NCBI RefSeq assembly: GCF_900458435.1
Contig: NZ_UHCT01000001.1
Coordinates: 1,426,001 to 1,490,000 of the forward strand
DNA length: 64,000 bases
Reading direction: 5' to 3'
From: Staphylococcus carnosus
GTDB lineage: Bacteria > Bacillota > Bacilli > Staphylococcales > Staphylococcaceae
The notes under the pieces are model-generated. The model worked only from the letters and a program-made list of their open reading frames with translations, made no database searches and was not told the origin of the DNA. The translations under genes and the position numbers were made by a program. Below, piece by piece: positions 1-64,000 of the stretch (the first letter of the stretch is position 1; each line of letters begins with the position of its first letter).

Positions 1-612
1 GGTACAAAAGTTAAACCATCGGACAATGTTGAAGTTGAAGGCGTTAAACTAGAACAAGAAGATAAATTGTATATTTTGTTTTATAAACCAGCTCAAGTTA
101 TTACGAGTGTTTCGGATGACAGAGGCAGAACTGTGGTAACAGATTATTTCGATGACTTAGAAACACGTATTTATCCAGTAGGCAGATTAGATTACGACAC
201 TTCAGGACTTTTATTGTTAACAAATGATGGTGAGTTCACTAATTTAATGACACATCCGAGATATAAAATTAAGAAAAAGTACGTCGCTAAATTAAAAGGA
301 TACTTGATGCGTGATGAAGTGAAAGCACTTGAAAAAGGTATACAATTAGAAGATGGTAAAACACATCCAGCAGAAGTTAAAATTAAAAATCAAAATAAAG
401 AAAAGAATACTACTGTTGTAGAAATCACGATTTCAGAGGGCAGAAACCGCCAAGTACGACGTATGTTCGAACATTTCGGTCATGAAGTATCGAAATTATC
501 TCGTGTGGAACTAGCAGATTTCCTTACACTTAAAGGTTTAAATGCTGGAGAAGGGCGTGTATTGACTCCTCATGAAGTTAAAAAACTTAGAAATTTAGCT
601 GAAAATGGTTAA
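1..612 (+). CDS. rluB: 23S rRNA pseudouridine synthase RluB, 5' end missing
   Basis: The reading frame is open from the first base, so the true start and most of the N-terminal S4 RNA-binding domain lie outside the window; 203 residues remain. The motif GRLDYDTSGLLLLTNDG (about residues 60-76 of the visible part) is the RluB/RsuA-family signature, and the Asp in GRLD is the catalytic nucleophile. The family converts a uridine in domain V of 23S rRNA (helix 90-92 region) to pseudouridine during 50S assembly. EGRNRQVRRMFEHFG near the C-terminus is also family-typical. In staphylococci and Bacillus this gene commonly sits upstream of the srr/res two-component genes, as here. RluB rather than RsuA or RluF is inferred from this context. 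Confidence 0.93.
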   Translation, partial: GTKVKPSDNVEVEGVKLEQEDKLYILFYKPAQVITSVSDDRGRTVVTDYFDDLETRIYPVGRLDYDTSGLLLLTNDGEFTNLMTHPRYKIKKKYVAKLKGYLMRDEVKALEKGIQLEDGKTHPAEVKIKNQNKEKNTTVVEITISEGRNRQVRRMFEHFGHEVSKLSRVELADFLTLKGLNAGEGRVLTPHEVKKLRNLAENG

Positions 613-678
613 TTAAGTCACTAAGCAATATTCAGTGTGCTTTTTGGCTTTTTTACACATATCATACATGCAAAGAAC

Positions 679-704
679 TCAACAAGTTTCAATTATCTTG
701 TTGA
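679..704. repeat. Perfect 8-bp inverted repeat upstream of srrA
   Basis: TCAACAAG (679-686) and CTTGTTGA (697-704) are perfectly complementary, separated by 10 bases. No T-run follows, so it is unlikely to be the rluB terminator. It ends 14 bp before the -10 element of the srrA promoter and covers the -35 region. That is the position of an operator. The cognate protein is unknown. Confidence 0.55.
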
Positions 705-723
705 TATATGCTTATGATATAAT
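695..723 (+). promoter_or_regulatory. Extended -10 promoter of srrAB
   Basis: A perfect extended -10 (TGA followed by TATAAT at 718-723) has only a poor -35 (about 695-700). Transcription would start near 730, giving a leader of about 200 nt before srrA. Confidence 0.6.
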
Positions 724-739
724 ATATATTGAAGTGAAA

Positions 740-789
740 AATCATTTGTTATAAAGTAGCTGATTAAAATTGGCTGCTAAACAATGATT
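740..789 (+). promoter_or_regulatory. Structured part of the srrAB leader
   Basis: The arms AATCATTTGTT (740-750) and AACAATGATT (780-789) pair with one bulged T. The inner arms AGTAGC (755-760) and GCTGCT (773-778) pair with one G-U, leaving a 12-nt loop. Together they make a ~50-nt imperfect hairpin at the 5' end of the predicted transcript. The remaining 790-909 stretch holds no ORF that I recognise. Function unknown; it resembles no riboswitch class I know. Confidence 0.45.
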
Positions 790-926
790 CAGTCAAATCT
801 TTAAATATCCAATATGAAGAAATTGATATGAGATAAAAAGGTGCAAGAGATTCATGTTACGCATCTTATCTATTTTATAAGTTATATCAATAGAATTGGA
901 TACTCATATGGGAGGTAACTATAATT

Positions 927-1649
927 ATGACAAAAATACTTGTCGTTGATGATGAAGAAAGAATTCGAAGACTGCTTAAATTATATTTAGAAAGAGAATC
1001 TTTTGATATCGAAGAAGCTCAAGACGGCAAAGAAGCATTAGATATGGCATTAAACACTGATTATGCTTGTATCTTATTAGACTTAATGCTTCCCGAATTA
1101 GATGGTATTGAAGTTGCAAACCGTTTAAGAGAGTACAAAGATACACCGATTATTATGTTAACAGCAAAAGGTGAAGAAACAAATCGTGTAGAAGGATTCG
1201 AATCAGGTGCAGATGATTATATTGTCAAACCTTTTTCTCCACGCGAAGTAGTATTACGAGTTAAAGCTTTGCTTAGACGCACATTAACAGCAACTTCAGA
1301 ACAAAATGAGCCTCACGCAAGAGACTTAATTGAATTTAAGCACCTTGTCATTGATAATGATGCGCATCGTGTACTTGCTGATGGTACTCAAGTCAACTTA
1401 ACACCTAAAGAATATGAACTATTAATATTCTTAGCCAAAACACCTAACAAAGTTTTTGATCGCGAACAATTATTAAAAGATGTCTGGCATTATGAATTCT
1501 ATGGAGACTTGCGTACTGTAGATACTCATGTTAAACGTCTTAGAGAAAAGTTAAACCGTGTATCCTCTGATGCAGCACATATGATTCAAACTGTATGGGG
1601 TGTCGGCTATAAATTTGAGGTCAACAATAATGATGAAACGACTCAATAG
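927..1649 (+). CDS. srrA: Response regulator SrrA (ResD-like)
   Basis: OmpR/PhoB-type regulator of 240 aa. The receiver domain (about 3-118) has the acidic pair D8/D9, phospho-acceptor D52 (LLDLMLPELDG) and K101 (VKPF). A winged-helix DNA-binding domain (about 135-233) ends in TVWGVGYKF. With SrrB it forms the staphylococcal respiratory response system, which controls fermentation, cytochrome, nitric-oxide defence and virulence genes in response to the state of the quinone pool (known from S. aureus). The ribosome-binding site GGAGG (911-915) lies 11 nt before the ATG. It overlaps srrB by 20 nt, indicating translational coupling. The assignment over other OmpR regulators rests on the near match to S. 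aureus SrrAB and on the rluB/ribU context. Confidence 0.95.
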   Translation: MTKILVVDDEERIRRLLKLYLERESFDIEEAQDGKEALDMALNTDYACILLDLMLPELDGIEVANRLREYKDTPIIMLTAKGEETNRVEGFESGADDYIVKPFSPREVVLRVKALLRRTLTATSEQNEPHARDLIEFKHLVIDNDAHRVLADGTQVNLTPKEYELLIFLAKTPNKVFDREQLLKDVWHYEFYGDLRTVDTHVKRLREKLNRVSSDAAHMIQTVWGVGYKFEVNNNDETTQ

Positions 1650-3384
1650 TGTCGTGATAAAACTGTGGTTAACTATAATTCTTATAGTAACGACAGTTTT
1701 AATTTTACTAAGTGCGGCATTAATCACATTTATTCAAAATTATTATACGCAAGATACTGAACAATCCTTAATAAAAGATGCAGAACGAATTAGCATTTTA
1801 CTAGAAGAATCAGATAATAAGTCATTAGCAATTAAACATAGCAAGGCATTGATTGAAGGTCCTAGCGGTTTAATTATTATGAAAAATAAGAATGATGAAT
1901 TTTATAATTCTCACTCTAAATTAAAAAATGAAATGATGAATGTTATCACTAAAAACTCGAAATATCAAAAAGTGTTTACTGATAATAAAAAAATATCTCA
2001 GCATATTAAATTAAAGGTCGATGGAAAAGTTAGAACATACGTATTGCTCGGCTATCCGACAAAAATTGATGCAAATAACCCCCATGGTGCTGTATTCATA
2101 TATCAAGATCTTAAGAGTATAGATGATACTAATAATGTCATTACTATCATTATTTTAGTAACAGCTGTAATTTTCTTAATTATTACTACTGTTTTTGCAT
2201 TCTTTTTATCATCACGTATTACTAAACCGCTTCGCCAATTACGTACTCAAGCCTTAAATCTTTCCGAAGGTGACTATTCACAAGTCAACGATATCAATTC
2301 AAAAGATGAAATAGGTGAGTTAGCGCACTCATTCAATATAATGAGCAGCGATATTCAAAGACATATCGATGAAATATCAGCATCTAAGAACATCAGAGAC
2401 AGCCTTATTAATTCAATGGTAGAAGGCGTATTAGGTATCAATGAAAAAAGAGAAATCATTCTATCAAATGAAATGGCCAAAAAAATGTCAGAACAACTTC
2501 GAACAACTAAAAAAGAACAATTTACTGAACAAATGGACCGTACATTTAAAGAAAAAGAAATTCAATTCCAAGATTATGAAGTAAATAACCGATTCTATGT
2601 CGTCATCATGAGTTACATCGAACAATTCCAACCTAACCAAAGCGGCGTTGTAGCGATTATTCGAGACATGACCAATGAACATCAGTTGGATCAAATGAAA
2701 AAAGACTTTATAGCCAATGTATCACACGAATTGCGCACACCAATTGCTTTATTACAAGGTTACACAGAATCAATAGTGGATGGAGTTGTCTCAGAACCTG
2801 ATGAAATCAGAGACTCCCTTTCTATCGTTCTTGATGAAACACAACGTTTAAATCGACTTGTGAATGAATTATTAAATGTAGCAAGAATGGATGCAGAAGG
2901 CTTATCAGTTAACAAAGAAGTACAACCTATCGATCCATTATTAGAGCGGATGCAAATGAAATATCGACAACAAGCAGAAGATTTACAAATCGATATTAAT
3001 CTGGCTCCTAATACGGAAGGGCAACTTTGGTATTATGACACAGATAGAATGGAACAAGTTTTAACAAATTTAGTAGATAATGCATCTCGTTATACTTCGC
3101 CAGGAGATGCTATTAAAATCAGCACATCAGAATCTGATAAATACGATATTTTGTATGTGACAGATACAGGCAGTGGTATTGCCCCTGAACATATTGATTT
3201 AGTATTTGATAGATTTTATAAAGTTGATGCTTCTCGTAAACGCGGTAAAGAAGGAACGGGGTTAGGACTCTTTATTTGTCGTATGATTATTGAAGCTCAA
3301 GGTGGAACAATTGATTTAAAAAGCCGTTTAGGAGAAGGTACTACATTTATTATTAAATTGCCTAAACCACCCGAAAATATTTAA
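1630..3384 (+). CDS. srrB: Sensor histidine kinase SrrB (ResE-like)
   Basis: Membrane sensor kinase of 584 aa, close to the usual staphylococcal size. TM1 is at about 10-33 and TM2 at about 168-193, enclosing an extracytoplasmic sensor region. These are followed by a HAMP linker (SSRITKPLRQLR), a PAS-like domain (about 255-355), a HisKA domain with the phospho-acceptor in FIANVSHELRTP, and a HATPase domain with N (LVDNASRY), G1 (DTGSGI) and G2 (GTGLGL) boxes. The start is one of two tandem ATGs (1630/1633) behind GAGG at 1617-1620; 1630 gives the better spacing, and the S. aureus protein also begins Met-Met. It phosphorylates SrrA. Confidence 0.95.
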   Translation: MMKRLNSVVIKLWLTIILIVTTVLILLSAALITFIQNYYTQDTEQSLIKDAERISILLEESDNKSLAIKHSKALIEGPSGLIIMKNKNDEFYNSHSKLKNEMMNVITKNSKYQKVFTDNKKISQHIKLKVDGKVRTYVLLGYPTKIDANNPHGAVFIYQDLKSIDDTNNVITIIILVTAVIFLIITTVFAFFLSSRITKPLRQLRTQALNLSEGDYSQVNDINSKDEIGELAHSFNIMSSDIQRHIDEISASKNIRDSLINSMVEGVLGINEKREIILSNEMAKKMSEQLRTTKKEQFTEQMDRTFKEKEIQFQDYEVNNRFYVVIMSYIEQFQPNQSGVVAIIRDMTNEHQLDQMKKDFIANVSHELRTPIALLQGYTESIVDGVVSEPDEIRDSLSIVLDETQRLNRLVNELLNVARMDAEGLSVNKEVQPIDPLLERMQMKYRQQAEDLQIDINLAPNTEGQLWYYDTDRMEQVLTNLVDNASRYTSPGDAIKISTSESDKYDILYVTDTGSGIAPEHIDLVFDRFYKVDASRKRGKEGTGLGLFICRMIIEAQGGTIDLKSRLGEGTTFIIKLPKPPENI

Positions 3385-3406
3385 TACTATTTTTTAAGCA
3401 ATCGAA

Positions 3407-3435
3407 TTGAATCACTGTGTCTAATCCGATATAAT
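3407..3435 (+). promoter_or_regulatory. Sigma-A promoter of the FMN riboswitch-ribU unit
   Basis: TTGAAT (3407-3412), a 17-bp spacer and TATAAT (3430-3435). Transcription would start near 3442, just before the riboswitch. Confidence 0.8.
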
Positions 3436-3464
3436 AGATAAGAAAATAAAATAATAATGATATT

Positions 3465-3597
3465 CATCTTCGGGGTCGGGTGAAAGTCCCAACCGGCAGT
3501 AAATTAAGCCTGCGACCTGTATTTATTTTGTAAATATGGCTGATCTAGTGAGATTCTAGAGCCGACAGTATAGTCTGGATGGGAGAAGATGGAGGGT
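3465..3597 (+). promoter_or_regulatory. FMN riboswitch (RFN element)
   Basis: The hallmark RFN blocks occur in order: CTTCGGGGTCGGGTGAAAGT, CCCAACCGGCAGT, AAGCCTGCGACC, a variable arm, TGATCTAGTGAGATTCTAGAG, CCGACAGTATAGTCTGGATG and GGAGAAGATGG. This matches the six-helix FMN aptamer. When FMN is plentiful the element would shut down ribU. I see no terminator hairpin with a T-run between the aptamer and the gene. The expression platform may therefore be translational: TTCCTCC (3617-3623) could pair partly with the GGAAGGAG ribosome-binding site. Confidence 0.95.
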
Positions 3598-3653
3598 TTA
3601 TTTGTTGTGCTTAAATTCCTCCTATTCGCGTAAGATGAATGGAAGGAGTATTT

Positions 3654-4202
3654 ATGAATCAGCAAAAAAACAAACGCTTAATCATTATAAGTATGATGAG
3701 TGCAATTGCGTTTATTTTGATGTTTATCAAATTTCCGCTGCCATTTTTGCCGCCATACTTAACATTGGATTTCAGTGATGTTCCAGCATTGCTTGCAACA
3801 TTTCTGTTTGGACCCGTTGCGGGGGTTATTGTAGAACTTATTAAAAATTTGCTTAACTTCCTTTTCAATATGGGTGATCCGATTGGACCCGTTGCAAACT
3901 TTGCAGCAGCAGTCAGTTTTTTACTTACTGCATTTTATGTAAGTAAATTAATTAAAGGTAAATTGAACATAGTTATCGGCTTGATTGCAGGTACATTAGT
4001 AATGACTTTAATATTGAGTATTTTAAACTACTTTGTATTATTACCTTTATATGGAATGATTATGAATCTTTCAGATGTAGTGAAAAATTTAAAAATAATT
4101 ATCGTATCAGGTATTATTCCATTTAATATTATAAAAGGAATAGCGGTATCAGCCATTTTCCTTTTACTATATAAACGATTAAAAAAAGCATTGAATTATT
4201 AA
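3654..4202 (+). CDS. ribU: Riboflavin ECF transporter substrate-binding subunit RibU
   Basis: Integral membrane S-component of 182 aa with about six hydrophobic segments. It binds riboflavin and works with the shared EcfA/A'/T energising module encoded elsewhere. The N-terminal pattern (IKFPLPFLPPYLTLDFSDVP, then FGPVAGVIVELIKNLLN) is typical of RibU. ATG 3654 was chosen because GGAAGGAG (3641-3648) sits 5 nt upstream; an in-frame ATG at 3639 has no such site. The FMN riboswitch upstream supports the substrate assignment. It is monocistronic, ended by a strong hairpin. Confidence 0.95.
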   Translation: MNQQKNKRLIIISMMSAIAFILMFIKFPLPFLPPYLTLDFSDVPALLATFLFGPVAGVIVELIKNLLNFLFNMGDPIGPVANFAAAVSFLLTAFYVSKLIKGKLNIVIGLIAGTLVMTLILSILNYFVLLPLYGMIMNLSDVVKNLKIIIVSGIIPFNIIKGIAVSAIFLLLYKRLKKALNY

Positions 4203-4206
4203 TATT

Positions 4207-4245
4207 TAAAAGCCCGGAAATTTGAAAATAATTTCCGGGCTTTTA
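4207..4245. terminator. Bidirectional terminator between ribU and fer
   Basis: A perfect 15-bp stem (4207-4221 with 4231-4245) contains AAAGCCCGGAAAT and its complement, with A-tract and T-tract flanks. It serves ribU on the plus strand and the convergent fer gene on the minus strand. Confidence 0.88.
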
Positions 4246-4252
4246 ATAAAGA

Positions 4253-4286
4253 AAGATCAAAACAATCATTTGCTTTGACCTTTTTT
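4253..4286 (+). terminator. Second hairpin with T-run after ribU
   Basis: AAGATCAAA and TTTGACCTT pair with one mismatch around a 12-nt loop and are followed by TTTTTT. This is probably a backup terminator. Confidence 0.5.
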
Positions 4287-4338
4287 ATTCAATCTATAAT
4301 TAGCGAAGAATACTAACTGAATTGACGATTGACTATCA

Positions 4339-4620
<282 letters not shown>

Positions 4621-4637
4621 CTAATAACGTAATTTTT

Positions 4638-4665
4638 ATTTTAACATCAGAAATTCTTTTTTCAA
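4638..4665 (-). promoter_or_regulatory. Promoter of fer
   Basis: On the minus strand: TTGAAA (4665-4660), a 16-bp spacer and TAAAAT (4643-4638), with an extended TGT before the -10. Confidence 0.7.
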
Positions 4666-4694
4666 TACAACAGATTGTTAAGGTGATGATTGAT

Positions 4695-5648
4695 TTGAAA
4701 GAAATTATCCAATACATAAAAACACATGCTTATCACTATAAAACTGATAAAAGTCTTTATAATATAATCGTTGGTGCTAAAACACATCAAACTTATTTTG
4801 ATGCATGTAGCCAACAACTTTTATCATTATATCACAGTCATCCAAATTTAAAATATCCATCATTCGAACGAATATTCAAAGATTCTAATGTATATAATAA
4901 CAATGTCAGTAAAACATTAAAAGTAACACCGCGTTATACTTTTGAAAGTATTCAACAGACATTTCAGGTGATTCAGTTGTTAACTCAAACCATTTCTAAT
5001 CATCAGCATCAATCTTTATCATTCATACCTGTATCACAAATTGACAAAGTTCAAAGGAAAGCTAAGAACCTTTATTATGAAATATTAAATAATGATGAAG
5101 AAAAATTGTTTAAAGAAGAAATATACACTCTATTTGCATCTATCAATTCCTACAATGAATTATCAATTCTGCATTATTTTTTACAAGGGTATGAAGAAAC
5201 AATGTATACGAATCAACAGGTGGGAATGATTGAATTAATTTCAGAGGAAGAATTAATAAGATTAAAAATGAATGATTTAGTTGAAATGATGAATCAAATT
5301 GAAAACAAGGAAAAATTCAAAATATTACATAAAACAATTATTTTGCCGGAACTTTCGCAAAATGCATTTGAAACTTATCAATACCTTAAAAATGATAAGA
5401 CTATGAAGGAAATCTCTGTTATTGAAAATGTAAAGGAAAATACAATTGAAGATCATGTGCTCGAACTTTTTATAAAAGGTTATCTTTCTGATTATCATTT
5501 GTATATTAATCAAACATTTTATTCTTCATTTAAATCCTTTTATCAAAATAATAAAGAAGAGCGTTTAAAAGTATTTAAGTCAAAGTTTCCAGAACACAGT
5601 TATTTCGATATTAAATTAGCTATCGTGCGTTTTTCTAGGGAGGGGTGA
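4695..5648 (+). CDS. YpbB-like helix-turn-helix protein, coupled to recQ
   Basis: Protein of 317 aa, Lys/Asn-rich in its N-terminal part. The C-terminal stretch (about 215-290; TYQYLKNDKTMKEISVIENV, then ENTIEDHVLELFIKGYL) has the repeat-like HTH pattern of the HTH_40/RQC-type domain found in B. subtilis YpbB. The start is uncertain. TTG 4695 has AAGGTGA 8 nt upstream, whereas in-frame GTG 4683 and ATG 4686 overlap that site. Its stop codon lies 3 nt before the recQ ATG, so the pair is co-translated. In Firmicutes this gene always seems to accompany recQ/recS, which suggests a DNA-binding accessory role that the short RecQ lacks (inference). Confidence 0.75.
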   Translation: MKEIIQYIKTHAYHYKTDKSLYNIIVGAKTHQTYFDACSQQLLSLYHSHPNLKYPSFERIFKDSNVYNNNVSKTLKVTPRYTFESIQQTFQVIQLLTQTISNHQHQSLSFIPVSQIDKVQRKAKNLYYEILNNDEEKLFKEEIYTLFASINSYNELSILHYFLQGYEETMYTNQQVGMIELISEEELIRLKMNDLVEMMNQIENKEKFKILHKTIILPELSQNAFETYQYLKNDKTMKEISVIENVKENTIEDHVLELFIKGYLSDYHLYINQTFYSSFKSFYQNNKEERLKVFKSKFPEHSYFDIKLAIVRFSREG

Positions 5649-5650
5649 CC

Positions 5651-7033
5651 ATGTTACAAAAAGCATTACAAGATTGGTTCGGGTTTGATACATTCAATCC
5701 TGGCCAAGAAGGAATCATTCAGAGTGTCCTAGATAAGCAAAACACTTTAGGCATTTTACCAACTGGCAGCGGAAAGAGTTTATGCTATCAGCTTCCAACT
5801 TATATCAATCAAAAACCTACATTAATTATTTCTCCTTTAATATCTTTAATGGACGATCAAGTCATGCAAATGAAGAAAAAAGGTGAACGCTCTGTTTGTT
5901 ATGTTCATTCTGGAATGAGTTTAGAAGAAAAGAAGAAAAACCTTAAATTTATAAAAAAAGCAAAATTTATCTTTTTAAGTCCTGAGTTTATTTTAAATCG
6001 CGATAATATTAATTATTTACGAGATATAGACTTAGGGTTAATAGTTTTAGATGAAGCACACTGTATTACAGAGTGGGGATATGATTTTAGACCCCATTAT
6101 GCATTAGTGGGTAAAATTACGAAGCGCTTTCCTAATGCAACTGTCTTGGCTTTAACAGCTACAGCACCAAAACATCTTAAAGAAGATTTGAATGAAGTGG
6201 TAGGTACGCAATTTCATGAAATCAAAACGAAAATGGATCGCAGCAATATCTCCTTAACGCATCTCAACTTCGATAACGATAATGATAAAATGATTTGGCT
6301 TTTAGAAAATATCAACCATAGCGGACCTACGATTATTTATGTATCCTCTAAGAAAAAATGTCGTGAACTTGCGCAAGAAATATATAAAGCTGGTTTTTTA
6401 ACTGGTATATATCATGGGGATATGTCCTACCAAGAACGACAAACAGTTCAACAACAATTTATTCAAAATGATATTCCTATAGTAGTGGCAACTAGTGCCT
6501 TTGGAATGGGGATTAATAAACCAGACATAAGAACAGTCATACACTTCCATCTTCCCACTAGCCCATCAAGTTATATTCAAGAAATTGGCAGGGCAGGCAG
6601 AGATGGTGCTTATAGCCAAGCAATCAGTTTATATCAATCAGATGATGCATTTCTATTAGAAACATTGCTTTTTGCAGACATGATTACAGATGCAGATATT
6701 GATGCATATAAAAATGGTATGGCTTTACCTGATGAAAAACAAAGCATTATTGATATTTTACATCTCAGTTATTCTGTTGAAGAAATCCAAAAAATATTCC
6801 AACGTTCAGAATATCGTAAAAAAGAAGGTTATATCAGAATGTTAGGTTACAAAAATCTTACAACTTGCAGAAGAGAATATTTGATGTCGTATTTCGGTGA
6901 AAGCATACAAAAACCTGAATCATGCTGTGATAATGATGAAATAAATGAAAGGATAGATATCAGAAATCCTAAAAAAGTCACACGAAAAATGGACTATTTA
7001 GAAAAACTCAATCAAATTTTCATACAAAATTAA
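5651..7033 (+). CDS. recQ: ATP-dependent DNA helicase RecQ (RecS type, no HRDC domain)
   Basis: SF2 helicase of 460 aa. It has Walker A TGSGKS (about 38-43), motif II DEAH (about 134-137) within LDEAHCITEWGYDFRPHY, motif III LTATA, and motif VI QEIGRAGRDG. A short zinc-like segment near the C-terminus (TCRREYLMSYFGE, then CC) resembles the RecQ-Ct zinc site. The protein ends without the HRDC domain, matching the ~460-aa staphylococcal RecQ and B. subtilis RecS. It unwinds 3'-to-5' in recombination and fork repair. ATG 5651 is preferred over GTG 5645 because GGGAGG (5637-5642) is correctly spaced. Confidence 0.92.
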   Translation: MLQKALQDWFGFDTFNPGQEGIIQSVLDKQNTLGILPTGSGKSLCYQLPTYINQKPTLIISPLISLMDDQVMQMKKKGERSVCYVHSGMSLEEKKKNLKFIKKAKFIFLSPEFILNRDNINYLRDIDLGLIVLDEAHCITEWGYDFRPHYALVGKITKRFPNATVLALTATAPKHLKEDLNEVVGTQFHEIKTKMDRSNISLTHLNFDNDNDKMIWLLENINHSGPTIIYVSSKKKCRELAQEIYKAGFLTGIYHGDMSYQERQTVQQQFIQNDIPIVVATSAFGMGINKPDIRTVIHFHLPTSPSSYIQEIGRAGRDGAYSQAISLYQSDDAFLLETLLFADMITDADIDAYKNGMALPDEKQSIIDILHLSYSVEEIQKIFQRSEYRKKEGYIRMLGYKNLTTCRREYLMSYFGESIQKPESCCDNDEINERIDIRNPKKVTRKMDYLEKLNQIFIQN

Positions 7034-7037
7034 AATA

Positions 7038-7063
7038 CCACATTAGTATACATGTTAATGTGG
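7038..7063 (+). terminator. Stem-loop after recQ
   Basis: CCACATTA (7038-7045) and TAATGTGG (7056-7063) form a perfect 8-bp stem directly after the recQ stop. No T-run follows, so termination is uncertain. The rest of the gap up to the ebpS promoter contains nothing I recognise. Confidence 0.35.
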
Positions 7064-7204
7064 ATAGAACGTAGTTTATTCGTACTCACTAAAAATAGCA
7101 CTCATTTATTAGGTTATTTTATAACTAGATATCGAGAATCAACCAAACAAATAATTGAACTGGATTAATTATATAAAAAACCTGCTTCAATATTCATCTT
7201 TTGT

Positions 7205-7234
7205 TTGTCGAAGACTATGAGCACAAGTTATAAT
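7205..7234 (+). promoter_or_regulatory. Promoter of ebpS
   Basis: TTGTCG (7205-7210), an 18-bp spacer and TATAAT (7229-7234). The leader would be about 90 nt. Confidence 0.5.
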
Positions 7235-7330
7235 AATAATACTAAGATTTAGATTTTTAGCTTTCATATTTGGGGTATGAGTACTACATATGAAATACAG
7301 TAATTAATTTAAAGAGAAAGGATGATGGCG

Positions 7331-8974
7331 TTGTCTAATAATAATTTTAAAGACGATTTTGAACGGAATCGTCAATCAATTGATCCTTCCCATACTAACG
7401 AAGATCAAAAAACACCAGAAGAATCAGTAGATTCAGCTGATTCAAAAGAGACAAATAATCAAGAGCCTAAAACGGGAGCAACTCATTTTCCTCCAAGAGG
7501 GTCACAACGCAGACGTCGTAGAAGAAGAGAGACGGCTACTCACAAACAAGAAGAAGGTAACAAGCAAGAAGAAGTACATACAGATGAAAAACAAAAAGCT
7601 GAAGAAAAAAATACTTCTACTAATAAAAACACTTCTAAAGATAAGGGCAGTGACGCAGCAGCTGCAAGTGTTGGTGGTGGCGTTGTTGGAAAAAAACTGG
7701 AACAAAATCACAAAAAAGATTCCAATGACAGAAAAAGTAAGGACGACGTTGGAAGTTTAGATGATCGTTCAGCTGTTTCTAATGACAGCAAAGATGGAAA
7801 AGATAATCAAAAGAAATCAAATAATACAGGCAAAAAAGCTGCAGCTGCAGGAGCAGCAGGAATAGTAGGCGGAGCTGCTGCTAAACATCAAAAAGATAAA
7901 AATGCATCAGCCAATGAATCTGAAAGCAAAACGCCAAAGTCAAAAGAAAATGATAAAGCTGCCAGCACTGCAGCTGGAAGTACAGCTGCAAAAAATGAAA
8001 ATCCCGATAATAATGATTCAAATGAAGATAACAAAAAAGAATCACCAAATAAAGACAAAAAACACAGCAAGGCTGGTAAAGCCGCTGCTGCGGGTGCTGC
8101 AGCAATAGGCGGAGCTGCAGCAGGAAAAGCTGCTAAAGATCATTCTAAAAAAGAAAATAATAAAAAGAATGATAAAAATGAAAGCGAAGATAAAAATAGT
8201 GAAAATAAATCCGGAAAAGCTGCAGCTGCGGGTACCGCAGCAGGTGCTGCTGGAGCTGCTAGTGCATCTTCTGCAAATGCCTCAGGTAGTAGCGGCGGTA
8301 ATGGCGGTAACGGTTCAGGAAATGGTGGCGACCATGGTGACGGCAACGGCCAGGAACCTAAAAAGTCAGGCGGCTTAAAAAAATTATTACCATTGTTATT
8401 AGGTTTACTAATCATTGCTGCTATTGCTATTTTCGGTGGCATGGCTTTAACAAACCAAGGCGACCATAAAGACGACAGCGATAATAAAACAGCAGATCAC
8501 TCTAAAACAAATAAAAATAAAGATGATGCAAAAGATAAATCATCTGCAAGCAAAGATAAAGACAGCAAGTCTAAAGATAATGCAAAAAATTCTCAAGATA
8601 ACAATGCGCAATCTGATGATACTGCAAACAATGATAATAATAATGAAAATGCAGATTCGAATGATTCAGCAAATCAAAATGATGCTAATAATTCAGATAA
8701 TGCAAATAATCAAAATGGTTACAATCAAGATCAACAAGGCGTACAAAATCAACAAAATGATCAATATAATCAAAATAACCAAAATCAAAACCAAAATACA
8801 CAAGCACAACAAGGCGGTCAAACACATACTGTTTATGGTAAAGAAAATCTTTATCGTATCGCAATCCGTTACTACGGAGAAGGCACACAAGCAAATGTGG
8901 ATAAAATCAAACGTGCAAACGGTTTAAACAGTAATAATATTTCAAATGGCCAACAACTTGTGATTCCTCAATAA
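7331..8974 (+). CDS. ebpS: Elastin-binding protein EbpS, LysM surface protein
   Basis: Membrane-anchored surface protein of 547 aa. The N-terminal start [17 protein letters not shown] and the basic RRRRRRR cluster (about 57-63) match EbpS. A long Lys/Asn/Ser/Asp-rich region follows, interrupted by three Ala/Gly-rich blocks that each follow a GK motif (about 159-180, 251-269, 295-320), then a Gly-rich run. One clear TM helix is at about 350-372 ([19 protein letters not shown]). An Asn/Gln-rich spacer leads to a C-terminal LysM domain (about 496-546; [18 protein letters not shown]). TTG 7331 is chosen over ATG 7322/7325 because AAAGGA (7317-7322) is 8 nt upstream and the S. aureus protein begins at the equivalent residue. 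S. aureus EbpS binds elastin and affects growth; binding here is inferred. Confidence 0.9.
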
Positions 8975-8983
8975 TATTTAGAT

Positions 8984-9026
8984 ACTCTGCAATGAAAACT
9001 ACATTTCATTGCAGAGTTTTCTTTTT
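8984..9026 (+). terminator. Terminator of ebpS
   Basis: ACTCTGCAATGAAA (8984-8997) pairs perfectly with TTTCATTGCAGAGT (9004-9017) around a 6-nt loop and is followed by a T-rich tail. Confidence 0.9.
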
Positions 9027-9060
9027 GTAACATCTCTTACTTTTAAATCAGGTAAAACTC

Positions 9061-9088
9061 TTTCAAATTTAAATATGACTGATATAAT
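9061..9088 (+). promoter_or_regulatory. Promoter of ypdA
   Basis: TTTCAA (9061-9066), a 16-bp spacer and TATAAT (9083-9088), with an extended TGA before the -10. Confidence 0.65.
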
Positions 9089-9117
9089 ATTAGGGGTGAG
9101 TGAAGGAGGACAATACG

Positions 9118-10104
9118 ATGCAAACAGTTGAAAGTATTATTATCGGCGGAGGTCCATGCGGACTTAGTGCTGCAATCGAACAAAAGAAAAAAGGAATTGA
9201 AACACTAGTAATTGAGAAAGGAAATGTGGTTGAAGCTATTTATAATTATCCAACACATCAAACTTTTTTCTCTTCTAGTGACAAATTAAGTATCGGGGAT
9301 GTACCTTTTATAGTTGAAGAATATAAACCCCATAGAAATCAAGCGTTAGTCTATTATAGAGAAGTTGTTAAATATCATCAGCTTGATATACACGCGTTTG
9401 AAGAGGTCCTCACAGTTAAAAAAATTGGTAAAAGATTTACAATTACAACAACGAAAGATACTTATCAATGTAGATTCCTTACAGTAGCTACTGGCTATTA
9501 TGGACAACACAATGATTTAGAAGTAGAAGGTGCTAAATTGCCAAAAGTATTCCATTACTTTAAAGAAGCACACCCATATTTCGATCAAAATGTTGTCATA
9601 ATCGGAGGAAAAAACTCTGCAGTTGATGCAGCGCTTGAATTAGAAAAGGCTGGCGCAAATGTCACAGTTTTATATAGAGGTTCAGATTACTCTTCGGCAA
9701 TCAAACCTTGGATTCTACCAAATTTTGAATCTCTAGTAAGACATGAAAAAATTGATATGCACTTTAACGCTGAGGTTACCAAAATCGATGAAGAAAGTGT
9801 TACTTATACTCAAGATGGCGAAACCTACACAATTCCTAATGACTATGTATTTGCGATGATTGGATATCATCCAGATTATGAATTCTTACAAAATATAGGA
9901 ATTGATATCAAAACTAATGAATATGGCACTGCACCTGTTTATGATAAAGAAACATATGAAACAAATGTAGAAAATTGCTATATTGCAGGTGTTATTGCTG
10001 CAGGTAATGATGCAAATACAATATTTATTGAAAACGGAAAATTCCATGGCGGTATTATTGCTCAAAATATTATTACCAAAAAACAAACGCCTTTAGAATC
10101 ATAA
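9118..10104 (+). CDS. ypdA: Bacillithiol disulfide reductase YpdA (Bdr)
   Basis: FAD/NADPH oxidoreductase of 328 aa. The FAD Rossmann motif is at the N-terminus (IIIGGGPCGLSAAIEQ, about 7-22), the second nucleotide-binding motif at about 158-170 (VVIIGGKNSAVDAALE), and a C-terminal FAD contact is CYIAGVIAAG. It lacks the CxxC redox pair of thioredoxin reductase, as expected of YpdA, which uses the Cys next to the first glycine motif (GGPCG). It reduces oxidised bacillithiol (BSSB). ATG 9118 is preceded by AAGGAGGA (9103-9110). The BSH synthase bshA and a bacilliredoxin gene are also in this window, supporting the pathway. Confidence 0.92.
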   Translation: MQTVESIIIGGGPCGLSAAIEQKKKGIETLVIEKGNVVEAIYNYPTHQTFFSSSDKLSIGDVPFIVEEYKPHRNQALVYYREVVKYHQLDIHAFEEVLTVKKIGKRFTITTTKDTYQCRFLTVATGYYGQHNDLEVEGAKLPKVFHYFKEAHPYFDQNVVIIGGKNSAVDAALELEKAGANVTVLYRGSDYSSAIKPWILPNFESLVRHEKIDMHFNAEVTKIDEESVTYTQDGETYTIPNDYVFAMIGYHPDYEFLQNIGIDIKTNEYGTAPVYDKETYETNVENCYIAGVIAAGNDANTIFIENGKFHGGIIAQNIITKKQTPLES

Positions 10105-10114
10105 TTAATAAACC

Positions 10115-10161
10115 AAAAAGCAGTTACCAGACAATTCATTTCATCTGGTAACTGCTTTTTT
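10115..10161. terminator. Bidirectional terminator between ypdA and ansA
   Basis: The stem AAAAAGCAGTTACCAGA pairs with TCTGGTAACTGCTTTTT around a 12-nt loop, with T-runs on both strands. It serves the convergent genes. Confidence 0.9.
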
Positions 10162-11134
10162 AAACCTGCGCATCAAAATAGGACTTTAATTGATTTTTAT
10201 TCAAATGATTACTTATAGCGACCAATAATTTCAATCTCGCTTTTTGACCATTTAATCCGTTTGAGAAGATAACTCCACGTTGTTCTAAATTGTAACCGCC
10301 GCCCTCGTAAGCGTAGATAGGGCCAACAATGCCATTAAATGAACGTGAAACAAGTATTACAGGTATCCCTTTATTTAAACATGACATCAATCCTTCAAGT
10401 GCTCTTGGAGGCAAGTTTCCTTGACCTAACGCTTCAATTACAATGCCATCTACGTTTTGTTCACTATAGAATTTGAGCACATCACTTTTCATATCCATAT
10501 ATGCTTTAACTATTGGTACATATAACTCTGAATCCACTTGATGTACAATTTCATGGCCGTAAGGACGGTGATGAAATTGTACGCTTGTTTTAGTTAATAC
10601 ACCTAAAGGTCCGTGATTTGGACTTTGAAAAGTATTAGTATTTGAAGTATGGGTTTTAGTAACATTTCTTGCTGTATGTATTTCATCATTAAAGACAACC
10701 ATTACACCTTTATCAGATGAATCATTATCAGCAGCAACGCGAAGTGCTGAAATAAAATTATATAATCCATCAGAACCAATTTCATTTGATGAACGCATTG
10801 CACCAGTAATTACAACAGGTTTCTCTGTTTTTGTTGTTAAATCTAATAGATAGGCCGTTTCTTCCAATGTATCAGTACCATGAGTAATTACAAAACCATC
10901 ATATTCGTTATTTTCACTTGCTTTTTCTATGATATCCCGTAGTTTTACAACATCTGCAATTGTTATGTGGGGAGAGGGCAAGTTAATTGGATTAATCTCA
11001 GTTACATCGGCATATCGACTGATTACATCTTGATGCTTTGAGATCGGATTTTGTTCATTTTCAATTACTTTATTCGTTTCATCTTCAGACATGCTTATTG
11101 TCCCACCAGTGTGGATAACTAAGATTTTTTTCAT
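10160..11134 (-). CDS. ansA: Type I L-asparaginase
   Basis: Cytoplasmic-type asparaginase of 324 aa with no signal peptide. The N-terminal active-site motif is HTGGTISM (T12 is the likely nucleophile), and the second active-site motif is VITHGTDTLEETAY with the catalytic T-D-K set. It hydrolyses L-asparagine to aspartate and ammonia. ATG 11134 was chosen because AGGAG lies 8 nt upstream; the in-frame TTG at 11140 is too close. It is transcribed divergently from cmk across a short AT-rich palindromic gap. Confidence 0.93.
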   Translation of the reverse strand: MKKILVIHTGGTISMSEDETNKVIENEQNPISKHQDVISRYADVTEINPINLPSPHITIADVVKLRDIIEKASENNEYDGFVITHGTDTLEETAYLLDLTTKTEKPVVITGAMRSSNEIGSDGLYNFISALRVAADNDSSDKGVMVVFNDEIHTARNVTKTHTSNTNTFQSPNHGPLGVLTKTSVQFHHRPYGHEIVHQVDSELYVPIVKAYMDMKSDVLKFYSEQNVDGIVIEALGQGNLPPRALEGLMSCLNKGIPVILVSRSFNGIVGPIYAYEGGGYNLEQRGVIFSNGLNGQKARLKLLVAISNHLNKNQLKSYFDAQV

Positions 11135-11144
11135 AAACAACGCT

Positions 11145-11183
11145 CCTATATTTTATATACATATTTATGATAAAATATATAGG
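11145..11183. repeat. Near-palindrome in the ansA/cmk divergent promoter region
   Basis: CCTATATTTTAT (11145-11156) mirrors ATAAAATATATAGG (11170-11183) apart from two extra bases. The right arm contains the likely cmk -10 (TGATAAAAT, 11168-11176). It may simply reflect AT-rich divergent promoters, or be an operator. Confidence 0.4.
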
Positions 11184-11187
11184 ATAA

Positions 11188-11874
<687 letters not shown>

Positions 11875-11922
11875 ATATTTTTTTCATTAAATCGGTATAA
11901 TTATTATTAAAACTGAATATTT

Positions 11923-11985
11923 GTGGTATATAAGTAAAGAGAATAAATGTACACGGGTACATCATCCAAATATATTTATTACCAC
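11923..11985 (+). other. Nested inverted repeats between cmk and rpsA (possible structured RNA)
   Basis: Three nested pairings: GTGGT (11923-11927) with ACCAC (11981-11985); AATAAAT (11942-11948) with ATTTATT (11974-11980); and an inner hairpin ATGTAC (11947-11952) with GTACAT (11957-11962). There is no T-run and no ORF. It lies upstream of the rpsA -10 (12061), so it would be transcribed only by read-through from cmk or from a separate promoter (a TATAAT sits at 11896-11901). Function unknown. Confidence 0.4.
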
Positions 11986-12032
11986 AGAGGTTCAAGAAAT
12001 TTTTACCATAAAAATGAATAGAGTTAAATTTC

Positions 12033-12066
12033 TTGACAATTCTGTCAGTTTGTAAGATGTTATAAT
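12033..12066 (+). promoter_or_regulatory. Promoter region of rpsA with embedded palindrome
   Basis: An extended -10 (TGT then TATAAT, 12061-12066) is clear. A perfect TTGACA (12033-12038) is 22 bp upstream, too far for a normal -35. The same bases form a TGACA-attc-TGTCA palindrome (12034-12047), which could be an operator. Confidence 0.55.
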
Positions 12067-12093
12067 TATGTAGTGTACAAGGAGGCATACAAG

Positions 12094-13272
12094 ATGACTG
12101 AAGAATTCAATGAATCAATGATTAATGAAATCAAAGAAGGAGATAAAATCTCTGGACAAGTCCAAAAAGTCGAAGATAAACAAGTGATTGTGGATGTCGA
12201 CGGTGGCAAATTTAGCGGTATCGTTCCAATTAGTCAATTGTCAACGCATCATATTGACAGCCCTAATGAAGTTGTGAAAGAAGGGGACGCAGTAGAAGCG
12301 TATGTGACTAAAGTGGAAGTTGACGAAGAAAATGAATCAGGAGCTTATATCCTTTCAATTCGTCAATTAGAACAAGAGAAGTCTTATGAATATTTACAAG
12401 AGAAACAAGATAACAATGAAATTATAGAAGCAAAAGTAACTGAAGTCGTTAAAGGCGGCTTGGTTGTTGATGTAGGACAAAGAGGTTTCGTTCCAGCTTC
12501 ATTAATTTCTACTGATTTCATTGAAGACTTTTCAAGCTTTGATGGACAAGTACTAGAATTGCGAGTTGAAGAACTTGATCCAGCAAATAATCGCGTCATC
12601 CTAAGCCGAAAAGCAGTTGAACAAGAAAGAAATGAAGCTAAAAAAGCTGAATTATTATCATCTCTATCAGAAGGAGATGTAATTGAAGGTACAATTGCTC
12701 GTTTAACAAACTTTGGTGCTTTTGTTGATATCGGCGGTGTTGACGGTTTAGTTCATGTATCTGAACTTTCACATGAACATGTTGATAAACCAGAAGACGT
12801 TGTATCAGTAGGTGATAAAGTCAATGTAAAAGTGAAATCTGTTGAACAAGATTCAGAACGTATTTCACTTTCTATTAAAGATACTTTACCTAGTCCTTTC
12901 GAAAGTATTAAAGGTCAAATTCATGCTGATTCAATTATCGAAGGACGTGTTGTACGTTTAACTGATTTCGGTGCATTCGTCGAAATTGCAGCTGGTGTGC
13001 AAGGACTCGTTCACATTTCAGAAATCAGCCGCAAACATATCGGCACTCCAAGTGAAGTACTTGAACCAAATCAAGAAGTCACTGTTAAAGTTTTAAGCAT
13101 CGATGAAGAAAGCGAACGTATTTCATTATCAATCAAAGCTGCATTACCTGAAGAAGAAGTATTGCAAATTGATGATGATGAATCTCGTGATTATATTGAA
13201 AATAACGATGACGATGACAATCCTACTTTAGGTGAAGTATTTGGAGACAAATTAAAAAATCTTAAATTTTAA
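12094..13272 (+). CDS. rpsA: S1-domain protein RpsA (30S ribosomal protein S1-like)
   Basis: Protein of 392 aa made of four S1 RNA-binding domains (about 14-88, 105-170, 190-258 and 275-343). The last two have the typical VHxSE motifs (LVHVSELS, LVHISEIS). It ends in an acidic tail. This is the short Firmicute form (B. subtilis YpfD), not the six-domain E. coli S1, so its role in translation initiation is likely auxiliary. AAGGAGG (12079-12085) lies 8 nt before ATG 12094. It is monocistronic, between its own promoter and a terminator. Confidence 0.92.
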   Translation: MTEEFNESMINEIKEGDKISGQVQKVEDKQVIVDVDGGKFSGIVPISQLSTHHIDSPNEVVKEGDAVEAYVTKVEVDEENESGAYILSIRQLEQEKSYEYLQEKQDNNEIIEAKVTEVVKGGLVVDVGQRGFVPASLISTDFIEDFSSFDGQVLELRVEELDPANNRVILSRKAVEQERNEAKKAELLSSLSEGDVIEGTIARLTNFGAFVDIGGVDGLVHVSELSHEHVDKPEDVVSVGDKVNVKVKSVEQDSERISLSIKDTLPSPFESIKGQIHADSIIEGRVVRLTDFGAFVEIAAGVQGLVHISEISRKHIGTPSEVLEPNQEVTVKVLSIDEESERISLSIKAALPEEEVLQIDDDESRDYIENNDDDDNPTLGEVFGDKLKNLKF

Positions 13273-13292
13273 GATTTGACTTATTAAATCAT

Positions 13293-13347
13293 GCCAAGAC
13301 TGTAGACAGTGTATATTTATTGTGCACGTCTCAGCCTTGGCTTTTTT
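13293..13347 (+). terminator. Terminator of rpsA
   Basis: GCCAAG (13293) pairs with CTTGGC (ending 13341), with further interrupted inner pairings (AGAC/GTCT). It is followed by TTTTTT. Confidence 0.8.
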
Positions 13348-13363
13348 GATTTCAATTATTCTT

Positions 13364-13391
13364 TTGCTTTAAATAGCGCATGTGATAAAAT
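13364..13391 (+). promoter_or_regulatory. Promoter of der
   Basis: TTGCTT (13364-13369), a 16-bp spacer and TAAAAT (13386-13391), with an extended TGA before the -10. Confidence 0.6.
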
Positions 13392-13424
13392 TAATTAGAT
13401 ATATTAAAGAGAGGAAGTTAGCTT

Positions 13425-14735
13425 ATGACTAAACCTGTTGTAGCAATTGTTGGTCGTCCTAATGTGGGGAAATCAACAATTTTCAATAGAATCGTCGGCG
13501 AGCGTGTCTCAATTGTTGAAGATACACCTGGTGTAACAAGAGACCGTATTTATTCTAGTGGTGAATGGCTGACACATGATTTTAATGTTATTGATACTGG
13601 CGGTATCGAACTAACTGATGCACCATTCCAAACACAGATCAGAGCTCAAGCTGAAATTGCTATTGATGAAGCTGATGTTATAATTTTTATGGTTAATCAA
13701 AGAGAAGGATTAACACAAACTGATGAAATGATTGCCCAAATGCTATATAAAACAAATAAACCTGTTGTTTTAGCTGTTAATAAAGTTGATAATCCCGAAA
13801 TGCGCACAGATATTTACGATTTTTATGCATTAGGATTCGGTGAACCGTTCCCAATTTCAGGTTCTCATGGATTGGGATTAGGTGATTTACTAGATGAAGT
13901 AGCGAATAACTTTAAAGACGAAGAAGACGATGATTATGATGAAGATACAATCAAATTATCACTTATTGGTCGACCGAATGTCGGAAAATCGAGTCTAGTA
14001 AATGCTATTTTAGGAGAAGACCGTGTTATCGTGTCTAATATCGCAGGTACGACACGTGATGCGATTGACACTGAGTATTCATATGAAGATCAAGACTATG
14101 TCTTAATTGATACTGCCGGAATGAGAAAAAAAGGGAAAGTATATGAATCTACGGAAAAATATTCAGTTCTACGTGCACTAAAAGCAATAGAAAGATCTAA
14201 TGTAGTATTAGTTGTACTTGATGCAGAAGAAGGCATTATAGAGCAAGATAAACGTGTTGCTGGGTATGCACATGAAGAAGGTAAAGCAGTTGTAATTGTA
14301 GTAAACAAATGGGATACATTGGATAAAGATAGTAAAACAATGAAAAAATTCGAGGATAAAATTCGTCAAGAATTCCAATTCTTAGATTATGCTCCGATTG
14401 CATTTGTATCGGCTAAAGAAAAACAACGTTTACGCACTTTATTCCCACTTATTAAAGAAGCTAGCGAGAATCATAAAAAACGAGTTCAAAGCTCTACACT
14501 TAACGAAGTCATTACTGATGCAATTTCAATGAATCCAACACCTACAGATAAGGGCAGAAGACTTAAAGTCTTTTATGCAACACAAGTTGCTGTTGAACCA
14601 CCAACGTTTGTAGTTTTTGTAAATGATGCAGAACTGATGCATTTCTCATATAAACGTTATTTAGAAAACCAAATTAGAGATGCATTCGGATTTGAAGGAA
14701 CACCGATTCGCATTATTCCAAGAAAACGAAATTAG
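13425..14735 (+). CDS. der: Ribosome-assembly GTPase Der (EngA)
   Basis: Double-GTPase of 436 aa needed for 50S subunit maturation. G domain 1 has GRPNVGKST (about 10-18), DTGG and NKVD. G domain 2 has GRPNVGKSS (about 182-190), DTAGM and NKWD. A C-terminal KH-like domain (about 350-436) follows. All GTP-binding motifs are intact. GAGAGGAAG precedes the ATG. It is followed by gpsA with a short 28-nt gap, as in other staphylococci. Confidence 0.97.
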
Positions 14736-14763
14736 TGATTCAAAATTTTGAGAGGATGATTTT

Positions 14764-15762
14764 ATGAGTAAAGTTGCCGTATTTGGTATGGGCAGTTTTG
14801 GTACTGCACTTGCCAATGTGCTTGCACAAAACGGTCACGATGTCTTAATGTGGGGTAAAAATAAGCAAAGTATTGATGAAGTGAATCAATACCACAGCAA
14901 CTCCCGTTATTTAAATGGGGCACAATTAGATAAGTCTATTACAGCAACATCTAATTTAAACGAGGCTATTAACTTTTCAGATACTTATTTAATTGCTTTA
15001 CCTACAAAAGCTATAAGAGAAGTCATTAAAAATATAGATTCACAACTAGATTCTAAAAAAGTATTCATTCATGTTGCTAAAGGTATTGAAAATGCTACTT
15101 TTAAACGTGTTTCTGAAATGATTGAGGATTCACTTTCACCTGAACATAATGGAGGAATCGGAGTCTTATCAGGACCGAGTCATGCTGAAGAAGTAGTAAT
15201 TCAACAACCAACTACCGTAGCTGCTTCTTCTCCAGATCCTAAAGTCAGCAAACTCATTCAAGATCTTTTTATGAATGATTATTTACGTGTTTATACTAAT
15301 GATGATTTAGTGGGTGTAGAACTCGGCGGTGCGTTAAAAAATATCATTGCTGTAGCGAGCGGTATTGTCGCTGGTATGGGCTTTGGAGACAATGCTAAAG
15401 CCGCTTTAATGACTAGAGGACTTGCAGAAATAAGTCGTTTAGGTGAAGAATTAGGTGCCGATCCAATGACATTTTTAGGATTAGGCGGCATTGGAGATTT
15501 AATCGTAACATGTACGTCTACTCATTCGAGAAACTATACACTTGGATATAAAATCGGCCAAGGAAAAACAGTAGATGAAGCACTTTCTGAAATGAATATG
15601 GTGGCTGAAGGCTTTTATACAACTGAATCTGTATATCATTTAGCAAAACAAAGAAATATTGATATGCCTATTACTTCAGCACTTTATGGCGTCCTATTTA
15701 AACAAGTACCATTGGATGAAAGTTTAAAATTACTAATGGGAAGAGATAAAAAGTCGGAATAA
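14764..15762 (+). CDS. gpsA: Glycerol-3-phosphate dehydrogenase [NAD(P)+]
   Basis: Enzyme of 332 aa making sn-glycerol-3-phosphate from DHAP for phospholipid and teichoic acid synthesis. The N-terminal Rossmann motif is [10 protein letters not shown] (8-17). The substrate/catalytic segments are [26 protein letters not shown] (catalytic Lys) and [12 protein letters not shown]. Full length for the family. GAGAGGATG precedes the ATG; it is co-transcribed with der. Confidence 0.96.
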
Positions 15763-15790
15763 ATACTATATTATCTTCCTTTTATAGTAT
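15763..15790 (+). repeat. Inverted repeat after gpsA overlapping a -10-like element
   Basis: ATACTATA (15763-15770) and TATAGTAT (15783-15790) are perfectly complementary with a 12-nt loop. The right arm runs into TATAAT (15788-15793), a possible hup -10. It could be a weak terminator or an operator. Confidence 0.35.
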
Positions 15791-15884
15791 AATTACACAA
15801 AGACTGGTAAAAAACCTTATAAATCGCGGTTTTGCGCTTGTAAATGATTGCGATAGCCACAGTACTTGTGTTAAAGTCATAGCA

Positions 15885-15906
15885 TAATGATATAACAATA
15901 TCATTA
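15885..15906 (+). promoter_or_regulatory. Hairpin in the hup leader
   Basis: A 9-bp perfect stem TAATGATAT / ATATCATTA (15885-15893 with 15898-15906) has the tetraloop AACA. It ends about 12 nt before the strong ribosome-binding site GGGGAGGTG (15917-15925) of hup. It could modulate translation or mRNA stability. Confidence 0.45.
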
Positions 15907-15932
15907 CCAAACCCTTGGGGAGGTGACTCATA

Positions 15933-16205
15933 ATGAACAAAACAGACTTAATTAACGCTGTAGCAGAACAAGCTGAATTAACAAAAAAAGAAGCTGGTTT
16001 AGCAGTTGATGCTGTATTCGAATCAATTCAATCTTCATTATCAAAAGGTGAAAAAGTACAATTGATTGGTTTCGGTAACTTCGAAGTACGCGAACGCGCT
16101 GCCCGTAAAGGTCGCAACCCGCAAACTGGTAAAGAAATTGATATTCCAGCTAGTAAAGTTCCAGCATTCAAAGCTGGTAAAGCATTGAAAGATGCAGTTA
16201 AATAA
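15933..16205 (+). CDS. hup: DNA-binding protein HU
   Basis: Histone-like nucleoid protein of 90 aa, the standard length. The motif [19 protein letters not shown] (about 46-64) and the beta-arm with [18 protein letters not shown] are diagnostic. It dimerises, bends and compacts DNA. It is the only HU in the window and in staphylococci is usually the sole essential copy. A very strong ribosome-binding site lies behind a ~130-nt structured leader. Confidence 0.97.
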
Positions 16206-16220
16206 TGGAATAAATACTTA

Positions 16221-16252
16221 AAAGAAAAGCCCTCATCGGGGCTTTTCTTTTT
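16221..16252 (+). terminator. Terminator of hup
   Basis: AAAGAAAAGCCC (16221-16232) pairs with GGGCTTTTCTTT (16239-16250) around TCATCG, then a T-run. The following 170 bases up to hepS contain no other feature I can support. Confidence 0.93.
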
Positions 16253-16423
16253 ATCTTTAAAATTATAGGAAAATACATATACATAATAATCACTTCTTAT
16301 TTAGAATTACTTTGATTAAAAACCTCAAAAAACCAGAATAAAACCGTCAGATGAACAAAAGTGATTTTATTTTTGTTTATATAATGTTAAGATAATTATT
16401 GATTAATAACGTGAGGTGCAGAC

Positions 16424-16996
16424 ATGGATTCAACATTAAGTACATTAAAAAACCAAATACAACAAAAACTTAATGGCATACATAGTCATGAACCAATTCA
16501 TTATAACCATCAATTGGCTCATGTACTTGATGAACAAAACATTCCGATTCAAGCGAAATTGGCATGCCTCGCGATAGATACATCTATGAGTCATCTCGAT
16601 TCTATTTCTGGCAATAATTTGTCTAAGAATGCAATATTGATTGGTGATTTAATTAGTGCGCATTATTATACACTTACTGCTGAGATTAATGATTCAGACT
16701 ATCTAGATGCAATGAGCAGTGCGATCATAAAGGTTAATGAATATAAAACTTCTTTGCATTATAAACAACTTGATAAAGAAAAAATCAAAGATGCAATTCT
16801 TTATATCGAAACTATATTTCCAATGATTACTATTCAAAATTTCAAACCGCAATCTGATATGAGAGATATGACAGAAAGTTTGATATCATATGCTGCAGAA
16901 CATCATCCAGCTTATTTAAAATCATATTCAGAAACAGAACTCAATCAAATATTTGAAGAAATGGATAGTAACATTAAACAAAGTAGAGGTAATTAA
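16424..16996 (+). CDS. hepS: Heptaprenyl diphosphate synthase component I (small subunit)
   Basis: Protein of 190 aa, the non-catalytic partner of HepT. It is poorly conserved, as is usual for HepS/GerCA; there are no catalytic DDxxD motifs. I identify it by position immediately upstream of menG and hepT, by length and by its helical character. The two subunits together make the C35 side chain of menaquinone-7. GTGAGGTG precedes ATG 16424. It is the first gene of the hepS-menG-hepT operon. Confidence 0.85.
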
Positions 16997-16997
16997 A

Positions 16998-17723
16998 ATG
17001 GCTAAAAATAAAGCAGAAAAAGAGAAAGTCCATAAAGTATTTCAAAATATATCTACAAATTACGATAAATTAAATAACATCATCAGTTTTGAACAGCATA
17101 AAGTTTGGCGTAAACGTGTGATGAAATCAATGCAGGTTAAAAAAGGCAGTAAAGCATTAGACGTATGTTGCGGTACAGCCGATTGGACAATTGCATTAAG
17201 TAAAGCTGTGGGACCTTCTGGTGAAGTAATCGGTTTAGATTTCAGTGAAAACATGTTGAAAGTTGGGGAAGAAAAAACTAAAAACATGTCTAACATTCAG
17301 CTTGTACAAGGAGACGCAATGGATTTACCATTCGATGATAATGAGTTTGATTATGTTACAATCGGTTTCGGATTGCGTAACATCCCAGATTATGTGATTG
17401 CGTTAAAAGAAATGAACCGCGTACTTAAACCAGGTGGAATGGCGGTATGTTTAGAAACTAGCCAACCAACAATTCCTGTTTTCAAACAAGGTTATCAACT
17501 TTACTTTAAATTCGTGATGCCGATTTTCGGTAAATTATTTGCTAAATCTAAAGAGGAATATGAGTGGTTACAACAATCTGCTTTCAACTTTCCGGATCGC
17601 GATGAATTAAAAGCACTCTTCCAACTTGCCGGCTTTAAAAATGTTGAAGTCAAAAGTTTTACTGGTGGGGTAGCAGCAATGCATTTAGGGTATAAGGAAA
17701 AAGAAACAGCAAAAGGTGATTAA
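16998..17723 (+). CDS. menG: Demethylmenaquinone methyltransferase MenG (UbiE)
   Basis: SAM-dependent methyltransferase of 241 aa that finishes menaquinone synthesis. The SAM motif I is [11 protein letters not shown] (about 54-64), then [11 protein letters not shown], and the UbiE signature [13 protein letters not shown] (about 115-127). ATG 16998 starts 1 nt after the hepS stop, with TAGAGGT 7 nt upstream. Longer in-frame starts inside hepS have no ribosome-binding site. Menaquinone is the quinone whose redox state SrrB is thought to read. Confidence 0.95.
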
Positions 17724-17724
17724 T

Positions 17725-18681
17725 GTGGATAAGTTGAACATTAATAGAGAAATCAAGAAAATTGAAAAAGAATTGAAAAACACAATAAAAAGCAGTAATC
17801 CTATTTTAGAAGAAGCTTCTTTACATTTATTATCATCCGGCGGCAAAAGAGTTCGTCCATCATTCGTTGTTTTAAGTAGTGAATATGGCGTGAACCCTCG
17901 TAATGAAGATACCTATAAAATAGCTGTTTCTTTGGAACTTATTCATATGGCTACATTAGTACATGATGATGTCATTGACCGAAGTGATAAAAGAAGAGGT
18001 CGTCTCACAATCAGTAAAAAATGGGATCAAGAGACTGCAATTTTAACAGGGAATTATTTATTAGCTCTCGCGCTTAATAATATTTCCTCAATCCAAGATA
18101 AAAGAATACATATAATTTTATCGAACGCTATTGTTGATGTTTGCAGAGGTGAATTGTTCCAATTCCAAGATCAATTCAATAGTAATCAAACCATTACTAA
18201 TTATTTGCGTAGAATTAATCGTAAAACTGCTTTATTGATACAACTTGCTACTGAACTTGGTGCATTATCTGCAAATGCCGATTTAAAAACTGCAAATAAA
18301 CTCAAACGTATAGGTCATTATATTGGTATGAGTTTCCAAATTGTAGATGATGTTCTCGATTTTACAAGTACAGAAAAGCAGCTTGGCAAACCTGTCGGTA
18401 GTGATTTAATGAATGGTCATCTAACATTACCAGTACTGTTGGAAGCGCGAAAAAACCCTCAGTTCAAAGCTATTATTGAATCATTAAGTCCTGATAGTCC
18501 AAAAGAAGACTTTGAGTATTGTGTTAACTATATAAAATCTTCAGACAGCATAATGCAGTCAAAAGAAATAAGTAAACAATATCTTAATAAAGCTATAAAA
18601 ATTTTGGATGAACTGGAAATCAGTCCAGCTTCTTCATGGTTTAAAAAATTAATTAAACGTATGGAATCACGTAACGCTTGA
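17725..18681 (+). CDS. hepT: Heptaprenyl diphosphate synthase component II
   Basis: Catalytic polyprenyl synthase subunit of 318 aa. The first Asp-rich motif is LVHDDVIDRSD, with the GGKRVRP substrate motif upstream; the second Asp-rich motif is QIVDDVLDFT. It elongates FPP with IPP to heptaprenyl diphosphate. GTG 17725 is chosen because AAAGGTGAT (17712-17720) is correctly placed; GTG 17716 overlaps that site. The gene begins 1 nt after menG. Confidence 0.94.
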   Translation: MDKLNINREIKKIEKELKNTIKSSNPILEEASLHLLSSGGKRVRPSFVVLSSEYGVNPRNEDTYKIAVSLELIHMATLVHDDVIDRSDKRRGRLTISKKWDQETAILTGNYLLALALNNISSIQDKRIHIILSNAIVDVCRGELFQFQDQFNSNQTITNYLRRINRKTALLIQLATELGALSANADLKTANKLKRIGHYIGMSFQIVDDVLDFTSTEKQLGKPVGSDLMNGHLTLPVLLEARKNPQFKAIIESLSPDSPKEDFEYCVNYIKSSDSIMQSKEISKQYLNKAIKILDELEISPASSWFKKLIKRMESRNA

Positions 18682-18700
18682 TAAATTAAGAAAATAATTA

Positions 18701-18729
18701 TTGAAAGCGTTTCACTAAACTGTTAAAAT
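18701..18729 (+). promoter_or_regulatory. Promoter of ndk with overlapping cre-like site
   Basis: TTGAAA (18701-18706), a 17-bp spacer and TAAAAT (18724-18729), with an extended TGT before the -10. TGAAAGCGTTTCA (18702-18714) lies over the -35. It resembles a CcpA cre box but is one base shorter than the 14-bp consensus. Confidence 0.65.
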
Positions 18730-18786
18730 TATATTGTATTTAATTTAACGCATCAAAATACACAATTATTCAGGAGGATTTGAGAA

Positions 18787-19239
18787 ATGGAAAGAACTTT
18801 TCTAATGATTAAACCAGACGGCGTACAACGCAAATTAGTTGGTGAAATCATCACTCGTTTAGAGAAAAAAGGATTAAAACTTGTTGGCGGGAAATTTATG
18901 ACTGTTTCCAAAGAAAAAGCAGAAACACATTATGGTGAACATGCTGATAAGCCATTCTACGAAGGTTTAGTTTCATTTATTACTTCAGCACCAGTATTTG
19001 CTATGGTAGTAGAAGGGGAAAACGTTGTAGAAGTGACAAGAAATATGATTGGTAAAACAAATCCAACTGAAGCAGCACCAGGCACAATCAGAGGTGATTT
19101 AGGACTTACTGTAGGTCGAAATGTGATTCATGGATCAGATTCAGTTGAATCTGCTAAAAGAGAAATCAGCCTTTGGTTCGAACCTAATGAACTTAGTGTT
19201 TACACTGCAAACGACGAAGAATGGTTATACGAAAATTAA
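18787..19239 (+). CDS. ndk: Nucleoside diphosphate kinase
   Basis: Protein of 150 aa, standard length. It starts [14 protein letters not shown] and has the active-site motif VIHGSDS with phospho-acceptor H115. It balances NTP and dNTP pools by transferring the gamma-phosphate. CAGGAGG precedes the ATG. It is a single-gene unit with its own promoter and terminator. Confidence 0.97.
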
Positions 19240-19272
19240 TATAAAGCATACATTTAAAAATTCATTTTATCC

Positions 19273-19318
19273 AAATAAACCAGATTGAAATTTTTTATTT
19301 CAATCTGGTTTATTTTTT
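19273..19318 (+). terminator. Terminator of ndk
   Basis: A 19-bp perfect stem (19273-19291 with 19297-19315) around a 5-nt loop, ending in a T-run. Confidence 0.93.
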
Positions 19319-19400
19319 CACTTAACTTCCATAAAGTTATCAAAAGATTCTAAATTCTTTATCTTTTGTATCGATTTTTTTACTTACTGCTTTTAACCTA

Positions 19401-19409
19401 TGATATGAT
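19401..19409 (+). promoter_or_regulatory. Likely -10 of the aroC operon
   Basis: Extended -10 TGA followed by TATGAT (19404-19409); no good -35 is visible. It is the only promoter-like element before aroC, which suggests that aroC to aroA, and perhaps the genes beyond, are one transcript. Confidence 0.4.
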
Positions 19410-19462
19410 AAGGGGTATATTTAATATTAGTAACCTAAAATATCGAATGGAGTGAAAGCGTA

Positions 19463-20629
19463 ATGAGATTTTTAACATCGGGAGAATCCCACGGACCTCA
19501 GTTAACCGTTATTATAGAAGGTGTTCCTGCTAACTTGAAAATAACTGCGGAAGATATTAATGAGGAAATGTTTAAACGTCAAGGTGGGTATGGACGTGGC
19601 AGAAGGATGAAAATTGAAAAAGATGGAGTCGAAATTGTATCCGGCGTTAGAAATGGCTATACGCTTGGTAGTCCAGTTACGATTGTAGTAACGAATGATG
19701 ATTTCACGCATTGGAGAAACATCATGGGAGTTGCACCGATTTCTGAAGAAGAACAAGAACAAATGAAACGTACCATCTCTAAACCGCGACCTGGTCATGC
19801 TGATTTAATAGGCGGTATTAAATATAACCATCGTGATTTAAGGAATGTTTTAGAACGATCATCAGCACGTGAAACAGCTGCACGTGTAGCTGTCGGAGCT
19901 GTATGTAAAATTTTGCTAAAACAATTAGGCATAAATGTATTAAGTCGTGTTGTTGAAATCGGCGGCATCAAAGATGATACTGATTATGACTTAGATACTA
20001 TTAAAAAGCATGAAGATAGTAATGATGTACGTGTTGTAAATGAAGACATAGCACAAGAAATACGTGCTAAAATTGATCAAGCTAAAAAAGACGGCGACTC
20101 TTTAGGCGGTGTTGTACAAGTTATTGTGAAAAATATGCCTGTTGGAATCGGAAGTTATGTACACTATGATCGCAAACTCGATGGTAGAATTGCTCAAGGC
20201 GTAGTAGGGATTAACGCTTTTAAAGGCGTAAGTTTTGGCGAAGGATTCAAAGCAGCTGAAAAACCAGGAAGCCAAATACAAGATCCTATTCTTTACAATG
20301 ATGAAGAAGGTTACACTCGCGCTTCAAATCATCTAGGAGGATTAGAAGGTGGTATGAGTAACGGAATGCCTATAGTTGTAAATGGTGTAATGAAACCTAT
20401 ACCAACACTTTATAAACCTTTAGCTTCTGTCGATATTGAAACAAAAGAACCTTTCAAAGCAACTATAGAACGGTCAGATAGTTGTGCAGTACCTGCTGCT
20501 AGCATTGTATGTGAACATGCTGTTGCTTTTGAAATTACAAAAACATTATTAGAAGAATTTCAATCTAATTACATGGAACAACTGCAACAACAAGTTGACG
20601 AGAGACGATTACGCAATATTGAATTCTAA
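19463..20629 (+). CDS. aroC: Chorismate synthase
   Basis: Final shikimate-pathway enzyme, 388 aa. The signatures GESHGP (7-12), the GHAD segment with [17 protein letters not shown], and a C-terminal DSCAVPAAS are all present. It uses reduced FMN to make chorismate from EPSP. GGAGTGAAAG precedes the ATG. First gene of aroC-aroB-aroA. Confidence 0.97.
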
Positions 20630-20644
20630 AAAAGGTGATTTCAA

Positions 20645-21721
20645 ATGGAATTAATGACAACTTATAAAAGTAATAATTATCCAATTATAATTAAAAACAA
20701 TGCGATTACAGAATTAACAGAATTGCTCAAACCGTATAGAGACGTTGTATTTATTGTTGATAAAAATGTAGAATTTGCACTTCCGGAAAAAATTCAGCAA
20801 GCACTATCTTCTACAAGTTCAGAACAGTTTACTCATATTTTAAAAGTAGAAGGAAATGAAACAACTAAAACTTTTGCAGTGTATCAACATATTATTGAAG
20901 AACTTTTAGAACAAAGTATTACAAGAAATACTTGTATCATTGCAATTGGTGGTGGCGTTATTGGAGATTTCGCAGGCTTTGTCGCTGCTACTATTTTAAG
21001 AGGTGTAGACTTTATTCAAGTCCCTACAACAATTTTAGCTCACGATTCTAGTGTTGGTGGAAAAGTAGGGATTAATACGCCACAAGGGAAAAATTTAGTG
21101 GGTGCATTTTATCGACCAACAGCTGTTTTATATGATTTAGACTTTTTAAACACATTACCTTATACAGAAATTTCTAGTGGTTATGCTGAAGTATATAAGC
21201 ATGCGCTTTTAAACGGTGAAGAGGCTCAATTAGAAATTGAAACTGCTTTTCCTGATAAAAAAGCATTAGAATCTCTTGTAAGTTTAGATAAATTTTTACT
21301 TAAAGGTATTCAAACAAAATTAAATATAGTAATAGAAGACGAACATGAACAAGGAAAACGTAAATTTTTAAATTTAGGTCATACATTTGGACATGCGATA
21401 GAATATAATCAAAAAATTCCTCATGGTCACGCTGTTATGATTGGCATTTTATATCAATTCATAGTAGCAAATGAATTACTAAATACACAATTCGACATCA
21501 TGCATTATATCAATTACTTTAAAAATTTAGATTACCCTTTAGAAAAAGTTTTAGATACTAACTTTGAACCATTATTAGCATTAATGTCAAAAGACAAGAA
21601 AAATGATAAATCCGGTATTCAGATGGTATTATTAAAAGAAATAGGAAAACCAAAAGTTATTCATGTAAATAACGAAGTACTCGAGAAATCTTTTGCGACG
21701 TTACAAAATTACCTAAAGTGA
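20645..21721 (+). CDS. aroB: 3-dehydroquinate synthase
   Basis: Protein of 358 aa. The NAD-binding GGGVIGDFAGFVAAT (about 101-115) and VPTTILAHDSSVGGKVGIN segments are diagnostic; the zinc ligands lie in the E/H set including GHTFGHAIE. It converts DAHP to 3-dehydroquinate. AAGGTGAT lies 6 nt before ATG 20645. Confidence 0.96.
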   Translation: MELMTTYKSNNYPIIIKNNAITELTELLKPYRDVVFIVDKNVEFALPEKIQQALSSTSSEQFTHILKVEGNETTKTFAVYQHIIEELLEQSITRNTCIIAIGGGVIGDFAGFVAATILRGVDFIQVPTTILAHDSSVGGKVGINTPQGKNLVGAFYRPTAVLYDLDFLNTLPYTEISSGYAEVYKHALLNGEEAQLEIETAFPDKKALESLVSLDKFLLKGIQTKLNIVIEDEHEQGKRKFLNLGHTFGHAIEYNQKIPHGHAVMIGILYQFIVANELLNTQFDIMHYINYFKNLDYPLEKVLDTNFEPLLALMSKDKKNDKSGIQMVLLKEIGKPKVIHVNNEVLEKSFATLQNYLK

Positions 21722-21730
21722 GTGAAATTA

Positions 21731-23029
21731 ATGACTAAGACTGAAACAATTAACCTACGCGGCCCTTTAAAAGGAGAATTTGAAGTTCCAGGGGATAAAT
21801 CAATGACTCACCGTGCAATTATGCTAAGCTCTTTAGCTCAAGGACAATCTGTAATCACAAAACCGCTTCTAGCCGAAGATTGCTTAAGAACCATGAAAAT
21901 TTTTGAATTGTTAGGTGTAAATTTTGATATTAAAGATGATAAAGTGTTTGTTGATTCACCAGGGTATCAAAACTTCAAAACACCGCATCAATCATTATAT
22001 ACAGGCAATTCCGGTACAACTACAAGAATAATGGCCGGCTTATTAAGCGGAATAGGCATCCAGTCTGTACTTTCTGGTGATGAATCTATTGGAAAACGTC
22101 CAATGAATCGTGTCATAGATCCGTTAAAAGAAATGGGTGCTTCTATAACAGGAATAGAAAATAATTATACACCACTTGTAATAAACCCATCTGACATCCA
22201 GGGTATTGATTACAAAATGCCAGTCGCAAGTGCACAAGTAAAAAGTGCTATTTTATTTGCAAGTCTATTTTCTAAGACCGCTTCTACAATAACTGAAATC
22301 GGTATTACCAGAAATCACACTGAAACAATGTTTGAACATTACAACATCCCATTAAAAATCAATGGAAACGTAATTCAAACAATTCCAGATGCAATCACAT
22401 CTATTAAAGTTAAAGATTTCACAGTACCTGGAGATATTTCTTCAGCAGCATTCTTTATAGTTGCTGCGTTGATTACTCCGGGCAGTGATATTACCATCCA
22501 TAATGTAGGTATGAACTCGACACGTTCGGGTATTATTGATATCGTAAAAGAAATGAAGGGGAATATAGAAATTATTAACCAAACAAATACTTCAGAACCT
22601 ACTGCATCCATTAGAATTCAGTATACCCCTGATTTACAACCAGCAGAGTTATCAGGAGAACTCATTACACGTGCAATAGATGAAATACCAATAGTCGCAC
22701 TTTTATGTACACAAGCAAATGGATCAAGTGTCATTAAAGATGCTGAAGAGTTGAAATTCAAAGAAACAAATCGGATTGAAACAACATCAGATGAATTAGG
22801 TTTGCTAGGTTTTGAAGTACATCCGACCGATGACGGTTTTATTATTCACCCATCAAAATTCGAACACGCTGCCTCAGTAAGTTCGTATACAGACCATCGT
22901 ATTGGCATGACACTTGCTATTGCATCTTTATTAAGCGATGAAACTTTAGCAATCAGAAATTTTGATTCAGTTAATACTTCTTTCCCTGAATTCTTGCCTT
23001 TATTAAAATCGATTTCACAGAAAGGATAA
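21731..23029 (+). CDS. aroA: EPSP synthase (3-phosphoshikimate 1-carboxyvinyltransferase)
   Basis: Protein of 432 aa, the same length as the S. aureus enzyme. [12 protein letters not shown] (PEP/shikimate-phosphate site), [15 protein letters not shown] and SIGKRPM are present. The Gly-Asn-Ser-Gly motif has Ala in the following GLLSG stretch, as in naturally glyphosate-tolerant class II enzymes of Gram-positives. ATG 21731 begins 10 nt after the aroB stop. Confidence 0.96.
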
Positions 23030-23033
23030 TATT

Positions 23034-24281
23034 ATGGAAGACACAAATAAATTAATCGATGATATTCACCTGCAAAAAATAGATAATCTGGATAGTCGAG
23101 TTGAAAAAGCGATTACAACTTCAGATGATGATACTTTATTTTTATTAGGAGAAACATTATATAATTATGGATTAACACCTCAAGGTTTAGAAGTATTCAG
23201 AGCATTATATAATAAATTTCCTGATGAAACAGAACTATTAAGTTACTTTATTGAAGGCTTAATTGCTGAAGATAAAACAGATGAAGCTTTAGAATATCTG
23301 AGCCAAGCTGACTTATCTACTGAAAGATTAATGCTGGAAGCTGATTTATATCAACAAATCAATATGTTAGAAGTAGCGATTGATAAAATTGAAGAAGCAA
23401 TTGAACTGGAACCGAATGACCCTGTCTTGCATTTTGCTTTAGCTGAATTAATGTATTTTGATGGTCAATATTTACGTGCTTCAGCAGAGTACGAAACTGT
23501 ACTTGAAACTGGAGAATACATGGTTAATGGCGTAAATTTATATGCACGTATGGCAGATAGTGCCTTGCAGAGCGGTAACTATGATGATGCGGTTAAACTT
23601 TATGAAGAGATTTCAGAACAAGATATAACATCAGAAGATTACATGAAAAAAGCTTTAGCTTACGAAAAAAATGAGTTACTGCAAGAAGCTATTAAAATAA
23701 TGAGTACATTAATGGATAAAGATCCAGACTTCATGCAAGGTTATTATTATATTCAACAACTTTACTTACAGCAAAAAGATTATAAATCCGCAATTGAAGT
23801 AGGTAAAGAAGGCTTACGTTTAAACCAATTTTATAAAGAGCTGATGTTATCTACCGGTAAAATTGAAATCGACCATGGTGATCAACAAGATGGCATCGAG
23901 CTGTTATTAAAAGCGCTTGAATTAGATAGTTCTTATCAAGAACCTTTAATCGAATTAAGTAGTTTATACCGCACTCAAGAAAACAATGAAGGTATTATTT
24001 CATTGATGCAATTTGCTGATGAAGACGATTTAGATCCAAGATTTATGTGGAACTTAGCATATGCATTAGGGGCAGAAGAAAGAGATAAAGAAGCACAGCA
24101 TTTCTTCGATATGGCAAAACCAACTTATGAAAATAACCCTGATTTTCTTGGCGACTATTATTTCTTCTTGATTGAAACTGGACAAATTGAACAAGCAAAA
24201 GCGTTGTTGCCAAAATTACTAGAATTAGATCCAAATAACGAAGAATGGCAACAAGAAGCAGAACGCCTTCAACTCTATTAA
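23034..24281 (+). CDS. TPR-repeat protein (YpiA-like)
   Basis: Acidic protein of 415 aa composed almost entirely of tetratricopeptide-like helical pairs (for example AIDKIEEAIELEPNDPVLHFALAEL at about 113-137, ending LLPKLLELDPNNEEWQQEAERL). It has no signal peptide or membrane segment. It matches the B. subtilis YpiA position between aroA/aroE and ypiB. Probably a protein-protein scaffold; the partner is unknown. AAAGGA precedes the ATG, 5 nt after aroA. Confidence 0.85.
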   Translation: MEDTNKLIDDIHLQKIDNLDSRVEKAITTSDDDTLFLLGETLYNYGLTPQGLEVFRALYNKFPDETELLSYFIEGLIAEDKTDEALEYLSQADLSTERLMLEADLYQQINMLEVAIDKIEEAIELEPNDPVLHFALAELMYFDGQYLRASAEYETVLETGEYMVNGVNLYARMADSALQSGNYDDAVKLYEEISEQDITSEDYMKKALAYEKNELLQEAIKIMSTLMDKDPDFMQGYYYIQQLYLQQKDYKSAIEVGKEGLRLNQFYKELMLSTGKIEIDHGDQQDGIELLLKALELDSSYQEPLIELSSLYRTQENNEGIISLMQFADEDDLDPRFMWNLAYALGAEERDKEAQHFFDMAKPTYENNPDFLGDYYFFLIETGQIEQAKALLPKLLELDPNNEEWQQEAERLQLY

Positions 24282-24299
24282 GATGTTGGTGAAGCAAAT

Positions 24300-24857
24300 A
24301 TGATTGATAAAGAAAGTCTCAATTTAATGAAAAAGAACTTTATTGAATACTTATTATTTCAATACAAATTCAAATCTAGGATTAGCGTATGGTTACTTAA
24401 TTTAATAAAATCTGATGTTGAACGATTAGATGATATCTATTTTGTAGATCAATCTATACCAAACCATAATACACTTGAAATTTCAGTTGCTGACACTGAG
24501 AAAACTGCTATCCAATATTATGACAATCAAATTGATTACAGGAATACAAATGAGATATTCAGACATATCGCTTACGAAAGACCTAAGTTCGATATTAAAA
24601 TCAATTTGACTAAAAGAGATGTCAGGTTAGATGAAATCCTATTATCACAATTATTGCTTTCACCTGATTATTCTCTGCATCTTCATGATTTATATGCTGT
24701 TACTATGACACCGCAGGCTGAATTATCATTGATTAATAGGTTGCAAAATACGATTGATATCAGCTTACAGATACATGACTCTGAATATTTTTATAGATTG
24801 TCGCATTTATTAAATACACTAAAAGCAAGATCAATCAATTTTCCAACAAAGGATTGA
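24300..24857 (+). CDS. UPF0302/YpiB family protein
   Basis: Protein of 185 aa. The N-terminal UPF0302 domain includes EYLLFQYKFKSRISVWLLNL (about 15-34). The C-terminal ~40 residues (LINRLQNTIDISLQIHDSEY) resemble an IDEAL motif, as in B. subtilis YpiB. Cytoplasmic, of unknown biochemistry. It sits 18 nt after the TPR gene and 4 nt before the next gene, so it is part of one operon. Confidence 0.82.
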   Translation: MIDKESLNLMKKNFIEYLLFQYKFKSRISVWLLNLIKSDVERLDDIYFVDQSIPNHNTLEISVADTEKTAIQYYDNQIDYRNTNEIFRHIAYERPKFDIKINLTKRDVRLDEILLSQLLLSPDYSLHLHDLYAVTMTPQAELSLINRLQNTIDISLQIHDSEYFYRLSHLLNTLKARSINFPTKD

Positions 24858-24861
24858 AATT

Positions 24862-25476
24862 ATGACATTAACAAATTGGTGGAGATGGGCGATTTATTCT
24901 CGTCCATTTCTTTTGTTTGCATTAGTTTGTAATATATTAGGAACTATTTATGGTTATATTTGGTATGGTAGTCAATTAAAAACAGCACCATGGTATTTCC
25001 AAATTTTCATACCTAATAGTCCTACAGCTTCTTTATTTTTATGTATTGCTTTGATTTTATTATTATTCGGGAAAAATAGTTCTATTATAGAAGCGCTCGC
25101 ATTTATGACACTCATTAAATATGGTGTCTGGGCTGTAGTCATGAATCTTATACTATTTTATCAATATGATGAAATTTCAATTAACGGGATGATGTTACTG
25201 ATTTCACATGGTATTATGGCAGCAGAAGCTATTATATTTTATCCAAGATTTAAAATTAGTTTGCTTGGCGGAATCGTATCAATACTGTGGATTTTTCATA
25301 ATGATTTAATAGATTACGTTTTCATGCAGTTTCCTTTTTATCCATTTATTGATTCTCATCTAGAATTAGTAGCCTATATTGCTTTTATTTTAAGCAGCAT
25401 TAGTGTATTATTATACTTCTACTTGGGGAAATGGACTCAACACAAATTGTTTGACCAATCTTTACGTTCTCAGTAA
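24862..25476 (+). CDS. DUF1405 membrane protein (YpjA-like)
   Basis: Hydrophobic protein of 204 aa with about six or seven membrane segments (around 13-33, 52-70, 77-100, 106-124, 130-150 and 165-190). Its N-terminus (WWRWAIYSRPFLLFALVCNI) and the conserved WYGSQL match the DUF1405/YpjA family. No function is known. Downstream of ypiB, as in Bacillus. Confidence 0.8.
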   Translation: MTLTNWWRWAIYSRPFLLFALVCNILGTIYGYIWYGSQLKTAPWYFQIFIPNSPTASLFLCIALILLLFGKNSSIIEALAFMTLIKYGVWAVVMNLILFYQYDEISINGMMLLISHGIMAAEAIIFYPRFKISLLGGIVSILWIFHNDLIDYVFMQFPFYPFIDSHLELVAYIAFILSSISVLLYFYLGKWTQHKLFDQSLRSQ

Positions 25477-25502
25477 AATAATGTTATAAAGGAGTGAGAA
25501 TT

Positions 25503-26201
25503 TTGTCTTTCATTAGTCTTATTATTTATTTTGCTATATTAATGATTTTACCGCTTTGGGCACAACACAAAGTTAAATCAACTTATGAAAAATATTCACA
25601 AGTTCGTTCTACAAGCGGCAAAACAGGACGAGAAGTGGCTGAAGAAATTTTGCGCGCCAATGGTATAAATGATGTAGAAGTTTTAGAAGGCGAAGGTTTC
25701 TTGTCAGACCATTATGATCCATCTAAAAAAGTAATTCGTTTATCTCCTGCGAACTACAGTCGTCCAAGTGTTGCTGGTACTGCTGTAGCAGCACACGAAG
25801 TGGGACATGCAATTCAACATCAGCAAGGTTATTTCTTCTTGCGTTTCAGAAATGCTTTATTCCCATTAGCAAATATCGGCAGTAATTTATCATATTTATT
25901 AATCATGGCTGGTATCGTTTTGACATCTATGCAGATGGCAATCGGTTCTACAGCATTATGGATTGGTATTTTCTTAATGGCATTTGCTGTTTTATTCTCG
26001 ATTATTACATTGCCCGTTGAATTCGATGCAAGTAAACGCGCAATGCGAAATATTGAAGAATTGCATATCGTAAACGATAAAGAGTATAAACATGCGCGCA
26101 AAGTCTTAACTGCAGCTGCAATGACTTATGTTGCTTCAACAGCAGTAGCTGTAGCAGAATTATTAAGATTTATCTTAATCGCTCGTTCTAGCGATAATTA
26201 A
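25503..26201 (+). CDS. Membrane zinc metallopeptidase (YugP family)
   Basis: Protein of 232 aa. TM1 is at about 2-19. The zinc motif HEVGH (in AVAAHEVGHAIQHQQG, about 97-113) is followed by two TM helices (about 120-172) and a conserved EFDASKRA segment that would supply the third ligand. Neutral zinc protease family PF04298; substrate unknown. TTG 25503 is preferred because AAAGGAG lies 8 nt upstream; GTG 25494 is inside it. Confidence 0.85.
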   Translation: MSFISLIIYFAILMILPLWAQHKVKSTYEKYSQVRSTSGKTGREVAEEILRANGINDVEVLEGEGFLSDHYDPSKKVIRLSPANYSRPSVAGTAVAAHEVGHAIQHQQGYFFLRFRNALFPLANIGSNLSYLLIMAGIVLTSMQMAIGSTALWIGIFLMAFAVLFSIITLPVEFDASKRAMRNIEELHIVNDKEYKHARKVLTAAAMTYVASTAVAVAELLRFILIARSSDN

Positions 26202-26218
26202 AATAGTTAATATAATTG

Positions 26219-26248
26219 AACCTTGTCGACTATTCGGCAAGGTTTTTT
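26219..26248 (+). terminator. Terminator after the yugP-like gene
   Basis: AACCTTGTCG pairs with CGGCAAGGTT (one G-U) around ACTATT, then TTTT. It probably ends the aroC-to-yugP transcript. Confidence 0.88.
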
Positions 26249-26327
26249 ATTGTCTAAAATCCGCTAAAAATGCATAACTAAAAAATATGAGATATACTAT
26301 AAATAATAGAATTAGGAGATGATTGAA

Positions 26328-26645
26328 ATGAAAACAATGGAAGAAATGCAAAAAGAAGTTGATCAATACATCGGTCAATTTAAAGCAGGATATTTTTCAC
26401 CTTTAGCTAACTTAGCACGTTTAACAGAAGAAGTTGGCGAATTAGCTAGAGAAATCAATCATGTCTACGGTGAAAAGAAAAAAAAAGATACAGAAGAAGA
26501 AAATACCATTAAAGCTGAGTTAGGCGATAATTTATTTGTGTTGTTATGTATCGCAAATTCACTCGATATTGATATGACAGAAAGTTTCAATGAAACAATG
26601 GATAAATTCAATACACGTGATAAAAATCGTTTTGAACGCAAGTAA
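26328..26645 (+). CDS. MazG-like nucleotide pyrophosphohydrolase (YpjD)
   Basis: All-alpha NTP-PPase of 105 aa. It has the metal-binding pattern RLTEEVGELAREI (ExxE) and ELGDNLFVLL (ExxD). The family hydrolyses (d)NTPs or non-canonical nucleotides to monophosphates. ATG 26328 has TTAGGAGATGA upstream; ATG 26319 overlaps that site. First gene of a run leading into bshA-cca-birA-dinG, as in Bacillus (ypjD region). Confidence 0.85.
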   Translation: MKTMEEMQKEVDQYIGQFKAGYFSPLANLARLTEEVGELAREINHVYGEKKKKDTEEENTIKAELGDNLFVLLCIANSLDIDMTESFNETMDKFNTRDKNRFERK

Positions 26646-26673
26646 TGGTATATAAAGGAGAGTTATTACAAAA

Positions 26674-27795
26674 ATGAAAATAGGAATTACATGTTATCCA
26701 TCTATGGGAGGTTCAGGCATTATTGCTACTGAACTTGGGATAATTCTCGCTGAACGTGGCCACGATGTACACTTCATCACTTCAAACTTGCCGTTTCGTA
26801 TCCGTAAACCACTTCCAAATATTACGTTTCATCAAGTTGAGGTTAACCAATATGCTGTATTTCAATATCCACCTTATGATATCAGCCTTAGTACCAAAAT
26901 AGCTTCAGTTATAAAAGAATATGATTTAGATATCTTACATATGCATTATGCTGTACCACATGCAATATGCGGGATTTTGGGACGTCAAATGTCTGGAAAA
27001 GACGTTAAAATTATGACCACATTACATGGTACTGACATAACTGTCCTTGGATATGATCATTCTTTAAAAGATGCTATAAAATTCGGAATAGAAAATAGTG
27101 ATGTTGTAACAAGTGTTAGTCAATCATTAGCAGAACAGACTAAAAAAATTATTGGTACAAAAAAAGAAATCGAACCCATTTATAATTTTGTACGCGAGAT
27201 AGATTTCCCGACTAAAAGAAATGATAAATTGAAAGAAATGTATGGGATTGACCCGAATGAAAAAGTTTTAATACATGTCTCTAATTTCAGACAAGTTAAG
27301 CGTATTGATACAATCCTAGAAACTTTTAAAAAAGTACATGATCAAATTCCATCTAAATTGCTACTTTTAGGTGATGGACCTGAATTAATGGAAATGAAAA
27401 AACTTGCTAAAGATTTAGGAATTCTTGATGCCGTCATGTTTTTAGGTAAGCAAGAATTTGTGAATCAATTTTATCAAATGTCAGATTTAGTTTTGCTTCT
27501 CAGTGAAAAAGAAAGTTTTGGATTGACATTGCTTGAAGCAATGAAGACTGGAGTTGTACCTATTGGTTCAACAGCAGGTGGTATAAAAGAAGTCATTAAA
27601 CATGAAGAAACTGGATTTGTCGTTGATGTTGGTGATAGTGAACAAGCGAGCCAGTATGCTATTCAGTTATTGACGGATGAAAATTTATATCAAAAAATGC
27701 GTGAAAATATGTTGCAGGATATTTCAGAACGTTTTAATTCAGATTTAATTGCTGATCAATATGAATATTACTATAAACAAATGCTAGAGGATTAA
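26674..27795 (+). CDS. bshA: N-acetyl-alpha-D-glucosaminyl L-malate synthase BshA
   Basis: GT4 glycosyltransferase of 373 aa, first step of bacillithiol synthesis: UDP-GlcNAc plus L-malate. N-terminal [16 protein letters not shown] (about 7-22), then HMHYAVPHA. The C-terminal donor-binding region has [21 protein letters not shown]. The conserved Ser/Gly-rich start separates BshA from generic GT4 enzymes. AAAGGAG precedes the ATG. Its position next to cca and birA is the Bacillus arrangement; the mgsA and bshB1 genes found there are absent here. Confidence 0.94.
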
Positions 27796-27797
27796 TT

Positions 27798-29000
27798 ATG
27801 AATAAAGACTTATTTTTACAAGCCGCTCCAATCTTGCAAGAAATTCAAGATAACGGTTATGAAGCTTATTATGTAGGAGGGGCTGTCCGTGACTATTTAA
27901 TGGATAGACCAATACATGATATTGATATTACAACAAGTGCATCTCCAGATGAAATAGAAGGTATTTTTACTAATACTATTCCAATTGGTAAAGAACATGG
28001 CACAATCAACGTCGTATATAACCATGAAAATTATGAAGTAACAACTTTTAGGGCTGAAGGTGAGTATGAAGATCATCGCAGACCTAGCGAAGTTATTTTT
28101 GTCAGAGACTTATACAAAGATGTTGAACGACGTGATTTCACAATTAACGCGATAGCTATGGATAATCAATTTAATATCAAAGATTATTTTAACGGCTATT
28201 CTGATATACAAAATAAATTGATAAAAACCGTTGGTAATCCTTATGAACGTTTTAATGAAGATGCTTTGCGTATTTTACGCGGTTTGCGTTTCAAATCACA
28301 ATTACGCTTTGAGATTGATTCTGATACCTATAAAGCTATGCAAGAAAAAATTGCGGACACTGAATATTTATCAATTGAACGAATCATTATTGAACTACGT
28401 AAGTTATTAGAAGGAACTGATGCATCAATTGTATATCCTTTACTTAATGAATTACAATTCTTTAAATATGTGCCATTTTTCAAGTCATTTAATACAAGTG
28501 CTATCGAAATAAAAGATCCTATTAAATTAGAGTTGTTAATTGCAATAATGTCATTCAAACAATCTTCAAACATTTCTTTATCCATGCTGAAAATCAGTAA
28601 TGACAGTAAGAAAAAAATCCAAAAATATATAACGCTTTTTAATAAACTTCCTGATATTAAAACTAAGAAAGCATTAAAGGTATTTGTTTATGACTATGGT
28701 ATCTCAACACTTTCTTATATACTGGATATGAAAGATACATTAGCAGCTAATCAGATTGAACTCGGACATCCACTTATCTTTAACATCGAATCAATAGATG
28801 AAATCAATCAAAATTTAATCATACGTCAGCGTAGTGATATGATGGTTAATGGCAAAGATATTTTAGAGTCCTTAAATCAAAAGGGAGGACCTTGGTTAAA
28901 AGATGTACTTCGTAATATTGAATGTGCCATTATCAATCAAGAAATTCCAAATCAAAAAAGTGAAATCATAAATTGGGTGAAAACACATGTCGAAATATAG
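27798..29000 (+). CDS. cca: CCA-adding tRNA nucleotidyltransferase
   Basis: Class II nucleotidyltransferase of 400 aa. The catalytic [18 protein letters not shown] (about 27-44) contains DxD, followed by the [11 protein letters not shown] motif and the base-selecting [12 protein letters not shown]. It adds or repairs the 3' CCA of tRNA. It starts 2 nt after bshA and overlaps birA by 14 nt. Confidence 0.95.
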
Positions 29001-29958
29001 TCAAGATGTCGTACAAATATTATATGACAATCAACCAGAATTTGTATCAGGGCAAACAATTGCTGAACAATTAAATATTTCTAGAACTTCAGTTAAAAAA
29101 ATTATTGACCAGTTAAAAGTAGAAGGTTGTGAAATTAATTCTGTAAACCATAAAGGTCACCAACTTAAACAATTGGCTGATATTTGGTATCAGGGAATTG
29201 TTGAAAAAATAGTGGATGCACAAGGATTCTTTAAAGAGACTTTTGTATTTCCAACTATTGATTCAACGCAACTTGCGGCTAAACAAAAACTTGTTGGAAA
29301 TCAAGATAGCCTTCTTATATTGAGTAATGAACAAACAAAAGGGCGCGGACGCTTTAATAGACCATGGGACTCTGCTAAAGGCAAAGGGCTTTGGATGAGT
29401 GCAGTATTCCGACCAAATGTTCCGTTTTCAATGATCACGACTTTCAATTTATTTATGGCACTTGCAATCAGAGAAACGATTCAAGAATTTTCTAAAGATG
29501 AAGTCGCCGTAAAATGGCCTAATGATATTTATATAGGCGATAAAAAAGTGTGTGGTTTCCTTACAGAAATGTCTGCAAATAGTGATGGTATTGAAGCTGT
29601 AATTTGTGGAATAGGTATTAATATGAACCAAGAAGCAAGTGAATTTCCTAATGAGATTGCGCATCGTGCTACGAGTATATTCAATCATTCAGATGAAAAG
29701 ATAAACCGTTATGAATTTTTGAAACTCTTATTAGAAAATATTAAAAATCGTTATATGCAATTTTTAACAGTTCCGTTTGAGTCCATACGCGAAGAGTATA
29801 TTGAACACTCAAATATTTGGAACAGAAAATTAAAATTCACAGAAAACGACAAACAATTTCCGGGTAAAGCAGTAGATATAGATAAAGACGGATTTTTACA
29901 TGTTGAAGATGAACAAGGTGAAAAGCATCGTTTGATGAGTGCAGATATAGATTTATAG
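28987..29958 (+). CDS. birA: Bifunctional biotin ligase/repressor BirA
   Basis: Protein of 323 aa. N-terminal winged HTH (about 5-60; [20 protein letters not shown]), catalytic domain with GRGRFNRPW (biotinyl-AMP loop, about 117-125) and [15 protein letters not shown], then a small C-terminal SH3-like domain. It biotinylates carboxylases and represses biotin genes. It overlaps the end of cca, so it is translated in a coupled manner. Confidence 0.95.
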
Positions 29959-29973
29959 AAAGGAGGCGATAAT

Positions 29974-32661
29974 GTGGGTCAAACAACTTATGCCGTGGTA
30001 GATTTAGAAACAACGGGTAACCAAAAAGATTATGATGACATTATTCAAATTGGTATCACATTTGTGAAAGGTTTTGAGATTGTTGGTTCTTATCATTCTT
30101 TAATAAAGACTGACCTAGAAATACCACCTTTTATACAAGCACTCACTTCTATAGAAGACCAAATGTTGACACAGGCACCTTATTTTAATGAAGTGGCTGA
30201 GGAAATATACGAATTAATGAAAGACAGTGTGTTTGTTGCTCACAATGTTGCCTTTGATTTAACCTTTTTAAAAAAAGCTTTTAAAAAAAGTAATATAACT
30301 TATCAACCAAGGAAAGTCATTGATACGGTCGAATTATTTAAAATTGCTTTTCCTACAGATAAAAGTTATCAGCTGAGTGAGTTAGCAGAATATCATGATA
30401 TACCACTGGAAAATGCTCATCGTGCTGATGAAGATGCAGCAACGACAGCTAAGTTAATGATTAAAGCTTTTAATGTTTTATATACATTACCAACAGACAC
30501 ACTCAAACAACTTTTTTATTTAAGCAAAAATTTAAAATATCAGTTACACGATGTTATTTTCGAAATGGTCCGTCAAAGAGGTACAGAGCCATTAGATAAC
30601 AAATATGAAAAATTTGAACAAATTATTTATAAGAAGCAAGTTGATTTTAAGTCACCTCAAATTGATTTTGAAGGCACAACTGAAGACTTTTATAATCAAG
30701 TCATTGATGCATTAGGCTATACTTTCCGTCCACAACAACTTTACTTAGCTGAAACAATATTGGATCAATTGATGCATAGTGAAAAAGCTTTAATTGAAGC
30801 ACCTTTAGGATCAGGTAAATCCTTAGCCTATCTGATTGCTGCTTTAATGTATAACATTGAAACAAAACAGCATGTCATGATTTCTACTAACACTAAATTA
30901 TTACAGAACCAACTATTAGAACATGATATACCGACACTTGAGCAAGTTTTAGGTTATCGTATCAATGCTGCAATTATCAAAAGTAGAAGGGATTATATTT
31001 CCTTAGGCTTAATCAGTCAAATTTTAAAAGATGAAACTCAAAATTATGATGTATCATTATTAAAAATGGAATTACTTGTTTGGATTACTCAAACGGAAAC
31101 AGGGGATATTCAAGAGTTGAATCTTAAAGGCGGACAAAAAATGTATTTGGAACAAAAATCAGAGACTTATGTTCCTGTCCGTAACGATATTCACTATTAT
31201 AATTTCTTAAAAAGAAATGCCCAAAATATTCAAATTGGCATTACCAATCATGCTCATCTAATACATGCATCACAAGAGAACAGTATTTACCAATTGTTTG
31301 AAGATTATATTGTTGACGAAGCGCATCGATTACCTGATTATGCATTAGATCAAGTAACAAATGAATTAAGTTACTCCGATATCAAGTATCAGTTAGGGCT
31401 TATCGGTAAAACAGAAAACGAAAAATTATTAAAAGCAGTCGATAATTTGGAACAAAAAAGAATCTTAGAACAATTAGATATTCCTCCAATTGATGTTTTC
31501 GGATTGAAATCAGCAATCAATGATATCCATGAGTTGAATGAAAATCTATTCACAACAATATTTGATATTATTCATGAATCAGATATACATGATGATGATA
31601 ATCATAAAATACATTTTGTAAATAATTTCGATACTGCGCCAATTTTAAAAGATATACACGATATCATTCATAAGCTTAATTTAACATTAGAATATTTCAA
31701 TGGCATGAGTCATAAAACTATAAAATCAGTACGTAAGCATCTTTTATATTTGAATGATCATTTTCGTGCAATTGAGCAAAGCATAAAAGATAATCATACT
31801 TGTTTCTTATCAATTAAAAATATGGAACAAAAATCAACGATTACTATTTATGTCAAAGATTATAAAGTTAGAGACATACTAACTCAGCAAATACTTGATA
31901 AATTTAAATCACTTACTTTTATTTCAGGTACATTAACCTTTAATCGTTCTTTTGAATCCTTTAAAAATTGGTTTAAAGAGGACGAACATTTTAATACATT
32001 TATTATTGATGATGTAGTACAAAATGAAAACAAGGCAACTATTTTTATTCCTGATGATGTCGCTCCATATCATTATAAAGATGTAGAAAAATATGAGCAT
32101 GCGATAGTAAGTTATATTACAGAATACGTAAATGTGACACAGTCTAAATGCTTAGTTTTGTTTACGAGTTATAAAATGATGTATCATGTGCAAGAATTGC
32201 TGAATGAATTACCTGATTTTGAAGATTATATTATTTTATCGCAACAAAATAATAATCAAAATTACAAAATCGCTCAACAATTCAATAGTTTTGATAAATC
32301 AATATTATTGGGAACTGGCACATTCTTTGAAGGATTTGACTTTCAAGGCGACGGTATTAAATGTGTAATGATTGCTAAACTTCCATTTATGAATCAAAAC
32401 AACACAAAATATTGGTTGATGGATTCTGAATTCGTTTCAACTTTTAAAGATTATGTCTTGCCAGATGCCGTTATTCGTTTCCGTCAGGGTCTCGGCCGCT
32501 TAATCAGAAATGAAAATGATAGAGGGATTATTGTTTCTTTTGATGATCGACTAATTAAAAGTAACTATCAACACTTTTTCACACAAGCATTAGAGTCATT
32601 TAAAAAGGTGAACGGCAATATTCAACGATTTGGAAAAATATTGAAAAAATTAAAAGCGTAG
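29974..32661 (+). CDS. dinG: DinG-family helicase with N-terminal DEDD exonuclease
   Basis: Protein of 895 aa. The N-terminal 3'-5' exonuclease (about 5-165) has D10 and E12 in VVDLETTG, a central [10 protein letters not shown] and a HRADEDA motif. The SF2/XPD-like helicase has Walker A GSGKS (about 279-283), VDEAHRLPD (DEAH) and [11 protein letters not shown]. The Cys residues of the XPD iron-sulphur cluster are not evident. This is the Gram-positive DinG. Known for the S. aureus protein: it acts as an exonuclease rather than an efficient helicase. GTG start behind AAAGGAGG; ATG 29972 is out of frame. Confidence 0.92.
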
Positions 32662-32818
32662 TAAAATTATCAACTAGAAGTAGAACGCTAATTTTGATAA
32701 AATAAAGTCGGGTTTAAATTAATTAAAACGTAAAAAATCGATAATATTAACAATTTGATTTATATAAGGTTCTTTTCAAGAACTAAAAATAATACAAATG
32801 AAGTATAGGAGTTTGGTT

Positions 32819-34111
32819 ATGAAGACAACAATTAAAGATGCTAAGAACCATATTGGCCAAGAAGTAACAATAGGTGCTTGGCTGCATAATAAACGTTCAA
32901 GCGGTAAGATTGCATTCTTACAACTTCGTGATGGCACAGGATTTATGCAAGGTGTCGTTGTAAAATCAGAAGTAGATGAAGATACTTTCGCTACTGCAAA
33001 AAATATTACTCAAGAATCTTCACTTTACGTAACAGGTACAATTACTGAAGATAATCGTTCAGATTTAGGTTATGAAATGCAAGTGAAGTCTATTGATGTT
33101 ATTCAAGAAGCACATGATTATCCAATTACACCTAAAAATCACGGTACTGAATTCTTAATGGACCACCGTCATTTATGGTTACGTTCAAAAAAACAACATG
33201 CAGTAATGAAAATTCGTAACGAAATCATTCGTGCAACATACGAATTTTTCCATGAAACTGGTTTCGTTAAAATTGACCCACCAATTTTAACAGCAAGTGC
33301 ACCTGAAGGTACAAGTGAACTATTCCATACTAAATACTTTGATGAAGATGCTTTCTTATCTCAAAGTGGTCAATTATATCTTGAAGCTGCGGCAATGGCT
33401 TATGGAAAAGTATTTTCATTCGGTCCAACTTTCCGTGCTGAAAAATCTAAAACACGCCGTCACTTAATCGAATTCTGGATGATTGAAGGCGAAATGGCAT
33501 TTTATGAACATGCTGACAGCTTAGAAGTTCAAGAGCAATATGTTACACATGTAGTACAATCAGTACTTAAAAATTGTGAACTTGAATTGAAAATTTTAGA
33601 TAGAGACACTTCTAAATTAGAAAAAGTAAAAACACCATTCCCACGTATAACTTACGATGATGCTATCGAGTATTTGAAAGAACAAGGATTCGATGACATT
33701 GAGTGGGGCGAAGATTTTGGTGCATCACACGAAACAGCAATTGCAAATCATTATGATTTACCTGTTTTCATCACTAATTACCCAACTAAAATCAAACCAT
33801 TCTATATGCAGCCAAACCCTGAAAATGAGGAAACTGTATTATGTGCAGATTTAATCGCACCTGAAGGTTATGGTGAAATTATTGGTGGTTCAGAACGTAT
33901 TAATGATTTAGAATTATTAGAAGAACGTATTGAGGAACATCAATTAGATCGCGAAAGTTATAACTATTATTTAGATTTACGTCGTTATGGATCTGTACCG
34001 CATAGCGGATTTGGTTTAGGATTAGAGCGAACTGTCGCATGGATTTCTGGTGTTGAACATGTTAGAGAAACAGCACCATTCCCACGTCTATTGAACCGAT
34101 TATACCCATAA
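32819..34111 (+). CDS. asnS: Asparaginyl-tRNA synthetase
   Basis: Class IIb aaRS of 430 aa. An N-terminal OB fold (about 10-105) binds the anticodon. Class II motif 2 is [21 protein letters not shown] and motif 3 is [15 protein letters not shown]. It charges tRNA-Asn. ATG 32819 follows TAGGAG by 7 nt. The 157-nt upstream gap has a small GTTCTT-TTC-AAGAAC hairpin (32769-32783) but no T-box consensus. Confidence 0.95.
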
Positions 34112-34140
34112 TAATAAATAACCAATAGAAAATATATAAT

Positions 34141-34187
34141 GGTCCAGTCAAATGATTCTTCTTCCATTCATTCGACTGGGCCTTTTC
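34141..34187 (+). terminator. Terminator of asnS
   Basis: GGTCCAGTC (34141-34149) pairs with GACTGGGCC (34174-34182) around a long loop, followed by a short T-run. Confidence 0.75.
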
Positions 34188-34208
34188 AAATAGAAAGGGG
34201 AGATAGAT

Positions 34209-34886
34209 TTGGATATTGATTTTTTAAGAAAACGTCCGATGGTTTTTAGAAGAGAATTACTAGATCATTATGCTGAACTTGGACTCACAGAAACTGATTT
34301 AGTTATTTTAATGAAACTTATCTATGAAAATGAACATTCCAATAAACAACCCTCAATTCAATATTTATGCCAAGGAACAACAATGAAAGAAAGAGAAGTG
34401 ACTGGAGTTATTCAACGCTTGATACAGCTTGATTTATTTAATTTAACTGTGCAAAAAGATGAAGAAGGTCGTTTTGCAGAATTTATGGATCTAGATGGAT
34501 TTTATAATTCTTTTAAAAATGTACTAGAAAAAGAGTCATTAAGACACAAAGAACAATCTGATGAAGAGACTTTTAAGGATCTTTTTCAATTTATAGAACA
34601 ATCCTTTGGTCGCCCGCTTTCGCCAATAGAAATTGATACGTTGAATCAATGGATAGATGTTGATAATCATGACATATCTGTTATACAAGCTGCAGTGAAT
34701 GAAGCATTAAGTCAAGAGAAAATTAATTTCAAATACATCGATCGAATATTATTGAATTGGAAAAAGAATAATGTCAAAACAGTCGATGATTCCAAAAAAA
34801 TCAGCCAACAATATCATACGCCACAAATGAAGCATACTGTAAAAAATATACCTAAATTCGACTGGTTAAATGAGGAGGACTCATAA
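34209..34886 (+). CDS. dnaD: Replication initiation protein DnaD
   Basis: Protein of 225 aa. N-terminal winged-helix oligomerisation domain (about 1-98) and C-terminal DnaB/DnaD domain (about 125-198) with the motif FKYIDRILLNWKKNNVKT. It works in primosome assembly at oriC and at restart. TTG start behind AAAGGGGAG. It abuts nth, the conserved dnaD-nth pair of Firmicutes. Confidence 0.93.
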   Translation: MDIDFLRKRPMVFRRELLDHYAELGLTETDLVILMKLIYENEHSNKQPSIQYLCQGTTMKEREVTGVIQRLIQLDLFNLTVQKDEEGRFAEFMDLDGFYNSFKNVLEKESLRHKEQSDEETFKDLFQFIEQSFGRPLSPIEIDTLNQWIDVDNHDISVIQAAVNEALSQEKINFKYIDRILLNWKKNNVKTVDDSKKISQQYHTPQMKHTVKNIPKFDWLNEEDS

Positions 34887-35558
34887 ATGTTAAGCAAAAA
34901 GAAAGCATTAAGTATGATTGATGTAATTGCTGATATGTTTCCAGATGCTGAGTGCGAATTAAAACATAATAACCCATTCGAACTTACAATTGCTGTTTTA
35001 TTATCAGCGCAATGTACGGATGTACTAGTAAATAAAGTAACAACTAACTTATTTAAAAAATATAAAACACCTCAAGATTATATCAATGTGAGTCTCGAAG
35101 AACTCGAACAAGATATTCGTTCAATTGGTTTATATCGAAATAAGGCTAAAAATATAAAAAAACTTTGCCATTCATTGATTGATAAATTTGATGGTAAAGT
35201 GCCTCATGATCGAGCTGACTTAGAAAGTTTAGCGGGTGTAGGAAGAAAAACAGCAAATGTCGTTATGAGCGTTGCCTTTGGAGAACCTGCTTTAGCTGTT
35301 GACACACATGTAGAAAGAGTATCTAAAAGGTTAGGTATTTGTCGTTGGAAAGATAGTGTAAAAGAAGTCGAAAGCAGACTTTGTTCTATAATACCGAAGG
35401 ATAGATGGACTAAAAGTCATCATCAACTCATTTTCTTCGGGCGTTATCATTGTTTAGCAAGAGCACCTAAATGTGATATTTGTCCTTTATTCGACGAATG
35501 CAGAGAAGGGCAAAAGAGATATAAACAAAAAATAAAAAAAGAAGCTGAAAAATCATAG
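34887..35558 (+). CDS. nth: Endonuclease III
   Basis: DNA glycosylase/AP lyase of 223 aa for oxidised pyrimidines. HhH motif LAGVGRKTANVV with catalytic K121 and catalytic D139 (AVDTHVERVS). The [4Fe-4S] cluster ligands are C189-X6-C196-X2-C199-X5-C205. All key residues are present. It starts directly after the dnaD stop codon, with GAGGAGG inside the dnaD end. Confidence 0.96.
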   Translation: MLSKKKALSMIDVIADMFPDAECELKHNNPFELTIAVLLSAQCTDVLVNKVTTNLFKKYKTPQDYINVSLEELEQDIRSIGLYRNKAKNIKKLCHSLIDKFDGKVPHDRADLESLAGVGRKTANVVMSVAFGEPALAVDTHVERVSKRLGICRWKDSVKEVESRLCSIIPKDRWTKSHHQLIFFGRYHCLARAPKCDICPLFDECREGQKRYKQKIKKEAEKS

Positions 35559-35570
35559 GAGTTGTTTAAA

Positions 35571-35903
35571 ATGATTGCAAAATCAGACTTTGAAAAACGA
35601 GAGGAATACCTTGATCAACTCTCAAAAAATAAAAAGCTGACTTCACAAGAAGGAAAAAGTCAGCTTGATGCATATTTTAATTTACTGCAAAGTTATTTTT
35701 GCGAAATCAATAATATATCTAATATTGATTTTGATAACATCGACAGTTATCCGATTGTACCGATAAATTTTAAAGAACGTTTTGAATATATTAATGAGCG
35801 TTGTCATCATTTCATGGGATATCGACAGATGAAAACCTTAGCTTCTGAACTAATTAAAATGAATGCTGCTTATAAAACGCGACAAGCTCATAAAAAACAA
35901 TAA
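35571..35903 (+). CDS. YpoC-like protein
   Basis: Small helical protein of 110 aa with no recognised catalytic motif. The C-terminal half (PINFKERFEYINERCHHFMG, then YRQMKTLASELIKM) resembles the YpoC domain. B. subtilis ypoC occupies the same slot between nth and the class A PBP gene. ATG 35571 has ATAGGAG 9 nt upstream; TTG 35562 is too close. Function unknown. Confidence 0.75.
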   Translation: MIAKSDFEKREEYLDQLSKNKKLTSQEGKSQLDAYFNLLQSYFCEINNISNIDFDNIDSYPIVPINFKERFEYINERCHHFMGYRQMKTLASELIKMNAAYKTRQAHKKQ

Positions 35904-35948
35904 AAAGTGCAGTGCTAGAAAATTAATTCTAGCGACTGCACTTTTTTA
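35902..35948. terminator. Bidirectional terminator between ypoC and pbp2
   Basis: AAAAAGTGCAGT and ACTGCACTTTTTT form the outer stem and CTAGAA/TTCTAG the inner stem. A- and T-runs on both sides serve the convergent genes. Confidence 0.92.
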
Positions 35949-38219
35949 TTATGATGCTTTATCATTGAAAATTGCATTAAGGTTAAAGAATTTAGTTAAT
36001 GCATTTCCGCTTTGTTGATTATTATTGCCTTGGCTATTATTACCTTGTTGATTATTATTGCCTTGGCTGTTATTACCTTGTTGATTGCTTTGTCCAGAAC
36101 TATTATTTGAACCACTGTTACTACTGCTGCTGCCACCATTTACAGTACCGTTACTATTAACTTTTCTATTAGTAGTATCGTTGTCTGGGTGTCCAGCTAC
36201 AGATAAATCTTCTTTGCTTGAACCATCTACAGAAGAAGGTTTTTTGAAGTCTGCACCGTCACGAGGACTAATGTCTGACATTACATCTTCAAGTAAATAT
36301 TGTGGATATTCTTGTTCACTATGACCAACAAATGAATTTTCACCATATTGTTTTACTTTATTGAAGCCCATCCAAACTGACATTGAATATTTAGGTGTGA
36401 AACCATTAATCCAAACATCTTTGGCTGCATCATCAGGTAAGTTGTATTGTTGATATGTTTCACTACCGTAAGTACCTGTACCAGTTTTTGCTGCTAGATT
36501 AACACCTGAAACGCCGTGTCCATAAGCAGAACCCCAAGCTTCAAATGTACCTTTTAAGACTTCTGAAAGCATGTAAGCTGTGTAATCATGCATAGCTCTA
36601 TGATGTTTCCAGTCAAACTCAGTTGTCGCTCCGTCTTGATCAACTACTTTAGTTATTGCATGAGCTTGGTTATATTCACCGCCGTTAGCTAAAGCTGCGA
36701 ATGCAGATGCTAAATCAGTAGGTGAGAATTCAGAAGCTGAACCACCGAGTACTTCTGATGGACCAATTTCACTTTGATAATTAAGTCCGACTTTCTTAGC
36801 AAAGTTCTTAGGTGCATCATCGCCAGCATCTTGTTTAGTCTGTTGCCATGCTTTTAGCGCTGGAATATTGAAACTTTGTCTCAATGCATCATATAGTGTT
36901 ACAGTACCATGACTCTTTGTATCGTAGTTTCGGAATGTTGTTCCGTCTACCATATATTCAGATTCATCTTGTAGAGCATGATTTGTTGCCCATTGCATAT
37001 TTTCAATTGCAGGTCCATATGCTAAGAATGGTTTTAATGATGAGCCAGTAGGGTGAGCATCTGTTGCTAAGTTTCTATCGACTACATCTTTAAAGTTTCT
37101 GCCGCCTGAAATAGCAACCAGACCACCAGTTTTACTATCTACAATTGTAGAACCAACTTGTTGGTCATCATTTTTATAGTAGTTGCCATTATTGATATGG
37201 TCTTGCAATGATTTTTGAACGCTAGAATCCATATTAGTGTAAATTTTAACACCACTGTTCAAGACATCACCTAAATTTTTATCTTTATATTTAGGATGAG
37301 CCATCAATTCAGTTTTAACAAAGTTAACATAAGAATCCATTTCCGGATCTTTGTCATCAGCCTTAATCGCACGTTGCTCAGCATTACGCTTCACAAGGTT
37401 TTTCTCGATAGGAGTATCTTGAGCTTTTTTCATTTCAGCTTCAGAAATTCTATGATGATAGTGCATTAAGTATAAAACTGTATCTTTACGAGATTCCGCT
37501 TCTTTAGGATGATCATATACGTTATACAAGTTTGGTACTTGAGGTAAACCAGCTAAATACGCTTCTTCAGGTAAAGTTAAATCTTTCAAGTCTTTATCGA
37601 AGTAGTATTTTGCTGCTGCCTTAACACCATAAACACCATCAGAATAGTAAATTTTGTTCAAATAAATCTGGAAGATATCATCTTTACTATACTCTTGCTC
37701 AAGGCGATATGATAAGTACGCTTCTTGTGCTTTACGACCGATTGATTTTTGGTCTGTTAAGAATGAGCGTTTAACAACTTGTTGCGTTAAAGTAGATGCA
37801 CCTTGTGAACCGAAACCACCGGTAATGTTTTTACCTACAGCCCCAAATAAACGTTTGTAGTCTAATGCGCCATGTTTGTAAAAACGATTATCTTCAGTCG
37901 CTAATACTGCATCTTTCATATGCGTTGGAACATCTTTCAAGTCTACATGCGCTCGTCTCTGACCATTATCAAGCGTTTTAACCAAGTCACCGTTCTTATC
38001 ATATATCTTAGCAGGGATAGGGTCTTGCAATTTCGCATCTGTAAAAGCAGGTGCTTTCCATGCATAATATGCAAACAAAAGGACCCCAATCAACGCTAAA
38101 ACGATAAAGGCAATAAGTATAAAGCCAATAATCTTGATGATTGTCCTTTTAACACTCTTATTCTGTTTTTTACCGGACTTTCCATTCTTAGAATTGGAAG
38201 TCCCTTTTCTTTCCGTCAT
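35949..38219 (-). CDS. pbp2: Bifunctional penicillin-binding protein 2
   Basis: Class A PBP of 756 aa. Cytoplasmic Lys-rich tail, one TM anchor (about 26-52), GT51 glycosyltransferase domain with catalytic E109 (TEDNRFY) and QGASTLTQQ. The transpeptidase domain has SxxK at S393-K396 (TGSSLK), SxN at S449-N451 and KTG at 578-580. It polymerises and cross-links peptidoglycan. The C-terminal tail (about 670-745) is low-complexity Ser/Asn/Gln/Gly, longer than I recall for S. aureus PBP2 (727 aa). It overlaps the end of recU by 4 nt. Confidence 0.95.
36012..36087 (-). repeat. 33-bp tandem repeat inside the pbp2 tail
   Basis: Two 33-bp units (36012-36044 and 36045-36077) differ by one base, and a third partial unit follows. 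Each encodes an 11-residue Gly-Asn-Gln-Ser unit. The unit is divisible by three, so copy-number change would keep the frame. Confidence 0.85.
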
Positions 38220-38842
38220 ACGCGGTCCTCACTTTCATCTAATATCAACTTATTAACGGCTTTGAGATAATTCAAACGTGGTTGATACTGATAAGGAATA
38301 TGGTAACCATTTTTTCTAATTTCTTCAACTGTAATTGATTTCTTTATTTCTTGCTGATATCTTTTCCAAAAATACTCAAATGGCACATATGGTAATAGAT
38401 ACACTTCATCCAAAGTTTTAAAACGTATAAGAAGAAAAGCGATGCCTTTTTGTTCGTGCACTGCTTTCATATGCATGACTTGATGTTCATGTATATTTTG
38501 CAAAGGAAAAGAAGTTTTGTTTTTAGTTTCTTTTGCTTCGAAATCAATATAATAGCCATTATAAATGCCATTATAATCAGTTGTAGAAGGTGTTCGGAAA
38601 TATGCTTCTTTGATGACTGCTTTACTGCGTTTTGGATAAGAAACGTCCACGATTTGGACTGGTGTCGGTTTCTTATGAATAACAGCTTTTCCTATCGAAA
38701 GGTAGTAATCATTTGATAATTCTATTTCCTTTTCCAAAGTCATACCGCGACCACCATATTTGATTTTACTCGACTTATGGTCATTTGTGCGTCCAACTTT
38801 AGTCTTATTTCTATTAAATGGTTTACCATTTGGATAATTCAT
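38216..38842 (-). CDS. recU: Holliday junction resolvase RecU
   Basis: Protein of 208 aa. Start [11 protein letters not shown], then [16 protein letters not shown], and the catalytic core [20 protein letters not shown] with D and E-A-K metal ligands (about 107-126). It resolves recombination intermediates. ATG 38842 is chosen because GGTGA lies just upstream and S. aureus RecU starts identically; the frame extends 16 codons further without a site. The recU-pbp2 operon, a recombination gene with a cell-wall gene, is conserved in Firmicutes. Confidence 0.95.
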
Positions 38843-38879
38843 TATTTTCACCACACAATAGGTTTGTAAAACCGTAATC

Positions 38880-38907
38880 ATTATACACAACTGACAGGTT
38901 TATGCAA
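38880..38907 (-). promoter_or_regulatory. Promoter of recU-pbp2
   Basis: On the minus strand: TTGCAT (38907-38902), a 16-bp spacer and TATAAT (38885-38880). Confidence 0.75.
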
Positions 38908-38940
38908 ACTCCGTGAACATATTTATATACTAAGAATAAA

Positions 38941-38968
38941 ATAAGTTATTTGAAGTTTCTTAACTTAT
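38941..38968. repeat. Inverted repeat in the recU/yppE divergent region
   Basis: ATAAGTTA (38941-38948) and TAACTTAT (38961-38968) are perfectly complementary with a 12-nt gap. No T-run. The rest of the 260-bp region carries the recU promoter and, near 39073-39078, a TATGAT that may serve the rightward genes. Confidence 0.35.
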
Positions 38969-39102
38969 CTAATCATTTATGTATATGTCATTAATTTTAA
39001 CGTTATTTAGCTTAATACACAAACTAAAGTCCATTATAACAAGGGTTATCCTAAATGACGGATCATATTCATTATGATAAATTAAAGTAGCAGGAGGTAA
39101 AA

Positions 39103-39444
39103 ATGATGTATAATATCATTCAACAATTGATCCGATATACACAAATGATGAAAGAACGATATCAAAAAGCACGCGAGGGCGTTCAATATTCATTTCATAA
39201 CGATGTTGTACCTTTTACTAAGGAAATTGATACGCTAATTGATAAACTGAATAGCAAAGAAGAACATGTCGTTTCTCTTCCTTATATGAATAAAATGAAA
39301 TACCAAATCCTGATACAAAACCTTGAAACTTTATCTGTTGAATGCCACTATTCTAGTACAAGCAGAAAAATTTTCATGGATAAACTTAAAAGTGTGAAAT
39401 ATGATTTGAATTATATAAAGGAAAGTGAAACAAAATATGGTTAA
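39103..39444 (+). CDS. DUF1798 family protein (YppE-like)
   Basis: Small all-helical protein of 113 aa with no catalytic motif that I recognise. Composition and position (between recU and ypsA) match YppE/DUF1798. Two tandem ATGs (39103, 39106) follow CAGGAGG, and either may start translation. It overlaps the next gene slightly, suggesting co-translation. Function unknown. Confidence 0.72.
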
Positions 39445-40003
39445 AACTGCTTATGTAACAGGATATAAATCATATGAGCTTAATATTTTTAAAGAAAATG
39501 CGCCAGAAATCAAATATTTAAAAGCATTTATCGAAAATAAACTTAAGTCTTTGATTGAAGAAGGATTGGAATGGGTATTAATACAAGGGCAATTGGGCAT
39601 TGAAATGTGGACAGCTGAAGTAGTTATTTCACTAAAAGAGGAATATCCGGATTTAAAATTAGGCGTTATTGCGCCCTTTGAAAATCATATTGAACGGTGG
39701 AATGAACAAAACCAAATTCAGTACCAAAAAATTATTGAAAAAGCAGATTTTACTGAATCTGTTCACCACGCGCCATATGAAGGGCCTTTTCAATTTAAAC
39801 AAACTGATCAATTTATGTTGGATCATACGGACATGACAGTTTTGTTATATGATGAAGAACAAGAAGCGAGTCCTAAGTACTTTAAGCGGATGTTAGTTGA
39901 TTTTGCAGAACAAACAAATTATACTTGTGATATTGTAACATTTGATGAAATTAACGTTTTCATCAATGACTTGCAGTGGTCAGAAGAAGAAAGTTTCGAA
40001 TGA
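39437..40003 (+). CDS. ypsA: YpsA family protein (DUF1273, SLOG-like)
   Basis: Protein of 188 aa. The N-terminus [17 protein letters not shown] and the segment [21 protein letters not shown] are the DUF1273/YpsA signatures; the fold belongs to the SLOG nucleotide-binding superfamily. In B. subtilis and S. aureus, YpsA influences cell division and is always next to gpsB, as here. ATG 39437 rather than GTG 39425 agrees with the S. aureus start. Confidence 0.9.
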
Positions 40004-40015
40004 GGTGGAGAAAAA

Positions 40016-40345
40016 ATGGCAGATGTATCTTTAAAGTTATCAGCAAAAGATATTTATGAAAAAGATTTCGAAAAAACTCTTGCCCGTGGCTATAGAAGGG
40101 AAGAGGTAGATGCATTCCTAGATGACATCATTGCAGACTATCAAAAAATGGCAGATTTAGATAGTGAAGTCGTTAAATTAAATGAAGAAAATCACAAATT
40201 AAAAAAAGAACTTGAAGAATTGCGTTTACGCGTTGCAACTTCTAGACCACAAGAAAACAAGAATTTCTCATCAAATGCGAGTACGAATAATGTAGACGTT
40301 TTAAAACGCATTTCTAATTTAGAAAAAGCAGTATTTGGCAAATAA
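40016..40345 (+). CDS. gpsB: Cell-cycle protein GpsB
   Basis: DivIVA-like coiled-coil protein of 109 aa. The lipid/PBP-binding head is [26 protein letters not shown] (about 12-38), then a heptad coil (about 38-75), an unstructured linker and a C-terminal helix ([15 protein letters not shown]) for multimerisation. It coordinates PBPs and FtsZ at the septum. AGGTGGAG precedes the ATG. Confidence 0.95.
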
Positions 40346-40401
40346 TAACTTGAAAAGACAAGTAATCAAAATCTGAATACTTTATCTATTTAAGATTGCC
40401 T

Positions 40402-40430
40402 TTACCATGCTAGATTAACCGTGTTATAAT
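40402..40430 (+). promoter_or_regulatory. Promoter of rnpB
   Basis: TTACCA (40402-40407), a 17-bp spacer and TATAAT (40425-40430), with an extended TGT before the -10. Start expected at about 40438. Confidence 0.8.
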
Positions 40431-40437
40431 TTTAAAG

Positions 40438-40837
40438 TGATATTTCGGGTAATCGCTATAGCGATATAGAGGAAAGTCCATGCTCACACAATCTGAGATT
40501 GATTGTAGTGTTCGTGCTTGATGAAACAATAAGTCAAGGCAATATGACGGCAGTGAAATAACCTAAGTTCTTTGAATATGGTTAGAATAGCTTGAAAGTG
40601 CCACAGTGACGTAGCTTTTATAGAAATATAAAAGGTGGAACGCGGTAAACCCCTCGAGTGAGCAATCCAAATTTGGTAGGAGCACTTGTTTAGCGGAATT
40701 CAACGTATAAACGAGGAAATCACCGTACATAATCGGTATTTCAGACAGATGGTTACCACCGGCGTACCAGTGCATACTAGTGCACGTGAAGAGTACTAAG
40801 GTACAGAACATGGCTTACAGAGATATCATTACTAGTT
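40438..40837 (+). ncRNA. rnpB: RNase P RNA, Bacillus type (B)
   Basis: Catalytic RNA of RNase P, which matures tRNA 5' ends. It has the universal 5' core GAGGAAAGTCCATGCTCAC, central GTGCCACAGTGACGTAGC and GGAACGCGGTAAACCCC blocks, AGACAGATGGTTACCACC, and the 3' core ACAGAACATGGCTTA. The ~400-nt length and the segment order fit type B of low-GC Gram-positives. The ends are estimated from the promoter and the terminator. Confidence 0.97.
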
Positions 40838-40838
40838 T

Positions 40839-40866
40839 AGCTCTCCCGCGAAGGAGAGCTTTTTTA
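40839..40866 (+). terminator. Terminator of rnpB
   Basis: AGCTCTCC (40839-40846) pairs with GGAGAGCT (40853-40860) around CGCGAA, then TTTTT. Confidence 0.93.
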
Positions 40867-40873
40867 ATTTGCT

Positions 40874-40903
40874 TTGAAAAAGCAGAAACATTCCACATAA
40901 AAT
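40874..40903 (+). promoter_or_regulatory. Possible promoter of the THUMP methyltransferase gene
   Basis: TTGAAA (40874-40879), an 18-bp spacer and TAAAAT (40898-40903). An alternative -10 (TACAAT) lies about 14 bp further on. Confidence 0.45.
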
Positions 40904-40955
40904 GCGAAAACTCTGCTACAATTGAAAAGTAATTATCATAGAGAAGGAAGGGAAA

Positions 40956-42086
40956 ATGCGTATGTATCAATTATTAGCTGTATGTCCTATGGGGCTTGAA
41001 TCAGTAGTTTCCAAAGAAGTCAATGAACTTGGTTACGATACTGAAGTCGAAAACGGTAGAATATTCTTTGAAGGTGACGAAACAGCCATTGCGAAAAGTA
41101 ATCTTTGGTTACGCACATCAGATAGAGTACGATTAGTAATGGGACGCTTCAAAGCAACTACTTTTGAAGAATTATTTGAACAAACAAAAAATATTCCTTG
41201 GGAATCAATTATCCCTGTAGACGGCAATTTCCCTGTTCAAGGTCGCAGTGTTAAATCTACGTTGCATAGTGTTCCTGATGTTCAGGCAATTGTTAAAAAA
41301 GCAATTGTAGAACGTTTAAAAGAAGCTTATTCACATAAAGGTTGGTTAGATGAAACTGGGCCTAAATATCCTGTTGAAGTTGCAATTCACAAAGATCAAG
41401 TATTATTGACGATTGATACTTCTGGATCAGGATTGAATAAACGTGGTTATCGCCTTGCTCAAGGTGAAGCACCTATTAAAGAAACTCTTGCAGCAGCTTT
41501 AATTCGTCTAGCGAATTGGAATGGAAATACACCATTAATCGATCCTTTCTGCGGTTCAGGTACTATAGCGATTGAAGCTTGCTTAATTGCACAAAATATT
41601 GCACCTGGATTTAATCGCTCATTTGTTTCTGAAACTTGGGATATTATGCCAGAAGGACTTTACGACACTTTACGTGATGAAGCAGACCAACAAGCTGATT
41701 ATGATAAAGAAGTAGAAGTATATGCATATGATATCGATCCTGAAATGGTTGAAATCGCAAAACGAAATGCAGAGGAAGTTGGATTAGGTGAAGTCATCCA
41801 TTTTGAAGTGAAAGATGTCAACACGTTAGATATCCATACAGACAAACCTATCGCACTAATAGGAAATCCGCCATATGGTGAACGTATCGGCGATCGTGAT
41901 GAAGTCGAAGAAATGTATCGTTATTTAGGTAAATTAATGAAAGAACACCCAAACTTATCAGAATACATTTTAACAAGTAATAAAGAATTTGAATTCTTAA
42001 CACAACGTAAAGCAACAAAACGTAGAAAATTATTCAATGGTTACATTGAATGTACGTATTACCAATACTGGGCAAACAAAAAATAA
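40956..42086 (+). CDS. THUMP-domain rRNA (guanine-N2) methyltransferase, RlmL-like (YpsC)
   Basis: Protein of 376 aa. N-terminal ferredoxin-like and THUMP domains (about 50-155). The Rossmann methyltransferase domain has DPFCGSGTIAIEACL (SAM site, about 197-211), a YAYDIDPEM acidic loop and the catalytic ALIGNPPYGERIG (NPPY). It corresponds to the N-terminal half of E. coli RlmL (m2G2445 of 23S rRNA); Gram-positives carry only this module. ATG 40956 and ATG 40962 both fit AAGGAAGG. Confidence 0.88.
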   Translation: MRMYQLLAVCPMGLESVVSKEVNELGYDTEVENGRIFFEGDETAIAKSNLWLRTSDRVRLVMGRFKATTFEELFEQTKNIPWESIIPVDGNFPVQGRSVKSTLHSVPDVQAIVKKAIVERLKEAYSHKGWLDETGPKYPVEVAIHKDQVLLTIDTSGSGLNKRGYRLAQGEAPIKETLAAALIRLANWNGNTPLIDPFCGSGTIAIEACLIAQNIAPGFNRSFVSETWDIMPEGLYDTLRDEADQQADYDKEVEVYAYDIDPEMVEIAKRNAEEVGLGEVIHFEVKDVNTLDIHTDKPIALIGNPPYGERIGDRDEVEEMYRYLGKLMKEHPNLSEYILTSNKEFEFLTQRKATKRRKLFNGYIECTYYQYWANKK

Positions 42087-42111
42087 ATACAACTGAATAG
42101 GAGGACTACTA

Positions 42112-43008
42112 TTGAACCAAGAATTTAAACGCGGAATATTGTATTCCTTAATAGCATACATTTTATGGGGCACTCTTCCTATTTACTGGTCGTTACTCAA
42201 CGATATAGGTCCATTTGAAATACTTGCATACAGAATTATCTTATCTATGATTTTCATGGTTGTTTTAATTTATGCAATGGGTAAATATACGCAGTTTATC
42301 AACAACATAAAGCTGCTGACTATGAAACAACTTATTGCTTTGACTGCTGCTGGATACATTATAACGATAAATTGGGGTACTTTTATTTGGGCTGTAAACA
42401 ATAATCATGTTTTACAATCCAGCCTTGGCTATTATATTAATCCATTGGTCAGCATTATTTTGGCTATGATATTCTTAAAAGAACGTTTTACTAAAATGGA
42501 ATGGTTAGCTATTATTTTTGCTGTTATCGGTGTATTATATATGACCATTAAAATAGGAGAGTTTCCTATCGTTTCAATTATGCTCGCATTATCATTTGGT
42601 TTTTATGGATTATTGAAGAAAATTGTACCAATTGATGCACTTAGCAGTATTACGTATGAATGTATTGTAACAACACCAGCTGCTTTAATTTATATCATTT
42701 ATCTATGGACAACACATCAAACCACAGTCGGCTTCAATATGCCTACTTTCTGGTTATTGTTCTCAGGTGCTATTACTGCAATCCCACTTATCAGTTTTTC
42801 TGCAGGTGCTCGCAGAATACCTCTATCTTTAATGGGATTCATCCAATATGTCGGACCTACTTTAATGTTTATCCTGGGAATTTTTGTTTATAAAGAAGCC
42901 TTTGATATTAATCAGCTGATTACATTTATTTTCATCTGGGCAGGTATTATAGTCTATTGTATCTCCCAATATGTTCAAATGAAAAAAGATAAAAATCCTG
43001 CAACATAA
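42112..43008 (+). CDS. rarD: EamA/RarD family transporter
   Basis: Integral membrane protein of 298 aa with about ten hydrophobic helices in two EamA repeats. The N-terminal RGILYSLIAYILWGTLPIYW and GFIQYVGPTLMFILGIFVYKE are typical of RarD. A drug/metabolite transporter superfamily member of unknown substrate. TTG start behind AGGAGG (7 nt). Confidence 0.88.
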   Translation: MNQEFKRGILYSLIAYILWGTLPIYWSLLNDIGPFEILAYRIILSMIFMVVLIYAMGKYTQFINNIKLLTMKQLIALTAAGYIITINWGTFIWAVNNNHVLQSSLGYYINPLVSIILAMIFLKERFTKMEWLAIIFAVIGVLYMTIKIGEFPIVSIMLALSFGFYGLLKKIVPIDALSSITYECIVTTPAALIYIIYLWTTHQTTVGFNMPTFWLLFSGAITAIPLISFSAGARRIPLSLMGFIQYVGPTLMFILGIFVYKEAFDINQLITFIFIWAGIIVYCISQYVQMKKDKNPAT

Positions 43009-43015
43009 TGCATTT

Positions 43016-43067
43016 AAAGACACTTAAATCTCATCAGTTTTGATGATGGGAAATTAAGTGTCTTTTT
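43016..43067 (+). terminator. Terminator of rarD
   Basis: AAAGACACTTAA pairs with TTAAGTGTCTTT, with an inner CATCA/TGATG stem, then a T-run. Confidence 0.88.
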
Positions 43068-43158
43068 GATTTTGTTTAAGAAAGAATATTATCCTTTAGA
43101 GTCTGACACTTTTGTTATACAATTAACACAACGTTATTAAAAAAGGGGAACAACATAT

Positions 43159-46100
43159 ATGTCTAGTACGAACCAATTAGATATTTTATATAAATTAAAA
43201 AAAGAAGTGGAAAAATCTAACCACGAAGATTTAGTACATATTATTAATCAAGTCATCAAGAAAGTATATTTAAATCAATTCACTTTGACTTTTGTAGGTC
43301 ACTTTTCAGCCGGAAAGTCTACACTGATCAATTTATTATTAGAACAAGAAATTTTACCGAGTTCTCCAGTGCCGACAACAAGTAATACAGCGATTGTATC
43401 AGTATCAGACGAAAGTGAAATTATTGCGAACTTAGAGGGTCAAAAATATACAAAACTTAGTGATTATGAAGAGGTCAAACAATTAAACAGACAAAACGGG
43501 GATGTTGAATCTGTAGAAATAAAATTCGACTCAAATAAATTTAATAAAGGATTTACTCTACAAGATACTCCTGGAGTTGACTCAAACGTATCATTGCACC
43601 AAGCTTCTACAGAACAATTCATGTTCACAAGTAATATCGTATTCTATACAGTTGATTATAATCATGTTCAATCTGCAATGAACTTCCAATTTATGAAACG
43701 ACTTAATCATGCAGGAATTCCTGTTGTATTTGTAATTAATCAAATTGACAAGCATAATGACGACGAATTATCATTTGCAGAATTCAAACAAAATATTGAT
43801 AATGCCATTAATGAATGGGACTTGGATATACTAAGAACTTTCTATGTATCTAAGTTTGATTATCCAGAAAACCAAATTGATGAACTATCAGACTTCTTGG
43901 TATATCAAGATAATCATCGAGAATCAATGGAAGATTATATTAAACGTATTACAGAATTTATTACTGATGATCAACTTTCATATATACAATCTGAAATGCA
44001 AGATATTTTAAGTATCTTAGATATAGAGGAAGCACAATTCGATCAGGCATATCTCAATTTCCAACAAAACCAATCAGTAAGTGAAGAAGCACAATTACTG
44101 AATGACCCTGAAAAATTATTAAACTACCTTAAATATCAACGTAAAAAAATTCTAGATAATGCTTATCTTATGCCTCATGAAATGCGAGAAAAAATCAGAG
44201 TATATTTAGAAAGCAGGGTAAAAACTTTTAAAGTCGGCGGTCTCTTTAATAAAAAGAAAAAAACTGAAGAAGAACGTCAAGCGCGTTTAGAAGACGTAAT
44301 GACTGAATTACAGGATCTCGTCAATCAACAAGTGAGACAGCCAATGCGTGAAGATATGTCCTTTTTAACTCGATTTATAAATCGTTCATCTGTTAGTAAT
44401 GCTATTTTAAATCAACATTATGAGATTCCAGAAACTTTAATTTCTGATTTGTATCAAGAGCAAATGAGTATTAGCAATCAATATGTTTTAAATTTCTGTG
44501 ATGACGTAGTCAAAGCAATCCATAATTATGTAAAGAAAGATTCTGACCCGCTCTTAAAAGATGCTGTAAAATATGCTGAATCTCAAAACATTGAAGAAGA
44601 AGATGAATCTGCTGATTATAGTGAATATGAAAAATATATCAAGTTACGAGAATTACAAGAATCTCTCGAAACACATAACTATCAACATTATTATATTCAC
44701 TTAGATGACTCTCTAGATAAATTAATTGATCGTACTGAAATTAAATATACAAAAGAAGAATTAGAACAACCTGAGCGAAAAGGAAAAACAAGCAAAAAAA
44801 TTCAGAACGATGAAGAAGAGAATATTGATCTATCTGTTATCAAACAAGGTATTGATATTATTGAACCCGTGCCACTTTTCCAACAAACAAAAGACGATTT
44901 GAATGCAGCAATTGAAAGAATGGATCAACAAATTGTGAAAATAGGAGTTTTTGGTACATTCAGTGCTGGTAAAAGCAGTTTAATAAACGCGTTATTAGGT
45001 GATAATTATCTTGTTAGTTCACCAAATCCGACAACAGCTGCTACAACAGAACTTTCTTATGGGGATTCAATTGCGATTACCTTAAAAAAAGAAGAGCAAT
45101 TATTAGCTGAATTAAATCAACTTGTAGAAACACAACAGTTTCACTTTGATAATTTAAATGATTTTAAAGATACTGATACAACTGCTTTAAAAAATTCGTT
45201 AAAAAAGGAACAATTAGCTTTTGTAAATGCAGTTAAATCACAATTAGATTTATACCAAGATATGTTAAAAGATGGTCTTACTCACGATATTAATCAAGAT
45301 GAAGTTAAAAAATGGAGTGCTGAAGATGCTTATGCAGCATTTGTAGAAACCGTTCATTTAAAATTGCCTATTGATTGGCTTAAAAATAAAATTATCGTGG
45401 ATTCTTTAGGTTTATATTCAAATAACCAAAGACATTCTAACGAAACAGAAAAGATTTTAACTTCTTCTGACTTAATTTTATACGTCAGCTACTTCAATCA
45501 TTCGTTTACGGACAATGACAAAGCATTTATTGAATATATGAAAGAAATGAATCAATTAAATGAAAATCAAACATTCAAAATGATTATCAACGCTGTTGAT
45601 TTAGCTGAATCTCAAAGTGATTTAGAAGCTGTTGAAGATTATGTATCAGATGCTTTAGAACAAGTGAACATGCCTGCAGATATTTATTCTGTTTCTAGCA
45701 GACGTTCATTAAAAGAAGGCGATGAAGGCATTGATAAACTTAAAGAAAGCTTAGATTATTTTGCTTCTGTTGAATCTAAAGTTGTATTACAACATCAAAT
45801 GAAATCACAATTAGAACAAATCTGTAATTCCTTTGCTGAAATGTCTGAGGATTTTCAAAATAATCGCCAAGAAATGGAAAAACGTCAGAATAAAATACAA
45901 GAAATTAATAAAAAAGGTGCAATCCCAGAAACAACTTTATCGACTTCTAAACAACATGCTTATAACGAAGTCGAAGATCAGATTTATCATTTAAATGAAC
46001 GTTTAAAACTTCAACTTTTTGATGAAGTCAGAACTGTATTTAATGCACAAATGACTAAAAATAAAGATTTTGAAGATGAGAAGCGAATCGCAGTAAAAAC

Positions 46101-46605
46101 TTATTTGGAACAAATTCATGCAAGACTTTATATGGAACAGACATTAATTGCTGAGCGAATTAAAAAGTTCTTTAATCAACAATTGGAAGAACAGCTTGCT
46201 CCAGTGGTAAAACAATTAAATCAGTTGCATATTTTGATACATCCTCACTTTAATATCGATATGAATAAAGATGAAATCGATACATTACACATAGATTTCG
46301 AGCAAATGTATCAATCACTTCCAAAAAAATTATCTAAAAAACGTTTATTACAGCCTAAAGCTCAAAAAGAAATTCAAGAAGACGTTACGATGAATACAGT
46401 AGAATTACTGCAAGATGATATCAACCTTTTACGTCAACAATTAGAACAACAAGTGAAGCTGATGGGCCAAACTGCTGAAAAACAAATTAATGCTATTTCA
46501 GATGAAATACATCAACAAGCTGACGAATTGCTTAAAGTTAAATTAGATACATCATTAATTAAGCAAATTGATTCAGCTCATGCAGAACTAAAATCAATTT
46601 TATAA
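43159..46605 (+). CDS. dynA: Dynamin-like protein with two GTPase domains
   Basis: Protein of 1148 aa, a tandem fusion like B. subtilis DynA (YpbR). Module 1: P-loop GHFSAGKST (47-55), switch motif DTPGVDS and NQID. Module 2: P-loop GTFSAGKSS (about 599-607), DSLGLYS in the G3 position and NAVD. Long helical/coiled-coil regions follow each GTPase. Module 2 has DSLG rather than DxPG. It binds, tethers and fuses membranes in trans and protects against phage and pore-forming agents (known for DynA). AAAGGGG precedes the ATG. Confidence 0.93.
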   Translation: MSSTNQLDILYKLKKEVEKSNHEDLVHIINQVIKKVYLNQFTLTFVGHFSAGKSTLINLLLEQEILPSSPVPTTSNTAIVSVSDESEIIANLEGQKYTKLSDYEEVKQLNRQNGDVESVEIKFDSNKFNKGFTLQDTPGVDSNVSLHQASTEQFMFTSNIVFYTVDYNHVQSAMNFQFMKRLNHAGIPVVFVINQIDKHNDDELSFAEFKQNIDNAINEWDLDILRTFYVSKFDYPENQIDELSDFLVYQDNHRESMEDYIKRITEFITDDQLSYIQSEMQDILSILDIEEAQFDQAYLNFQQNQSVSEEAQLLNDPEKLLNYLKYQRKKILDNAYLMPHEMREKIRVYLESRVKTFKVGGLFNKKKKTEEERQARLEDVMTELQDLVNQQVRQPMREDMSFLTRFINRSSVSNAILNQHYEIPETLISDLYQEQMSISNQYVLNFCDDVVKAIHNYVKKDSDPLLKDAVKYAESQNIEEEDESADYSEYEKYIKLRELQESLETHNYQHYYIHLDDSLDKLIDRTEIKYTKEELEQPERKGKTSKKIQNDEEENIDLSVIKQGIDIIEPVPLFQQTKDDLNAAIERMDQQIVKIGVFGTFSAGKSSLINALLGDNYLVSSPNPTTAATTELSYGDSIAITLKKEEQLLAELNQLVETQQFHFDNLNDFKDTDTTALKNSLKKEQLAFVNAVKSQLDLYQDMLKDGLTHDINQDEVKKWSAEDAYAAFVETVHLKLPIDWLKNKIIVDSLGLYSNNQRHSNETEKILTSSDLILYVSYFNHSFTDNDKAFIEYMKEMNQLNENQTFKMIINAVDLAESQSDLEAVEDYVSDALEQVNMPADIYSVSSRRSLKEGDEGIDKLKESLDYFASVESKVVLQHQMKSQLEQICNSFAEMSEDFQNNRQEMEKRQNKIQEINKKGAIPETTLSTSKQHAYNEVEDQIYHLNERLKLQLFDEVRTVFNAQMTKNKDFEDEKRIAVKTYLEQIHARLYMEQTLIAERIKKFFNQQLEEQLAPVVKQLNQLHILIHPHFNIDMNKDEIDTLHIDFEQMYQSLPKKLSKKRLLQPKAQKEIQEDVTMNTVELLQDDINLLRQQLEQQVKLMGQTAEKQINAISDEIHQQADELLKVKLDTSLIKQIDSAHAELKSIL

Positions 46606-46625
46606 TTTAGAAAGAGGATATTTAC

Positions 46626-47513
46626 ATGAGTAATAGAGTATTGCTTGTAGATGGAATGGCGCTTTTATTTCGCCATTTCTATGCTACAAGTATCCATAAC
46701 CAATATATGAGAAATAGGGAAGGTACACCTACAAACGGTGTGCAAGGATTTATTAGACATATTTTTTCTGCTATCGAAGATATTAATCCTACTCATATTG
46801 CTGTATGTTGGGATATGGGTCAACAAACTTTCAGAAACGAAGTGTTTACAGCCTACAAACAACATCGTCCAGCACCACCAGATGAACTTAAGCCACAATT
46901 TGATTTAGTTAAACAAATGTCAGAAGCATTAGGTTTTATAAATATAGGTGTGCAAAACTATGAAGCAGATGATGTAATAGGCACTTTAAGCAACAATTTA
47001 TCAAAAGAGAATAAAATATATATAGTTACTGGAGATAAAGATATTTTGCAATGCATCAATCCAAACGTTCAAGTTTGGTTAACCAAAAAAGGATTTAATA
47101 TCTATAATCGTTATGATTTAGAGCGTTATCAAGCGGAATATAATTTAAATCCGCTTCAACTTATAGATATTAAAGCTTTTATGGGAGATAGTGCTGATGG
47201 CTATCCTGGTGTTAAAGGAATCGGTGAAAAAACTGCATTAAAATTGATTCAACAATATCAATCTGTTGAAAATGTAATTAATCATATTGACGAATTAACA
47301 CCTGGACAACAAAAGAAAATCATTAGTCATATGGATGATTTAAAATTATCTAAACAACTTGCCGCTATTCATACTGAGGTGCCATTGGATATAGAAGCAT
47401 TATTTAATAAAATGCAATATCAAGTGGATTATATCAATGCCATGCAAATATGCGATGATCATGATCTAAAAGTTTCAAGTAAATTTATCAATAGAGAATT
47501 CATGCCATTCTAA
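46626..47513 (+). CDS. 5'-3' exonuclease / flap endonuclease (YpcP/FenA-like)
   Basis: FEN-family nuclease of 295 aa, equivalent to the PolA N-terminal domain. LLVDGMALLFRHFYA (D9 metal site), CWDMGQQTFRNEVFTAYKQHR, YEADDVIGTLS and VTGDKDILQCI give the acidic cluster. H3TH motif at AFMGDSADGYPGVKGIGEKTALKLI. It removes RNA-primer flaps and acts in repair. It lies 20 nt after dynA, so it is probably co-transcribed. Confidence 0.92.
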   Translation: MSNRVLLVDGMALLFRHFYATSIHNQYMRNREGTPTNGVQGFIRHIFSAIEDINPTHIAVCWDMGQQTFRNEVFTAYKQHRPAPPDELKPQFDLVKQMSEALGFINIGVQNYEADDVIGTLSNNLSKENKIYIVTGDKDILQCINPNVQVWLTKKGFNIYNRYDLERYQAEYNLNPLQLIDIKAFMGDSADGYPGVKGIGEKTALKLIQQYQSVENVINHIDELTPGQQKKIISHMDDLKLSKQLAAIHTEVPLDIEALFNKMQYQVDYINAMQICDDHDLKVSSKFINREFMPF

Positions 47514-47517
47514 AATA

Positions 47518-47570
47518 AAAACAGGATTGAACAAAATGTAATAGACATTTTGTTCAATCCTGTTTATTTT
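47518..47570. terminator. Long bidirectional terminator
   Basis: A perfect stem of about 21 bp (AAACAGGATTGAACAAAATGT with its complement) has a 5-base loop (AATAG). A- and T-runs are on both sides, serving the convergent exonuclease and RNase-H-like genes. Confidence 0.93.
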
Positions 47571-47956
47571 AATTGTTGATATAATGCTTGTTGGGCATGG
47601 TGATTTGCTTCTTTATTTTGTGCTCGCGGTATCCAATTAATCAAACACAAATCAAATACCTTCATTTTTTTGGCTGCTTCCATTAGATAAGATTTAAACT
47701 TTTCATTTTTTGTAAAACCTTTTTCCAGACTATCTACAACAAGTTTTGAATCTGTTGAAACTAGGGCAGTATCAACTTCCTGTTGTTCAGCACACTCTAA
47801 TGCAAAAATAAATGCTTCCCACTCAGCAGAATGATTATCTGTTGGTGAAATATCTTTCGTATATATTTGATGATTTGATTCCTCAACAATTACGACTGCA
47901 ATTGATGCAGGACCAGGATTGCCTTTTACAGCAGCATCAAAAAATATCTTAGCCAT
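47564..47956 (-). CDS. RNase HI-fold family protein
   Basis: Protein of 130 aa with the reverse-transcriptase-like RNase H fold. D7 (FFDAAVKGNPG), E45 (SAEWEAF) and D69 (STDSKL) match three of the four catalytic acids. The fourth, normally Asp in an N-x-x-A-D motif, is N118 (NKEANHHAQ). Homologues in Bacillus (YpdQ/YpeP) are reported to lack RNase H activity, so catalysis is doubtful. ATG 47956 lies 8 nt after GAGG. It follows the transporter gene by 44 nt and may share its transcript. Confidence 0.85.
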   Translation of the reverse strand: MAKIFFDAAVKGNPGPASIAVVIVEESNHQIYTKDISPTDNHSAEWEAFIFALECAEQQEVDTALVSTDSKLVVDSLEKGFTKNEKFKSYLMEAAKKMKVFDLCLINWIPRAQNKEANHHAQQALYQQLK

Positions 47957-48000
47957 TTTCATCACCTCAATATTTCACTACATTTTTCAATACCCTCTTA

Positions 48001-48708
48001 TTAATATCCTTCATCTTTTGCTTGGATTTTACCGCTTCTATACATTGATTTTGCAAGATACCCAAAAGGTACATTAAAGATAGTAGCTACAAGTTTCAAT
48101 AGATAAGTTGTAATGAATATTTCAAAAACTGCATTACCAGGCAGTAAGCCAATAAAAGCAATACAAACAAACAATGCTGTATCAATAATCGAACTCAAAA
48201 TTGTACTTCCATAAGCTCTTAAAATAAAAGTTCGATCTGATTTAAATACTTTCTTGATTGCATTAAAGATAAACACATCAATATGCTGACCTATTATATA
48301 TGCAATAATTGAACCTAAAGCAATTCGTGGTACAATATTAAAAATTGTGCTCAAAGCTTTTTGAGACATATCTTCAGGAGCTGGGATAAAGTGCAATGAT
48401 AATTGCATTAATATAATCATTACTAATGACGATGTGAATCCCATCCAAACAGCTCTTTTTGCTACTTTTCTACCATAAATATCATTTAAAATATCAGTTG
48501 CTAAGTATATAGATGCGAACATCACATTACCTAAAGTCGCTGAAATAGCAAATATATCTACTGTTTTTATAACTTGGATATTGGCTATAATTGTCCCCAT
48601 AGCTACCCATGCTATTAAACCTTGTTTACCGAACAATCTAAACATTGTCACCATTAAAGTAAAGGTTACTAGGAATGCAACAATTCCCATTATTTCATTA
48701 AAAAACAT
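48001..48708 (-). CDS. Queuosine precursor transporter (YhhQ/VUT family)
   Basis: Integral membrane protein of 235 aa with about six hydrophobic segments. The family motif ATDILNDIYGRKVAKRAVWMG (about 70-90) and the segment GQHIDVFIFNAIKK are typical of YhhQ. The family imports preQ0/preQ1 for tRNA queuosine. The preQ1-I riboswitch directly upstream fixes the pathway. No queuosine synthesis genes are in the window. AGGAGG is part of the riboswitch tail. Confidence 0.92.
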   Translation of the reverse strand: MFFNEIMGIVAFLVTFTLMVTMFRLFGKQGLIAWVAMGTIIANIQVIKTVDIFAISATLGNVMFASIYLATDILNDIYGRKVAKRAVWMGFTSSLVMIILMQLSLHFIPAPEDMSQKALSTIFNIVPRIALGSIIAYIIGQHIDVFIFNAIKKVFKSDRTFILRAYGSTILSSIIDTALFVCIAFIGLLPGNAVFEIFITTYLLKLVATIFNVPFGYLAKSMYRSGKIQAKDEGY

Positions 48709-48714
48709 ATTATT

Positions 48715-48754
48715 CCTCCTAAATTTTGATAATGCGGGTGTTTAGAAACCGCAA
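48715..48754 (-). promoter_or_regulatory. preQ1-I riboswitch
   Basis: On the minus strand: P1 is TGCGG (48753-48749) with CCGCA (48737-48733). The loop TTTCTAAACAC leads to ACACCC and an A-rich tail, ATTATCAAAATTTAGGAGG. Loop CTAAA pairs perfectly with tail TTTAG (P2 pseudoknot), whose last bases merge with the AGGAGG ribosome-binding site. Ligand binding would hide the site, so it is probably a translational off-switch. The ~40-nt size and layout match class I preQ1 aptamers. Confidence 0.87.
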
Positions 48755-48767
48755 ACTCAACTTATAT

Positions 48768-48796
48768 ATTCTATTAAATTTGTTTACTTAATGCAA
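48768..48796 (-). promoter_or_regulatory. Promoter of the preQ1 riboswitch-transporter unit
   Basis: On the minus strand: TTGCAT (48796-48791), a 17-bp spacer and TAGAAT (48773-48768). Confidence 0.75.
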
Positions 48797-48846
48797 TGGC
48801 TATTTCGTTAATGATAGTTTCAATAGATGAACTCATTACGCTCTCG

Positions 48847-48855
48847 TGATATAAT
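48847..48855 (+). promoter_or_regulatory. Extended -10 before the zinc-finger protein and cvfC
   Basis: TGA followed by TATAAT (48850-48855). No good -35 is visible. A second TATAAT lies at 48882-48887. Confidence 0.45.
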
Positions 48856-48912
48856 GACACTAAAATTAATCGTCTAGAAACTATAATCGTAAAAGTATCA
48901 ATAAATAAGGGA

Positions 48913-49107
48913 GTGACGATTATTTTTACTAAATCAGAAAAAAAGGCGCTTGATTCTATTGATGAATTATTGAACACTTACTGCAAAAATTGTGAATTAA
49001 AACTATATAATCGAAAAGAACATGGCAAAACATACGCACATCATTTTTGCATATATGAATGTTCAGTCGGAAAACAAATCAAGCAATTTGGCAACGAATT
49101 ACAATAA
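48913..49107 (+). CDS. Small zinc-finger protein (DUF2602-like)
   Basis: Protein of at most 64 aa. The Cys/His pattern CKNC, then HHFCIYEC, followed by SVGKQIKQFGNEL, resembles the zf-C2HCIx2C (DUF2602) family. The start is unusual. The only canonical in-frame start, GTG 48913, lies inside the AGGGAG ribosome-binding site (48909-48914), while ATT codons at 48919 and 48922 are ideally spaced. A non-canonical ATT start is therefore possible. It abuts cvfC, with its stop 15 nt before the cvfC ATG. Function unknown. Confidence 0.75.
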   Translation: MTIIFTKSEKKALDSIDELLNTYCKNCELKLYNRKEHGKTYAHHFCIYECSVGKQIKQFGNELQ

Positions 49108-49122
49108 ATGGAGGGAATATCG

Positions 49123-50241
49123 ATGGAGATCGTTCGTATAGAACCGACACCAAGTCCTAATACTATGAAAGTAGTATTAAATAAACAAAGAGAGGACAAT
49201 CAATCCTCCACTTACACAGCAGTTAAAGAAGGACAGCCAGAATTTATTAATCATTTATTAGATTTAGAAGGTGTAAAATCAATATTTTATGTTATTGATT
49301 TCCTTGCGATAGATAAAACACCAAAAGCAGATTGGGAAGAAGTGCTTCCAAAAATCACTGCTGTTTTAAATGAAGATGCAGGAGCTGGAAAAACAGATGA
49401 ACCAGTACCAGATGAACATTATGGTGAAATCAAAGCAGAAGTATTAGTTTTTAAAGGGATACCTTATCAAATTAAATTATCCACTACTGAAAAAGAAGAA
49501 CGAAAACAACTACCTGCTAAATTTGTAGATACAATGTTAGATGCACAAAAAGATGATGATAATGTTGTTTTCATGCGTAAATGGGAAGACTTAGGCACAC
49601 GCTATGGTGATATTGATGAAGTGATGTCTGAAGTTGAAGAAGAAATCATTGCACTTTATCCAACTGAAAAACTAGATGAATTACTAAAAGAAGCATTACA
49701 AACAGAAATTGTTGTACCTTCAACGCAATATAAACATGTGACGCTTGATGAGTTTAATCAAGCTGAGGATTGGAAAGCACAACTTAGAATGTTGAAATCA
49801 TTTCCAACACCGACAAAAGATGATTATCCGCTTTTAGAAGCTGCATTGAATCATCCGAAAGTACCTATCAGACGTGAAGCAGTTGTGTTAGCTAGTATGG
49901 TTGATGATGAATCTGTATTACCATATCTTTATCAAGGATTGAATGATAAAAACCCTGGGGTAAGACGTACAGCTGGAGATGGGTTAAGTGATTTAGGATA
50001 TAAAGATGCGCTGCCAGAAATGGAAAAAGCATTGGATGATCCGCAAAAAATCGTGCGTTGGCGTGCTGCAATGTTTATTTTTGATGAAGGCGGAGAAGCA
50101 CAATTACCTGCTTTAAAAGCTCATGAAAATGATGATGCTTACGAAGTGAAATTGCAAATTCAAATGGCTATTTCAAGAATTGAAAATGGTGATGAAGCAT
50201 TAGGCTCTGTTTGGAAACAAATTGCAAACCGTAATAAATAA
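49123..50241 (+). CDS. cvfC: Conserved virulence factor C (HEAT-repeat protein, CvfC)
   Basis: Protein of 372 aa. N-terminal Nfu_N-like domain (about 1-85; [19 protein letters not shown]), a middle 'virulence factor' domain (about 105-200), and C-terminal HEAT-type repeats (about 215-365; for example [20 protein letters not shown] and [20 protein letters not shown]). In S. aureus, cvfC mutants have lower virulence; the molecular role is not settled. ATG 49123 has GGAGGG 8 nt upstream; ATG 49108 precedes that site. Confidence 0.88.
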
Positions 50242-50325
50242 TTGTAGTATTGGAAATTCAGTTGCATTACAAATATACAAAATTCATGTAAAATAAATTA
50301 TAATAATTACAAGGAGTTGTTATGC

Positions 50326-50760
50326 ATGAATGCATATGAAGCATATATGAAAGAGTTAGCACAAGGCATGAGAAGTGAATTAACTCAAAACGATTTTGAA
50401 AGTTTAGAATCAGCAGATTCTGTAAATGATTATATGAAAAATGTTGGAAAAGACGAAACAACATTCGTAGTCATTAATTCTACTTGCGGATGTGCTGCTG
50501 GTTTAGCACGTCCTGCAGCTGTTGCAGTAGCTGAACAAAATGACAAAAAACCTGATCATAAGGTTACTGTATTTGCAGGTCAAGATAAAGAAGCTACACA
50601 AGCGATGAGAGAATTTATTCAACAAGTTCCATCCAGCCCTTCATACGCTTTATTCAAAGGTACTGAACTTAAACACTTTATGCCACGTGAGTATATAGAA
50701 GGTAGAGATATTCAAGATATCTGCATGGATATTAAAGATATGTTTGACGAAAATTGCTAA
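50326..50760 (+). CDS. brxA: Bacilliredoxin BrxA/BrxB (YphP family)
   Basis: Thioredoxin-fold protein of 144 aa. The active-site motif is C-G-C ([18 protein letters not shown], about 51-68) instead of CxxC, the mark of bacilliredoxins. It removes bacillithiol from S-bacillithiolated proteins and is recycled via BSH and YpdA, whose gene and the BSH synthase gene are also in this window. ATG 50326 has AAGGAG 9 nt upstream. BrxA versus BrxB cannot be told for certain; the yphP-like position favours BrxA. Confidence 0.92.
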
Positions 50761-50786
50761 GTTATCATATTAATACCATGTAATGG

Positions 50787-50827
50787 AAAGGGACAAATGA
50801 CTTACAGAACATCATTTGTCCCTTTTT
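50787..50827 (+). terminator. Terminator of brxA
   Basis: AAAGGGACAAATGA pairs with TCATTTGTCCCTTT, then a T-run. Confidence 0.93.
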
Positions 50828-50861
50828 CTATAAAGATATACATAAAAAGGAGGATGCCAAT

Positions 50862-51815
50862 ATGAATAAATTTGACAAAGCATACCACGATTTGTGCAAA
50901 GAGATTCTTGAAATCGGAAATGAACGTGACGATCGTACACATACAGGTACAATTTCAAAGTTCGGCCACCAATTACGGTTTGATTTATCTGAAGGATTTC
51001 CATTACTTACTACAAAAAAAGTTTCGTTTAAATTATTAGCTACTGAACTCGTTTGGTTCATAAAAGGTGATACTAATATCAAATACTTACTTCAATATAA
51101 TAATAATATCTGGAATGAGTGGGCATTTGAAAAATATATTCAATCAGAAGATTATACTGGTCCTGATATGACCAATTTTGGTCACCGTGCTTTGCAAGAC
51201 CTTGAGTTTAATGAACGTTATCAAGAAGAAATGGATAAGTTTAAAAAGAAAATTTTAAATGACGATGCATTCGCTGAAAAACATGGTGACTTAGGTAATG
51301 TTTATGGCAAACAATGGCGTGATTGGGTAGGTGCAGATGGAAAGCATTATGATCAACTTGCTACTGTTATTGAGCAAATTAAAAAGCATCCTACTTCACG
51401 CAGACATATTGTATCCGCTTGGAACCCATCGGAAATTGACACAATGGCTCTCCCACCATGTCATACAATGTTTCAATTTTATGTACAAGATGGCAAGTTA
51501 AGTTGCCAACTTTATCAGAGAAGTGCGGATATTTTCTTAGGAGTTCCTTTTAATATTGCAAGTTATAGTTTGTTAACGCATTTAGTTGCTAAAGAATGTG
51601 GTTTAGAAGTGGGAGAATTTGTACATACATTCGGAGACGCTCATATTTATTCAAACCATATAGATGCTATTGAAAAACAACTCTCAAGAGATAGTTATGC
51701 TCCACCGCAATTAAAAATCAATACTGATAAATCCATTTTTGAAATTCAATATGAAGATTTGGAAATCGTAAATTATCAATCGCATCCAGGTATTAAAGCA
51801 CCTATCGCAGTATAA
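50862..51815 (+). CDS. thyA: Thymidylate synthase
   Basis: ThyA of 317 aa. [14 protein letters not shown] and catalytic C200 ([10 protein letters not shown]), then [21 protein letters not shown], and the C-terminal PIAV. It makes dTMP from dUMP with methylene-THF, producing DHF that the next gene's product recycles. The insertion at about 88-145 marks the longer form of the family. AAAAGGAGG precedes the ATG. Confidence 0.97.
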
Positions 51816-51819
51816 TTAA

Positions 51820-52341
<522 letters not shown>

Positions 52342-52353
52342 GAGGGTTTTCAA

Positions 52354-53190
52354 ATGAGTAAAAAAATTGTTACAGATTCCACATCAGATTTACCTCAAGA
52401 ATTTTTAAAGGAACATGATATACATGTAATTCCTTTGAATCTAACAATAGATGGAAAATCATATATCGATCAAGTAGATGTTTCATCTGAGGAAGTAATT
52501 CAACTAATTGAAGATGACATTGACATAAAAACAAGTCAACCTCCTATTGGCAAGTTTATCGAAATGTATGACGAGTTAGGAAAAGATGGTTCTGAAATTA
52601 TTAGTATCCATATGACTTCGGGATTAAGCGGAACTTATCAAACTGCATACCAAGCTAGCCAAATGACAGATTCAAAAGTAACTGTTATTGATTCTAAATC
52701 TATTTCATACGGACTTGGCTTTCAACTTGAGCATATAGTGAAATGGATAAGTGAGGGACATTCAACAGAAGAAATTGTCGAAAAAGTTAAACACTTGCAA
52801 AGCAATATTAAAGTATATGTTGTTATCGGACAACTAACACAATTGATAAAAGGCGGACGAATCGGTAGAGCCAAAGGTATGATTGGTAATATTATGCGAT
52901 TAAAACCTACGGGTACTTTGGAGGATGGTCGAATTAATTTGATGTCTAATCCACGAACACAAAAAGCAAGTTTGCAGTTCATAAAAAAAGATTTAGTCAA
53001 CTTTTTAGAAAATCATTCTCTTAAAAAAATAGGAATTGCCCATGCTAATGCATTAGATTTTGTTGAAAAATCAAAAGACCAATTTATTAATGAAGATGGT
53101 TTGCCTGAATATGAATTGAGTTTTACAACACCTGTAATTTCGACACATACAGGTAAAGGTGCGATTGGTCTTACTTTTTTACGTTCTTAA
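52354..53190 (+). CDS. DegV family fatty-acid-binding protein
   Basis: Protein of 278 aa. [21 protein letters not shown] at the N-terminus, [11 protein letters not shown] and [11 protein letters not shown] are typical of DegV. The C-terminal [12 protein letters not shown] is also typical. DegV proteins of the FakB class bind fatty acids for the FakA kinase. Whether this one is FakB1, FakB2 or another DegV cannot be decided here. 12 nt after dfrA, AGGAGGG before the ATG. Confidence 0.88.
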
Positions 53191-53288
53191 CAAGCAACCA
53201 TACGCTTTGTTAAAAGCAAACTAATAGAAAAATCTAAATAATCGTGGTAACTTAGGGAATAACTAGAACTCGAATGGAGGTAATTTTT

Positions 53289-53816
53289 TTGGCATATGCA
53301 ACATTAGCCGGTGGCTGTTTCTGGTGTATGGTAAAACCATTCACTTCTTATCCAGGTATCAAAAGTGTGGTCTCTGGATATAGCGGTGGTCATGTAGAAA
53401 ATCCAACTTATGAAGAAGTTTGTTCAAATACAACAGGTCATGTAGAAGCAGTACAAATAGAATATGACCCAGAAGTCACTTCATTTGAAAACATTTTGGA
53501 CGTTTATTTTAAAACTTTCGATCCTACTGACGACAAAGGACAATTTTTTGATCGTGGTGAAAGTTACGAACCAGTCATTTTTTATCATGATGAAGATCAA
53601 AAGAAAGCTGCTTTAGCTAAAATTCAAGAATTGAACGAACAAATGATATTTAATAAACCAGTTATTACTCCAGTTAAACCTTATAAAAACTTCTACCCTG
53701 CTGAAGGTTATCACCAAGATTATTATAAAAAGAATCCTATGCACTATGAACAATACCAAAAAGGTTCTGGACGTAAAGACTTTATAGAAAAACATTGGGG
53801 GAATCAAGATGCTTAA
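53289..53816 (+). CDS. msrA: Peptide methionine sulfoxide reductase MsrA
   Basis: Protein of 175 aa. The catalytic GGCFWC motif (C10) lies at the N-terminus, followed by [22 protein letters not shown] and [10 protein letters not shown]. It reduces Met-(S)-sulfoxide. TTG 53289 is used because GGAGG (53276-53280) is 8 nt upstream; ATG 53274 precedes that site. The S. aureus protein starts at the same residue. It overlaps msrB by 8 nt. Confidence 0.93.
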
Positions 53817-54249
53817 AAAGAATAAAGATGAATTAAATGATCTTGAATATCTTGTAACTCAAGAAAATGGAACTGAACCTCCTTTCCAAAATGAATATTG
53901 GAATCATTTTGAAAAGGGAATTTATGTTGATAAATTATCAGGCAAGCCATTATTCACTTCAGAAGAAAAATTTGAATCTGATTGTGGTTGGCCAAGTTTT
54001 TCGAAAGCGTTGAGTGATGACGAAGTGGTAGAACTTGTCGACAAATCATTCGGCATGGTAAGAACTGAAGTACGCTCAGAAGACAGTAATAGCCATTTAG
54101 GACATGTATTTAATGACGGTCCAGCTGAAACTGGCGGTTTAAGATATTGTATTAATTCCGCTGCTGTCCAGTTTATTCCTTATGATAAATTAGAAGAACT
54201 TGGATACGGCGATTTAATTCCGCATTTCAAGGATCAAGGAGAGAAATAG
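53809..54249 (+). CDS. msrB: Peptide methionine sulfoxide reductase MsrB
   Basis: Protein of 146 aa. [29 protein letters not shown] with catalytic C114 and a likely resolving C59. It reduces Met-(R)-sulfoxide, complementing MsrA. The two CxxC zinc-binding pairs of many MsrBs are absent (GKPLF and DSNSHLGH instead), so it is a zinc-free form. It overlaps msrA and is translationally coupled. Confidence 0.94.
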
Positions 54250-54251
54250 TT

Positions 54252-54752
54252 ATGTTTAAAAAATTATTCGGTAAAGAAAACCAAGCAGACAAGCATATTG
54301 AAATTTATGCTCCGATTACTGGTAAATTTGTAGATATAGAAGATATTCCAGACCCTGTATTCTCACAAAAAATGATGGGCGAAGGATTTGGTATTGAACC
54401 GACTGAAGGTGTCGTAGTTTCACCAATCGATGGTAAAGTAGATAACGTTTTTCCTACTAGCCATGCTTTAGGTCTTAAAGCTGATAATGGATTAGAATTA
54501 TTACTTCATATTGGTTTAGATACAGTTCAATTAAACGGAGAAGGTTTTAAAGTATTGGTTGAAAGCGGCGACACTGTAAATGTGGGTGACCCGCTAGTAG
54601 AATTTGACTTGGATTTTATTAATCAAAATGCAAAATCAATTATTTCTCCAGTCATTATTACTAATACTGATCAAACAGAAAATATTGATATTCAAAAAAA
54701 TGATCATTTAGAAAGAAATGAAACTAAAGTTATTGATGTGACGATGTCATAA
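54252..54752 (+). CDS. crr: PTS glucose-type EIIA component (Crr-like)
   Basis: Protein of 166 aa. [22 protein letters not shown] core, H71 (SHALGL) and phospho-acceptor H86 ([10 protein letters not shown]) match EIIA-Glc. It is a free-standing EIIA, not fused to a EIIBC, and has no partner transporter gene here. It may phosphorylate EIICB proteins that lack their own IIA. 2 nt after msrB and overlapping yozE by 1 nt. Confidence 0.9.
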
Positions 54753-54973
54753 TGAAAGATTATTCTTTTTATCAATTTGCTTTAACAGTAAGAGGACGCC
54801 CAGATGCAAAAGGAAAGCTGGCTGAGCAAATTTTTGATGATTTATCTTTTCCTAAACATGAATCTGATTTCCATTCATTATCAGATTACATTGAAACCGA
54901 AGCATCTATAAGTGAACCAATGTCCGTCTTTGACGACTTATACGAAGAATATCAAGAGTGGTTAAAATTTTAA
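54752..54973 (+). CDS. YozE family protein (UPF0346)
   Basis: Short acidic protein of 73 aa. [27 protein letters not shown] and [20 protein letters not shown] residues are the UPF0346/YozE signature; the family is all-helical with a SAM-like fold. Its start ATG uses the final A of the upstream stop codon. Function unknown; last gene of msrA-msrB-crr-yozE. Confidence 0.88.
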
Positions 54974-54980
54974 TACGTTT

Positions 54981-55015
54981 AAAAAGGATTGATGTTCGTG
55001 CATCAATCCTTTTTA
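54981..55015 (+). terminator. Terminator of the msrAB-crr-yozE operon
   Basis: AAAAAGGATTGATG pairs perfectly with CATCAATCCTTTTT around TTCGTG. Confidence 0.93.
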
Positions 55016-55036
55016 TTGTGCTTAAGATAATATTTC

Positions 55037-55064
55037 TTGATGATTACTATGTATTTGGTAAAAT
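55037..55064 (+). promoter_or_regulatory. Promoter of ctpA
   Basis: TTGATG (55037-55042), a 16-bp spacer and TAAAAT (55059-55064). Confidence 0.65.
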
Positions 55065-55129
55065 TAATTATCGTTTCATTTACTGAATTGGAGCGTAAAA
55101 GAACATATTTCTAGAAAGGAGACTTAAAG

Positions 55130-56599
55130 TTGGTTCAAAATCAAAATAATGAACAGTCTCAAAACCAAGAACAAAAAGACTTACATAACTCTCCGAAAAT
55201 ATTCAAAATTAAGCGTTGGAAATTTATCATTTTGTTAATAGCTATTATTTTAATAACTGTTATTTTAACAGTATTATCAACAATTGCTATATCACATAAA
55301 ATGAGCGGATTAGATGCAGATCAACGAAAATCTTTCAAAAAAGTAGAATCTGCGTACGGTACTTTAGCAAATGATTATTACAAACATCAAAATCAAGATA
55401 AATTATCAGAAGCTGCTATTGATGGAATGGTTAAAGAATTAAAAGATCCATACTCTCAATATATGACGAAAGACGAAACAAAATCATTCAACGAAGATGT
55501 TTCAGGTGATTTTGTAGGAATTGGTGCAGAAATGCAACAACGTAATCATCAAATTAGTGTAACAAGTCCTATGAAGGGTTCTCCTGCAGAAAAAGCCGGT
55601 TTAAAACCAAAAGATATTGTGAAGAAAGTTAATGGAAAATCTATTAAAGGAAAATCACTTACAGATGTAGTTAAAATGGTTCGCGGTAAAGAAGGTACAA
55701 CTGTAACTCTGACTATTGAACGTGCACATCAAGAACATACACTTAAAATCAAGCGAGATAAAATACATGTTAAAAGTGTTGAATATAAAAAAGAAGGGAA
55801 TGTAGGTATTTTCACCATAAATAAATTCCAAGACAATACAGCAGCTGAATTAAAAACAGGTATTAAAAAAGCACATAGTGAAGGTGTGAAAAAAATTGTT
55901 CTCGATCTGAGAAATAATCCTGGCGGCTTATTAAACGAAGCTGTAAAAATGTCGAATATCTTTATTGATAAAAATAAACCTGTAGTAAAATTACAAAAGG
56001 GTAATGAAACAGAAGTAGTGCGTGCACCAAGTGATGCTTTAAAAGAAGCTAAAGATATGCAAGTTTCTATTTTAGTTAATGAAGGATCTGCGAGTGCTTC
56101 TGAGGTATTCACTGGGGCAATGAAAGATTATGGTAAAGCTAAAATTTATGGTGAAAAAACATTCGGTAAAGGTATCGTACAAACTACTAAAGAATACAAA
56201 GACGGATCTTTACTTAAATATACTGAAATGAAATGGTTGACTCCAAAAGGTCACTATATACATGGTAAAGGCATTCAACCTGACGTTAAAATTGCTGCAC
56301 CTAAATATCAATCATTAAGCATGATTCCCGATGATAAGATTTTAAAAGAAGGTGACAACAATAAAAATGTTAAATCAATTAAAATTGGTTTAAAAGCTTT
56401 AGGTTATGATACTGGAGAGGAAAATAATGATTTTGATGGTACTTTAAAATCAGCAATTGAATCTTTCCAAAAAGATAATCAGCTTGAAGTAAATGGTACT
56501 TTTGATAAAGAAACGAATCACAAATTCACTGAAAAGTTAGTTGATAAATCTAGTAAAGATGATGAGGTTCTTAAAACTTTATTGAAAAAATTAAAATAA
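55130..56599 (+). CDS. ctpA: C-terminal processing protease CtpA (S41 family)
   Basis: Protein of 489 aa. Cytoplasmic Gln/Asn-rich start, one TM anchor (about 29-54), PDZ domain (about 120-205; PMKGSPAEKAGLKPKDIVKK), S41 protease domain with catalytic Ser in NEGSASASEVF and Lys in GEKTFGKG (Ser/Lys dyad), and a C-terminal peptidoglycan-binding domain (about 405-465; IKIGLKALGYD). It cleaves envelope proteins. TTG start behind AGAAAGGAG. S. aureus CtpA is of similar length and affects stress tolerance and virulence. Confidence 0.94.
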   Translation: MVQNQNNEQSQNQEQKDLHNSPKIFKIKRWKFIILLIAIILITVILTVLSTIAISHKMSGLDADQRKSFKKVESAYGTLANDYYKHQNQDKLSEAAIDGMVKELKDPYSQYMTKDETKSFNEDVSGDFVGIGAEMQQRNHQISVTSPMKGSPAEKAGLKPKDIVKKVNGKSIKGKSLTDVVKMVRGKEGTTVTLTIERAHQEHTLKIKRDKIHVKSVEYKKEGNVGIFTINKFQDNTAAELKTGIKKAHSEGVKKIVLDLRNNPGGLLNEAVKMSNIFIDKNKPVVKLQKGNETEVVRAPSDALKEAKDMQVSILVNEGSASASEVFTGAMKDYGKAKIYGEKTFGKGIVQTTKEYKDGSLLKYTEMKWLTPKGHYIHGKGIQPDVKIAAPKYQSLSMIPDDKILKEGDNNKNVKSIKIGLKALGYDTGEENNDFDGTLKSAIESFQKDNQLEVNGTFDKETNHKFTEKLVDKSSKDDEVLKTLLKKLK

Positions 56600-56612
56600 A
56601 GAGGCAAACCGT

Positions 56613-57125
56613 ATGATACGTACAGCTACACATAATGATTTAAAATCGATTTCAGATTTAACAGAAGATGCTAAGAAAATTATGCAACAAGATAACAACC
56701 CTCAATGGGATGAAAATTACCCTTTGATAGAGCATTTTGAAGAGGATATTGAAAGTCAATCTTTGTTTGTGCTAGAAGAAGAAAGTAACATATACGGCTA
56801 TATAGTTATCGACCAAAATCAGTCGAAATGGTATGATGAACTTGAATGGCCTATTGATAGAAAAGGCGGTTACGTAATTCATAGATTAGCAGGTTCTCCG
56901 GAATATAAAGGAGCAGCAACCGCACTTTTTGATTTCGCTGTAAAACGTGCATTAGATCATGATATTCATGTTCTTTTGACTGATACGTATGCAGTGAATC
57001 GTCGCGCACAAAATCTTTTTGAGAAATTCGGTTTTAAAAAAGTAGGCGAAGCTGATTTAGATTATCATCCTTTTGATAAAGAAGAACCTTTTTATGCATA
57101 TTATAGAATTTTAGAAGAAGAATAG
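56613..57125 (+). CDS. GNAT family N-acetyltransferase
   Basis: Protein of 170 aa with the GNAT fold: YVIHRLAGSPEYKGAATALFDFAV (acetyl-CoA-binding region, about 91-114), with the R/Q-x-x-G-x-G/A loop here as SPEYKGAA, and NRRAQNLFEKFGFKKVGE. The substrate cannot be predicted. It lies between ctpA (13 nt upstream) and murG (11 nt downstream), so all three may share a transcript. Confidence 0.85.
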   Translation: MIRTATHNDLKSISDLTEDAKKIMQQDNNPQWDENYPLIEHFEEDIESQSLFVLEEESNIYGYIVIDQNQSKWYDELEWPIDRKGGYVIHRLAGSPEYKGAATALFDFAVKRALDHDIHVLLTDTYAVNRRAQNLFEKFGFKKVGEADLDYHPFDKEEPFYAYYRILEEE

Positions 57126-57136
57126 AGGTATAAAAA

Positions 57137-58225
57137 ATGACGAAAATTGCATTTACTGGTGGTGGCACAGTCGGACATGTTTCAGTCAACTTAAGTTTGA
57201 TTCCGATTGCCCAAGAAAGAGGATACGAAGCTTTCTATGTAGGTTCTAAAAATGGAATTGAAAGAGAGATGATTGAATCGCAACTTCCAGGAATTCAATA
57301 CTTTCCAATTTCAAGCGGCAAGTTGCGTAGATACATTTCTGTAGAAAATATTAAAGATGTATTTAAAGTATTAAAAGGTGTTTTAGATGCACGTAAAGTA
57401 TTAAAAAAACAGAAACCAGATCTTCTTTTTTCAAAAGGCGGATTTGTATCTGTGCCTGTAGTAATTGCAGCACGTTCATTAAATATTCCTGTTGTAATTC
57501 ATGAATCAGATATAACACCAGGTTTAGCGAATAAAATTTCATTGAAATTCGCTAAAAAGATTTACACAACATTTGAAGACACTTTAAAATATTTGCCAAA
57601 GGAAAAGGCGGATTTTGTTGGGGCTACTGTACGCGATGACTTAAAAGAAGGAAATCGTACAAACGGCTTCCAACTTACTGGGTTTAATGATGATAAAAAA
57701 GTGCTATTAGTAATGGGTGGCAGTTTAGGCAGTAAAAAAATTAATGAATTAATACGTCAAAACTTGGATACTTTATTAAAAGAGTATCAAATCATTCATT
57801 TAACAGGCAGAGGTTTATTAGACGAAACAATACAACGCGAAGGATATAAACAATTTGAATTCGTAACTGATGAATTGACAGATTTATTAGCAATCACTGA
57901 CACAGTTGTCAGCAGAGCAGGTGCGAATGCAATTTATGAATTCTTAACATTAAATATCCCTATGCTGCTTATCCCATTAGGCCTAGATCAGTCACGCGGA
58001 GACCAAATTGACAATGCTAAGAACTTCCAAAATAAAGGTTACGCTGAAACATTACCTGAAGATCAAGCGAATACAACTAATTTTATAGAATCGCTGCATA
58101 AAATCGAATCTAATAGAAGTGATATTGAAAAACAAATGCATGAATATCACCAATTATTTACCAAAGAAGATTTACTTGATAAAATTCTGAAAGATACTAA
58201 TCAAAAGGAAACGAGGGAAAGCTAA
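57137..58225 (+). CDS. murG: UDP-GlcNAc transferase MurG
   Basis: GT28 enzyme of 362 aa making lipid II from lipid I on the inner membrane face. N-terminal FTGGGTVGHVSVNLSLIP (Gly-rich membrane/lipid-I loop), LLFSKGGFVSVPV, VVIHESDITPGLANK, and the donor site VMGGSLGSKKIN followed by VSRAGANAIYEFL. AGAGGT precedes the ATG. It supplies lipid II to PBP2, also encoded in this window. Confidence 0.96.
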   Translation: MTKIAFTGGGTVGHVSVNLSLIPIAQERGYEAFYVGSKNGIEREMIESQLPGIQYFPISSGKLRRYISVENIKDVFKVLKGVLDARKVLKKQKPDLLFSKGGFVSVPVVIAARSLNIPVVIHESDITPGLANKISLKFAKKIYTTFEDTLKYLPKEKADFVGATVRDDLKEGNRTNGFQLTGFNDDKKVLLVMGGSLGSKKINELIRQNLDTLLKEYQIIHLTGRGLLDETIQREGYKQFEFVTDELTDLLAITDTVVSRAGANAIYEFLTLNIPMLLIPLGLDQSRGDQIDNAKNFQNKGYAETLPEDQANTTNFIESLHKIESNRSDIEKQMHEYHQLFTKEDLLDKILKDTNQKETRES

Positions 58226-58849
58226 TTGAGCCGAATTAAAAGAATTTCATTAATTTTGGTATTCACTTTAATATTCAGTGTCATTGCTGCTTTCCATCAA
58301 AGTAGAATCGGCAACTGGATTGATACCGAAGTCTATGATTTAATTTATGCATCATATAGCGTAATCACAACAAGTATTTTTATGGGAGCAACTTGGGTTG
58401 GAGAAGTATTTTCAATGATTTGTCTTTCACTATGTGTTGTCAGTTATTTGTTATTACGTAAAATGAAAATCGATGCATTATTCTTTGCAATTGTGATGGC
58501 AGTTTCTAGTATTTCAAATCCAATTATGAAAAATACTTTTGATCGTGAACGCCCATCAAAATTACGCTTAGTTGAAATCGGCGGATATAGTTTCCCAAGC
58601 GGTCATGCAATGGGCTCTACTTCGTTTTTCGGAAGTATTATCTTTATTGCATCTCGCTATTTGCATGGAACTCCAAGAGTCATGATGACAGCGTTTTGTA
58701 TTTTCATGATTGCAATGATTTGTTTATCCCGTATCTATTTAGGTGTACATTATCCAACTGATATTATGGGCGGAATTACTGCTGGACTAATCTGTATCTT
58801 GACAGTTTCTGTGTTTTTCAAAGGTAAATTAAAACCTATCCGTTTTTAA
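58226..58849 (+). CDS. PAP2-family membrane phosphatase
   Basis: Protein of 207 aa with about six TM helices. PAP2 motifs: KNTFDRERPS (motif 1, KxxxxxxRP-like), SFPSGHAMGS (motif 2) and SRIYLGVHYPTDIMGG (motif 3), so the catalytic His pair and Arg are in place. It is probably an undecaprenyl-pyrophosphate or lipid phosphatase (annotated PgpB-like in S. aureus). TTG 58226 starts directly after the murG stop, with GAGGG before it; a lipid-carrier recycling role would fit its linkage to murG. Confidence 0.88.
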   Translation: MSRIKRISLILVFTLIFSVIAAFHQSRIGNWIDTEVYDLIYASYSVITTSIFMGATWVGEVFSMICLSLCVVSYLLLRKMKIDALFFAIVMAVSSISNPIMKNTFDRERPSKLRLVEIGGYSFPSGHAMGSTSFFGSIIFIASRYLHGTPRVMMTAFCIFMIAMICLSRIYLGVHYPTDIMGGITAGLICILTVSVFFKGKLKPIRF

Positions 58850-58861
58850 TTAGAATATAAG

Positions 58862-58912
58862 AAAGCATTCATGATAAATTCTCAAATGAGAAAACATCAT
58901 GAATGCTTTTTT
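58862..58912 (+). terminator. Terminator of the murG-PAP2 transcript
   Basis: AAAGCATTCATGAT pairs with ATCATGAATGCTTT, with an inner TTCTC/GAGAA stem, then a T-run. Confidence 0.93.
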
Positions 58913-58919
58913 CTTAATC

Positions 58920-59087
58920 AAAAAAACCGATTTTGCATTTACTAGCAAAATCGGTAAGTATGTCACGTTATGTATAACCATAACGTCAGTATTTACGGGC
59001 ATATATAAAAGGGGATATGAAAATGACCAATACTATAAGAACGAAATTGTGGGGGGATGTCTCATTTGGTATTGATAATCATTTTCA
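58920..59087 (-). ncRNA. isrR: IsrR-like Fur-regulated small RNA
   Basis: A complete minus-strand transcription unit of about 168 nt. It starts near 59087 below a near-consensus promoter. It ends in a perfect 11-bp stem, ACCGATTTTGC/GCAAAATCGGT (58926-58936 with 58945-58955), followed on the minus strand by seven Us. It carries three C-rich tracts: CCCCCC (59056-59051), CCCC (59014-59011) and GCCCG (59000-58996). An internal hairpin is ACGTTATG/CATAACGT (58965-58972 with 58979-58986). Two Fur boxes sit on the promoter. S. aureus IsrR, the iron-sparing sRNA, is also between arlR and a PAP2 (pgpB) gene, is ~170 nt, Fur-repressed and has three C-rich regions that pair with ribosome-binding sites of iron-rich enzymes (nitrate respiration, TCA). 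I assign it as its homologue; ends are estimated. Confidence 0.85.
59073..59087. promoter_or_regulatory. Fur box 1, over the sRNA start site
   Basis: TGATAATCATTTTCA matches the 7-1-7 Fur consensus TGATAATnATTATCA at 13 of 14 specified positions. It lies at the predicted transcription start of the minus-strand sRNA. Confidence 0.75.
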
Positions 59088-59093
59088 AGTACT

Positions 59094-59121
59094 ATTATAC
59101 ATTATTGATAATGATTGTCAA
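59094..59121 (-). promoter_or_regulatory. Promoter of the IsrR-like sRNA
   Basis: On the minus strand: TTGACA (59121-59116), a 16-bp spacer and TATAAT (59099-59094). Both hexamers are perfect sigma-A consensus. Confidence 0.9.
59106..59120. promoter_or_regulatory. Fur box 2, in the sRNA promoter spacer
   Basis: TGATAATGATTGTCA matches the Fur 7-1-7 consensus at 13 of 14 specified positions. It covers the spacer and the -35. It starts 33 bp from box 1, about three helical turns, so two Fur dimers could bind the same face. Confidence 0.78.
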
Positions 59122-59255
59122 TTAGAAAAGTAACTTTTTTGAATTTTTCTTTTCTGTAAGTTATTTACACAAAAATGAGTATCTTTAATTGCTAACTGTT
59201 TATTTTAAATACTTGATCTTAAGTTTATGATAAAATTTATTTTGAGGTGCTGACC

Positions 59256-59918
59256 ATGACAAAAATTTTAATCGTAGAAGATGAACAAAATCTTGCACGT
59301 TTTATAGAATTAGAATTGATACATGAAAATTATGAAGTCGATATTGAAAATGATGGAGCAGAAGGATTAAAGACCGCACTTTCTAAAGAGTATGATTTAT
59401 ATTTATTAGATTTAATGCTTCCTCATATGGATGGTTTAGAAATTTGCCGAAAAATTCGTGAAGTTAAATCAACACCTATTATCATTATTACTGCTAAAGG
59501 TGATACATATGATAAAGTGGCTGGTTTAGACTACGGTGCTGATGATTATATTGTAAAGCCGTTCGATATTGAAGAATTATTGGCAAGAATTCGTGCTACA
59601 CTGAGAAGACAGCCTGCCAAAGATACAATTACAATCAAAGGTATTGAGATTGATAAAGCGGCTTTTCGCGTTACAATCGACGGACAAGAACTTGAACTGA
59701 CAAAAACTGAATATGATTTATTACAATTGCTAACAGAAAACCTTAATCATGTTATGCAGCGAGAACAAATATTAAATCATGTGTGGGGTTATGATAGCGA
59801 GGTCGAAACAAATGTTGTCGATGTGTATATTCGATACTTGCGTAATAAATTAAAACCTTTTAATAAAGAGAAAGTAATTGAAACTGTTCGCGGTGTTGGA
59901 TATGTGATAAGACAATGA
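59256..59918 (+). CDS. arlR: Response regulator ArlR
   Basis: OmpR-type regulator of 220 aa. The receiver domain has E9/D10-type acidic residues (VEDEQN), phospho-acceptor D52 ([11 protein letters not shown]) and K in VKPFD. The winged-helix C-terminus ends [11 protein letters not shown]. With ArlS it governs autolysis, adhesion, capsule, agglutination and (through MgrA) virulence. ATG 59256 has GAGGTG 7 nt upstream; GTG 59247 is inside that site. Promoter hexamers between 59134 and 59240 are not convincing. It overlaps arlS by 4 nt. Confidence 0.96.
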
Positions 59919-61279
59919 AACAACGTAAATTAAAAACACAATGGATGCTTGTCACAACGAGTATTACTTTTCTTATTATATTTATCTTTAGTCTTGTCAT
60001 CATTTATTTTTTAAGTATTACGTTACGAGATAATGAAATTAATGATGCAGAAAAAAGCGCTGATAATGTATCTTCTTTATTAGCAACAAAATCATTGGAA
60101 AATGTTACGCCGCTTGATTTAAATGCTTCATTAGGAAACTTCCAAAAAGTGATGTTATTTGATGAAGAAGGTAAAAAAATAGCCGATACTTCAACGATGA
60201 GTGAATATATAAATGATACAAAACAAATAAAACCCTCAAAGTATCATAGTGTTTATGTAGTTCATTTAAAAAACGCTAATTTTTTAATTGTTTCACATCC
60301 GATAGATACTGATAAATTCCAAGGATATTCTGTAATTATTCATTCTCTTGCAAGTTATGATAGCGTTATGCATTCACTTGTTATATTATCAGTACTATTT
60401 GGTGTTATAGCAATTATTGTGACATCAACAATCAGCTATATATTTTCAGCACAGATTGCTAAGCCGATTGTTATAATGGCCAATAAAATGCGGAAAATCA
60501 GAAGAGATGGTTTCCAAGAGAAATTAGAATTACCTACTAATTATGAAGAAACTAATGATTTGATTGATACATTTAATGATATGATGTTACAAATCGAAGA
60601 ACTCTTTAATCAGCAAACACAATTTGTAGAAGATGCATCTCATGAGTTGCGAACACCTTTACAAATTATACAAGGTCATTTAAATCTAATAAAACGATGG
60701 GGTAAAAAAGACCCTGAAATTTTAGAAGAATCCTTAAATATAACGATTGAAGAAATGAATCGTATTACCAAGCTTGTAGAAGAACTATTAATGCTGACTA
60801 AAGAATCTACTTATAAAGATGCTAAAGATGTAGAACCAGTCAATGTAAATAATGAAATAAATTCACGGATTAAATCACTTAAACAATTACATCCTGATTA
60901 TACTTTTACATTCAATCCATCCAATAAACCGATAATCTTAGATATTAATCGTTATCAATTAGAGCAAGTATTATTAATTTTCTTAGATAATGCTATTAAA
61001 TATGATATACGTGATAAAAAAATTGATATTTCCACTACTTTGAAAAATCGTCAAGCAACCATAGAAATTACAGACCATGGTTCTGGAATACCTAAAGATG
61101 AATTAGATTTTATTTTCGATCGATTTTATCGTGTTGATAAATCACGTTCAAGAAAACAAGGTGGAAATGGGTTAGGGTTATCAATTGCTAGCAAAATAGT
61201 TAGTTTATATAATGGCTCAATCCAAGTCAAAAGTGAAGTGAATTCTTACACAACTTTTAGTATTACTTTCAACATCTAG
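59915..61279 (+). CDS. arlS: Sensor histidine kinase ArlS
   Basis: Sensor kinase of 454 aa. TM1 at about 13-35, an extracytoplasmic domain of ~115 aa, TM2 at about 152-176, HAMP, then HisKA with [20 protein letters not shown] (His phospho-acceptor in SHELRTP), and HATPase with [14 protein letters not shown] and [11 protein letters not shown]. All catalytic boxes are present. The ATGA overlap with arlR couples translation. Confidence 0.96.
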
Positions 61280-61356
61280 TAAACGTGCAACTTATTACCT
61301 TAATAATAATTATACTCAATTTGTTTACTTTGAAATTATAGTTTATAAATGTTTAT

Positions 61357-61382
61357 AAAGAGCCGTCATTACGGCTCTTTTT
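61357..61382 (+). terminator. Terminator of arlRS
   Basis: AAAGAGCCGT pairs with ACGGCTCTTT around CATT, then a T-run. Confidence 0.93.
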
Positions 61383-61427
61383 CTATGTGTCATTTAGTTA
61401 TTCTCTCTTTAATTTGTGAAGATTTAA

Positions 61428-61454
61428 TGATATTATTTATTTGTAAGCGTTTCA
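61428..61454 (+). promoter_or_regulatory. odhA -10 element and cre-like site
   Basis: The extended -10 TGATATTAT (61428-61436) is followed at 61442-61454 by TGTAAGCGTTTCA. This resembles a CcpA cre site but is one base short of the 14-bp consensus. A repressor there would sit at the start site. CcpA repression of TCA-cycle genes is well known in Gram-positives; this instance is inferred. Confidence 0.45.
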
Positions 61455-61475
61455 ATATATTGTGGAGGGAGTAAT

Positions 61476-64000
61476 ATGACGAAAGACAAACAGGTAAGTG
61501 AAGCACCTGTAAATTTCGGAGCTAACTTAGGGGTTATCATAGATTTATATGATCAATATCTACAAGATCCAACTTCAGTCTCTGAAGATTTACAAATTTT
61601 ATTTAGTACAATCAATAATGACAACAGAGAGGTGGCTGCGAGTCCTGCATCAAGTTCTAGCGATAGTACAATTAAACAAGTTATGCGTTTAGTTGATAAT
61701 ATCAGACAGTATGGGCACTTGCAGTCAGATATTTATCCGGTCAATCGACCAGAACGTAAGCACGTTCCAAAATTGACAATTGAAGATTTTAATCTTTCTA
61801 AAGATGATTTAGAAAAAATTTCTCCAGGAATAGTATCAGATCATTTTTCTGATATTTATGACAACGCATATGAAGCAATTAAACGTATGGAGAAACGTTA
61901 TAAAGGACCAATTGCTTTTGAATACACACATATCAATAATAATACGGAGCGTACATGGCTCAAACGACGTATTGAAACGCCATATAAAGCAGATTTAAAC
62001 AAAAACCAAAAAATTAATCTTTTCAAAACATTGGCACATGTAGAAGGATTTGAAAAGTATCTTCATAAAAACTTCGTAGGGGCAAAACGTTTCTCTATTG
62101 AAGGTGTAGATACACTTGTACCAATGTTGCAAGAAACATTAAGACGCGCAGCAAAAGAAGAAATCAAAAACATTCAAATTGGTATGGCTCACCGTGGCCG
62201 TTTAAATGTGTTAACTCACGTTTTAGAAAAACCATATGAAATGATGATTTCTGAATTTATGCACACAGATCCAATGAAATTTTTACCTGAAGATGGAAGT
62301 CTAGAATTGACATCTGGTAATGCTTGGACAAGTGATGTTAAATACCATTTGGGCGGTATCAAAACAACTGATACTTATGGTACAGAACAACGAATTTCAC
62401 TCGCAAACAACCCAAGTCACTTAGAAATTGTAGCACCTGTTGTATTAGGTAAAACAAGATCTGTTCAAGATGACACTCATGAAGGCGGAAAAGTTCAAAC
62501 TGATTTCTCAAAATCTATGCCGATTTTAATCCATGGTGATGCAGCATATCCAGGACAAGGTATCAACTTTGAAGCAATGAATTTAGGTAACTTAGATGGA
62601 TATTCAACTGGGGGCTCATTGCACATTATCACGAATAACCGAATCGGTTTTACAACTGAAGCTAGAGACGGACGTTCTACAACGTACTCTACTGACGTTG
62701 CAAAAGGTTATGATATTCCAATCATGCATGTGAATGCTGACAATGTTGAAGCAACTATCGAAGCAATTGATATTGCAATGGATTTCAGAAAAGAATTCAA
62801 TAAAGATGTTGTTATCGACTTAGTAGGGTACCGTCGTTATGGTCATAATGAAATGGATGAACCGTCAATTACTAACCCGCTTCCTTACCATGCGATTCGC
62901 AAACATCCTACTGTTGACAAAATTTATGGTGAACAACTTGTAGATGAAGGTGTTATTTCTAAAGAAGAAATGGAACAAACACTGGACGATGTTCAAAAAG
63001 AATTGCGTAATTCGCATGATAAAATTGATAAAAATGACAAAACAACAACAAAAGATATGTCTAAACCTGAAAGTGTTGAAGAACCACTTCAACCAGATAA
63101 AAATAATGTATCTTATGATGATCTTAAAACAATTAACGATGCTTTATTAACTTATCCAACTGGCTTTGAAGTATTGAAAAAACTAAACAAAGTTCTTGAA
63201 AAACGTAGAGAGCCATTTGAAAAAGAAGACGGCTTAGTAGATTGGGCACAAGCTGAACAATTAGCATTTGCTACAATCATGCAAAATGGCACACCAATCC
63301 GTTTAACAGGTCAAGATAGTGAACGTGGTACATTCAGCCACAGACACGCAGTATTGCATAATCCAGACAACGGTGACGAATATGTTCCATTGCAAAATGT
63401 TCCGAACCAAAAAGCTTCATTTGATGTACACAACTCACCATTATCTGAAGCTGCAGTAGTAGGTTTTGAATATGGTTATAATGTAGAGAACAAGGGTACT
63501 ATGAATATTTGGGAAGCACAATATGGTGACTTCGCAAATATGGCACAAATGATGTTCGACAACTTCTTATTCAGCAGTTATGCCAAATGGGGAGAACGTT
63601 CAGGATTAACACTATTCCTACCTCATTCTTATGAAGGACAAGGACCTGAACATTCATCAGCACGTCTAGAACGTTTCTTACAACTTTCTGCTGAAAACAA
63701 CTCTACAGTTGTTAACTTATCAAGCAGTGCCAATTACTATCATTTGTTACGTGCACAAGCAGCAAGCTTAGACACTGATGCTATGCGTCCGTTAGTAGTA
63801 ATGTCACCAAAAAGCTTATTGAGAAATAAGACTGTTGCAGACACAATCGATAAATTTACAGAAGGTTACTTCAAACCAATCTTGCCTGAAGCACATGATG
63901 AGAAAAAAATTAAAAAACTTATTTTGGCTTCTGGTAAAATGTTTATCGACTTAAAAGAACGCTTGCAAAAAGAACCAGATGAATCTATTTTACTTGTAGC
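61476..64000 (+). CDS. odhA: 2-oxoglutarate dehydrogenase E1 component, 3' end beyond window
   Basis: Thiamine-diphosphate-dependent E1 of the TCA-cycle 2-oxoglutarate dehydrogenase complex. The first 841 codons are visible; the S. aureus protein is about 930 aa, so roughly 90 residues are missing. N-terminal [20 protein letters not shown], the E1 region [20 protein letters not shown], ThDP/Mg site [18 protein letters not shown], and the pyrimidine-domain [28 protein letters not shown] precedes ATG 61476. The odhB gene would be expected just downstream. Confidence 0.96.

Follow-up and report, generated by a model that had tools for sequence, protein, structure and literature searches.

What does the stretch between pgpB and arlR encode on the minus strand in Staphylococcus carnosus, an organism of food and of the laboratory and thus easy to study? 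An earlier note, made from the sequence alone, had proposed a Fur-controlled small RNA (sRNA) homologous to IsrR of S. aureus. We followed up that proposal in the window, by which we mean the whole 64-kb stretch of DNA analysed, and among relatives of the organism. The answer for the window is an ordinary one, a known iron-sparing RNA. On the basis of sequence, predicted structure, family membership, synteny, conservation and predicted pairing, we read the locus, with a probability of about 0.95, as the Staphylococcus isrR gene, whose RNA would be controlled by Fur and would spare iron through pairing of its C-rich regions (CRR1 to CRR3) with Shine-Dalgarno regions; hairpin H1, whose loop contains CRR1, may be its oldest part. 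The features are as follows.

59116..59121, minus strand: isrR -35 element TTGACA, exact sequence match
59094..59099, minus strand: isrR -10 element TATAAT, 16-bp spacer, exact sequence match
59106..59120, no strand assigned: Fur box 1, TGATAATNATTATCA with one mismatch, overlapping the -35 element and spacer
59073..59087, no strand assigned: Fur box 2, TGATAATNATTATCA with one mismatch, at the inferred transcription start
58922..59088, minus strand: putative isrR transcript (~167 nt), its start placed by the promoter and its end by the terminator
59018..59087, minus strand: hairpin H1, the loop of which contains CRR1, from the predicted fold and pairing in 36 relatives
59051..59056, minus strand: CRR1 (CCCCCC) in the H1 loop, from sequence and in silico acnA pairing
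59011..59014, minus strand: CRR2 (CCCC), from sequence and in silico pairing
58997..59000, minus strand: CRR3 (GCCC), from sequence and in silico pairing
58963..58988, minus strand: hairpin H3, from the predicted fold
58926..58955, minus strand: isrR intrinsic terminator, 11-bp stem and T run, from a terminator scan
59256..59918, plus strand: arlR, divergent neighbour of isrR
58226..58849, plus strand: pgpB (PAP2-type phosphatase), convergent neighbour of isrR
61476..64000, plus strand, running off the window: sucA/odhA, reported as a likely IsrR target

The isrR locus

The putative gene is flanked by pgpB and arlR, which both run on the other strand. The convergent neighbour is one that we take to be pgpB from synteny, with the locus of PMC9410917 for comparison. 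ArlR from the window is 93% identical to S. simulans ArlR, the top value among the best 80 of 548 named arlR loci, which probably places the organism in the carnosus/simulans group. The perfect TTGACA-16-TATAAT promoter described in the earlier note is present and is the sole exact match in the window at spacers of 15-18 (chance mean 0.26). Because 22 of 100 shuffled windows also have at least one, the promoter taken singly is unremarkable, and it is the combination of elements that is remarkable. The two one-mismatch Fur boxes of the note are likewise there, and they are the only two sites across the 64 kb within one mismatch of TGATAATNATTATCA (chance mean 0.19), a pair that was reached in 2 of 100 shuffles. 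Fur box 2, read as RNA, is part of the 5' arm of H1.

Folded alone, positions 58922-59088 give -42.7 kcal/mol (z -6.1), equalled by 0 of 200 shuffles; the predicted fold has H1, H3 and the terminator and is without H2. The three C-rich tracts and the strong terminator were also found as described, the latter belonging to a class about equally common by chance, with 3 terminator-like sites in 56000-62000 vs 2.4 in shuffles.

Several other RNA elements were noted in the window. At 58862-58909, between pgpB and isrR, a hairpin with 14-bp perfect outer arms is followed by a T run and is probably the pgpB terminator; it was read directly from the sequence and is absent from the results of the terminator scan. 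An FMN riboswitch lies at 3462-3594 and RNase P RNA at 40441-40822, both on the plus strand. A match to Rfam S414 (RF02895) at 57665-57839 (minus) is antisense to murG and recurs at the corresponding site upstream of arlR in three other loci (L037, L038 and L039); conserved murG coding sequence may be the simple cause. The second contig of the genome (L116, 5450 bases) looks like one of the small plasmids of staphylococci that carry rep and a cadmium transporter gene, and S. aureus cadD/rep plasmids ranked first in a plasmid search with it.

One claim of the note, that the minus strand has no open reading frame, was mistaken. An ATG frame of 50 codons runs on that strand at 58850-59002, beginning at CRR3 and passing through the terminator, and plus-strand ORFs of 58 and 38 codons are present too, so that a short protein-coding gene might be proposed to account for the conservation of the region. 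Of the 37 Staphylococcus loci in which the same ATG was found (the window counted), 31 have a frame of 3-5 codons from it, so that the frame is not a conserved gene; what is conserved across relatives is the promoter, the Fur boxes, the H1 arms and the C runs, not the frame. We reject the coding reading of the minus strand and give a short gene on either strand almost no credence as the source of the conservation. The accompanying warning that ORF calling loses isrR is plausible for gene callers, but the Rfam model does detect it.

Identity as IsrR

A covariance-model comparison (cmscan) with Rfam RF02578 (tsr25, which is IsrR) matched 58922-59097 on the minus strand over the full model, 1-181 of 181, at 63.9 bits against a gathering cut-off of 63 (E 3.4e-13 for the local stretch), and a search of the genome with this model found a single copy. 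The model, the pgpB-arlR locus and the promoter with its Fur boxes agree on the IsrR identity that had been proposed. S596/Tsr25 of S. aureus, since renamed IsrR, agrees with this gene in locus, promoter, Fur boxes and C-rich regions (PMC9410917). The S. aureus RNA and that of the window share the strand, both Fur boxes, three C-rich regions, the terminator and, going by the fold predicted here, H1 and H3, at lengths of 174 and ~167 nt, respectively, as well as predicted pairing with acnA, gltB2, nasD/nirB, narG, miaB and sucA. They differ in that H2 is missing from the predicted fold here and fdhA pairing is not above background, and the RF02578 score of the window is low beside the 230.7 bits of the best genome.

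Could a different Fur-regulated sRNA, non-orthologous to IsrR, have converged on the same place? The score stands just 0.9 bits above the cut-off, and repeated origin of Fur-regulated C-rich sRNAs has been argued for FsrA, RyhB and PrrF (PMC9410917). Against this, the match is full-length, synteny and strand are shared in 38 of 39 named Staphylococcus loci (within the best 80 of 548 arlR loci), all 84 genomes of the genus have an RF02578 match, and the FsrA model has no match in this genome; we consider such convergence very improbable. The proposal of an IsrR homologue also depended on conservation of the C tracts and terminator among staphylococci, and, beside the 84 of 84 RF02578 matches, the C runs are kept in 36 of 36 aligned relatives, with the GCCC of CRR3 in 33 of 36 rows (missing from L029, L038 and L069). 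Over the same 36 relatives, 90.7% of H1 cells are paired, vs 32-57% with the partner strand slid; covariation in H1 is slight, with change on both sides in 2 of 12 pairs.

FsrA of Bacillus deserves separate mention. Like IsrR, it is Fur-regulated and C-rich and represses iron enzymes including aconitase, and its dependence on the FbpABC chaperones is a published difference from IsrR (PMC9410917). The FsrA model RF02273 matched 4 of 151 class genomes, 2 of them above the cut-off, this genome not being among the four, and a covariance model of our own (R1, described below) had no credible match on two FsrA loci, L112 and L113 (best E 0.064, on the opposite strand). A GTTCCCC..CCTCT-like motif is common to FsrA in L112 and the Macrococcus and Mammaliicoccus units; FsrA at L112:1501-1583 has GTTCCCCAACCCCTCT, near the GAGTTCCCCCTCT loop of those units, and this motif likeness is probably convergence on Shine-Dalgarno sites. 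With no RF02273 match here and just a short C-rich motif in common, we rejected FsrA as a relative of IsrR, and the overall likeness is most likely convergence. RyhB of enterobacteria and PrrF1/PrrF2 of Pseudomonas also have a Fur-controlled iron-sparing role, PrrF being a tandem pair, as are the Mammaliicoccus units described below; according to PMC9410917, RyhB and PrrF have no homology to IsrR.

The same source reports isrR in every Staphylococcus genome screened, with S. carnosus TM300 and S. piscifermentans among the orthologue genomes, and Hfq-independent action in S. aureus (PMC9410917). Fur control and target repression have been shown in S. aureus (PMC9410917, PMC13343841, PMC11257911, PMC12607789). 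As both the gene and its Fur control are already published across screened Staphylococcus genomes, the feature itself is therefore not new, and by analogy with S. aureus the same Fur control and target repression would be expected in this species.

Reach of the family

We defined a unit as the promoter, the H1 5' arm and the C run upstream of arlR, and looked for it in the best 80 of 548 named arlR loci, where it was present in 61. In Staphylococcus it lies on the strand opposite to arlR in 38 of 39 loci, the sole miss being one whose sequence ends 169 bases upstream (L020). Mammaliicoccus (4 of 4 loci) also has it on the opposite strand, as two tandem units, and Macrococcus/Macrococcoides (10 of 10) and Salinicoccus (9 of 13) have it on the same strand as arlR. 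The unit is absent upstream of arlR in the remaining 14 of these loci. Extra regex hits in L014 (-955), L035 (-1209), L043 (-970), L049 (+311), L046 (minus, 1353) and on the plus strand of L042 were rejected, being either without unit structure or a palindromic Fur box.

The first Mammaliicoccus unit (L037, L040, L043, L044) has H1 and CRR1 and is without CRR2, CRR3 and a strong terminator, so that read-through into the second unit would be possible. CRR2 and CRR3 are also absent from the Salinicoccus and Jeotgalicoccus units. A relocated unit was found at eight loci (L171-L178), in the Jeotgalicoccus-like group (g89) and in three genomes of a group that we call g90, where a glyoxalase-like gene lies upstream of it and an HxlR-like regulator is close by (both named by eye). 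The Jeotgalicoccus-like loci have an extra Fur-box-like repeat upstream of the unit's promoter. In L176 and L177 the relocated unit is followed by tRNA genes, and L171-L173 have a cspA-thermoregulator match close to it.

RF02578, which was built independently of the sequences in the R1 analysis, matched 92 of 108 family genomes at E <= 1e-3, 74 of the 108 above the Rfam cut-off; by genus, it matched all 84 genomes of the own genus, all 8 of a second one and none of the 16 from three others. R1 was trained on 36 core sequences (23 from Staphylococcus, 4 Mammaliicoccus second units and 9 from Macrococcus/Macrococcoides), and it matched 108 of 108 Staphylococcaceae genomes, whose genera were in its training, and a sister family. 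Across the order, 133 of 157 genomes were matched, with no match in the 15 listed genomes of family f42. In the class sample 40 of 398 were matched, comprising 36 of the own family, 3 of family f43 and 1 other (G327). Two R1 hits were seen in 7 of 8 Mammaliicoccus genomes, and the eighth has a degenerate second (E 0.057).

Matches outside Staphylococcus and Mammaliicoccus might be Fur-box dyads that mimic H1, rather than IsrR. The hit outside the order, in G327 (L200), is such a dyad, made of two inverted Fur boxes that lack a C-rich loop, and we rejected it; it adjoins a gene that, judged by eye from its translation, we take to resemble a siderophore-type synthase. In G247, from another family, an H1-like unit between pgpB and arlR (L179:1998-2072, minus) has a loop without a C run and is possibly an ancestral or a degenerate form. 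Moreover, RF02578 stays below its cut-off on all Macrococcus, Salinicoccus and Jeotgalicoccus units given to it; it had no match at L172, L175, three g90 units, three Salinicoccus units and L179, and on 13 upstream loci it matched one, the Mammaliicoccus locus. On the other side, the units carry the promoter, the C-rich loop and, mostly, a recognised terminator, in order, and beyond families f1 and f43 only 1 of 398 class genomes yields an R1 hit. Salinicoccus, outside the R1 training set, nevertheless gave 9 of 9 units at E 1.2e-8 to 1.4e-5, and, of the five Jeotgalicoccus-like units, three have an RF02578 match that stays under the cut-off (L174 at 38.3 bits, E 1.1e-4; L171 at 30.7 bits, E 0.0089; L173 at 27.2 bits, E 0.071). 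We judge mimicry by Fur-box dyads improbable and take these units as probable IsrR. A weak match to Rfam tsr24 (29.7 bits, cut-off 50, E 0.0092) was seen upstream of arlR in Jeotgalicoccus marinus, at L049:1745-1916 (minus).

In the literature, PMC13343841 describes IsrR as conserved across the genus, with no homology to iron-regulated sRNAs elsewhere, related Bacillales included. 'Staphylococcus stepanovicii', now Mammaliicoccus, was used as a source of an isrR orthologue in PMC9410917, whose authors consequently knew one copy from that genus, and a blastn orthologue search over Staphylococcaceae genomes is described in PMC11257911. Among the papers searched, none linked IsrR with Mammaliicoccus by that name, and, among the matches listed, none was on isrR with Macrococcus, Salinicoccus, Jeotgalicoccus or sciuri. 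The comparative part is probably new, and the comparison of relatives suggests that IsrR is older and more widespread than those sources describe.

Predicted targets in this genome

We paired the start regions (-35 to +18) of genes identified with family models, plus that of sucA in the window, with the CRR1 loop and with the stretch covering CRR2 and CRR3, using duplex energies that ignore mRNA structure. Verified S. aureus targets are given in Table 1 of PMC13343841, and sucA is called a likely target (PMC13343841, PMC11257911). The 82 background starts, which include nirB itself, other starts of the same stretches and some doubtful automatic calls, paired at least as well in 0 cases for gltB2, 1 for nirB (itself), 1 for acnA, 3 for narG, 6 for miaB and 7 for sucA. 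The gltB2 pairing spans CRR2 and CRR3 at -29.2 kcal/mol, the 550-aa match being taken as gltB2 from its length, and the sucA start region pairs with CRR1 in silico. The expectation that C-rich pairing would reach iron-enzyme mRNAs is supported computationally for these six genes and not for fdhA, a verified S. aureus target, which is equalled or surpassed by 38 of the 82 background starts and so does not stand above background.

Seven targets (fdhA, acnA, miaB, gltB2, narG, nirB and sucA), picked from published lists after the start sequences had been seen, have a mean of -20.6 kcal/mol, reached by shuffled C-rich segments in 0 of 300 cases (shuffle mean -14.8), and compare with the 82 starts at a Mann-Whitney p of 2e-4. 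Outside this mean are gltB (1508 aa; 23/82), leuC (40/82) and nirD (65/82), none of them above background, as well as nirC (14/82), a gene at L134:10575 (4/82) and the other start of narG (3/82).

Co-variation of the CRR1 loop and the aconitase site

For 30 genomes from eight genera, acnA and sucA were found by family searches, starts were picked by Shine-Dalgarno strength, and H1 loops were taken from the same genomes; sucA counts use 29 of the 30, as its start was not found in G003. In Staphylococcus the loop AUCCCCCC goes with the acnA site GGGGGGAU, the two pairing over 8 nt in G041 and in the genome of the window and over 6-7 nt in the four remaining genomes. Mammaliicoccus and Macrococcus have the loop GUUCCCCCU and the site AGGGGGAAC, with 7 to 10 nt in 17 genomes and at least 9 in 15 of them. 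The corresponding loops and sites are GCCCCCUCU and AGAGGGGGC in Jeotgalicoccus (2 genomes), AGCCCCC and GGGGGCU in Salinicoccus (3 genomes), and C6AAAAUUAGU and ACUAAUUUUAGGGGG, with one internal mismatch, in the g90 group (2 genomes).

When sites were assigned to the five loop types, the own-loop assignment of acnA was the best of 120 permutations by both length and energy; with five types only, p therefore cannot fall under 1/120. For sucA (29 genomes) it was best of 120 by energy and 7 of 120 by length. Among the controls, the ranks of 120 by length and energy were 96 and 32 for arlR and 54 and 39 for arlS, both from 35 named loci, another set than the 30 genomes, with less G-rich sites. 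The gene after acnA ranked 49 and 40 in 28 of the 30 genomes, the automatic call being a different gene in G291, G274, G275, G285 and G271. pgpB was dropped as a control, with 28 starts and none in one clade. The fair control is sucB, because AGGGGGA sites are present in all 23 Staphylococcaceae genomes; it ranked 16 and 13 and leans toward its own loop as well, without reaching the top.

The pattern could be due to chance, or to the mere G-richness of Shine-Dalgarno sites. The loops fall into just five types, several of them pair well with the Jeotgalicoccus acnA site, sucB tends in the same direction and, taken singly, the acnA sites of Staphylococcus, Salinicoccus and Jeotgalicoccus each have some foreign loop that gives a better energy than their own. 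However, sucB falls short of the top although it is comparably G-rich in Staphylococcaceae, and arlR, arlS and the gene after acnA have no own-loop preference. We regard chance or G-richness as an unlikely explanation, if one that keeps real weight, and prefer co-change of the CRR1 loop with the acnA site.

According to PMC9410917, the first 50 nt of IsrR are unchanged on binding and CRR1 is suggested not to pair, acnA apparently being outside that set of targets. CRR2 is involved in most IsrR interactions (PMC13343841), and acnA was the sole previously validated target enriched in a pull-down (PMC12607789). The co-change that we deduce from sequence comparison sits badly with the suggestion of a non-pairing CRR1 (PMC9410917). 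References 61 and 89 of PMC13343841, both on acnA and listed in its Table 1, may already bear on CRR1-acnA pairing.

Discussion

By analogy with S. aureus, we suggest that when iron is sufficient Fur would sit on both boxes and block the isrR promoter, and that when iron is scarce the ~167-nt IsrR would be made. Its C-rich regions would then pair with G-rich Shine-Dalgarno sequences in the mRNAs that encode aconitase, glutamate synthase, MiaB, the nitrite and nitrate reductases and, probably, 2-oxoglutarate dehydrogenase, thereby blocking translation and sparing iron. The oldest working part may be H1 with its CRR1 loop, which would pair with the acnA ribosome-binding site.

Beyond the window, we lean somewhat towards the view that IsrR is an ancient sRNA under Fur control, shared by Staphylococcaceae and a sister family that includes Salinicoccus and Jeotgalicoccus, and that in its core hairpin a Fur box forms the 5' arm and the CRR1 loop pairs with aconitase mRNA. 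Loop and aconitase site would have co-changed several times, and the gene would have been flipped, moved and tandemly duplicated with its function kept. CRR1 may thus be an old acnA-pairing element, with CRR2 and CRR3 having widened the target set later. If so, the comparison yields a clear prediction, contrary to the published suggestion (PMC9410917), that CRR1 is the aconitase-pairing element; and, with IsrR traceable across two families, co-change of an sRNA and its target becomes testable.
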